DNA from: a virus
IMG/VR virus record: IMGVR_UViG_3300035665_000112
Location: 1-38,004 of that record
Direction: 5' to 3' (one strand)
DNA: 38,004 nucleotides
Made by a program: the position numbers and the translations under genes
Shown: positions 1 to 38,004 of the stretch, in pieces
Layout of the letters: every line of letters starts with the position of its first letter
Numbering within the stretch: position 1 is the stretch's first letter
The notes under the pieces: model-generated
Databases searched by the model: none
The model's input: the letters and a program-made list of their open reading frames with translations, nothing else
Told to the model about the DNA's origin: nothing

Positions 1-289
1 GTTTGATGCGGTCAAAACCTTCGCTAATAACGGAAAGACTCGTTGCTCGACTAGGTTTAATACCACGCCTACGCTGCTCTTGACCCAACTGATTCGACGT
101 CAAACCAGCCCAAACACCATGCATCTCCAAGGACTGAAATTCCAAGGCGTAATCAAGACATTCCTTACGAACAGGACAACCCTGACAAATCTTCCTTGCC
201 TGCGAACAATAACTTTTATCGCCATCAAAGGCAGGAAACATAAGATGAGTCAAACCTTTACAAGCGGCTTTACTCATCCATGTTGTCAC
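1..289 (-). CDS. WhiB-family [4Fe-4S] transcriptional regulator (partial, 3' end off the window)
   Basis: Visible are about 96 residues from a GTG start (VTTWMSKAACKG...), running off the left edge. Four cysteines at residues 10, 35, 38 and 44 give the C-x(n)-C-x2-C-x5-C pattern that holds the WhiB iron-sulphur cluster (ICQGCPVRKECL). It is followed by the GVWAG turn at 58-62 and a basic stretch QEQRRRG. WhiB proteins bind region 4 of the housekeeping sigma factor and act at promoters; the family is a marker of Actinobacteria and their phages. The GTG lies 9 nt after a good -10, so the mRNA is probably leaderless or nearly so. It is transcribed away from the rest of the window, divergently from the genes starting at 1163. 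Identification is firm; the target promoters are unknown. Confidence 0.92.
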   Translation of the reverse strand, partial: MTTWMSKAACKGLTHLMFPAFDGDKSYCSQARKICQGCPVRKECLDYALEFQSLEMHGVWAGLTSNQLGQEQRRRGIKPSRATSLSVISEGFDRIK

Positions 290-298
290 CTACCAACG

Positions 299-327
299 AT
301 AACACATTGAAAAAATGTACAGTGCAA
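299..327 (-). promoter_or_regulatory. Promoter of the WhiB gene
   Basis: On the minus strand TTGCAC (327-322) and TGTTAT (304-299) are separated by exactly 17 nt. The -10 ends 9 nt before the GTG start, which implies a leader of only a few nucleotides. Leaderless genes with a -10 just before the start codon are common in Actinobacteria. Confidence 0.55.
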
Positions 328-401
328 GAAATATACAGAGTCATATATCAAGTTGAAAAATATGAATCAGATGTCCCAAGGTAGTTTTATATACAAACAC
401 A

Positions 402-429
402 CCCCCGTACCCCCCCTACCCCTACCCCC
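402..429 (-). other. Potential G-quadruplex (G-rich on minus strand)
   Basis: Four C-runs of 5, 7, 4 and 5 bases on the plus strand (402-406, 410-416, 419-422, 425-429) are separated by 3, 2 and 2 nt. On the minus strand this is a canonical four-tract G-quadruplex motif with very short loops. It lies about 110-140 nt upstream of the WhiB start, on the WhiB coding strand. Confidence 0.6.
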
Positions 430-436
430 TAGCGGT

Positions 437-500
437 ATCGGGTATAGGTATGGCTATGTCCATGTGTGTATGCATATGTGTATGGCTATGTGTATACATC
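437..500. repeat. Imperfect TG/TA-rich alternating purine-pyrimidine tract
   Basis: Repeated units such as TATGGCTATG and GTGTATGCATATGTGTATG. A similar tract occurs at 36789-36830 beside the right-hand G-quadruplex motif. Low-complexity sequence of this kind may be DNA-flexible or Z-prone; no coding role is seen. Confidence 0.5.
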
Positions 501-893
501 CCTCTACAAATAACCACTCTTCGTCCAACAACGGCCACTATAGGTGATGCCACGACTACATACACCGTGGTATGCTGGAACTGTACGGTAAAGGCAAGTA
601 ACCACTCACTTGGTGAACGTCACGCTCAAGCGAAGCCGTATGGTGCGTACTTGTACTGCGCATCCGAGGTAGAGCCTCCTGGCGGTTGTACGCCATGGTC
701 GTCAGGATGGCTCCCTCACCTCCTACTGTCGTAGCTACTTATTTATTGTTTGCTTCTTGTATTAGTTGCGGCTCGATATCAGCTACATCGTTGTCACACG
801 TTGCGTAAATGCCTACTCACGCTAGGCGGCCGACCACTGTGCGTGAACATATAAACACAGAAAGTAAGCAAAGACGACTAAACAAGTCAACAA

Positions 894-915
894 TAGGCTG
901 GAATAGTTATGCCTA
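894..915 (+). promoter_or_regulatory. Hairpin with conserved TAGTTAT loop (left copy)
   Basis: Stem TAGGC/GCCTA (894-898 with 911-915) with a 12-nt loop containing TAGTTAT, followed by a T-rich tract. A second copy at 37087-37107 has the same loop core but a different, still paired, stem (AGGGC/GCCCT). Two compensatory changes suggest that the folded RNA or cruciform is what is conserved. It lies about 250 nt upstream of the gene at 1163. It could be a terminator, an attenuator or a protein-binding hairpin. Confidence 0.5.
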
Positions 916-1162
916 CTTTTCTTCGTTTTATCGTTTTCCATCTTTTGTTCTTTTTGATTGTTGACTATTTCTATCAACTTTGTAGTGTTTGTGGTATTTC
1001 TTTTGTTTCCTGCTCTGGTTGACAGCAATGGCCGTTATCCGTTTGTCTGTTTTTGTCCTTCTTTTGTATTCACAATTTTGTTGTACGCCATGTTTGTTTT
1101 ATGCTATGTAACTAGGTATATTGAGTATGTCGGATTAACTTACCCCCGACAAGGAGCAAGAC

Positions 1163-1756
1163 ATGGCGACGATAAATAAGGACACCTGGATTGATGATGT
1201 GGAGATTCCATTAATTTATTTCAATACTGATATACATAACCATGATGAACGAATAGAAACAAACACAGAGTTCGTGAACGCCGTAATGAACGGAGACTTT
1301 ACAGGCATTCGTTTAGAAACAGCAGGGTTAACCGAACAAGAACTGTATGCACTGGACATATTAAAGATATTGGTACGATGCGTGCCTGCCGAACGAATTG
1401 CAGTGTTTATGCATAGTTGGGAGTTTGGTCATCACTGTGGTTGCGAGTTGGACAAAGTTTGTTTAGTTCATTTTTGCCGTGAACTAGCAGCATGGATTTT
1501 TGACATTTCAGACCACGATGACTCATTGAGTGAAGACAATATGCATGCCCGCATGAAGAATTGGCGCTCAGATATGACCAATGACGAGTATAAAGCCGTT
1601 AAAGCGTATTTGTTGCATATTGCTACTGATTCGGATGATGCAAGATGGGCTGAATGCTGGAAGTTGTTGTTCTCGTCGAGAGCCTCAAAGCCTCTAATGT
1701 TTAGTTATGCATCAAATTCTTGGGTTGTAGATGAAGAAGGCATGCCAACTGATTAG
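1163..1756 (+). CDS. Hypothetical protein, founder of a local paralogous pair
   Basis: 197 residues, acidic, cytoplasmic-looking (no signal peptide or membrane segment), with HHCGCELDKVC in the middle and a Trp-rich C-terminal half. No known domain is recognised. The ATG start follows AAGGAGCAAGAC, a strong ribosome site. Residues 15-106 are almost identical to the partial gene at 37722 (277 bp with 8 mismatches), but this copy carries 12 extra N-terminal residues. The stop codon is the first base triplet of a 17-bp sequence that also follows the gene at 37381. It is the first gene of the rightward operon. Confidence 0.75.
   Translation: MATINKDTWIDDVEIPLIYFNTDIHNHDERIETNTEFVNAVMNGDFTGIRLETAGLTEQELYALDILKILVRCVPAERIAVFMHSWEFGHHCGCELDKVCLVHFCRELAAWIFDISDHDDSLSEDNMHARMKNWRSDMTNDEYKAVKAYLLHIATDSDDARWAECWKLLFSSRASKPLMFSYASNSWVVDEEGMPTD
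1205..1481 (+). repeat. Long direct repeat, left copy
   Basis: 277 bp matching 37728-38004 with 8 mismatches, all in the first half; the last ~140 bp are identical. The match runs up to the right edge of the window, so its true length is unknown. It lies within paralogous coding sequence in the same frame. Confidence 0.9.
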
Positions 1757-1770
1757 TTCCACCACACCAA
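1754..1770 (+). repeat. 17-bp direct repeat following the gene at 1163
   Basis: TAGTTCCACCACACCAA here is identical to 37673-37689, just after the gene at 37381. Both are directly downstream of a stop codon (here the stop is part of it). It may be a recombination footprint of the gene duplication or a binding site. Confidence 0.7.
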
Positions 1771-1794
1771 GTAATTCCTTGGTATTCTTTCGTG

Positions 1795-2145
1795 ATGTCC
1801 AAATTGACCAAAGCAGATGTCATTGAGATGCTCGAATGCTACGAGTTTTATCAAGACACTCATTGTCCTATGACTCATGCTGACATTGCGTTCGTGTTTC
1901 AGGTTTCTCTCGGAACAGTGAAGAAGGTCTTTGCGGGCACTCATCCTTTGTGTGATGGCTATGAAAAGCCTGCTGGTCCGAAGAGGGCTGGCCGTAAGAA
2001 AGGCACTGTTTCCACCCATTGTAAGCGTGGTCATCCACTTGAGGGTGATAATGTATATTCGTACGTAGATAACAACGGCAATCTTTCGCGGCGCTGTCGT
2101 CTATGTCAAAAGGCACGAACCCAGGAGTGGAAGGCACGGCAATGA
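1795..2145 (+). CDS. Small HTH plus zinc-knuckle DNA-binding protein
   Basis: 116 residues from ATG; a GTG directly upstream would add one residue. Residues 27-47 (MTHADIAFVFQVSLGTVKKV) read as a helix-turn-helix like those found in front of phage HNH homing enzymes. After a basic Gly/Lys/Arg linker (60-70) comes a zinc-like knuckle: C76-x3-H80 and C101-x2-C104. The catalytic His-Asn-His core is absent, so this is probably a regulator or an endonuclease remnant. The zinc tail resembles that of the HNH protein at 35208. The stop overlaps the next start (ATGA), implying coupled translation. Confidence 0.7.
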   Translation: MSKLTKADVIEMLECYEFYQDTHCPMTHADIAFVFQVSLGTVKKVFAGTHPLCDGYEKPAGPKRAGRKKGTVSTHCKRGHPLEGDNVYSYVDNNGNLSRRCRLCQKARTQEWKARQ

Positions 2146-2786
2146 ACTACCTGAATATCAATATACCTACGTTCGTAGCCTATTTGGACACTGGTTTTTT
2201 CTATAACCAAGACCCTCATCCTGACAATCCTGTTGTCGTGGTAGAAGTCTTTATGTTTACCTCTATTCCTCAGCGTTGTGCTTTGTTCTCGGTGATGACT
2301 GAATATGGGTCTCAGCATGCTCGTGTGCCCATTCATTATCTTCGCGGCGTTGAGAAGGCTAGTCACTTCCCTCTTGATTGGCTTCAATTGTGGGATTCCA
2401 TGTCGTACTATGCCAGCGCAGGAATCGTGGACTATTTAAAGAATCGCGGCGCGCACATCATGCTCAAGGACCGTACTCTGCACAAAGCTAAGTACATGTT
2501 CACCATTGATTGGTGTCTTGGTCCTCAATATCATGCAGGTTATGGGGAAATGGCTGCCGGACACAAATGTGGGCATGTCTTTGAAGGTGAAGGCGGTCAG
2601 TACTTCATGCAACCCAACAATCGTGTGATGTGGATGGATGGCGGCGCTTTCATCTCTCGTGAGCTTGTAAAGCCGGATTGGCAAGTGTTTGGTAAAGAGT
2701 TCTCATGCGAGCACACAGGTTCTCGCTGGGTCAGTGAAAGTTCAGAAGAGCTGTATTTCTATGAGTTTGTGGAGAAGGAACAATGA
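2142..2786 (+). CDS. Hypothetical protein in the glycosyltransferase operon
   Basis: 214 residues from the ATG that overlaps the previous stop (ATGA); an upstream in-frame start at 2103 is less likely. It is rich in aromatic residues, His and Cys, with no signal peptide or membrane helix. The C-terminus (EELYFYEFVEKEQ) runs into the glycosyltransferase start with a 4-nt ATGA overlap, so the two are probably co-translated. No family is recognised. Position suggests a partner of the sugar-transfer enzymes, but this is inference only. Confidence 0.75.
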   Translation: MNYLNINIPTFVAYLDTGFFYNQDPHPDNPVVVVEVFMFTSIPQRCALFSVMTEYGSQHARVPIHYLRGVEKASHFPLDWLQLWDSMSYYASAGIVDYLKNRGAHIMLKDRTLHKAKYMFTIDWCLGPQYHAGYGEMAAGHKCGHVFEGEGGQYFMQPNNRVMWMDGGAFISRELVKPDWQVFGKEFSCEHTGSRWVSESSEELYFYEFVEKEQ

Positions 2787-4498
2787 AGGTTGCAGTTGTC
2801 TCAATAATGAAGAACGAGTCCAAGCACATTGCTCGTTGGGCTGATTCCGCTAAAGATGCTGATTATCGTGTGCTACTTGATACAGGTTCTGATGACGGCT
2901 CAGTCGAGTTGGCCAAAGAGTGTGGTGTGACTGTTCATGAGGCTTCTATTGTTCCTTGGCACTTTGGTAATGCGCGCAATCACCTACTTGACTTACTGCC
3001 TGATGACATTGACTGGATTATCAACCTTGACTTGGATGAAGTCTTTGTTGAGGGTTGGCGCGCTCATCTCGAAGCTGTGCCCAACGATGGCTCTGTTAAC
3101 CGTCCTCGTTACCTGTACACATGGAACTGGGAAGCAGATGGCAAGCCTGGGTTGCAGTACCAAGGTGACAAGATTACGCGGCGTTTCTCTCACAGGTGGA
3201 TGAACGCAGTCCATGAGGTGAATGTAACTCAGCCTGGATACCTAGAGCTACAAGGTTTCTGCGGGCTACAGATTCATCATCATGCTGACAATACGAAGTC
3301 TCGTGGTTCTTATTTGCCTCTTTTGTTGCTTGATGTTGAAGAGAACCCGGATAATGACCGCAATGTTTATTATTGTGCCCGTGAGCTGATGTTCTATGGG
3401 CGTGTAGAAGAGTCCGTGGAGATGTTCAAGCGTCATTTGGTGATGCCTTCATCTGTCTGGCCACCTGAACGAGCATTCTCAATGCGATATATCGCTAAAC
3501 AGGTACCTGCAGAGCGTGAGAAATGGCTTCTTCGTGGATGTGGTGAATATCCATGGGGTCGAGAGCTATGGGTTGACCTTGCACAGCATTACTACAACAT
3601 TGGGTATTGGGAAGGTTGTTATTACGCCGCGCATCGTGCATTGTCATTGACAGACCGTGGAACTTTGTATCTAACAGAGGCTGCGATGTGGGGTTGGTTG
3701 CCTCATGACCTCATGGCTATTGCGGCGCATCGTACAGGCCGGCACCAGATTGCCCTAGAACACGGCTATAAGGCTCTAGGACACGCGCCAGATGATAAAC
3801 GACTGAAGGACAACATCTTTTTTTATAAGAACGCTGTGAGCATGGCTGATGTGGTCATTCCAACGAAGGACAACACCGCAGGTTTGTATCGTGTTGTTGC
3901 GCAGCTGCTCGATGAGGCAAAAGTTGACAATATTTTCGTTATTTGTGATGGCCAGGAATCTTTTGACCGGCTCGATGCTTTAAACGATAAAAAAGTCAAA
4001 AAAGTGATGACTTCTGGTGAGTTCAACATCCACAAAGCATGGAACTTTGGGTTTAATTTATCCAAAACTGGTAATCATGTGTTGTTCTTGAATGACGATG
4101 TGTATCTGAACGAGAACTGTGTGACCAACTTGGTGGCTGAACTGGACCGAGACGACTCAATTGGTTTGATTTGCCCGCAGTACTCACCTCTTGCACAAGA
4201 CAGAGTGGTCACAGATACCTGTCGTGGTCGCTATGACGGAACTGGTGGAATGGCAGGCTTTGCCATGATGCTGGCGTCTGACCTAACTGGCTACCGATTC
4301 CCAGAACAACTCAAGCTTTGGTACGGCGATGACCATCTGGTTGACCATGTAACTGAGGCTGGCCGCAAGTGTCTGATTACATCCAAGGCTCGTTGTGTCC
4401 ATGAGCATTCAGTGACAATCAATAAAGTTGCGCCGGATGTGCTAGCAGGTGTAGTAAGCTTGGACAGAGAGTTATACGAAGGAGCACGACATGCATAA
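2783..4498 (+). CDS. Two-domain GT-A family 2 glycosyltransferase with helical linker
   Basis: 571 residues. Domain 1 (about 1-120) has the family-2 signature: KNES near 10-13, DTGSDDGS at 33-40 and the metal/nucleotide-sugar DxD motif in NLDLDE at 81-86. Residues about 190-350 look helical and TPR-like (alternating CARELMFYGRVEESVEMF-type segments). A second GT-A domain begins near 354 (MADVVIPTKDN) with NDDV at 437-440, YGDD at 514-517 and HEH at 540-542. Both should transfer sugar from an activated donor in the cytoplasm. The acceptor is unknown: host surface polymer, phage DNA or a virion protein are all possible. It overlaps the methyltransferase by 8 nt. Confidence 0.88.
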   Translation: MKVAVVSIMKNESKHIARWADSAKDADYRVLLDTGSDDGSVELAKECGVTVHEASIVPWHFGNARNHLLDLLPDDIDWIINLDLDEVFVEGWRAHLEAVPNDGSVNRPRYLYTWNWEADGKPGLQYQGDKITRRFSHRWMNAVHEVNVTQPGYLELQGFCGLQIHHHADNTKSRGSYLPLLLLDVEENPDNDRNVYYCARELMFYGRVEESVEMFKRHLVMPSSVWPPERAFSMRYIAKQVPAEREKWLLRGCGEYPWGRELWVDLAQHYYNIGYWEGCYYAAHRALSLTDRGTLYLTEAAMWGWLPHDLMAIAAHRTGRHQIALEHGYKALGHAPDDKRLKDNIFFYKNAVSMADVVIPTKDNTAGLYRVVAQLLDEAKVDNIFVICDGQESFDRLDALNDKKVKKVMTSGEFNIHKAWNFGFNLSKTGNHVLFLNDDVYLNENCVTNLVAELDRDDSIGLICPQYSPLAQDRVVTDTCRGRYDGTGGMAGFAMMLASDLTGYRFPEQLKLWYGDDHLVDHVTEAGRKCLITSKARCVHEHSVTINKVAPDVLAGVVSLDRELYEGARHA

Positions 4499-5003
4499 GG
4501 CAGCACTGGATTACACGTTTAACGAGTTCATGACTTGGCGTAACCGTGAGTTCTATGACTACAAGAAGTTCAACATCCTTGAGATTGGTTCATTGAACAT
4601 CAATGGCGGTATTCGTGAGCTATTAGAGCCACACGCCGAGATGTATCTGGGCATTGACATGCAAGAAGGACCAGGCGTTGACCTAGTCGTTGATGCTGTT
4701 GATTACTGGAAATACGATGCATTTGATGTTGTTGTGTGCAATGAAGTCTTTGAGCACACACCTGATTACTCACAAATCATCTTCAACGCCATGACATCAT
4801 TGCGTGAGGGTGGAATCTTTATTGCCACCATGGCGGGTGAAGGTCGCGCACCTCACTCAGCCATTGACGAGAACCCTATTCGCCCGTGGGAGCATTACCG
4901 GAACATCGGTGAATGGGAGCTGAATCAAATCATGGAGGGCTACTTTGAGCACTCTGCTGTAGACAAGCTCGGCAACGACTTGCGATGCTGGGGTACGAAA
5001 TGA
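4491..5003 (+). CDS. Class I SAM-dependent methyltransferase
   Basis: 170 residues. Motif I LEIGSLNINGG (30-40) binds S-adenosylmethionine, acidic D56 follows at the end of the second strand (YLGIDM), and NEVFEH at 84-89 is the usual post-motif III segment. It resembles small-molecule or sugar methyltransferases of the Methyltransf_11/23 kind more than DNA methylases, since no DPPY/NPPY motif is seen. The start has a strong ribosome site (AAGGAGCACGAC) inside the 3' end of the glycosyltransferase gene. It may methylate the product of that enzyme; this is inference. Confidence 0.85.
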   Translation: MHKAALDYTFNEFMTWRNREFYDYKKFNILEIGSLNINGGIRELLEPHAEMYLGIDMQEGPGVDLVVDAVDYWKYDAFDVVVCNEVFEHTPDYSQIIFNAMTSLREGGIFIATMAGEGRAPHSAIDENPIRPWEHYRNIGEWELNQIMEGYFEHSAVDKLGNDLRCWGTK

Positions 5004-5386
5004 ATCGGCCTACTAATAAGGAGATGCGTAAAGCCGGATTGTTCATCAGCAAAGATGAGTTTTTGGATAAACTAGGCTATACAGAACTATACGAACAACA
5101 CAGAAAACAGGTAGAAACCATGGAAAAGAACAAGAAGATTGCACATTTAGACACAGGAATGAAAGGTGCCGCCGTTGGTCTTTTGACTTACGTGGGCGTT
5201 CAGCAGGGCTGGTCAGCAGAACTTATTGCTGCATTAGTTCCTGTTGCTTCTGTTGTCTTGTCATTTGTATCTAGCAAGATTGGCGACAAGAACACAACTC
5301 TTTTGTTGAAGCTTGCAGTACAGGCAGTTGAAGCTGCACCAGTCAAGAAGGCAGCAAAGAAAGCTCCAGCAAAGAAAGCTAAGTAA
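5000..5386 (+). CDS. Small membrane protein with lysine/alanine tail
   Basis: 128 residues from the ATG that overlaps the previous stop (ATGA). The N-terminal half is charged and helical (about 1-45). A hydrophobic region of about 35 residues follows (GAAVGLLTYVGV... ALVPVASVVLSFVSS), enough for one or two membrane passes. The C-terminus is a histone-like Ala/Lys/Pro repeat (KKAAKKAPAKKAK). A holin role is possible but there is a better holin candidate at 7684. The next gene starts in a TAATG overlap. Confidence 0.7.
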   Translation: MNRPTNKEMRKAGLFISKDEFLDKLGYTELYEQHRKQVETMEKNKKIAHLDTGMKGAAVGLLTYVGVQQGWSAELIAALVPVASVVLSFVSSKIGDKNTTLLLKLAVQAVEAAPVKKAAKKAPAKKAK

Positions 5387-5928
5387 TGGCTAACGAAGTT
5401 TCACGCTCAATAGAAATCCAAGCATGCGCAAAGATTGCTGCTGAGCTAACGGTATCTACTAAGCCCGAGACAATTGACGATGCACTGAAAGGCTTCGGGG
5501 AAGCTTTCTCTGGTGTGCTCGACGTTGTTCTCGGGAGACTCTATGGACAAACGGTGCCTGAAGGGTCACCGTGGGATGATGCGCCTTTGACCGGAGGGCG
5601 CAACATCCCTGTCCGTAAGTCACAAGATGAAATCAAATCTGAACTTGATTTAGCTAGAACAAGCACTGCAGTGTCAGCAGGTATGAAAGCATCAGCGACA
5701 CCTATGAAGAAGATGAAGGATGTGCAGATTGCTGGCCAGACTCATGGCCCAATCCCAGCATGGCTTGGTCGCGCTGCAGCTAAGGCCGGAGTAGAGAAGG
5801 TGTTTGACAACCGTGATAGTGCAACTCCTGAGAATCGTCGTCCGCATTTTGTTAGTGCCGATGGCAACAAGACTCCGTTCTGGCCACCGAAAGACCTGAG
5901 CGCACAGGACATTGGTCTTAAGTTCTAA
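5386..5928 (+). CDS. Hypothetical protein with conserved-looking RPHF...FWPP tail
   Basis: 180 residues starting in a TAATG overlap with the previous stop. The N-terminal half looks helical (residues 1-55). The middle (90-125) is Ala/Lys-rich. The C-terminus RRPHFVSADGNKTPFWPP resembles the ends of phage single-strand-DNA-related or zinc-binding proteins, but here without cysteines. No function is assigned. It sits between small membrane proteins and upstream of the RusA gene, so a DNA-metabolism role is conceivable. Confidence 0.7.
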   Translation: MANEVSRSIEIQACAKIAAELTVSTKPETIDDALKGFGEAFSGVLDVVLGRLYGQTVPEGSPWDDAPLTGGRNIPVRKSQDEIKSELDLARTSTAVSAGMKASATPMKKMKDVQIAGQTHGPIPAWLGRAAAKAGVEKVFDNRDSATPENRRPHFVSADGNKTPFWPPKDLSAQDIGLKF

Positions 5929-6092
5929 TGAAGAAGTTCTTTGACTCAACACTTGGACTTGGTTTTACTTTGTCTGGTGCTGTTGTTATGTACTTCACCT
6001 TGTCTGGCTTTACGCAAAAGGTTGCCCTTGTAGCCACTCTTCTAGCTTTGATTGCCCACTATTGGCTTGTGTTCAAAGAACCCAATGAGTGA
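5928..6092 (+). CDS. 54-residue two-helix membrane protein
   Basis: Starts in a TAATG overlap with the preceding gene. The sequence has two hydrophobic stretches, residues 8-27 (LGLGFTLSGAVVMYFTLSG region) and 31-49 (VALVATLLALIAHYWLVF), separated by a short TQK turn, with a KK N-terminus. This is the size and layout of a small hairpin membrane protein. It overlaps the RusA gene by 8 nt. Role unknown; a holin or membrane-anchoring function is possible. Confidence 0.65.
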   Translation: MKKFFDSTLGLGFTLSGAVVMYFTLSGFTQKVALVATLLALIAHYWLVFKEPNE

Positions 6093-6444
6093 AGAATCAC
6101 GTAGCAAGCGTGTAATTACATTCAATATCCCGTTGAAACCAAAGGCTAAGGGCCGTCCTCGTGCTGGTCGTAATGGCATGTACACAGACAAAGCGACCCG
6201 TGAATACGAGGATGCAATCCGTCAGACATACCTTGACCTAGGTCTTCCAAAGCTAGAGGGAAGTCTTCAGGTTGCTTGCACATTCCAAAGCACACACATC
6301 AATGTCACTTTGATAACCGTCAAGGAAGAATCAAAACTTCGTGGAGACCTTGACAACTACGTCAAGAGTCTGCTTGATGGGCTTAACGGTGTTGCATACG
6401 AAGATGACAAACAAGTGGTGAATCTCAAAGCGTTTAAAAGATAG
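6085..6444 (+). CDS. rusA: RusA-type Holliday junction resolvase
   Basis: 119 residues. The N-terminal strand with PLKPKAKGRPR and YTDKATREYE, followed by RGDLDNYVKSLLDGLNG and YEDDKQV, is the RusA signature. Acidic residues D88, D90 and D107/D108 match the metal-binding aspartates that cut four-way junctions. Phages use RusA to resolve branched replication or recombination intermediates before packaging. The start (ATG inside the previous gene's last codons) leaves an 8-nt overlap. Length is typical, and the family identification is strong. Confidence 0.92.
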   Translation: MSEESRSKRVITFNIPLKPKAKGRPRAGRNGMYTDKATREYEDAIRQTYLDLGLPKLEGSLQVACTFQSTHINVTLITVKEESKLRGDLDNYVKSLLDGLNGVAYEDDKQVVNLKAFKR

Positions 6445-6508
6445 TTACACTGCAAAAAATCCTTTGATGGTATTATTTTTATAGCGCCGTTGTCCTGAAG
6501 GAGGTGCT

Positions 6509-6592
6509 ATGAATTCCATTTATAGAGCATTGCAATTTTCTGTTATCTGTTTGGCTATTCTGGTGATTGGCCATGTCTTGGAAATTTTCTAG
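6509..6592 (+). CDS. 27-residue single-span membrane peptide
   Basis: A strong ribosome site (AAGGAGGTGCT) precedes ATG by a normal distance. The product MNSIYRALQF... is almost entirely one hydrophobic helix (SVICLAILVIGHVLEIF). Its 3' end overlaps the start of the sigma-like gene by about 20 nt, so translation of the two may be coupled. It could be a real micro-protein or a leader ORF for the next gene. No homologue is recognised. Confidence 0.5.
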   Translation: MNSIYRALQFSVICLAILVIGHVLEIF

Positions 6593-6962
6593 CTCAATGA
6601 GTTACAGCAAGAGGGAAATCCCTATTGATGTTGACGACCTCATGAACTTGCTATCCAATTACGAACCGGAAAGCGAATACCAAGCACTGATGGAAGCGGC
6701 TCCATTTGAAGAGCCCCGTAAGCACAAATGTTTATTTGGTGAAGTCCAAGACATTGTTCTTGATTGTCTCGAAGTCTTACTGGAACAAGACAGATTTGTA
6801 ATACACGCCATCAACTATGAGCGCATAACATATGAAGAGCTGGGGCAAAGAATGGGCATATCTGCAACACATGCGTGGAGACTAAAGCAGATTGCCTACC
6901 GTCATCTAGAAGAAGTACTTATCATTGATGGGCGGATTAGTAAGATACTCAGGTATGACTGA
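6573..6962 (+). CDS. Sigma-70 region-4-like / HTH regulatory protein
   Basis: 129 residues from ATG (6597 is an alternative start). The C-terminal half, VIHAINYERITYEELGQRMG followed by ISATHAWRLKQIAYRHLEEVL, is a good sigma region 4.2 helix-turn-helix (about residues 86-112), the part that reads the -35 element. Regions 1 and 2 are missing, so it cannot melt DNA alone. It would act as a sigma-like specificity or co-activator subunit. It overlaps the next gene by 8 nt. In view of the non-canonical promoters found here and the WhiB gene (WhiB proteins bind sigma region 4), a role in switching to late transcription is plausible. Confidence 0.75.
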   Translation: MSWKFSSSMSYSKREIPIDVDDLMNLLSNYEPESEYQALMEAAPFEEPRKHKCLFGEVQDIVLDCLEVLLEQDRFVIHAINYERITYEELGQRMGISATHAWRLKQIAYRHLEEVLIIDGRISKILRYD

Positions 6963-7266
6963 TTCGTGGAGTTGGGCAAAAAGAATATTCACCGAGGATG
7001 ACCTTTACGACCTTGCCGACAGAACAGACAGAATCATCTATGACAATGAGAATGGCTTCATAGTCAACATTGCGTTAACCAACGAACAGTGCATGGAGTT
7101 AGTTGAGCACTTCTATCATTCACAGAGCGAAGACCCGGATGAAGATGTTATTGATTCATTTGATTATATTGAAGGCTTTTTAGCAAACTTTATTTATTTC
7201 TTACAAAACTATCTAGACGGGGAACATTCTGGATGGGAGGAACGTCGGTATGGGATTGAGGAATAA
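6955..7266 (+). CDS. Acidic hypothetical protein, last gene of the rightward operon
   Basis: 103 residues from the ATG overlapping the previous stop by 8 nt. It is strongly acidic (Asp/Glu-rich throughout, e.g. SEDPDEDVIDSFDYIEG) with aromatic positions, and is predicted cytoplasmic. Its last 77 nt overlap the 3' end of the lysozyme gene on the opposite strand. No family is recognised. Acidic phage proteins next to regulators can be DNA mimics, but nothing specific supports that here. Confidence 0.7.
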   Translation: MTDSWSWAKRIFTEDDLYDLADRTDRIIYDNENGFIVNIALTNEQCMELVEHFYHSQSEDPDEDVIDSFDYIEGFLANFIYFLQNYLDGEHSGWEERRYGIEE

Positions 7267-7654
7267 CCGAATGTCCTTTCCATGGAGTCATTCCGTATCT
7301 GTCATATAGATATTTAGCTACTTTTAAATTACAAGGTAAAGTTAAAAGCTCATCTAAATCACCTTTACAAATAGTTCTGACGGTTTGTTTGTGGACTGAA
7401 TTTATCTGAAACAATCCTCGGTCAATCGAGCCGTTCTTATTCAGTGTCCAGATGACCTTTCCGTTCTTGCCATAGCGAGCGTTGATTGCCTTGATACGGC
7501 ACCCAGACTCTCTGTAAGCGATGTAACTGAACTCATTGACTGGAAGACCAGCCTTTCGTATAACAGTCTCCCATTGAGGGCAACTGCCACCAGCGTTAGC
7601 CGGAGTTACAAGAGCGAATATGGATATAGCTATAGCCAAGACGAGTGCTCGCAA
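7190..7654 (-). CDS. Secreted lysozyme-like / transglycosylase endolysin
   Basis: 154 residues from a TTG start with AAAGGA seven nt upstream. Residues 1-21 are a signal peptide ending TPANA. The mature domain has the lysozyme/SLT catalytic segment AYRESGC with E49, and DRGLFQIN at 78-85, ending around GMTPW at 121-125. It should cut peptidoglycan glycan strands after export. Residues about 130-154 lie beyond the domain and coincide with the overlap with the opposite-strand gene. It follows the holin candidate by 29 nt and is last in the leftward operon. A virion-associated lysozyme is the alternative. Confidence 0.82.
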   Translation of the reverse strand: MRALVLAIAISIFALVTPANAGGSCPQWETVIRKAGLPVNEFSYIAYRESGCRIKAINARYGKNGKVIWTLNKNGSIDRGLFQINSVHKQTVRTICKGDLDELLTLPCNLKVAKYLYDRYGMTPWKGHSVIPQSHTDVPPIQNVPRLDSFVRNK

Positions 7655-7683
7655 TAGTTTTCCTTTTGTAGTGGTGGAAGAGA

Positions 7684-7971
7684 TTACTTGTCGGACGAGT
7701 CCGAGTCTTCTGTCTCTTTTTTCTTACCCTTCATGCCGTTAGACATGACGAGCCCTCCTAACGAACCCGTGAGGAACACGGTAAGCGTTTTTAGTAAATC
7801 GATGAACGCAGCGTCGTTTGGCGCTTGCGAACTGATTGGCTGTGTAACAAACATGAGTGCGTATACAAATCCAATAACAGATATTGCAAATACGAACGCC
7901 AACACAAGACCAACCGTGAAGATAAGTCTTGCATGGAGTTCATCACCTGAGTAACGCTTTGGCTTTGCCAT
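7684..7971 (-). CDS. Holin candidate, two membrane helices and charged tail
   Basis: 95 residues from an ATG preceded by GGAG; longer in-frame starts upstream run through the lipoprotein gene and are rejected. Helix 1 is about residues 16-42 (LIFTVGLVLAFVFAISVIGF...), helix 2 about 57-76 (LLKTLTVFLTGSLGGLVMSNG), and the tail is KGKKKETEDSDSSDK. This two-helix layout with a charged C-terminus, directly before a lysozyme gene, fits a class II holin. Function rests on topology and position, not on sequence similarity. Confidence 0.7.
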   Translation of the reverse strand: MAKPKRYSGDELHARLIFTVGLVLAFVFAISVIGFVYALMFVTQPISSQAPNDAAFIDLLKTLTVFLTGSLGGLVMSNGMKGKKKETEDSDSSDK

Positions 7972-7973
7972 GT

Positions 7974-8138
7974 TTATTCTCCAATTAAATCTTTTGTGCA
8001 GGTGTCGCTTGCTACGCATAGCGGTGGGTTGCACTCTGGTTTTTCCCAATTGCTTGGGTCTTGACACTCGTACCGGTAGCTTCCTTGAAAGCCGCAACCA
8101 CTTAGTAGCAATATTCCAACGCATATTAACTTCCTCAT
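7974..8138 (-). CDS. Small lysis-cassette lipoprotein
   Basis: 54 residues starting in an ATGA overlap with the stop of the large virion gene. MRKLICVGILLLSGC is a lipoprotein signal with lipobox LSGC, so Cys15 would be lipidated. The mature part is short and Cys-rich (YECQDPSNWEKPEC, PPLCVASDTC). Similar short lipoproteins sit before holins in other environmental phages. In a Gram-negative host this would be called an outer spanin; in a monoderm actinobacterial host that role is unclear. Confidence 0.72.
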   Translation of the reverse strand: MRKLICVGILLLSGCGFQGSYRYECQDPSNWEKPECNPPLCVASDTCTKDLIGE

Positions 8139-11100
8139 GGTGTCGTGGTTGATGGTAGGAATGGGTTTACGCCAGGGGCAACAGGGTTTTGTTCTGCGTC
8201 TTTAATTCGTTCTTCTTGTTCAATCTTTGCTTTGTCTTGTGCGTCTTTGATGTATGCCTCAAGGTCGTAGAAACGACTCTTAAGTTCATTGACTGAAGAC
8301 TGTGTGCGTTGTGTTCCAAGTGGCAAACCAATAAAAGATAATACTGAGTTAACAGTTTGAACAATTGGTTCTGCGTCATCTTCTGTAATACCAAAATATT
8401 CTTGGATGAACTTATTTTGTCTTGCTGGTTCTATTGCTTTTAATACAGCGACAAGTGGTGAACTTGCTGAAAACAATTCGCGTCCAAGGTAAATCAAACG
8501 AGATTTAGTCTGTGTTGTTTTTTCACCCTTTGGAGCTATTGGGGAATCAGAAAACAATTTGACACCAAACGCGGCTTCAAGCGGAACACGGAAAAGTGCG
8601 TTTGTCTTTGACAAAAATCCTTTTGGATTTTCAATTAATTCTTTAAGAACGTTTTCACCACCACCTGGGAATGGAAGACCTGGACGAATTACATCACCCT
8701 GCAAACCAGGGAATTGTGAAAGTAGACCAAGAGCAGGACCCACACCAGGAACTGCACCAGCAAATCGTCCAGCATTCTTAACAGATTCTGGCATCCCTGG
8801 AATATTGATTGGAGTCTCAAGAGAGAACACTCCACGGTCTTTTTCATAACCTGGAATAACTGGACCACCTTCTTCTTCTGAAGGTCCTTCAATGTTGCGC
8901 TTCAAGTTGCTATAGAAAGCATATGCACGTGGGTTTGTCCACATGAGTTCAAGTTGCAATGGTGTGTTGCGACTCATAAAGGTCCAGAACGGAATGATTT
9001 GCTTGGCAACTCTGTCCACATTGCTGAGGTCTGCGTAGTCAATCAAGTATTTATTTGCGCGCGCAGCTGCTTCTTGTGGTGAAAGACCCTTTGAAACACC
9101 GTCCCACATCAAACCAAAACGGGAGTAGCTTTCAATCTTTTCTCCAAGCCAACGACTACCTTGAGGTATGTAACCAATTGCTCGTGAAACTTTGTTTGCT
9201 GGACCACCTTTGAGAAGGAGTCCACGGTTTCCAGTACCAACTTCGGCAGCTATTTCACCATACTGACCGAATCCAGTAGCACCAGAATAATTTATTGAAT
9301 CCTCAATCGCGTCAACCAATTCTCTTCTGGACTTAAATACTTTTTCAAAATCAAACAGTTCATCTTTTACTGCAACCAGTTTGCTATCAACCAATTGTTC
9401 AGCGACTTGTCGTGGTGTAAGACCAGCTTTTAAACCACGATTAATTCTATTAAGAATTTTATTTCCCTTAATAAGGTTGCGAGGGTCTGCACCTGCAGCA
9501 ATAAGTTGATATGTGTTGCTCAATGCGTTTCTTGTATGAAATCCAGGGCGAGCAGTTAACCAAGCCTTTGAGAATCGTGTGTAATCAAGCGCTAATTGTC
9601 TTGCACGAGCTGCAAACTCTGGGTCTTTAACTCGTTCAGCATTGCGGAGAAGGTCTGCCAACTCTTCGCGAACAGCAATATCTGGTGCTGTGCCTTTATA
9701 AATAACATTCCCTGTAGTTGGGTCAATGATGTCATCGTTAAGGACTTCAAAACCTTTTTTAACGATGTTTGAATATTCTGACCATCTAGTTTTTGGAACG
9801 CTGGCAATATCCAAAACAAGATTGTTTACTTCGCCTTCAACTGTTTTTGCAAGCTTTACGACTTCGTCAGTAGCAACAACTGCAGTTAAAGGAGTTATTG
9901 TGCCATTCATGAAATCATCTTCAATCTTTGCGATTCGTGCATCTAATTGAGCAACAAGAGTTTCAATTTCTTTTTTGTTGACGACCTTGGGGTCAAGTTT
10001 GGAGGTGATTGCTTGAACATCTGTCAAAAGCGATTCAAGCTCACCTTTGCCAAGTTGTTCAAGAATAACCTGTGGGTCAAGAGGTATTCCTGTTGCTGGG
10101 TCGGAAAGACTAAATCCAGGAACAACAGTACTTACATTTGGTGCTTGCGTTACTAATGGAGTCTGGAACTTTGTTCCGGCTTTACGAGCCGCCATACTTG
10201 GAAGCGTTTCAGGCAATGAACCAATTGTCTTCTGCAGCGCTGAGAACTGTGCGTGCTTTTGTGCATACTTGCCAATAACGCTTAATGCGTCCGTGTCGAA
10301 GTAATCAAACTTCAATCCCCATTTGCGAGCAATGTTGTTCAGCGCAACAACTCCACCGTCAATATCTGCTTGTGTAAGAACTTTGCCAAAGAACTCATCA
10401 CCAACTGCAAGGTCACGAGCACGGAAGTTTCCAACAAACCAGGTGCGGTCAACTTTTAGTTTTTGTGCAAGTTCTTCTGCCTTTTTTGGGAACTTTTGTG
10501 CCCAACGGATAGCTTCATCTGATTGCATTTGAGGGAAATAGTTTGTTCGACGTGGCGGAACATAACCAGTTCCTCCTGATGCTTTAGCTGCATAGTCGTA
10601 AAAGTAATCAAAGATTTGGTCAATTGCATCAGCTGCGGCTTGTTGAGTTGGATTAAGCGAAGCAGTCGTACCAGCCATGGCCGCAGTTTGACGTAAACGA
10701 ATAACTTCATTCAATGTCTCTTTGTCAAAAGTTTTACCCAAACCACTTTGAGCCAAAGCTCCGGCAGCAACTTTACGTTCGTTGTTTACAAGAGCACGGT
10801 ATTGTTGGTCAAGCTCAAGTAGTCGTGTTGCTTGTGTTGCTTCTTGTGGGCTTAAACCTCCACGGCGTAAACCAGTACGAAGTTCAAGCAAATCCGCAGA
10901 ACCAAGAATTCCACCTTCGCCAGTTGGTGTAATGTTGTTAAGAACTTTTGCTGTTAATGGACCAATTGGACCTTTGAACAAACCAAGACGTGCATCTGTA
11001 AGCAACTTACCAGCAACGTTAGTAAGGCGTTCTGTTCCTGGAATAACTGCACGCAATGGTCCTGGTCCACCAAAAACTGCAAGTGGGTTTACAATTCGGA

Positions 11101-12448
11101 CTCCTCCACGAACACCAAGAACATCTTGTGCTGGTGTACGAACACCTTTAAGAATGTCAACATATGGTCCAGCAATACCTGCAAGTCCGCTTGTCTGAAT
11201 GTTCTTTATTACTTCGTCATTGAGCACATCAACTGTTCTCTGTGCAAAGGCAAGTTCTTTATCAGTTGCTGTACCAAGGTCTACAACCTTTTGCGCTTCA
11301 TCTCGCATTTCAAGAACTTTTCCAGCCAGAGCTTGGTTTGATGTTCTGCCCATTGTGCGACCAGCTGCATCACCAGCAAGTTTTTTTGCTGCATCAGCGG
11401 CTTTTTTGTTAGCCAAAGCAATAGCGTCTTCTGCGGCTTCTGCGGCTACATTGTCGCCAATACGAATAGCGTCGTCTAATGCATCTTGTGCAAACTTACG
11501 AGCAAGAGCTGCACCGAATTGGTCTGCTTCAGCTGCAGCGGCACGAGTTGCTATTCGTGCTCCGGTCTTTGTTGCACCAGTAATTGTTCCACGGATTACT
11601 GCTGTTTTAGCAATACCTCCAGGACCAGAAACAAAAGTCAAAGGGTCAGTAAAAACATCTGTAACAAATCCAGCCAATTGATTAGCGTAAGGATTTTTTA
11701 AACCGCCGTAAATATCTCCACCAGTGATGTTTGTTTCATCAGATAGCTGACTCCACCAATCTTTAACACTAAAACCACCAGCTCCCATGTTGTATGGGTT
11801 TCCGGTTTTAGGGTCAATTGTTACTCCTCGACCACGACCTTTGCCTGGAAGCAAATTACCAACTATTCCGCCTTCGTATTTTTTATTAGCAGCTGCAAGT
11901 TCGTCACCAACTTCTTTTAACGTAGATACAACAAAACGACGAAAAAAGTCAAGCTTGTTTAATGCAGGAGTTGCTGTAGAAAGTCCCTTGAGACCAACAG
12001 TCGCTGCACCTTTGCCAATTGGTGACAGTTTATCGCTGATGTCAATTTGTGTAAACGGAACAACGTCAGGAACAATTGCGCCGCCAATTCCCTTAATCCC
12101 TCTACCGATAGCTCGTGCAGGTCCAAGGAATCCACGGTTAGGGTCACCTTGACCAGCAACAATAGATTTGACTATTGCAGGGTCAATGCCTGCTTGCAGT
12201 GCTTTTATTTCTTGCGATTTTAGTTTTGACCGTTCCTGTATTACATCTGGGTCAAGTGTAGGTCCAACGAATGGTTTATTCTCCGGAACATTTGATGCGG
12301 CACCCGTGGAAGGAACAGTCGTTGAAGGAAGAAATGGGTTGATTGGTGGTGGGGCGGCCTGCTTCACCACTCCAGTCTTAACAGGAGTGATTGGTTTAAC
12401 TTGACGCTTAGCAAGCGCCTCGATAGGACTAATTGGTTTTGGGGCCAT
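8135..12448 (-). CDS. Very large internal virion / polyvalent protein (LPD38-like)
   Basis: 1437 residues, the second largest protein here. The N-terminus is Pro/Thr-rich, and the middle is long Ala/Lys-rich helix. Residues about 960-1190 include AWLTARPGFHTRNALSNTYQ and, from 1143, VAKQIIPFWTFMSRNTPLQ, which resembles the LPD38-type domain of large phage proteins injected with DNA or lining the ejection channel. The C-terminal 45 residues are charged coiled coil. The octapeptide NPFLPSTT occurs at 37-44 and again at 1428-1435. It starts in a TAATG overlap with the gene at 12448. It is probably an ejection protein; family assignment is by eye. Confidence 0.75.
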   Translation of the reverse strand: MAPKPISPIEALAKRQVKPITPVKTGVVKQAAPPPINPFLPSTTVPSTGAASNVPENKPFVGPTLDPDVIQERSKLKSQEIKALQAGIDPAIVKSIVAGQGDPNRGFLGPARAIGRGIKGIGGAIVPDVVPFTQIDISDKLSPIGKGAATVGLKGLSTATPALNKLDFFRRFVVSTLKEVGDELAAANKKYEGGIVGNLLPGKGRGRGVTIDPKTGNPYNMGAGGFSVKDWWSQLSDETNITGGDIYGGLKNPYANQLAGFVTDVFTDPLTFVSGPGGIAKTAVIRGTITGATKTGARIATRAAAAEADQFGAALARKFAQDALDDAIRIGDNVAAEAAEDAIALANKKAADAAKKLAGDAAGRTMGRTSNQALAGKVLEMRDEAQKVVDLGTATDKELAFAQRTVDVLNDEVIKNIQTSGLAGIAGPYVDILKGVRTPAQDVLGVRGGVRIVNPLAVFGGPGPLRAVIPGTERLTNVAGKLLTDARLGLFKGPIGPLTAKVLNNITPTGEGGILGSADLLELRTGLRRGGLSPQEATQATRLLELDQQYRALVNNERKVAAGALAQSGLGKTFDKETLNEVIRLRQTAAMAGTTASLNPTQQAAADAIDQIFDYFYDYAAKASGGTGYVPPRRTNYFPQMQSDEAIRWAQKFPKKAEELAQKLKVDRTWFVGNFRARDLAVGDEFFGKVLTQADIDGGVVALNNIARKWGLKFDYFDTDALSVIGKYAQKHAQFSALQKTIGSLPETLPSMAARKAGTKFQTPLVTQAPNVSTVVPGFSLSDPATGIPLDPQVILEQLGKGELESLLTDVQAITSKLDPKVVNKKEIETLVAQLDARIAKIEDDFMNGTITPLTAVVATDEVVKLAKTVEGEVNNLVLDIASVPKTRWSEYSNIVKKGFEVLNDDIIDPTTGNVIYKGTAPDIAVREELADLLRNAERVKDPEFAARARQLALDYTRFSKAWLTARPGFHTRNALSNTYQLIAAGADPRNLIKGNKILNRINRGLKAGLTPRQVAEQLVDSKLVAVKDELFDFEKVFKSRRELVDAIEDSINYSGATGFGQYGEIAAEVGTGNRGLLLKGGPANKVSRAIGYIPQGSRWLGEKIESYSRFGLMWDGVSKGLSPQEAAARANKYLIDYADLSNVDRVAKQIIPFWTFMSRNTPLQLELMWTNPRAYAFYSNLKRNIEGPSEEEGGPVIPGYEKDRGVFSLETPINIPGMPESVKNAGRFAGAVPGVGPALGLLSQFPGLQGDVIRPGLPFPGGGENVLKELIENPKGFLSKTNALFRVPLEAAFGVKLFSDSPIAPKGEKTTQTKSRLIYLGRELFSASSPLVAVLKAIEPARQNKFIQEYFGITEDDAEPIVQTVNSVLSFIGLPLGTQRTQSSVNELKSRFYDLEAYIKDAQDKAKIEQEERIKDAEQNPVAPGVNPFLPSTTTP

Positions 12449-13260
12449 TACCTGTTGTACTTGATATTAAATCGACGTTGCTGTTCATCTTTGTTGGGTG
12501 TAAGACCTTTTTTGTTAACCATGTCCAAGACATTTGCTGCTGGGTTCATATAACCAGAAGGAGCAATTGCTGGATTTGCTTGTCTTGCTGTAGAGATTTT
12601 AGTTGTTTCTTTTTCAACAAATGGTTTAACACCAGGGATTGTGTCTACGCCAATTACTCCTTGTTTAAAGTTCGTGGTTGTCCCATACTTAAGTTTTGGG
12701 TCAGGCAAACCGTACTTGTAGTTCTGGTCTTTCTTGAGAAAAGCTTCTCGTTCGGTAACAAGTTTTTCTTGAGCCGCGCCATATTCAGCAAACAGCTTCT
12801 TAGCAAGTGCATTTGCATCTTCTAACGGAAAACTGCCAAGTGCCTCTAATCCAGCTGGAGTTGTAAGTACTTGTTGCAAACCACCTAAAGATTGCCCAGC
12901 CTCGATGGCCTCAGCAAAAAGTCTTTCAATTGGAACAGTGCTTGTTTTTGCAGCAAGAAATGTTGGTGCAGAAAACTTGTAAGCACGGTCCTTTATCTTT
13001 TGGCTTTGACCTGGATACAGGAACTCAATGTAGTCATCAATCTGTGGGTCATCTACTGCTGGTGGACGAAATACACCTGGAAACATTTGTCGTGATGCTG
13101 CGTCAAGTTGTTCGTCAAAAGCATCGTCATAGTCTCTCGGCTTAAGGTTTGCTCCAGGAGATTTGGCTTGGACTGACTTCTGAAATTGCGCAGCAAAAGC
13201 TTGTGCGCGCTGAGGGCTAGCGCCTGCTGCCATGAGTCTTCTCACAATTTGATTAGCCAT
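12448..13260 (-). CDS. Internal virion or tail-associated protein
   Basis: 270 residues, predominantly helical, starting in a TAATG overlap. The N-terminus ANQIVRRLMAAGASPQRAQAFAAQF is typical of small amphipathic helices in podovirus ejection proteins. The C-terminal third is Lys/Asn-rich and less ordered. No domain is recognised. Its place directly upstream of the 1437-residue protein suggests that they are assembled together in the virion. Confidence 0.65.
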   Translation of the reverse strand: MANQIVRRLMAAGASPQRAQAFAAQFQKSVQAKSPGANLKPRDYDDAFDEQLDAASRQMFPGVFRPPAVDDPQIDDYIEFLYPGQSQKIKDRAYKFSAPTFLAAKTSTVPIERLFAEAIEAGQSLGGLQQVLTTPAGLEALGSFPLEDANALAKKLFAEYGAAQEKLVTEREAFLKKDQNYKYGLPDPKLKYGTTTNFKQGVIGVDTIPGVKPFVEKETTKISTARQANPAIAPSGYMNPAANVLDMVNKKGLTPNKDEQQRRFNIKYNR

Positions 13261-14489
13261 TATTTCTTCTTCGCTTTGAGTTTAGCCAGACCTTGAAGGT
13301 TTGGAAATTCTGCTAACACTTGCGCCTTATTGGCACCAGGGTTTTTTTCAACAAAATCCCAAATACGATTTGTAACTGCTGTTGGTTTATCAGTTCTTCT
13401 TGCGGCTGTTGTATTTAACAACTCGCCTACTGCGGGTGAAGTAACAAAACCTTCTGGTTTTCTACCATAAGGTGATTTCGTTACGCCTCCACCATCTGTA
13501 GCTCCATCGCCAGTGCTTCCATCGCCAGTGTTCCCACCATCTGGAAGCGGAGGAGCCGTGTATCCGGTTCCGTAGATTCCAGCAAGAGCATTCTGGATTG
13601 CAGTTTCTTGTGCAGCCTGTTGCTGTGCCGCTGTAATACGAGCATTAGAAATCTGTGTGGCAAGAGCATTCAATGCAGCAAGTTGCTCTGATTCAACGTT
13701 TGCTCGACCAGAACCATAGATTGACTGAAGTTGTGAGCCAGCCAACGCACGAGCCATCTGCTCTTCAGACAAACGTGAAGCCTGACCAGAAGCTTCTGCA
13801 CCACTCAGAACATTGAGCAACTGGTTGTAGTTGGTAGCTCCACCAAGTGCAGCAAGGTTTGCTTGGTCAACGGCTGGTTGAGCCATTGCAGGGTTTACAC
13901 CTTGAGCCTGCATATATTGAGCAAGGGCATTCTGTGTAACCGTTGGAACAGCGCGCTGAGCCTGAGCATAAGCCTGTGCAGGATTTGCAGTTAGGTAATC
14001 ACGCAATGTGTCGTAACCCTGAGTAGTGAATTGCTGACCAGTTGACAAAGCCCCAGACAAACGCTCTAGCAAGTTTTGCGCTTGGGTATTGATGTAACTA
14101 CGGCCAGCAGTTTCCTGTGCGCCAATCTCTCCAGTAATAGAAGAAGGGACACCCTGTCCAAGGAGACTACGAAGATAAGCGGCTTGAGTTTCTGCACCAG
14201 TTCGTGCTCTTGTTGCGGCTGCAGTTCCAGCTGCTTGTTCGGCTTCAAATTTACGACGATTAGTTTCGGCGTTAATCCTTGCAGCAACGCTAGAAGTTCC
14301 AGAAGAACCATCGCCCATAAAATCGTATGCACTACCCGTTCCAGTGCCACTACCTGTGCCTGTTCCAGTACCCGTGCCTGTTCCTAGACCGAGTGGGTCG
14401 TTAGGGTCATAATTAGCAACAACAGGACCTTGGGGCAAGCTTCCACCCTGTGGCGCTCTCTGCCCGTAACGTACAACTCCGATTGCCAT
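13260..14489 (-). CDS. Ala/Gln/Thr-rich virion protein with Gly-Thr repeat
   Basis: 409 residues. Near residues 35-52 is a (GT)n/GS dipeptide run encoded by a hexanucleotide-like tandem repeat at about 14335-14385, which could vary in length by slippage. Residues 60-310 are low-complexity helix rich in Ala, Gln and Thr, as in internal virion proteins. Residues 310-335 are a Gly/Asp/Thr linker, and the end is basic (GLAKLKAKKK). It begins next to the gene at 14493 and its stop overlaps the next start in TAATG. Function is inferred from position. Confidence 0.68.
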   Translation of the reverse strand: MAIGVVRYGQRAPQGGSLPQGPVVANYDPNDPLGLGTGTGTGTGTGSGTGTGSAYDFMGDGSSGTSSVAARINAETNRRKFEAEQAAGTAAATRARTGAETQAAYLRSLLGQGVPSSITGEIGAQETAGRSYINTQAQNLLERLSGALSTGQQFTTQGYDTLRDYLTANPAQAYAQAQRAVPTVTQNALAQYMQAQGVNPAMAQPAVDQANLAALGGATNYNQLLNVLSGAEASGQASRLSEEQMARALAGSQLQSIYGSGRANVESEQLAALNALATQISNARITAAQQQAAQETAIQNALAGIYGTGYTAPPLPDGGNTGDGSTGDGATDGGGVTKSPYGRKPEGFVTSPAVGELLNTTAARRTDKPTAVTNRIWDFVEKNPGANKAQVLAEFPNLQGLAKLKAKKK

Positions 14490-14492
14490 TGT

Positions 14493-14939
14493 CTACCTCA
14501 ATCCAAGCAACGCCTGAGCGTCAGCTGCTATTTGTCTTGCCTTGTTTGCTTCTAAATCCTGCATGCCAGTAGCTAAGTCTGATTCATAACCAGTCTTTTG
14601 TATGTCGTAACCTCTAAGCGCTCCCTGAAGGTCTTCTCGTGCATATCCAAGTTGTCGAGCACGGTTCTTGGCATAGCTAGAAAGTGCTTCGTTGTAGATA
14701 CCAGAGCGCATGCCCTTGCCTTGTAGGCCACGACGAGCATACGAAGATGTTAGCTTTGGCACCTCGCCAAGACCACCAGTTGGGGTACGGCTAAAGGCTG
14801 CCTCTTCAAGGCTCAAGATTGGGCGTTGACCACGGGTTTCTGCCAGATAACGCTGGTAGGCATTGAGGGCAGACTGTTGCGCAAAGTTGCCAAGCAGGTT
14901 CCGCCGTTGCTGTTCAAAAAGGGAAGGGTCGTATGCCAT
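14493..14939 (-). CDS. Small helical virion-associated protein
   Basis: 148 residues, rich in Gln, Arg, Ala and Leu, with predicted long helices at both ends (FEQQRRNLLGNFAQQSALNAY; DLEANKARQIAADAQALLGL). It is the first gene after a promoter-like site at 14953-14974, with AAGGAC as ribosome site. Downstream come the other internal virion genes. No family is recognised. Confidence 0.68.
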   Translation of the reverse strand: MAYDPSLFEQQRRNLLGNFAQQSALNAYQRYLAETRGQRPILSLEEAAFSRTPTGGLGEVPKLTSSYARRGLQGKGMRSGIYNEALSSYAKNRARQLGYAREDLQGALRGYDIQKTGYESDLATGMQDLEANKARQIAADAQALLGLR

Positions 14940-14952
14940 TGTTAAAGTCCTT

Positions 14953-14974
14953 ATTATAAAGGTTAAATCATTAC
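14953..14974 (-). promoter_or_regulatory. Phage promoter motif P1 (GTAATG-N10-TATAAT)
   Basis: On the minus strand GTAATG (14974-14969) is followed after 10 nt by a perfect TATAAT (14958-14953). It overlaps the last codons of the oxygenase gene and lies 13 nt before the start of the gene at 14939. The leader would be only about 6-8 nt. It is one of six sites of the same kind in the window. Confidence 0.65.
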
Positions 14975-15673
14975 CTTGTGGTCATTTAAGTGGCTCAGGT
15001 AGGAGCACTTGTCCTTATTCCTTGTCCACGTGGTTGAAATCGTATACCTTGTCTTGTTTTTAATCTGTGTTACCCCATGCAGGTGGTCCTCGTCTGAGGA
15101 ATGGGCATAAACCATGCCAGCCCTAGGCTTGACCATTTTGTCGTAGTACGGGTAAAACGGCTCCCCGCCTTCGTAGTCGCTATTGAGGAACACAACACAG
15201 CCAGAGACCCTGTCTAGGCCATCAACATCGTCCTTGTGGGTCATTTGCCAGCTTCCCGGAGGCCAGCGAACTATGCCTATCTGGTCTGGCCAAGCCTCGA
15301 CACCAAACGAACTTTCTATAAAACTGCGAATTCGCTTTACGATGTCCACGCACAATGGGTAAGTGTCTTCTGTTGCCCATGGTCTAGCAGGAAGCATGGT
15401 CAAGAACGGAATATTCCGGCCTTTCCAGAATGGCAGTGTGTCTTCTAGCCATTCATCGGTCGATTCAGCAAGCCAAATCAAATACTCGCATTCATCCTTG
15501 GAAAGCAAGTTTTCTTTTTGGTAACTACTGAATGGGCCAACTTCAGCCTTAAACCCATAAGGGAATGCTGCTGGGTCTATCTCTGCAATCTTGCGTGGAA
15601 TGTTTGTTTCAATGTCAACAAACTTCACAAACGACTGATACTCAGGCGTGGTCACATCAGCAAAGTCAAACAT
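14963..15673 (-). CDS. 2-oxoglutarate/Fe(II) oxygenase, prolyl-4-hydroxylase-like
   Basis: 236 residues from the ATG in a TAATG overlap. Iron-binding H146-x-D148 (TH-K-D) and H199 (HLHGV), with R209-x3-S213 for 2-oxoglutarate, are in the right order and spacing for the P4H/2OG-FeII_Oxy family. The enzyme would hydroxylate a substrate using O2 and 2-oxoglutarate. Phages often carry such genes near tail genes, with substrates mostly unknown. The Gly-Pro-Thr fibre in this window is a candidate; DNA or host proteins are alternatives. The C-terminal codons overlap promoter P1. Confidence 0.85.
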   Translation of the reverse strand: MFDFADVTTPEYQSFVKFVDIETNIPRKIAEIDPAAFPYGFKAEVGPFSSYQKENLLSKDECEYLIWLAESTDEWLEDTLPFWKGRNIPFLTMLPARPWATEDTYPLCVDIVKRIRSFIESSFGVEAWPDQIGIVRWPPGSWQMTHKDDVDGLDRVSGCVVFLNSDYEGGEPFYPYYDKMVKPRAGMVYAHSSDEDHLHGVTQIKNKTRYTISTTWTRNKDKCSYLSHLNDHKVMI

Positions 15674-15900
15674 TACCACTTACCCAAAGGACATGTCGCA
15701 TGAAGCAATTTGACCTTGGCTTTCATGACGCATCCGCATTGCTTGCATTGAGTGGTCATTCTGATGAATTCCGGGCAGTCGTTGCACAGTGAATAACGGG
15801 TGCTTTCTAGTTCGTCGCTAGCAAACTCCGTATGTGGGTTCAGAAGGTCCCATGGGCGTGTCGTGCCCAGCTTTTCTTTGTAATTCTTCCAAGCAGACAT
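15673..15900 (-). CDS. Small Cys-rich zinc-binding protein
   Basis: 75 residues with C39-x2-C42, C52-x2-C55-x-C57 and C70, giving CNDCP...CKQCGC...CPLGKW. This pattern recurs in short phage proteins of unknown function and looks like a zinc ribbon. The stop overlaps the oxygenase start (TAATG), so the two are translationally coupled and may work together. Confidence 0.72.
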   Translation of the reverse strand: MSAWKNYKEKLGTTRPWDLLNPHTEFASDELESTRYSLCNDCPEFIRMTTQCKQCGCVMKAKVKLLHATCPLGKW

Positions 15901-15902
15901 GC

Positions 15903-16130
15903 TTACAGCTGTTCTTTGAATTCGTTGCCGTCAAAGTACCATCCGCCTTTAACCTTCAGGGCATCTTCCTTAGAAAGACGGACAACGGTTGGGTTAGATG
16001 ACATTGATGCGATAACAAGTTCCATCAAAAAATCTACTGTATGTAAATGGGTTACTTCACCATCAACAACATAAGCAAAATATGCGTGCTTATCAACAAA
16101 CTCTTCCGGGTTATTAATTGGGTCTTTCAT
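15903..16130 (-). CDS. Small hypothetical protein
   Basis: 75 residues with a good ribosome site (GAAGGAGAAAA). The sequence looks like a compact alpha/beta fold (HAYFAYVVDGEVTHLHTVDF; GGWYFDGNEF). It resembles short virion-side or regulatory proteins in marine phages, but nothing specific is recognised. It is the head of the short gene group leading to the oxygenase. Confidence 0.65.
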   Translation of the reverse strand: MKDPINNPEEFVDKHAYFAYVVDGEVTHLHTVDFLMELVIASMSSNPTVVRLSKEDALKVKGGWYFDGNEFKEQL

Positions 16131-16147
16131 TTTTCTCCTTCGTTAAT

Positions 16148-16900
16148 TTATTGGATACAATTAAAGTTCGATAGTGTGCACGGTCCTGTGCTTGATTGTG
16201 GGCAAACGCATGGTGAACATGGGTCTGGCGTACAAGTTGTTGAATAAGAAGTTACCACATAATATTTTTGTTTTTGAAAACCACGGATTTCTTCACAGCC
16301 ACAGACAAATTGTGATTGACCAGTAACTGTGTAAACACATGCTGAGCATCCAGGAATAGGAGCAGGGGCAACATATCCGCAAGAACCAGAAATTTGTTGT
16401 GGGTTGTATCCACCAGTTCCTGGGCATGTCTGACTACAACCACAGTCGTAGTATTCAAATGTGTATGTACCGTCACACGTATTTGGGAAAACACGAGTGC
16501 AATTACCAGGCCATGGCTGAGGCGCGCAAGAACATGGTGGAGGAGGCGGAGGACCAGGAGGCGGTGGCGGAGGAGGCGGAGGAGCGGGAGGAGCAGCCGG
16601 AGTCACAGAATTAGATGCAGCGCTTGCATTAGAAACAACACCGTAGTCAGTTGTTCCTCTTACGGTAAATGTATAAGCAGTTCCGTTGGTTAGTCCGGTA
16701 ACTGTTATTGGTGAGATGCCACTTGCAGTAATGTTTCCAGGATTTGATGTAACCGTGTATACAACTGTTCCAGTTTTGCCAAGGTAACTAGGAGCTGCAA
16801 ATGCAACTGTTGCAATAGCGTTACCACCTGTAGCCGTGGGCGTACCAGGTGCTGTTGGCTGGTCACCGCCAGCATCAATGGCTCCAACAAATAATGGCAT
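16148..16900 (-). CDS. Fibronectin type III / poly-proline / Cys-rich virion protein
   Basis: 250 residues from the ATG overlapping the previous stop (TAATG). Residues 15-100 read as a fibronectin type III domain (PTAPGTPTATGG...VTGLTNGTAYTFTVRG). Residues 101-122 are almost all proline. Residues 123-250 contain 18 cysteines, many as CxC or CxxC, with aromatic residues. It is probably an exposed tail or capsid decoration that binds the cell surface. Long proline runs usually need EF-P for translation. The coding DNA of the proline stretch is a purine-rich tract on the plus strand. Confidence 0.75.
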   Translation of the reverse strand: MPLFVGAIDAGGDQPTAPGTPTATGGNAIATVAFAAPSYLGKTGTVVYTVTSNPGNITASGISPITVTGLTNGTAYTFTVRGTTDYGVVSNASAASNSVTPAAPPAPPPPPPPPPGPPPPPPCSCAPQPWPGNCTRVFPNTCDGTYTFEYYDCGCSQTCPGTGGYNPQQISGSCGYVAPAPIPGCSACVYTVTGQSQFVCGCEEIRGFQKQKYYVVTSYSTTCTPDPCSPCVCPQSSTGPCTLSNFNCIQ

Positions 16901-17469
16901 TAGGAGGTCAAGTCTCCCATGAGAACCCAAGTGTCAGTCGCTCGTTTGAGCAGTGTTGCAGCAGCCCATTGAGTACGAATCTTTAGTCCTGGAGTTGAGT
17001 TAACTATTACTCCAGAAACTGGCAGAACTGTGATTTGACCAGCACCAGTTTGAAGAATAGTTATTGAAGTGCCAACAGGGAATGCAACAGAAGAGTTCAA
17101 AGGAACTGTCAAGTTAACTGCAGTTGCACTATTGATTTCAATAATCTTTGAGTCGTCGGTAAGTGCCAATGTGTACGATGTTGTAGCACCAGTTGTTCCA
17201 GTATGAAAAACAATGTTTCCACTGATTGCCAAAGATGTTGCCGTTGCCACTCCAATGTTTGGTGTCACCAAAGTCAGAGATGTGCCAAGCTTTGCCGATG
17301 TGATTGCCGCATCAGCAATCGTTACAGTGTCCAGCGCACCTGTGTCAAAGTTGTTACCAGCAGACAAGGCATTAACAAATGTCTCGATTGACTGCCAGTT
17401 GGCGTTGTGTTCAGCAGCAATAATCGGGTCACCGTTGCTGAATGTATACGGAATGGTTACTGTTGCCAT
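16900..17469 (-). CDS. Tail fibre / virion structural beta protein
   Basis: 189 residues, Thr/Ala/Ile-rich beta sequence, starting with ATVTIPYTFSNGDPIIAAEHNANWQSI, an N-terminal pattern common in phage tail-fibre and tail-surface proteins. Residues 100-180 look like a beta-sandwich end domain (INSATAVNLTVPL...). It is directly downstream of the tail protein at 17472 and coupled to the Cys-rich protein. Exact role unknown. Confidence 0.7.
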   Translation of the reverse strand: MATVTIPYTFSNGDPIIAAEHNANWQSIETFVNALSAGNNFDTGALDTVTIADAAITSAKLGTSLTLVTPNIGVATATSLAISGNIVFHTGTTGATTSYTLALTDDSKIIEINSATAVNLTVPLNSSVAFPVGTSITILQTGAGQITVLPVSGVIVNSTPGLKIRTQWAAATLLKRATDTWVLMGDLTS

Positions 17470-17471
17470 GA

Positions 17472-19226
17472 TTAGGTTCCTCTGATTTTTCTTCTTTTGA
17501 ATTTATAACCGATGCTGTTTAATCCCCATTTTCTACCTGGTGCGACATTTGAGTCCGTTGAGTCATCTGGTCCATTGAACTCCAATTGAACTGCATATCC
17601 TCTACCCAACGGGGCAATGCCTTTTCTTTTAATCGCCGCTCCCACAGTGCTAATTCCATAAACAGCTGTTCCATAGAGACCACCAGCACCACTTGTTGAA
17701 TAAGTTCCACCACTTGAGATTGGTGTTAGTGAGATTGTTTTTGTACCGCCAGATTGATTGGTCTCATCATAGTTCTTATAAATACCCAAACGAATCTGAG
17801 TAGGAGAAGAAACTTCTTTAAGCACAAAATAAGGGCGAATAAATGACTTTAATTGTACATAACGATTATCGTCAAACCAGGCTGTTCTATACGCAGTTCC
17901 AAATTTGCCAGTAAATGTTGCCGGGGCATCGTCTACTGTGTTTGCATAGTCGTCAACATACATGACATATGCATAATCTTCGTATGGTGAAACCATCAGG
18001 TAATAAGGCTGGTCATTTGAATCGCGCCAATCCATGCCACATACAAGACCAAATCCACCAATAAGGTCGTCGTCTGGCGAAGCTGTCTGCGGGTCAAACC
18101 ATTCAGCTGTTTGAAACATGGTGTATGAACCACGTTGACCAATCGTTGGGTCAAAAATAAAGTTAACGCTTGGATAATCTGGCGGAGATGAAACAGCTGC
18201 TGGAGCATACGGCATTGATACCCAAAGTCTGTCTCTGACATAGGACAGCGTTATATCAAAGGTATATTCAGAGTTAACTTCTTTGTTAATGATTATCGGT
18301 TTGATTCGCTCAAATATGTCTTGGATTCCATTGCGGTCATAGAAGAATAATCCGCCTGGGTAGTCAAAGAAGTAAACGCCACCAGAACCAGCTACTGCTT
18401 GCTGTGGGTAATCAATACCAAGAACCGTGGTCAATTCAACCAACTGGAATGAGTCGGCGTCGTAGCCCATAAGCAAGTAAATGGCTTTTGGCTTAAAGAT
18501 AAGCAACTGTCCATCAACTATTTGAATGCCACGAATGCCTTCACCGCCAGCGATGATGTCAATGTAGTCCTGCTGATACCAAGAGCCAGGGAGGTTTTCG
18601 TGTGACCAACGCAAACGGTTTGGATATGCAGTTCCATCTTCGTAGGTGTTAGCAACAAACAGTTTATTAGCATGAGCTAATACGTGTTCTGCTCGTGGCA
18701 TGTATGGAGTTAGTGCAGGAATCTCGTATGGCTGCCAAGTCGGGCCTGAAGCAGTCAACTGTGTTGCGTATGTGTTTCCAGAAACCCAACTGTACATATA
18801 GGGAGCAGTAACGCCAATAGCAAAGTACATGGTGTCTTCCCATTGGGTCATGGAAGCGCCGTTTGATGATTTAACATTTACATCGTTAAACGCATCTGCT
18901 GCAAGTTTTGTAAAGTTTCCACCGCTTGAATGGTAAATCTTGCCGTCAGTTGGTCCTGCACCACCACGTCCAGTGGTCAACATGATTAACGGAGCATTAG
19001 AATACTTGTAGTCGTACAAACCTTTCGGTCTCCATACGGCACCAGAAGCCACAACAGCTGTTGAATGTTTTGTTTGATAACCAGCGCGACTAAACACACC
19101 ACCACGAGGGTCAATTTCTACGTTGAGCATTCCCGGTGATTCATTGTCAGCCAACTGAAACTGGTCGGCACGAAAGTTAATACCGCCAGTAAAGTCAAAG
19201 ACTTGCTTGAAGTCAATAGCCGCCAT
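17472..19226 (-). CDS. Tail tube/nozzle-like protein (beta-propeller type)
   Basis: 584 residues, all-beta, with repeats of the W/Y-x-G type. The start FDFTGGINFRADQFQLADNE and RGGVFSRAGYQTKH resemble the N-terminus of podovirus tail-tubular B or head-closure proteins, which form the lower part of the short tail. Size fits. It lies immediately after the adaptor gene, as in podovirus gene orders. The precise orthologue is uncertain. Confidence 0.7.
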   Translation of the reverse strand: MAAIDFKQVFDFTGGINFRADQFQLADNESPGMLNVEIDPRGGVFSRAGYQTKHSTAVVASGAVWRPKGLYDYKYSNAPLIMLTTGRGGAGPTDGKIYHSSGGNFTKLAADAFNDVNVKSSNGASMTQWEDTMYFAIGVTAPYMYSWVSGNTYATQLTASGPTWQPYEIPALTPYMPRAEHVLAHANKLFVANTYEDGTAYPNRLRWSHENLPGSWYQQDYIDIIAGGEGIRGIQIVDGQLLIFKPKAIYLLMGYDADSFQLVELTTVLGIDYPQQAVAGSGGVYFFDYPGGLFFYDRNGIQDIFERIKPIIINKEVNSEYTFDITLSYVRDRLWVSMPYAPAAVSSPPDYPSVNFIFDPTIGQRGSYTMFQTAEWFDPQTASPDDDLIGGFGLVCGMDWRDSNDQPYYLMVSPYEDYAYVMYVDDYANTVDDAPATFTGKFGTAYRTAWFDDNRYVQLKSFIRPYFVLKEVSSPTQIRLGIYKNYDETNQSGGTKTISLTPISSGGTYSTSGAGGLYGTAVYGISTVGAAIKRKGIAPLGRGYAVQLEFNGPDDSTDSNVAPGRKWGLNSIGYKFKRRKIRGT

Positions 19227-19229
19227 TTG

Positions 19230-20099
19230 TTAGAACATTCTTCCCAACGGATAAGGCGAGCCTGGTTGCACCATGATTCCGGCTTGACCATATCCCTGTC
19301 CATAGGCAGTATTTGCTGCTCCGTTAAGTTGCAATCCACCGCTCATAATTAATGGCTGGTTGCTGTTTGGTGCAGTTAAGTTTGCTTTAGCAATGGTGAC
19401 ACCAGAGTTGTAGTGCTGCATGTACACATTGGCCATCTCAGGGTCTTCTTGGAATTGGAATGTGCGCGCAAGAACAAAGTTTACAAGCATCATGTGGAAC
19501 TCTGGGTCGAGGTCTACATAGTTTGTACTTTGTGAGTTAGCTGAGTCTGTAAGCCATGTAAGGTCTGGCTCACGATAACCACGCATGGTCATGTCGTATT
19601 GCGTGTCGTTTGGCTTTGGCCACAAGTTTATTTGGTTGCCCCAAAGAGACCAATATGCAGGAATGTCTGGCTGGTCATTTGTTCCAACCCAGATTGATTC
19701 TGCTTTGAACTGGTCAATGTAAATTAGTTCGTTTCCACCGTCAGTGTTATTAATAACGCTAATTATTTCACGAACATTTTGAAGAGTTTTATTTAATGCA
19801 GCTGCATCAGGAAACACTGGAATATATGGAGACCAGCTTGCAGTAATGCTCAAACCAGAAGAATAGGTTCTGATTGATGGAAGGGTCTCAAATTGGTATG
19901 TGGTTTGGAACCATGGCCAACGAGTGTCAAGAGAAACGATTCTCTGATAACCCTCTTTGAGGAACTGGAGCACCAAGTCTTGGTCGATGTCATCAACATC
20001 TTGGTCGTAGCCAATTTGAAGCTGCGAAAGACTTTCTATTAACTGAATAAGGTAATAGGAGTTAAGACCCGTGGTTAGCGTACTCGCTGGTGCTGGCAT
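19230..20099 (-). CDS. Head-to-tail adaptor (tail tubular A-like)
   Basis: 289 residues. LVLQFLKEGYQRIVSLDTRWPWF and PAYWSLWGNQINLWPKPNDT with MTMRGYREPDL match the pattern of podovirus adaptors that sit under the portal and start the tail. The C-terminus is Gly/Gln-rich. Order portal-scaffold-capsid-adaptor-tail supports this. Confidence is good for the role, lower for the exact family. Confidence 0.75.
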   Translation of the reverse strand: MPAPASTLTTGLNSYYLIQLIESLSQLQIGYDQDVDDIDQDLVLQFLKEGYQRIVSLDTRWPWFQTTYQFETLPSIRTYSSGLSITASWSPYIPVFPDAAALNKTLQNVREIISVINNTDGGNELIYIDQFKAESIWVGTNDQPDIPAYWSLWGNQINLWPKPNDTQYDMTMRGYREPDLTWLTDSANSQSTNYVDLDPEFHMMLVNFVLARTFQFQEDPEMANVYMQHYNSGVTIAKANLTAPNSNQPLIMSGGLQLNGAANTAYGQGYGQAGIMVQPGSPYPLGRMF

Positions 20100-20107
20100 T
20101 TAAATTC

Positions 20108-20410
20108 CTATTCCTGGACTTGTTCCTCTAATGCTTTAGCTTTTTTCTCAGCATTGATTCTCTGTTTCTTGTGACCTATGCAGAACGTATCGTCTTTAAC
20201 TCTTGGAGCCCTGCACTCATGACCTTCTGGGTAATGATATGTGCAATGGTCTAAAACATTTCGGCCATAAGAAACTTCGCTAGGCATTGCTGGTTCTGTC
20301 CCTGGCATTGCATAAACAGATGAAATGTTTGATGCTTCAATGCCAGATGTATTGCCGTAACGCTCACACCCTGCTGGTGTTTGGTTTGAAATAACCGGTT
20401 CTCTGTTCAT
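20108..20410 (-). CDS. Small zinc-knuckle protein in the head-tail block
   Basis: 100 residues with a ribosome site (GAAGGAGAAAT). C56, C66, C77 and H80 (HCTYHYPEGHECRAP...FCIGH) resemble small knuckles in actinobacterial and phage proteins where a C-x-APxxK motif is followed by C-x2-H. The C-terminus is a charged helix. Function unknown; it lies between the decoration candidate and the adaptor. Confidence 0.68.
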   Translation of the reverse strand: MNREPVISNQTPAGCERYGNTSGIEASNISSVYAMPGTEPAMPSEVSYGRNVLDHCTYHYPEGHECRAPRVKDDTFCIGHKKQRINAEKKAKALEEQVQE

Positions 20411-20432
20411 ATTTCTCCTTCGTTAGAACATT

Positions 20433-20474
20433 GTTAAATGTGCCGCCAGCCCTTCAACTGGCAACACAGTTAAC
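20433..20474 (-). terminator. Long interrupted hairpin after the decoration gene
   Basis: GTTAA, TGTG and GCCAG (20433-20437, 20439-20442, 20445-20449) pair with CTGGC, CACA and TTAAC (20458-20462, 20465-20468, 20470-20474). This is 14 base pairs with two small symmetric internal loops and an 8-nt loop. No U-tract follows on the minus strand, so it is more likely an RNA-processing or stability element than a simple terminator. Confidence 0.5.
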
Positions 20475-20482
20475 GGGTTTAA

Positions 20483-20953
20483 TTAGACGCCTGCTGGCCA
20501 GTCAATGCGCTTCCACGACAAGGTTGAAAGACCACCCTTGGCTGTGATTTTGCTTGCGTTTTCTGCAATGCCGCTGACCGCAATGAACCCGTCTGCCGAT
20601 GGGGTGATAACACCGAATACTTGGGCGGTGTTTAATCCATCAACTGAGGATGTTCCGTGGTCTGGAGTGTCAATTGCGACACATTGTGTTTTGGTTTCAG
20701 TTGTTGCAGTCAATGGATAGATTGAAACGAACTGAATTGCTGTTGGTACTGCAGGTGCGGTGATTGAAAAAGCAGCGCCTTCTGTTGCACCGTCTGCGTC
20801 GTAGACCACTTCTGCATCGAATGCATAAGTTTGACCTGCGACTCCATACCAGCCGAAGTCACCAGCATCAAGTGCGGCGTACGAAACGCCCACTGTTACG
20901 TCTGCGGCGAGTACGTTGGTACGCTCCACAATGAATTTGTTATTAGTTGCCAT
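20483..20953 (-). CDS. Candidate head decoration / minor capsid protein
   Basis: 156 residues from the ATG with AAGGAG 11 nt upstream; an ATG nine bases earlier is too close to that site. All-beta sequence with a middle rich in Ala, Thr and Ser and a C-terminus ITAKGGLSTLSWKRID. It has its own promoter-like site (21025-21045) and is flanked by hairpins, which suggests high, separate expression, as for decoration proteins. Position right after the capsid gene supports this; a tail protein is the alternative. Confidence 0.6.
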   Translation of the reverse strand: MATNNKFIVERTNVLAADVTVGVSYAALDAGDFGWYGVAGQTYAFDAEVVYDADGATEGAAFSITAPAVPTAIQFVSIYPLTATTETKTQCVAIDTPDHGTSSVDGLNTAQVFGVITPSADGFIAVSGIAENASKITAKGGLSTLSWKRIDWPAGV

Positions 20954-21003
20954 GATTGTCATTACTCCTTGGCTTTCGCCAGATTACCAAACCATGTTTG
21001 GAA

Positions 21004-21022
21004 GGGAATCTGATTGATTCCC
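21004..21022 (-). promoter_or_regulatory. 5' hairpin of the decoration transcript
   Basis: GGGAATC-TGATT-GATTCCC forms a 7-bp stem starting a few nucleotides after the -10 of promoter P2, so the mRNA would begin with a hairpin. The capsid transcript has a similar one at 22921-22937. Such 5' hairpins protect mRNAs from decay in known systems. Confidence 0.55.
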
Positions 21023-21024
21023 CT

Positions 21025-21045
21025 ACTATATAGCTAATCCATTAC
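21025..21045 (-). promoter_or_regulatory. Phage promoter motif P2 (GTAATG-N9-TATAGT)
   Basis: On the minus strand GTAATG (21045-21040) and TATAGT (21030-21025) are 9 nt apart, and AGGGG follows. It lies between the capsid gene's downstream hairpin and the decoration candidate, about 70 nt before that start. Member of the six-site family. Confidence 0.65.
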
Positions 21046-21067
21046 CTAGTGGATAAATGGAAATAGC

Positions 21068-21110
21068 CAGCGCCGGTGGACTGCCCGAAGGAAGACAGCC
21101 ACCGACACTG
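21068..21110 (-). terminator. Strong hairpin downstream of the capsid gene
   Basis: CGGTGG and CTG (21074-21079, 21081-21083) pair with CAG and CCACCG (21096-21104), extended by an outer CAG/CTG (21068-21070 with 21108-21110). On the minus strand it is followed by CTATTTCCATTTATCC, only weakly U-rich. It could terminate or trim the scaffold-capsid mRNA just before promoter P2. Confidence 0.5.
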
Positions 21111-21138
21111 ACTACATCAATGAACCAGCCGAGGCTGA

Positions 21139-22092
21139 TTATGCGTTTGCGGTCAAGTAACCCTGACGTGAACGGTTTGAACAGGTCAATTCACCAAATG
21201 CCAAGACCAGCGCGTAGCGGGCGTCAATGCCTGCAACGGTGCCGCTCTGGAAGTCTGTGGTGTTGAACCAGTGGCCGTTCATACCAACGAGCTTGAGGTA
21301 CTTCGTATTGAGGAAGTACATCGGTGCTGCGGAGGTGTCTGCTGCCAAAGCAAGGTCAAACACGACTGGCGTCTGCTTGAACATCAAGTTCTGGAAGCCT
21401 GCGTTTGCCTTTGCAACGTCCTGGTAACGAACGTTCTGTTGCAACAGTGACTCGTACTTTGAGAACAAGTCTTCGTTGGTCACGATGATGTCTGGAACGT
21501 CATTGCCCTTGGAAGCGTTGTTGTACACCTTGCCCATGTCAACAAGTGACAAGGTCGATGCCGAAACGTCCTGGTATGGGTTCCACCAAGTGTTTGCTGA
21601 AGCGTCAATGCCACCAACAGTGTTGTTAGCGGTTGCAACAATGTTGCCAAGACCGTTAAAGTCTTTGCCACCATTGCCAGTGCCATCGCTGTAAAGCATG
21701 GAGTTGAGGTCAGACTTAACCGACATTTCAGCTTGCATGATTTTTGCGTTGAGCAACTTGATGATTGCTTCGGTTCCACGGTTCTGTGCTTCTTCGATAC
21801 CGCTGATAGCAATAGAAGCAGCCATCTGCTTCCACTGGTAGTTAGCAGCTGAGATGCCGTCCTGTGGGGTGAGGTCAATCGCGTCATAACCGCTGTACGA
21901 GCTGGCGGTGCCGTTCACTGCGTACATGAGTGGTTCAACGATTGAGGTGCCACCTTCTTCCATCTGAACTCTGCCTTTTGAGTTCATGTGGTTCAAAAGG
22001 ACTAGGTCCTTGAAGATGTTGTCTACCAGCGTTGGCTGATAGTTCTGCAACGTAGTTGACAGAATTGCATTAAAGTCCGGGTTTCCGGCCAT
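21139..22092 (-). CDS. Major capsid protein (HK97-fold type)
   Basis: 317 residues. LVDNIFKDLVLLNHMNSKGRV, the segment EPLMYAVNGTASSYSGYD, LTPQDGISAANYQWKQMAASI and IIVTNEDLFSKYESLL are recognisable elements of podovirus and siphovirus coat proteins: an N-arm and E-loop region, then the spine helix and P-domain. It follows the scaffold gene and precedes a hairpin. Codon use looks more biased to C/G-ending codons than neighbours, as expected for the most abundant virion protein. Confidence 0.88.
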   Translation of the reverse strand: MAGNPDFNAILSTTLQNYQPTLVDNIFKDLVLLNHMNSKGRVQMEEGGTSIVEPLMYAVNGTASSYSGYDAIDLTPQDGISAANYQWKQMAASIAISGIEEAQNRGTEAIIKLLNAKIMQAEMSVKSDLNSMLYSDGTGNGGKDFNGLGNIVATANNTVGGIDASANTWWNPYQDVSASTLSLVDMGKVYNNASKGNDVPDIIVTNEDLFSKYESLLQQNVRYQDVAKANAGFQNLMFKQTPVVFDLALAADTSAAPMYFLNTKYLKLVGMNGHWFNTTDFQSGTVAGIDARYALVLAFGELTCSNRSRQGYLTANA

Positions 22093-22119
22093 GATTTTCT
22101 CCTGTTTGAGGTTTGGGTT

Positions 22120-22890
22120 TTAACTTCCGAGCTGGCGTTTTGCCTGCTCAAAAGCTTCGAATACGGTTTTTGGTGGAGCAGATGGTGGTGCCGTTGTCCC
22201 CTTAGATGTAGATGCGCTTGACACAATTGATGCGCCACGCTTAGCGTCTAGCCTCTCTTGTTCTTTGGCCAATTTCTTGTTGGCTTCAGATGCCTTGGAA
22301 TACACCTTGTCAAAAGCAACCTGTTTAAAGACTGCTTCCAAATCGGTGGCTCCCGTAGCGAGGGCCTTGGCTACAACTTCATCTGCGTTGAAATCGTCAC
22401 CATACTTGCTCTGCAGAGTGTCGATGGTCTTGGTCAGTTCGTCCATCGCCCGTTGTTGTTCAAAGGTCGCTAAACGCTTTTCCATTTCCTTCAACGACTT
22501 CTCAGTTGGGTCTATCCACAAATCCTCTTCAGGCTCTGCGGTTATTCCGTACTGGTCTTGAAGTAAGCGCAATGTGTTCGCTGGGTCGTTCTGCAGGGCT
22601 TCCTGTAGAGCGGCGGCGTACTCAATGCTCTTTCTCTGTTCGCTGAGTTCCTGTGTCTTGCGGGTATAGTCCGCTTGACGCTGGTATCCAGCTAGAGCCT
22701 CCTTAACTGGAACTAAAACTTCTTCTCCGTCCACTTGGAGTTTGACGAACTTGTCGCCTACCTCTGTGTAATCAAAGAGTTCTGGTTCTACTTCTGGAGT
22801 TTCTACTTCAGCATCAACTGCTTCGGTAACTTGTCCCTCATCGGGGGTAACCTGGTCGTCTATAGCGTCAGTAATTTCTATGTCACTCAT
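22120..22890 (-). CDS. Capsid scaffolding protein
   Basis: 256 residues: an acidic N-terminus (residues 1-45), then KLQVDGEEVLVPVKEALAGY, then long coiled-coil helices (KSLKEMEKRLATFEQQRAMDE, DKVYSKASEANKKLAKEQER), and a basic, Ser/Pro-rich tail. This is the usual make-up of a scaffold that guides coat assembly and is then lost. Its place between portal and capsid genes and its own promoter P3 and 5' hairpin support the call. Confidence 0.85.
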   Translation of the reverse strand: MSDIEITDAIDDQVTPDEGQVTEAVDAEVETPEVEPELFDYTEVGDKFVKLQVDGEEVLVPVKEALAGYQRQADYTRKTQELSEQRKSIEYAAALQEALQNDPANTLRLLQDQYGITAEPEEDLWIDPTEKSLKEMEKRLATFEQQRAMDELTKTIDTLQSKYGDDFNADEVVAKALATGATDLEAVFKQVAFDKVYSKASEANKKLAKEQERLDAKRGASIVSSASTSKGTTAPPSAPPKTVFEAFEQAKRQLGS

Positions 22891-22920
22891 TGGAGTCCGT
22901 CCTTCTGGGTTGTTCCATGC

Positions 22921-22937
22921 GGGAATATTTAATTCCC
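22921..22937 (-). promoter_or_regulatory. 5' hairpin of the scaffold-capsid transcript
   Basis: GGGAAT-ATTTA-ATTCCC forms a 6-bp stem directly after the -10 of promoter P3, so the predicted mRNA starts at or inside it. It matches in sequence (GGGAAT...ATTCCC) the hairpin after promoter P2. Confidence 0.55.
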
Positions 22938-22960
22938 TATATAGTAATCCATTTCATTAC
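22938..22960 (-). promoter_or_regulatory. Phage promoter motif P3 (GTAATG-N11-TATATA)
   Basis: GTAATG (22960-22955) and TATATA (22943-22938) on the minus strand, 11 nt apart, followed by GGGAAT. The portal stop codon TAA lies inside GTAATG. It drives scaffold and capsid, starting at 22890. Confidence 0.65.
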
Positions 22961-24843
22961 ATAGGTGGAGCTTGTTGCGCCTGAGCTAACAGAATCTGTA
23001 GCAATTCAGGTGGCAAGCTTTCCAATGCGCCCATCGGTGGCGCTCCTACTTCACCGCCTGGACCTTGGAGTGGTGCGCCTGGAATCAAGCCTGGTGGAAG
23101 TTGCGGTTCTTGTCCAAGAGCCATTTGGTCAGGGGTCATACCGGGTGGTAAGCCTTGTCCTTCAAGGACTTGCTGGTCTGGGCTCATACCCTCTGGCATT
23201 TCTGGGGCTTGTGGTTGGGTTAGGAACGCTGATGCATTCTTGATTCCAAATCCAGTTCCAAGTACGTATTCTGCAAGTTTTTGCATGTTGACAAGGCCAG
23301 CCTGAGCAAACGGTGCCATTGCTGAAACAACCTGCAAAGCCATGTCTCGACGGAAAGCTTCGTTTCGTGGAGCAGTTGAGCCAGCTTCTACGCTGTAGTC
23401 AAATTCTCCAGCAATGTAGTCACGGTCAAAGGTCAACCAAACTGGGGCTGCCTCTGTGCCAACGATACGAACCGTCTGTTCGCCAGTCAAGTACTGCTGG
23501 GCAAGCATGATGAGGTTTGCCGCGCATCGGGCGATGGCGTTTTCTATGTTGACAAGCTTTTCAGCAACACGAGCGTTTCCGGCTTCAGCAATGATTGATG
23601 CTTCACGGGCTGTTCTCGTGGTCTCGGGAATTGCTCCACGCTGGTACTCAGAGACACCTGACACACGGTCAATGTCGTTCTGAATCAAAGCTGACTGGTT
23701 GTAGAACTCTGGTGGGTTGATGAGTGCTGGCATTGGAACAACAACATTGTTCAGGTTCTCGGAGCCCTTAACAGGCACGATTACGTTGTCGTCATCTGAA
23801 GCAAGCATCTGGCGACCGAAGTCGTCAAAGGCAGACTCAAGGGCTAACCACTTGCGCGAGTAACGCTTTCTGTGATTCATCATCTGCGTACGGGTTTCGT
23901 TCAATTCGTACTGCAACGGCTCAATGGCTTCTAGTTCACCCATCGGGTAGAAAAAACCAGGAATGTCGTAGTTGCGCAACATGAAGAATGGATGACCAAA
24001 CACATATGGCATCTTGACTGGCTTGATAAGGAACTTGTCTCCAGAGTCAGAGAACACGGACATTTCGCCTGTGTCAATGTCGTAGTACTCAAAGATGTCT
24101 GCGTATGCATCTTCTTCACCATAAGAGTTCGTGGTGTAGAAGTTTGGAGTTGTATTGATGTCGCCATAACGTTGGTATGACGAAGGTCCTACATCTTTGC
24201 GAGCAGAGTAGTCATATCTTGGGTCGTTCTTAATGTCCTTGATTGGACGACGAGTTCTCTGAGCAATCCAGCGCGCATTATCCATTGATGTTGCATCCGG
24301 GTCAACAAACATGTCAAACGGGTCAACACGCTCCAAGAATGGGCGGTCTTCTCTAATGATGAATTCTGACTCAACATCGTCTGCTGGCTTGTTTGGGTCT
24401 GCAGCTTCGTCTGCGCTGTCTTGAATGTCTTTGGTCTTCTCTTCTTCAACAAAGCGATAACCAGTCTTTACCCAACCATGACCAAGAATCAAATAGTCCT
24501 TAACAGCAAGTTGGAACTGTGGCTGGCATTCGTAATGTTGCCACCAATAGTTAATAATTGATTCAGTAACAACAGCCTTGTCGCCATCTTCTGGTCTGCG
24601 TGGATTCACGTTAATTTTTGGACGACCAATAGCAACTGATGGTGCAAGAGTGTTAATCGTGGAGAAAGCAATGTTGACAAGTAGACGGTCGCCTACTGCT
24701 TGACCACGGTACTGACGACCACGGTAAAGGTTAATCATCCGTTGCCAGAGATTGTCGTAGTTTTCATTCTTACGCCAGTTACGTGCGTAATCAACACGCT
24801 TTCTGTAACTTGCGAGTCTGTCTGCATTTGATTGACGAGCCAT
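22957..24843 (-). CDS. Portal protein
   Basis: 628 residues. The start RQSNADRLASYRKRVDYARN, then NLYRGRQYRG, LLVNIAFSTINTLAPSVAIG, KDYLILGHGWVKTGY and YQRGAIPETTRTAREASII are typical of podovirus portal proteins that form the DNA entry/exit ring. The last 110 residues are Pro/Gly/Met-rich and low-complexity. Its position between the small basic genes and scaffold, and the typical length, support this. The stop overlaps promoter P3. Confidence 0.9.
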   Translation of the reverse strand: MARQSNADRLASYRKRVDYARNWRKNENYDNLWQRMINLYRGRQYRGQAVGDRLLVNIAFSTINTLAPSVAIGRPKINVNPRRPEDGDKAVVTESIINYWWQHYECQPQFQLAVKDYLILGHGWVKTGYRFVEEEKTKDIQDSADEAADPNKPADDVESEFIIREDRPFLERVDPFDMFVDPDATSMDNARWIAQRTRRPIKDIKNDPRYDYSARKDVGPSSYQRYGDINTTPNFYTTNSYGEEDAYADIFEYYDIDTGEMSVFSDSGDKFLIKPVKMPYVFGHPFFMLRNYDIPGFFYPMGELEAIEPLQYELNETRTQMMNHRKRYSRKWLALESAFDDFGRQMLASDDDNVIVPVKGSENLNNVVVPMPALINPPEFYNQSALIQNDIDRVSGVSEYQRGAIPETTRTAREASIIAEAGNARVAEKLVNIENAIARCAANLIMLAQQYLTGEQTVRIVGTEAAPVWLTFDRDYIAGEFDYSVEAGSTAPRNEAFRRDMALQVVSAMAPFAQAGLVNMQKLAEYVLGTGFGIKNASAFLTQPQAPEMPEGMSPDQQVLEGQGLPPGMTPDQMALGQEPQLPPGLIPGAPLQGPGGEVGAPPMGALESLPPELLQILLAQAQQAPPM

Positions 24844-25137
24844 TTAACAATCCCACTTCTTTAGAGCCAGAGCCTTGCGCGTTGGCTTTCCTTTAGAGTC
24901 CTTCATCGGTCCTTCCATTCCACCCATACGAGCACAGAATGATTTGCGTCGAGCAGCATCTTTTGGTGATTTCTTAGCTTGCTTTGCCGACACAGGTGGT
25001 TTAAGAGTTCCACCAGTCTCTGCTTTGTAAGAAGCACGACCTTTAGCATTTAAACCGCCTTCAGGATTCTTTCCTTCTTTGCGAGTCCATGCCGCGCTTT
25101 TGTATGCGCTCTCAACGGTCGGTTTCTTCTTTGCCAT
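24844..25137 (-). CDS. Small basic DUF6321-like protein
   Basis: 97 residues: AAWTRKEGKNPEGGLNAKGR, ETGGTLKPPV, RRKSFCARMGGMEGPMKD and KGKPTRKALALKKWDC. This combination recurs next to portal genes in environmental phages and matches what I recall as DUF6321. Very basic, with two cysteines. It may bind DNA or assist packaging; function is not established. It ends 1 nt from the portal start and starts in a TAATG overlap. Confidence 0.75.
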   Translation of the reverse strand: MAKKKPTVESAYKSAAWTRKEGKNPEGGLNAKGRASYKAETGGTLKPPVSAKQAKKSPKDAARRKSFCARMGGMEGPMKDSKGKPTRKALALKKWDC

Positions 25138-25331
25138 TACTTCTTTTTCTTCTTTGCTGCGTTCATGTTGTCAACAAGATTTGGATATGGACGACCAGCA
25201 GATTTAGCCGAAGCTTTCGCTTTAGCTTTCTGCGCTGCAGTCAATGGAGTTGATTTCTTTTTAGGATTCTTTGTGTCCCAAACAGGTTTCGTTGTTGACT
25301 TCATTGGTGTGTACTTTGGGTTGCCCGGCAC
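25137..25331 (-). CDS. Lysine-rich small protein
   Basis: 64 residues, very basic, with a KAKAKASAKSAG central run, a conserved-looking GRPYPNLVDNMNAAKKKKK end, and TAATG overlaps with both neighbours. It belongs to a cluster of four short basic proteins between TerL and portal. A nucleic-acid-binding role is likely from charge alone. Confidence 0.68.
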   Translation of the reverse strand: MPGNPKYTPMKSTTKPVWDTKNPKKKSTPLTAAQKAKAKASAKSAGRPYPNLVDNMNAAKKKKK

Positions 25332-25666
25332 TACTTATTCGACCTTGCCAATGATGCAGTAACAACCGCATCTCCGCTTGTGTATGCACTCATTCTTGCC
25401 CTGAAATTTGGCAACCCTTGAATGTTCAAACTAAACACACCAGCCGCTGTAGCCGTTGTAACAAGAGTCGTTGCAGTGGTTTGTGTAGAGGCTTTCATTG
25501 CAATGGCAACATAGTTTGTGCCATCTACTGAGGCTTCAAATGTAATGGTGCCAGTGAATGTACCGGTTACCTGAAGAACAACTGAGTCTGCGGTTAGTGC
25601 AGTCAGTGTCAGTGCTTCTTCTGCAGCATTGAGTGTTGCGGATTCTATTGATGGGACTAATGACAT
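25331..25666 (-). CDS. Small beta-rich virion protein
   Basis: 111 residues, Thr/Ala/Val-rich, with TGTFTGTITFEASVDGTNYV and FSLNIQGLPNFRARMSAYTSG. This resembles Ig-like or jelly-roll decoration and tail-surface domains in which the GTNYV strand is common. It lies among basic small proteins, unlike them in charge. Likely structural. Confidence 0.68.
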   Translation of the reverse strand: MSLVPSIESATLNAAEEALTLTALTADSVVLQVTGTFTGTITFEASVDGTNYVAIAMKASTQTTATTLVTTATAAGVFSLNIQGLPNFRARMSAYTSGDAVVTASLARSNK

Positions 25667-25668
25667 GG

Positions 25669-25842
25669 TTACTTCTTCTTTCCCTTGAGAGCTTTGAAAT
25701 CAGCTCCGGTGATTTTGTTTTTAGGTTCTGCTGCTGAAGCAATGTTCTTTTGCTTTGGCGACAACTTTGATTTCTTCATGCCTTTGTATTCAGCTTTTTC
25801 AGCTGCTTCATAGGCTTGTTCCATTGTTGGTTTGTTTTTCAT
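25669..25842 (-). CDS. Lysine-rich 57-residue protein with ITGADFK end
   Basis: Starts in a TAATG overlap and stops 2 nt before the next start. MKNKPTMEQAYEAAEKAEYKG is followed by KSKLSPKQKNIASAAEPKNK and the C-terminus ITGADFKALKGKKK, an ending also found in short phage proteins near portal genes. Very basic. Too small for a firm role, but tight coupling says that it is a real gene. Confidence 0.65.
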   Translation of the reverse strand: MKNKPTMEQAYEAAEKAEYKGMKKSKLSPKQKNIASAAEPKNKITGADFKALKGKKK

Positions 25843-26078
25843 TAGAGCTTCTTGTCTGTGCGCATTGGTTTAGTTGATGGCTTGCCAGACTTTGGAGCAA
25901 TAGGCATTCTGCTCTTAGGTTTTTTAGGGTCTTTTTCAACATTAGAAGCATTAGGCATTTTGGCCTTTGGAACTCTGTCCTTTTCTTCTGATGCGTATTT
26001 GCCAGCGGCTTTCTTGTAAGCCTCACCCATTGGTGACTTACCAATTGCTATGACAACTCCAAACTTTGGCTTCTTCAT
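25842..26078 (-). CDS. Lysine/proline-rich small protein
   Basis: 78 residues: a short N-terminal hydrophobic strand FGVVIAIGKSPMGEAYKKAAG, then a disordered Lys/Pro/Ser-rich body (KKPKSRMPIAPKSGKPSTKP). TAATG overlaps on both sides. It is probably DNA-associated, like its neighbours; no family is recognised. Confidence 0.62.
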   Translation of the reverse strand: MKKPKFGVVIAIGKSPMGEAYKKAAGKYASEEKDRVPKAKMPNASNVEKDPKKPKSRMPIAPKSGKPSTKPMRTDKKL

Positions 26079-26245
26079 TATTTCTTGTCCTTGCTCTTAG
26101 GCTTTGGTTTTTCTTTTGGCTTCTGGTACTTTGCCGCCTTAATGGCGTCCTTCTTTGCTTGCTTCTCAGCAGGCACATCTATTTTCTTGACACTCTTTGC
26201 CGCTTTGACAACAGGCTTTGCAGCATTTTTAATTCTCTTTTTCAT
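26078..26245 (-). CDS. 55-residue highly basic protein
   Basis: About 40% lysine (MKKRIKNAAKPVVKAAKSVKK ... KPKPKSKDKK), histone-tail-like. Starts in an ATGA overlap with the zinc-ribbon gene and stops in a TAATG overlap. It would be expected to bind DNA or RNA nonspecifically; a role in packaging or capsid interior is inference. Confidence 0.62.
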   Translation of the reverse strand: MKKRIKNAAKPVVKAAKSVKKIDVPAEKQAKKDAIKAAKYQKPKEKPKPKSKDKK

Positions 26246-26463
26246 ATCAACTCTTTCCTTGCCGGAACCTTCTCTATCTCTCCGGCCTTAAACCGTGGGG
26301 AATCTTCCATCTCTCGTTGACGCTGGCGAATAGTTGGGCCGTGAAAGTCTTCTTTGCCATGGGTAAATCCCAATCGGACACTTTTTACGTGGCATTTAAA
26401 GCAAAGACGCCTTTTGATGTCATTATCTGACTCAATCGACCTAGAACAAGATGAACAATGCAT
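26242..26463 (-). CDS. Small zinc-ribbon protein
   Basis: 73 residues with C3-x2-C6 and C21-x2-C24 (CSSC...CFKC), a classic ribbon, then a basic and acidic helical body (RQRQREMEDSPRFKAGEIEK). It is the first gene after promoter P4, whose -10 ends 9 nt before the ATG with GGAGA between, so the mRNA may be leaderless. It opens the operon of small basic genes and portal. Confidence 0.72.
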   Translation of the reverse strand: MHCSSCSRSIESDNDIKRRLCFKCHVKSVRLGFTHGKEDFHGPTIRQRQREMEDSPRFKAGEIEKVPARKELI

Positions 26464-26472
26464 ATATCTCCT

Positions 26473-26493
26473 ACTATAAGGTCAAACCATTAC
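26473..26493 (-). promoter_or_regulatory. Phage promoter motif P4 (GTAATG-N9-TATAGT)
   Basis: On the minus strand GTAATG (26493-26488) and TATAGT (26478-26473) are 9 nt apart and followed by AGGAG, as at P2. It lies between the TerL stop and the zinc-ribbon gene and would drive the small-gene/portal operon. Confidence 0.65.
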
Positions 26494-26498
26494 ATAGC

Positions 26499-28091
26499 CT
26501 AGTAGGAATTGAACTCCCCAATCATGTAGCGCTCTTTTTCCTTGGTCGGTTTCTTGAGCTTGGACGCAAAGTAGTTCAGGGTTCCAAACGGAGCGTCTGT
26601 CTTTGGGCGGTATTCAGCAAGCCAGACATACTTCAGCATCTGGTTGGCAATGGCCAGACTCATAACCCTGTCGTCATGGGGTGAGCCATGCATTGAGCCG
26701 TTGTCGTCCCGGACGAAGGTCTTAAGTTCAGCAATGGTGTATTCGCACATAATCTGCAACACCCCATCTCTAATATTGGCGCTGAGTTCGTCAATAGCTA
26801 ACGGCTTTGTCAGCGATGTGGTTCTCCAACCAAGCTGCTCCGTCTGCTCTGGATTTCTCTGGTTCAATCGGCGCTGGCGATACAGGTTGCTGTAGTTCGC
26901 GCGATTCAGGGCCGTCAGGGTAGTTAGACCGTGGTTGTTTGACTCAACACCAATCAGGGCTTCGTTGTAGAAGAAGCCAAGGGCATACAACACTTCTTCC
27001 CCAAACTTGTCTGGGTCAATGTGTCCGTGCCAGTGGGCAACCACAAGTCCAGACTTAGCGTCAATCACATGGGCTGTGGAATAGTCGCCACGAGCAAGTC
27101 CTTCTGCCACGTCAGCACCAATCGTATAGGTTGCTCCAAATTCAGGTAAACGCCAGATGGACAAAGGTCCACCAGAAGACTCAAACATGAAGGAATTCCT
27201 GACATCGGAAGACTTCTTGTTGAACCCTGTCTTTGGGCGTTCTGTCTCAAAGCGGTTTAGTGAATCAATGTCAAATACTGGGCGACCAGAACGGATAAAG
27301 GCTTCTTCTGGGTTTGATGGGTACTCTTGGTGTAGCTGCCATGGTGGAAGTTCAAGGGCTTGCGCGTCATACCAAGATTGGTCACGGTCTCCGTTTGCAG
27401 ACCATGGAAAGAAAATGCCATGGAATCGGTTGGTTCCTGTCTGTGACCCGTGCCACAGGGTGTAGAAGATGTTGCCTTCGCCCTTAGCCGTGGACAAACA
27501 GATAACACGACCACCAACGTCGGCAATAGGTTCAATAGATGCCCAAGCCTGTTCTGGGTTTGGAAGGAACGCCATCTCGTCAATGATGGCTAGGTATACG
27601 GATTCACCACGAGCAGGTTCGTTTGCTGACGGCAAAGACTCAATAACAGAGTCGTTATCAAACGCCATTTTAAGCACGTTGTTCTGGAGTAGCTCAGGAC
27701 CAGCTAATTGCATCCATCGTGGCATGAACTTATAGATGTACTTGGCTTTAGACAGAAGTTTGGCGGCTTCACGCTCGGTCTTGGAAAGCATGACGACAAA
27801 TCTGTCTGGCCAAAAGAATGCAAGCCAAAATGCAAAAGCAGCAGCGAGAGTAGAAAAGCCAATCTGACGTGCTTTGAGAACAATCGTGTTTCTGTGTCCT
27901 AGCCATGCTCGAACAGTTGCTATCTGCGCTGGTCGTAACTCAAATTCAATTCGTCCACGACTTGGATGCTTGATATAGACGTAGTTAGCACAGAAGAACT
28001 CAAATGCTTCTACAAGTTGTTCTACATCTGCTTCTTCTGGACCACGGCATTTTCTAAAGTTGTACTCGTTTACGAGGTCATTGAATTCCAT
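26499..28091 (-). CDS. terL: Terminase large subunit
   Basis: 530 residues. ATPase: a Walker A-like LKARQIGFST (72-81), Walker B VYLAIIDEMAF with D171-E172, and STAKGEG (200-206) as the coupling motif. Nuclease: D327 (IGADVAEG), E383 (GVESNNHG) and D473-D474 (PHDDRVMSLA), the expected acidic triad of the RNase H-like fold. The motor pumps DNA into the prohead and cuts concatemers. Full length. Unusually, it is separated from TerS by about 6 kb of fibre genes. Confidence 0.95.
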   Translation of the reverse strand: MEFNDLVNEYNFRKCRGPEEADVEQLVEAFEFFCANYVYIKHPSRGRIEFELRPAQIATVRAWLGHRNTIVLKARQIGFSTLAAAFAFWLAFFWPDRFVVMLSKTEREAAKLLSKAKYIYKFMPRWMQLAGPELLQNNVLKMAFDNDSVIESLPSANEPARGESVYLAIIDEMAFLPNPEQAWASIEPIADVGGRVICLSTAKGEGNIFYTLWHGSQTGTNRFHGIFFPWSANGDRDQSWYDAQALELPPWQLHQEYPSNPEEAFIRSGRPVFDIDSLNRFETERPKTGFNKKSSDVRNSFMFESSGGPLSIWRLPEFGATYTIGADVAEGLARGDYSTAHVIDAKSGLVVAHWHGHIDPDKFGEEVLYALGFFYNEALIGVESNNHGLTTLTALNRANYSNLYRQRRLNQRNPEQTEQLGWRTTSLTKPLAIDELSANIRDGVLQIMCEYTIAELKTFVRDDNGSMHGSPHDDRVMSLAIANQMLKYVWLAEYRPKTDAPFGTLNYFASKLKKPTKEKERYMIGEFNSY

Positions 28092-28114
28092 TGTTTCCTT
28101 CGGTATTTAATGTA

Positions 28115-29020
28115 CTATGCAAAACTTACTGTGCCGGTACCAGCAGTAATGGTTGTTACTTTAAAGTTTCCATCTGTTGCTGTTGAACCAGTTGCTGTCG
28201 TTATTGTGATTGTGTATGCGCTTGGATAACGAAGAATTACCACGCCTGTTCCACCAACTCCACCGTTTGCTGCGTTTCCTCCGCCGCCTCCGCCTCCTCC
28301 AGTGTTTGCTGTTCCGGAGCCTCCAACTCCTGATGTTGCGCCTGCTCCACCACCGCCAGAACCAGCTGCGCCTGCTGTTTGAAAGACTGCGCCTGCTCCG
28401 CCTCCGCCACCACGAGTTACTGACGTTCCAGTTATAGAAGATGCTCTTCCTGCTCCGCCAGCTCCGCCAGCTCCGCCCGATGTTCCTGCGCTACCTCCCT
28501 TTTCTCCAGCACCGCCGCCTCCAGCTCCACGAAAGTTAATATCTAATGGAACTCCGCCATCGTTTCCGTAACCAAGACCATCAAATGTGCTTTTTTGTGT
28601 TGCAGAACCAGTTAAGTGGCTAACTGGCCACCCTCCGCCTCCACCAGAGCCACCAGATTTCGCATCTTTTGTTCCTGCTGCTCCAGTGTCACTTCCTCCA
28701 CCGCCGCCATCTGCCAAAGCATTTGCAAATTGCGAACTTGTTCCATTGTTTGCTCTTGCTCCAGAAGTTGCCCCAGAACCACCCGTCCCAACAGAAACAA
28801 CATAGTTTGCACCAAGTGCAATATTTGCTACTCCTTCAAGATAGCCGCCTGCTCCGCCACCGCCTCCAGTTGAAAATCCGCCACCGCCTCCACCAGCAAT
28901 AACTAAATAATCAACACGAATTGAATTGGTTATTAGACGTGAAGGTGTTTCGATTGATTGCGCGCCAAACCATTCATTGACTTGGCTTGATGCCATCACT
29001 CTACGAAGCGGATTTGCCAT
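28115..29020 (-). CDS. Glycine-rich fibre or adhesin protein
   Basis: 301 residues. The N-terminal 35 residues (ANPLRRVMASSQVNEWF...) are likely the attachment part. VDYLVIAGGGGGG follows, then about 200 residues dominated by Gly runs (GGGGGAGGY, GGSGGGGGW), as in poly-glycine sandwich receptor-binding tips. The end is a short beta stretch (YTITITTATGSTATDGNF). It is coupled by TAATG to the gene before it and follows the collagen-like fibre. It may be the adhesin at the fibre end. Confidence 0.72.
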   Translation of the reverse strand: MANPLRRVMASSQVNEWFGAQSIETPSRLITNSIRVDYLVIAGGGGGGFSTGGGGGAGGYLEGVANIALGANYVVSVGTGGSGATSGARANNGTSSQFANALADGGGGGSDTGAAGTKDAKSGGSGGGGGWPVSHLTGSATQKSTFDGLGYGNDGGVPLDINFRGAGGGGAGEKGGSAGTSGGAGGAGGAGRASSITGTSVTRGGGGGAGAVFQTAGAAGSGGGGAGATSGVGGSGTANTGGGGGGGGNAANGGVGGTGVVILRYPSAYTITITTATGSTATDGNFKVTTITAGTGTVSFA

Positions 29021-29373
29021 TATGAAATTCTATTTACGAATCCTGTGATAACGATGACGTTTGTTACAGAAGCAAACGCGGCAACGGTTAGTGCAGACCC
29101 AGATGGATACAAAGCCAACCCTGGAACAACCAATGTCAAACCAGACAAAGATGGAATAGTAATTTTTTGGTTGTCATCCGGTGCGGTAACTCCACCCCAT
29201 TCAATAGTCAAAACTCTTGCAACAGTGTCCGAGTTGTATGCATATAGCCATACTTCATCAATGTTTGCTGTGCCTGTTTGATGAATAGTCGTACCGGCAG
29301 TTGCCGTAGCAGCAACTTTAATTCCTCTGCCGTTAGTACTACCTGAAAGTTTTACTTTTGTATACGTTGCCAT
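29020..29373 (-). CDS. Small fibre-associated beta protein
   Basis: 117 residues, all-beta, Thr/Val/Ala-rich (KVKLSGSTNGRGIKVAATAT, IDEVWLYAYNSDTVARVLTIEWGG). Looks like an Ig- or trimer-type virion domain. It is between the collagen-like fibre and the glycine-rich protein, coupled to the latter. Possibly a connector or fibre chaperone; no family is recognised. Confidence 0.66.
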   Translation of the reverse strand: MATYTKVKLSGSTNGRGIKVAATATAGTTIHQTGTANIDEVWLYAYNSDTVARVLTIEWGGVTAPDDNQKITIPSLSGLTLVVPGLALYPSGSALTVAAFASVTNVIVITGFVNRIS

Positions 29374-29382
29374 GATTGCTCC

Positions 29383-34179
<4,797 letters not shown>

Positions 34180-34533
34180 TTAGTAACCTCTTCCTGCGTT
34201 GCGGAAATCTCTGCGTGTCTTAAATACATATTGTGCAGTACCAAACGCTGTTGCTGCAGGAGTTAATGAACCAGCTGCACCTGTGTTTGCGTCAAATGCA
34301 CCAGCGGCTGTAGTAGATGCGCCCATTGCTGTCGTGTTAGGAACTAAAAGATAATGGAACTGGGTTGTTGAAGCATCGCCACCATTGATTAAGTCTTCTT
34401 GTTGGTGGTCGTTTAATAGAGCGTCGCTTTGTTCTTTGAGTGCGCGCTTAATCGTGTTGTTGATTTGCACTTGGAGCGCATTACTACGCCCTTGAAGTGT
34501 GTTTCCGCCTGGAGCGGACCATTGTGCTCGCAT
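34180..34533 (-). CDS. Hypothetical protein between TerS and the fibre
   Basis: 117 residues. The N-terminal half looks helical and polar (NALQVQINNTIKRALKEQSDAL). The C-terminal half is Ala/Thr/Gly-rich (TTAMGASTTAAGAFDANTGAAG), ending in the basic RRDFRNAGRGY. It starts in a TAATG overlap with TerS and stops directly before the fibre start. Role unknown; a TerS partner or fibre-base protein is possible. Confidence 0.62.
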   Translation of the reverse strand: MRAQWSAPGGNTLQGRSNALQVQINNTIKRALKEQSDALLNDHQQEDLINGGDASTTQFHYLLVPNTTAMGASTTAAGAFDANTGAAGSLTPAATAFGTAQYVFKTRRDFRNAGRGY

Positions 34534-34979
34534 TAATTTGCCTCGGTAATTGACATTGGAAAGACTGGGGCCTTCTTTACTTGCTTTGCACCAAGTTCCA
34601 GAATCATCTTTTCCAGTTCATCGTCTGATATATCACGGAGTGAAGTTTCGGTCTTGATATTCAACGTGGATGCATTAGGCATATTGCCAGTAGCTTTCAG
34701 GTAAAGCTCCGCCGACTTTGTGTCGCCAGAGATTCCCTTTATATAAAGCGCATCCAAGAGCTTCTGTGTCCGTTCTGGTGATTGATTGAGTCCTTCAACA
34801 CCCAACTTCCACCGTTCTATAAAGTTCTTTTTCTTTTCCCAACTACGCAGCGTGTTCTCGTGCATTTCCTTTGAATCTGCATAGGCACGCTTAGTTGCCG
34901 GTTCACGTTGGTCTTCAGGAGTGAGTAACCACGCCAAATAAGCTTCCTGCTCTTGTGTAAGCAATAAAGCTGCAGCCAT
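34533..34979 (-). CDS. terS: Terminase small subunit (HTH type)
   Basis: 148 residues. LTQEQEAYLAWLLTPEDQRE is followed by KRAYADSKEMHENTLRSWEKKKNF, a helix-turn-helix of the kind in small terminases that bind the packaging site. Then an oligomerisation-like helix (RTQKLLDALYIKG, AELYLKATGNMPN) and an acidic tail for TerL contact. It has GGAGGG as ribosome site and promoter P5 upstream. Head gene of the leftward structural block, with the HNH gene on its other side. Confidence 0.78.
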   Translation of the reverse strand: MAAALLLTQEQEAYLAWLLTPEDQREPATKRAYADSKEMHENTLRSWEKKKNFIERWKLGVEGLNQSPERTQKLLDALYIKGISGDTKSAELYLKATGNMPNASTLNIKTETSLRDISDDELEKMILELGAKQVKKAPVFPMSITEAN

Positions 34980-35009
34980 GTATTACCCTCCGAAAATTAA
35001 AAATGTTCC

Positions 35010-35032
35010 TATATAGAAGTTTGTTTCGTTAC
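35010..35032 (-). promoter_or_regulatory. Phage promoter motif P5 (GTAACG-N11-TATATA)
   Basis: On the minus strand GTAACG (35032-35027) and TATATA (35015-35010) are 11 nt apart, followed by GGAACA. It stands 31 nt before the TerS start. One base differs from the other boxes (C for T). Confidence 0.6.
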
Positions 35033-35058
35033 ATCCACTACGGTGAACCAACATGGTG

Positions 35059-35064
35059 TATGCT
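35059..35064 (+). promoter_or_regulatory. -10 element for leaderless start at 35072
   Basis: TATGCT, preceded by TG, ends 7 nt before the ATG at 35072, the spacing of actinobacterial leaderless genes. No clear -35 is seen. It is divergent from promoter P5, so both strands are transcribed from this ~90-bp gap. Confidence 0.45.
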
Positions 35065-35071
35065 AACAGGT

Positions 35072-35218
35072 ATGAGCAAGCACGAAGAGTATATCAATAA
35101 CGGATTTCCACTAGATGCGTTTGAAGGCATCGAACGAGAACCATGGCCACCAAACTGGTCAGAAGAAGAAGAAGCACAATATTGGCACGACGAACAGGAG
35201 AAATACAATGAAAAGTAA
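35072..35218 (+). CDS. Small acidic protein before HNH
   Basis: 48 residues, strongly acidic (EEYINNGFPLDAFEGIEREP, WSEEEEAQYWHDEQEKYNEK) with several Trp. It overlaps the HNH gene by 11 nt, whose ribosome site lies within it. No family is recognised. The start at 35072 is preferred because a -10 lies just before it; 35060 and 35003 are less likely. Confidence 0.6.
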   Translation: MSKHEEYINNGFPLDAFEGIEREPWPPNWSEEEEAQYWHDEQEKYNEK

Positions 35219-35690
35219 ACGACCACTCAGACCAGTAGAAGAACGCTTCTGGGAAAAAGTAGATAAGACCGACGGATGCTGGGTGTGGAAAGCACACCTG
35301 TTGTACAACGGATATGGCCGATTCAGCATCAACCTGAAGACCCAGTACTCCCACCGCGTATCGTGGTTTCTTGAACACGGAGAGTGGCCAACGGGAAAAC
35401 ACGTCACACACACCTGTGACAACCCAGCTTGTGTCCGCCCAGACCATCTAGTTCTTGGAACTGTTGCAGACAACATGGCTGACAGAAACTCCAAGAAGCG
35501 TCAGTACAATCATAAGAAGCTCCATTGCCGGCATGGAATGCCGTTTTCTTATGAAGGCAAATATCGAATTGCCAAGGACTGCTCTGTTTGTGAGGTATCG
35601 CGCCAATACAAAAAGAATGTAGACCCAGCAAAAATCAAAGAAAACAACAAGAAGGCTTACCAAAAGCGTAAAAACCAAGGTAAGATTTAA
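35208..35690 (+). CDS. HNH endonuclease
   Basis: 160 residues. GCWVWKAHLLYNGYGRF and YSHRVSWFLEHGEWP with H49 open an HNH_3-type domain. THTCDNPACVRPDHLVLGT supplies H68, C70, C75 and the catalytic-type H80. A zinc tail C107...C125-x2-C128 follows, with a Lys-rich end. HNH proteins next to terminases take part in DNA packaging in several phages; a free-standing homing enzyme is the alternative. Ribosome site CAGGAG precedes the ATG. Confidence 0.88.
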   Translation: MKSKRPLRPVEERFWEKVDKTDGCWVWKAHLLYNGYGRFSINLKTQYSHRVSWFLEHGEWPTGKHVTHTCDNPACVRPDHLVLGTVADNMADRNSKKRQYNHKKLHCRHGMPFSYEGKYRIAKDCSVCEVSRQYKKNVDPAKIKENNKKAYQKRKNQGKI

Positions 35691-35705
35691 TCCAAGGAGC
35701 ACGAC

Positions 35706-35912
35706 ATGACACGAATGAACTGGGAGCGCAGTCTTCCATCGAACCGGTACATCACATACACGCAGAAGAAACCAAAGCCTTTTATTGCGCCAACGCCTAA
35801 GCAGTTAGCATATATGAAGAAGCTTGGTATTCCATACACTGAAGGCATGAGCCGCAACGATTGCTCAAGCTTGATTACATATGCAAAAGAACAAGCAGAT
35901 AGTAAGCGGTGA
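35706..35912 (+). CDS. Small protein with T-x-KQ-x-YMKKLG motif
   Basis: 68 residues with a strong ribosome site (AAGGAGCACGAC). The C-terminal half PTPKQLAYMKKLGIPYTEGM and SRNDCSSLITYAKEQ resembles the small helical module found at the ends of phage recombination and helicase proteins, here standing alone. The stop lies in a 10-bp palindrome TGATATATCA. Function unknown. Confidence 0.68.
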   Translation: MTRMNWERSLPSNRYITYTQKKPKPFIAPTPKQLAYMKKLGIPYTEGMSRNDCSSLITYAKEQADSKR

Positions 35913-35946
35913 TATATCACAGGTATATCAAGTACTAGCGCCGCAT

Positions 35947-35968
35947 GTAATGAAACAAGCTGTACTAT
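35947..35968 (+). promoter_or_regulatory. Phage promoter motif P6 (GTAATG-N10-TACTAT)
   Basis: The only plus-strand member of the six-site family: GTAATG at 35947-35952 and TACTAT at 35963-35968, 10 nt apart, followed by AGAAC. It is 35 nt after the end of the preceding gene and directly before the candidate structured RNA. No ORF follows for 430 nt, so it probably drives a non-coding RNA. Confidence 0.6.
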
Positions 35969-35975
35969 AGAACAC

Positions 35976-36239
35976 AACTTCACTAAGCACGAAAGTGTCG
36001 CCCACCACGGCGTGAACAGTGGTGTCAGGTGGGAATCCTGCTCTATCGGGGAAACCCTGGTGCCGACAAAGTCGGGGTAGCCAGGAAATATAACCGAGGA
36101 TGTAGACCGTCAAACGGGGTCGCCTTGCCGCTTTTTTAAGAGAAGAAAATATTCAAGCCCTGTTGCGTAACCTAGCCAGGCGAGTTAGCTGACGACTTCC
36201 CCCAACTTTTTAAGTTGATGTTCAGCGGGGGGGTTTTTT
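35976..36239 (+). ncRNA. Candidate structured non-coding RNA, ends at a terminator
   Basis: About 260 nt between promoter P6 and a hairpin with T6, without a credible ORF on either strand. Visible pairings: CAC-GAAA-GTG (35988-35997); CACCAC/GTGGTG (36003-36008 with 36019-36024); ATCCT...CGG with CCGAGGAT (36035-36049 with 36094-36101), enclosing CCTGG/CCAGG (36056-36060 with 36081-36085) and CCGAC-AAA-GTCGG (36063-36075); and CCGT-CAA-ACGG (36107-36117). A T6 run at 36132-36137 may be an earlier end. It does not match tRNA, tmRNA, RNase P, SRP or common riboswitches that I know. The exact 5' end is inferred from the -10. Confidence 0.55.
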
Positions 36240-36246
36240 CTTCTCT
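36139..36246 (+). promoter_or_regulatory. Closed RNA element with 11-bp outer stem
   Basis: AGAGAAGAAAA (36139-36149) is perfectly complementary to TTTTCTTCTCT (36236-36246), enclosing about 86 nt that contain the bulged terminator at 36199-36239. Inner pairing CTAGC with GTTAG (G-U allowed) is also possible. Formation of the outer stem uses the terminator's U-run, so the two could compete. This would be a natural attenuation switch for the genes beyond. Confidence 0.45.
36199..36239 (+). terminator. Rho-independent terminator with bulge and possible pseudoknot
   Basis: CCCCC-AACTT (36199-36208) pairs with AAGTT (36212-36216) and GGGGG (36227-36231), leaving a 10-nt bulge GATGTTCAGC, then T6. 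The bulge's TCAGC (36222-36226) is complementary to GCTGA upstream (36188-36192), which would form a pseudoknot. Works on the plus strand only. Confidence 0.75.
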
Positions 36247-36398
36247 CTCTTGGCAACTTCTCTCTGGTTCTTTTTAAGAGGACAATAAAAACACGTGCTG
36301 TGCGAGCGAAGCGAAGCTAAAGCACTAGGCGAGGAGGAGGCGAAGCCGACGGGCCGCCACTAGGCCGCGTTAGTAGCTAGAGCGTATATACTGCACAT
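36240..36398 (+). other. Intergenic leader before the small ORFs
   Basis: Contains a repeated CTTCTCTCT, a hairpin GTGCT...AGC...GCT..AGCAC (36295-36325), GC-richer GAAG/GCGAAGC repeats, and TATACT (36387-36392) ending 6 nt before the ATG at 36399, suggesting a leaderless start. No -35 is evident. Confidence 0.45.
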
Positions 36399-36530
36399 AT
36401 GACCAACTCAATGTTAGTAATCATTGGTGACCACGCCTACATACTCGACGAGAACGACAAACTACAAGACTACCCAGGTTATGAAGCAGCCTTCACAACA
36501 GGTAGCACAGAAGTAACAGACGAAAAGTAG
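36399..36530 (+). CDS. Small hypothetical protein, likely leaderless
   Basis: 43 residues, acidic, soluble-looking (MTNSMLVIIGDHAYILDEND, KLQDYPGYEAAF). No ribosome site, but TATACT 6 nt upstream fits a leaderless gene. It is followed by the palindrome GTACTAGTAC. Existence depends on the promoter reading; no homologue is recognised. Confidence 0.4.
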   Translation: MTNSMLVIIGDHAYILDENDKLQDYPGYEAAFTTGSTEVTDEK

Positions 36531-36579
36531 TAGAAAAAAAGTACTAGTACTTAACAAAACAAGGGTACGGGGTAAACAA

Positions 36580-36690
36580 ATGGAAAACATCCATGACTAC
36601 AACGAAGACGCCTACTACTACTGCCCAAACAAAGAATGTGTCTGCCATCAAAACTACAAACTAGAAACTCGTAGCATACAAAGTATTTAG
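36580..36690 (+). CDS. 36-residue Cys-containing peptide
   Basis: MENIHDYNEDAYYYCPNKEC then VCHQNYKLETRSIQSI: C15-x4-C20-x-C22-H23 could bind a metal. Only a weak purine-rich site lies upstream (AAGGGTACGGGG). It follows the 43-residue ORF by 49 nt. Low-confidence small gene. Confidence 0.35.
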   Translation: MENIHDYNEDAYYYCPNKECVCHQNYKLETRSIQSI

Positions 36691-36740
36691 AAGTAACCAC
36701 GGCTCCCTACCCTTTATATATATACAAATTGACGGTACCC

Positions 36741-36767
36741 GGGGGGGTGGGGGTGGGGTGGCTGGGG
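36741..36767 (+). other. Potential G-quadruplex (G-rich on plus strand)
   Basis: G-runs of 7, 5, 4 and 4 (36741-36747, 36749-36753, 36755-36758, 36764-36767) with loops of 1, 1 and 5 nt, a strong canonical motif. Opposite in strand to the left copy at 402-429. Confidence 0.65.
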
Positions 36768-36788
36768 TCAGGTGTACTGCATACCTAG

Positions 36789-36830
36789 CTGACTGACTGA
36801 CTGTATGTGTATATGCCTATATGCATGTAG
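36789..36830 (+). repeat. GACT tetranucleotide and TG/TA repeat tract
   Basis: Three GACT units, then GTATGTGTATATGCCTATATGCATG. Similar in kind to the tract at 437-500. Likely to vary in length between strains. Confidence 0.5.
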
Positions 36831-37086
36831 CTAACAACACAGCAAGTACATCATCACTTCTTCCACGCATGTATTTAGTCCTTTATGTACGTATGTGTGG
36901 TAGCCTAGACACGTGTAGTAGCTGGTAGTCCCAGGTAGTCGTGCACCGAACAGTCGAGTAAGCAAGTCATCACTAACTTGATAGCTTGCTCGTAGGTTGA
37001 TAACCAGCTATTACACACCAACAAGCACGCAATACAAGCCATCACAAATACAGATAGCAAGCAAATAAGCAATCAGAAAGCAAGAT

Positions 37087-37107
37087 AGGGCTGAGTAGTT
37101 ATGCCCT
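37087..37107 (+). promoter_or_regulatory. Hairpin with conserved TAGTTAT loop (right copy)
   Basis: AGGGC (37087-37091) pairs with GCCCT (37103-37107) around an 11-nt loop containing TAGTTAT. Stem bases differ from the left copy at 894-915 but stay paired; the loop core is unchanged. About 275 nt before the gene at 37381. Confidence 0.5.
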
Positions 37108-37353
37108 TATCATTCCTCTTTTCTTTCCAGTATTTCTAGCCTGCTAACTTTTGCAAGCGTTTTGCATACTTTTGTTAGCGTTTATTGTGTTCTTCTGCTT
37201 CTTGTAGCCGACTTGACACTGTCTAGTCATTGCGTACGCTTGTGTACACCTTTGTTGTAGACCGACATTTTTGGCTTGTATCTGCTGTTGCCATAATTAT
37301 TTATGCTACCAGGTTGTTTTTTAGCAGCTGTTGTCGTTACTATGTAGTCATCC

Positions 37354-37374
37354 AATAAGACACGATACAAGGAG
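37354..37374 (+). repeat. Leader repeat with ribosome site, first copy
   Basis: A 21-bp sequence beginning AATAAGACACGATAC and ending in AAGGAG is repeated without change at 37696-37716. Each supplies the ribosome site of the gene after it. Confidence 0.8.
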
Positions 37375-37380
37375 CAAGTA

Positions 37381-37671
37381 ATGGCAACATACGAAAAGGC
37401 AATTAAGAAGGCATTCCCTAAGTCCAAGCAAAAAAGATTAGATGAACTAGTCACTCAGCTTAAGCAACTGTATATCTTGAGCGACGATGAGATTGCACAC
37501 GATGAGTTCATTGGCAACATTCTGACTATGTTGGAAGATATTCACCCAGCCTTAACAATGTCCAATTTGATTCAGTATAACTACAACGACGCAGGACTCA
37601 ATGCTCATGTGTCACAAATTGAAGCCCATTTTGTTGAGACGCATGGTGAATGTTCTTGCCATCCTAACTGA
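37381..37671 (+). CDS. Small hypothetical protein in the duplicated module
   Basis: 96 residues, helical, with a basic N-terminus (YEKAIKKAFPKSKQKRLDEL) and an acidic middle. The end GECSCHPN has a CxC-H motif. No family is recognised. Strong ribosome site AAGGAG. It ends just before the 17-bp sequence TAGTTCCACCACACCAA (shared with 1754-1770) and shares the leader of the next gene. Confidence 0.7.
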   Translation: MATYEKAIKKAFPKSKQKRLDELVTQLKQLYILSDDEIAHDEFIGNILTMLEDIHPALTMSNLIQYNYNDAGLNAHVSQIEAHFVETHGECSCHPN

Positions 37672-37672
37672 G

Positions 37673-37689
37673 TAGTTCCACCACACCAA
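37673..37689 (+). repeat. 17-bp direct repeat, right copy
   Basis: TAGTTCCACCACACCAA, identical to 1754-1770, one base after the stop codon of the gene at 37381. Confidence 0.7.
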
Positions 37690-37695
37690 TCATCA

Positions 37696-37716
37696 AATAA
37701 GACACGATACAAGGAG
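37696..37716 (+). repeat. Leader repeat with ribosome site, second copy
   Basis: Identical 21-bp copy of 37354-37374, here before the partial paralogue at 37722. Confidence 0.8.
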
Positions 37717-37721
37717 AAATC

Positions 37722-38004
37722 ATGAAGATTCCATTTAGTTATTTCAATACCGATATAGACAACCATGATGAACGAATAGAAACAAACATAGAGTTCGTGA
37801 ACACCGTAATGAACGGAGACTTTACAGGCATTCGTTTAGAAACAGCAGGGTTAACCGAACAAGAACTGTATGCACTAGACATATTAAAGATATTGGTACG
37901 ATGCGTGCCTGCCGAACGAATTGCAGTGTTTATGCATAGTTGGGAGTTTGGTCATCACTGTGGTTGCGAGTTGGACAAAGTTTGTTTAGTTCATTTTTGC
38001 CGTG
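37722..38004 (+). CDS. Partial paralogue of the protein at 1163 (3' end off window)
   Basis: 94 codons visible. MKIPFSYFNTDIDNHDERIE corresponds to residues 14 onward of the protein at 1163, so this version starts 12 residues later and has a different leader. From about the middle of the visible part the DNA is identical to the first copy. Most of the eight differences are near the start (five change the residue). It could be a recent tandem duplicate or one end of a redundant terminal sequence. Confidence 0.75.
   Translation, partial: MKIPFSYFNTDIDNHDERIETNIEFVNTVMNGDFTGIRLETAGLTEQELYALDILKILVRCVPAERIAVFMHSWEFGHHCGCELDKVCLVHFCR
37728..38004 (+). repeat. Long direct repeat, right copy
   Basis: Partner of 1205-1481 (offset 36523 bp), 8 mismatches in 277 bp, running to the last base of the window. 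Confidence 0.9.

Follow-up and report, generated by a model that had tools for sequence, protein, structure and literature searches.

A covarying, pseudoknotted RNA next to the TerS-like gene points to a new structured RNA family in uncultured phages

Small-genome phages rarely retain hundreds of noncoding bases. What, then, is the function of such a stretch in the IMG/VR virus record analysed here, whose entire length of 38,004 nt (38 kb) is referred to as the window? On the plus strand, the region between 35970 and 36370 holds no ORF of at least 60 aa, and the sole frame crossing domain A (described below) is a minus-strand one of 61 aa that starts with TTG, so that the earlier note on this DNA was right in seeing no ORF in the region. 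That note had also proposed an undescribed structured RNA driven by a phage promoter, a proposal upheld here by covariation, by the lack of an Rfam match and by a promoter motif common to the structural operons.

The candidate promoter, the late-type ATGTAATGAAACAAGCTGTACTATAG at 35945-35970 on the plus strand, would drive the RNA, and its motif is repeated at other sites. A regular expression for the motif returned five sites in the window, four of them forming a coherent set: 35945(+), 35034(-) just before the TerS-like gene, 26495(-) and 22962(-). The last three are all on the structural-gene strand, most relatives have a similar motif ahead of terS, and no sigma-70-type promoter was found at the RNA promoter site. 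The late-type promoter claimed previously is thus confirmed by a motif common to the TerS-like and structural-gene sites, the word "late" being used because of the genes that these promoters serve. The RNA would accordingly be transcribed late in the phage cycle, a timing taken from the promoter motif alone.

The minus strand encodes TerL (26499-28091), a P22/SU10-like portal (22957-24843) and, at 34533-34979, a 148-aa HTH protein called TerS-like because of a weak HTH match and the place of its gene, the conserved neighbour of the RNA; the terminase of this phage is of the conventional two-subunit TerS/TerL type. A 1598-aa minus-strand protein with an Mtd_N domain and collagen repeats (29383-34179) is likely the receptor-binding fibre. 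Two plus-strand genes precede the RNA, one for an HNH endonuclease (HNH_3, 35211-35690), which is a neighbour and not a part of the RNA, and one for a 68-aa protein of unassigned function (35706-35912), a relative of which precedes the RNA in L045. The palindrome TGATATATCA, operator-like, is found at 35910-35919 and at 34626; many relatives carry it as well between TerS and the early region, often followed by ATATCA, and it stands upstream of the RNA or of the early promoter.

For comparison, loci were collected by their TerS-like protein and TerL. RNA homologues found by nhmmer (L003, L005, L029, L031, L044, L045, L069, L070, L156, L200 and L205) sit upstream of terS on the strand opposite to it, and in roughly twelve divergent IMG/VR phages the RNA keeps both its strand and its place beside this TerS-like gene, with more distant forms elsewhere. 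Each domain was given its own covariance model (R1, domain B; R2, domain A), and the window was left out when R2 was made. R2 recovered the held-out window at 3.7e-11, matched L205 at 1.7e-5 and identified a second class at 2.8e-7 to 8e-10 (L018, L019, L021, L039, L041, L101, L106, L115 and L223), class 2 being located by exact pattern in 17 contigs; a third class was borderline (L048, L092, L090 and L213, 0.007). R1 recovered the held-out L005 (2.6e-5) and L011 (0.006). Other structured-looking noncoding stretches occupy the same slot in L092, L048, L213 and L224 (class 3, matching domain A weakly at E 0.007-0.03) and in L020 and L023 (class 4). A degenerate domain B pattern run on viral contigs gave, besides true members, 16 loci judged by eye to be chance. 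Bacterial genomes searched with TerL and with the domain B pattern yielded no match, nor did BLAST of the RNA region and L156 against GenBank phages, or of L156 against plasmids. The closest GenBank phage TerL match reaches only 52%, so that there is no near GenBank phage, and the RNA was not found in MW202803.1, the nearest GenBank relative by TerL.

Does this stretch fold? Folded as a single sequence, it scores no better than its shuffles do (z +0.56 and -0.50), and folding of this kind was rejected as evidence. Since the folding energy is at shuffle level, the structure is unprovable from one sequence, and the proof is supplied by covariation, which in the homologue alignment is strong and exceeds what shuffling, slid controls and a tree-based null give; in this null, the changes of each branch were placed again at random columns in 500 runs. 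The nested stems described earlier are therefore borne out by comparison, without support from folding energy.

Domain A was aligned over 16 distinct sequences, fitted to the model and leaning towards it; in this alignment 88.8% is paired and 23 of 28 pairs have two-sided changes, counts not reached in 500 shuffles of the same model-fitted alignment. A structure-free alignment of five sequences gave 86.2% paired and seven two-sided pairs, with 24 of 500 shuffles reaching the pair count, and in it the helix PA3b has two-sided changes at 4/7 pairs. Under the tree-based null, 500 runs never reached the observed values, either for domain A or for domain B. The domain begins with hairpin PA1 (36003-36024, CACCAC/GTGGTG, loop GGCGTGAACA), which has two-sided changes at its pairs and aligns poorly in L029; a pairing of its loop with the CCGC at the 3' side of the domain was dropped as inconsistent in L029. 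Hairpin PA2 (36026-36040, CAGG/CCTG) carries the 7-nt loop TGGGAAT. T-loop motifs are 7-nt loops of the form U-(U/G)-N-R-A-N-N with docking purines, and the T-loop-like pattern U-G-N-R-A-N-N is kept, by eye, in eight of nine compared loops, L005 being the one that differs. The long hairpin PA3 (36046-36097) consists of 36046-36049/36094-36097, an internal loop, PA3b (36056-36060/36081-36085; 98% paired, two-sided changes at 6/7 pairs) and the supported helix PA3c (36063-36067/36071-36075), and it is followed by PA4 (36105-36121, GACC/GGTC), whose loop sequence is conserved. The two-part hairpin reported before thus stands as PA3, PA3b and PA3c, while the eight-pair helix said to close it was not confirmed; we take it for the long outer portion of the helix given by energy minimisation, a portion that competes with the conserved T-loop-like hairpin at 36026-36040.

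Domain B is 97.7% paired by cells, with nine pairs changed on both sides; neither value was reached in 500 shuffles of the 3' letters (means 86.6% and 3.3), and slid versions gave two two-sided pairs at most. Its hairpin PB1 (36159-36180), CCTG/CAGG in the window, reads CCAG/CTGG or CCCG/CGGG in relatives, and PB2 (36183-36197), AGTT/GACT with the 7-nt loop AGCTGAC, reads AGTG/CACT. Stem PB3 (36199-36233, CCCCC/GGGGG) encloses hairpin PB4 (CAACT/AGTTG), with two-sided changes at 4/5 pairs. The PB2 loop GCTGA (36188-36192) pairs with TCAGC (36222-36226) in a covarying pseudoknot: this helix is GCCGA/TCGGC in most sequences and GTCCA/TGGAC in L156, with two-sided changes at three of five pairs, and taken alone its pairing and two-sided changes were both matched in 0/500 tree-based simulations. 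By this comparison, the element is a structured RNA whose fold, pseudoknot included, is kept across distant relatives despite changes in the letters. L044 and L128 keep domain B and have a different, unrelated-looking 5' part; because of this combination in L044, RNA domains may be exchanged as modules.

Where does the RNA end? The earlier note placed its limit at 36239 and named a terminator, and neither is borne out. The supposed terminator is the pseudoknotted stem CCCCC..GGGGGGG at 36199-36233, that is, PB3; an intrinsic terminator was rejected because several homologues (L029, L069, L070 and L044) keep this stem without a U run. In the window, the TTTTTTCTTCTC that follows PB3 could pair with 36139-36149 and so provide the 3' side of a helix, and termination at TTTTTTCTTCTC may occur in the window alone. 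The element reaches at least 36275 and probably about 36370. Domain C (36292-36328), a hairpin CGTGCT..AGCAC followed by CTAG, has a stem that varies in matching fashion in nine sequences compared by eye and presumably belongs to the RNA; the stem of hairpin D (36351-36367, GGCC-GCCACTA-GGCC), possibly the 3' end, also recurs with matching variation by eye. Single-sequence folds of both hairpins are unremarkable. In L045, the end of hairpin D adjoins the stop of a convergent WhiB gene, and from this and the recurrence of the two hairpins the 3' end is placed, with low certainty, near 36370. The proposed RNA gene would thus span 35970-36370 on the plus strand, delimited by homologue comparison, with the 5' end taken from the promoter and the 3' end uncertain between 36275 and 36370. 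L069, L018 and L092 have AGAAGACTGT in common directly after the last hairpin.

Domains A and B are joined by a polypurine linker R, AGAGAAGAAAA (36139-36149, plus strand), and a polypyrimidine mirror repeat lies at 36234-36275 (Y1 36234-36253, a loop, Y2 36257-36275), its Y1 segment 36236-36246 being the exact complement of R. Y1 has an exact complement of R of 8-12 bases in 10 of 11 sequences, and the summed length is 101, while shuffles average 63 and reach at most 77; in L031, which has no purine tract, TTGAACACAA can pair with TTGTGGTCAA instead (9/10, by eye). Y2 mirrors Y1 (sum 129; mean 59.5, maximum 78), and the two tracts also show high similarity when read in the same direction (103). 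In a Y.R:Y triple helix of the pyrimidine motif, Y2 needs the partner bases of R in parallel order. With segments R, Y1 and Y2 picked by eye, this third-strand order is found for the full purine segment in 10/11 sequences (chance mean 0.1), against 4/11 for the antiparallel order; the window's own Y2 is interrupted and matches third-strand order at 7/11. The sequences are thus compatible with an RNA triple helix of R, Y1 and Y2, which we put forward as a hypothesis. RNA triple-helix elements of the MALAT1/PAN type and in telomerase RNA offer a likeness, as two pyrimidine arms could sandwich a purine strand by a stem or pseudoknot, whereas here the setting is a bacterial phage, the triplex is putative and the arms hold C besides U, so that C+ triples are needed. 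If true, this would be an unusual occurrence of such an element in a bacterial virus. A broader proposal, a late phage RNA class whose 3' pseudoknot is locked by a U.A:U / C+.G:C triplex, which acts in actinobacterial phages as the scaffold for an RNA-protein particle and whose RNAs are swapped at the slot, appears rather unlikely. Mirror-symmetric GGGGGGCGAGCGAAGCGAGCGGGG repeats are also seen 3' of the RNA in L045 and L031.

Is this a known RNA? At the gathering score, none of the 4227 covariance models of Rfam 15 matched the window, nor L045, L029 or L070; L020, L018, L011, L048, L031 and L044 gave only a sub-threshold match elsewhere (E 0.14). The earlier statement that no known family fits is thereby sustained for the window and its relatives, and ideas of a group I intron, riboswitch or ribozyme were dropped. 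ARAGORN found no tRNA or tmRNA in the window or in 13 relatives, and literature searches returned no description of the RNA.

A role in packaging, with the RNA working with TerS/TerL or the portal, is suggested by its place beside the TerS-like gene under the same late promoter type, and by its presence as class 1 in 13/13 rows of one group in a TerS tree of 45 rows. The phi29-type pRNA, a phage-encoded structured RNA near packaging genes, is needed by the phi29-type packaging ATPase, and the likeness lies in these two traits; here, however, the terminase is an ordinary TerS/TerL, the fold is another, Rfam gives no match and the RNA is patchy in one clade. In the other large TerS group, candidates of classes 2, 3 and 4 are mixed with loci without a match (the labels of L158 and of classes 3 and 4 rest partly on reading by eye and weak matches), and TerS genes that are almost the same are found both with the RNA and without it (L021 with, L017 without; L039 with, L038 without), presence being called from fragments and absence meaning no match to two models in the available fragment, which is weak evidence. 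The RNA is therefore not indispensable in this second clade, the packaging role is weakened and we hold it to be unlikely. Of the neighbours named by the earlier note, the terminase side stands, the TerS-like gene being conserved, and the HNH link is incidental: an HNH gene is near the RNA in two lineages, and in L029, L031 and L070 the RNA lies so close to the TerS-like gene that there is no room for it.

The genes on the other side bear on a cis-acting leader, riboswitch or antitermination element. The window and L005 have a small same-strand ORF within a few hundred nt, and the T-loop-like loop and pseudoknot are reminiscent of riboswitches, yet the distance to the following gene is not fixed and not every member has the RNA in the 5' UTR of a gene on its own strand. 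In L045, L031 and L200 the next gene is a convergent WhiB, which excludes a leader for that gene and contradicts the regulator of the next genes suggested before; as a general explanation, a leader is decidedly improbable. The WhiB genes of relatives (PF02467, E 1.8e-16 in L045) indicate that the hosts, including that of this phage, are probably actinobacteria.

A replication element, either a ColE1 RNAII-like primer or a DNA element such as H-DNA that forms a triplex where replication or packaging starts, is favoured by the conserved mirror-repeat polypyrimidine tract; the early genes begin next, and a G-rich noncoding tract, CCCGGGGGGGTGGGGGTGGGGTGGCTGGGG, lies about 370 nt downstream of the RNA (36735-36775), itself a possible origin or packaging element. 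Similar tracts occur in L156, L209 and L221. RNA-based replication origins have been proposed in cluster A mycobacteriophages (PMC7157519). Those share with our RNA a noncoding nature, a length of several hundred nt and actinobacterial phages as carriers, but the late promoter found here would be odd for a primer, the origin regions of RedRock and Alma gave no credible model match (best E 0.12) and the gene after the RNA is convergent in the three relatives named above. Compensatory changes, moreover, indicate selection on RNA pairing. We thus regard a replication element as quite unlikely. Concerning the ends of the record, the last 282 bases (37723-38004) repeat 1200-1481 with 96.8% identity, which looks like the assembly of a circularly permuted genome, some 36.5 kb long, whose ends were joined through the sequence of a strain variant; in record L006 (36.7 kb) the RNA and TerS likewise stand at opposite ends.

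Base-pairing with phage or host mRNAs as an antisense regulator would fit a gene that stands alone and the conserved loop sequences of PA1 and PA4, but conservation is strongest in an elaborate fold and not in an exposed guide stretch, and this reading is very improbable. The explanation that we favour, and consider moderately probable, is a stand-alone structured RNA of about 300-400 nt that is made late and acts in trans within an RNA-protein particle. Sequence comparison shows the conserved structure, the shared promoter, the location and, in three relatives, the convergent downstream gene; transcription and its timing, the exact ends, the trans action and the protein binding we add by inference. 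The RNA would be made late, from a promoter also used by structural operons, and would fold into domain A, in which a long hairpin with a conserved internal loop accompanies the other hairpins (one T-loop-like), and domain B, where the polypurine/polypyrimidine helix closes two hairpins and a loop-stem pseudoknot. This compact fold would be a scaffold for at least one protein, of the host or of the phage, and the particle would act in the late phase, for example, as a guess, by occupying the host gene-expression machinery. 6S RNA and the actinobacterial Ms1-type RNAs bind RNA polymerase and are a possible analogy only, as stand-alone structured RNAs working via protein binding; they form one long hairpin, whereas the present fold is multi-domain with a pseudoknot and has no Rfam match. 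The ornate GOLLD and ROOL RNAs are large bacterial and phage RNAs with a complex tertiary fold (PMC12286853), in contrast to the roughly 300-400 nt, other architecture and lack of an Rfam match seen here.

In essence, the comparison supports a structured RNA family that is new, belongs to uncultured phages and is well founded as a structure. Structured phage RNAs as such are already known, and the novelty would lie in the family; its pair tables supply point and compensatory mutants for direct tests of the structure. The strong covariation, the late promoter common to other genes and the fixed position within a clade point to an uncatalogued job for RNA in the late phage cycle.
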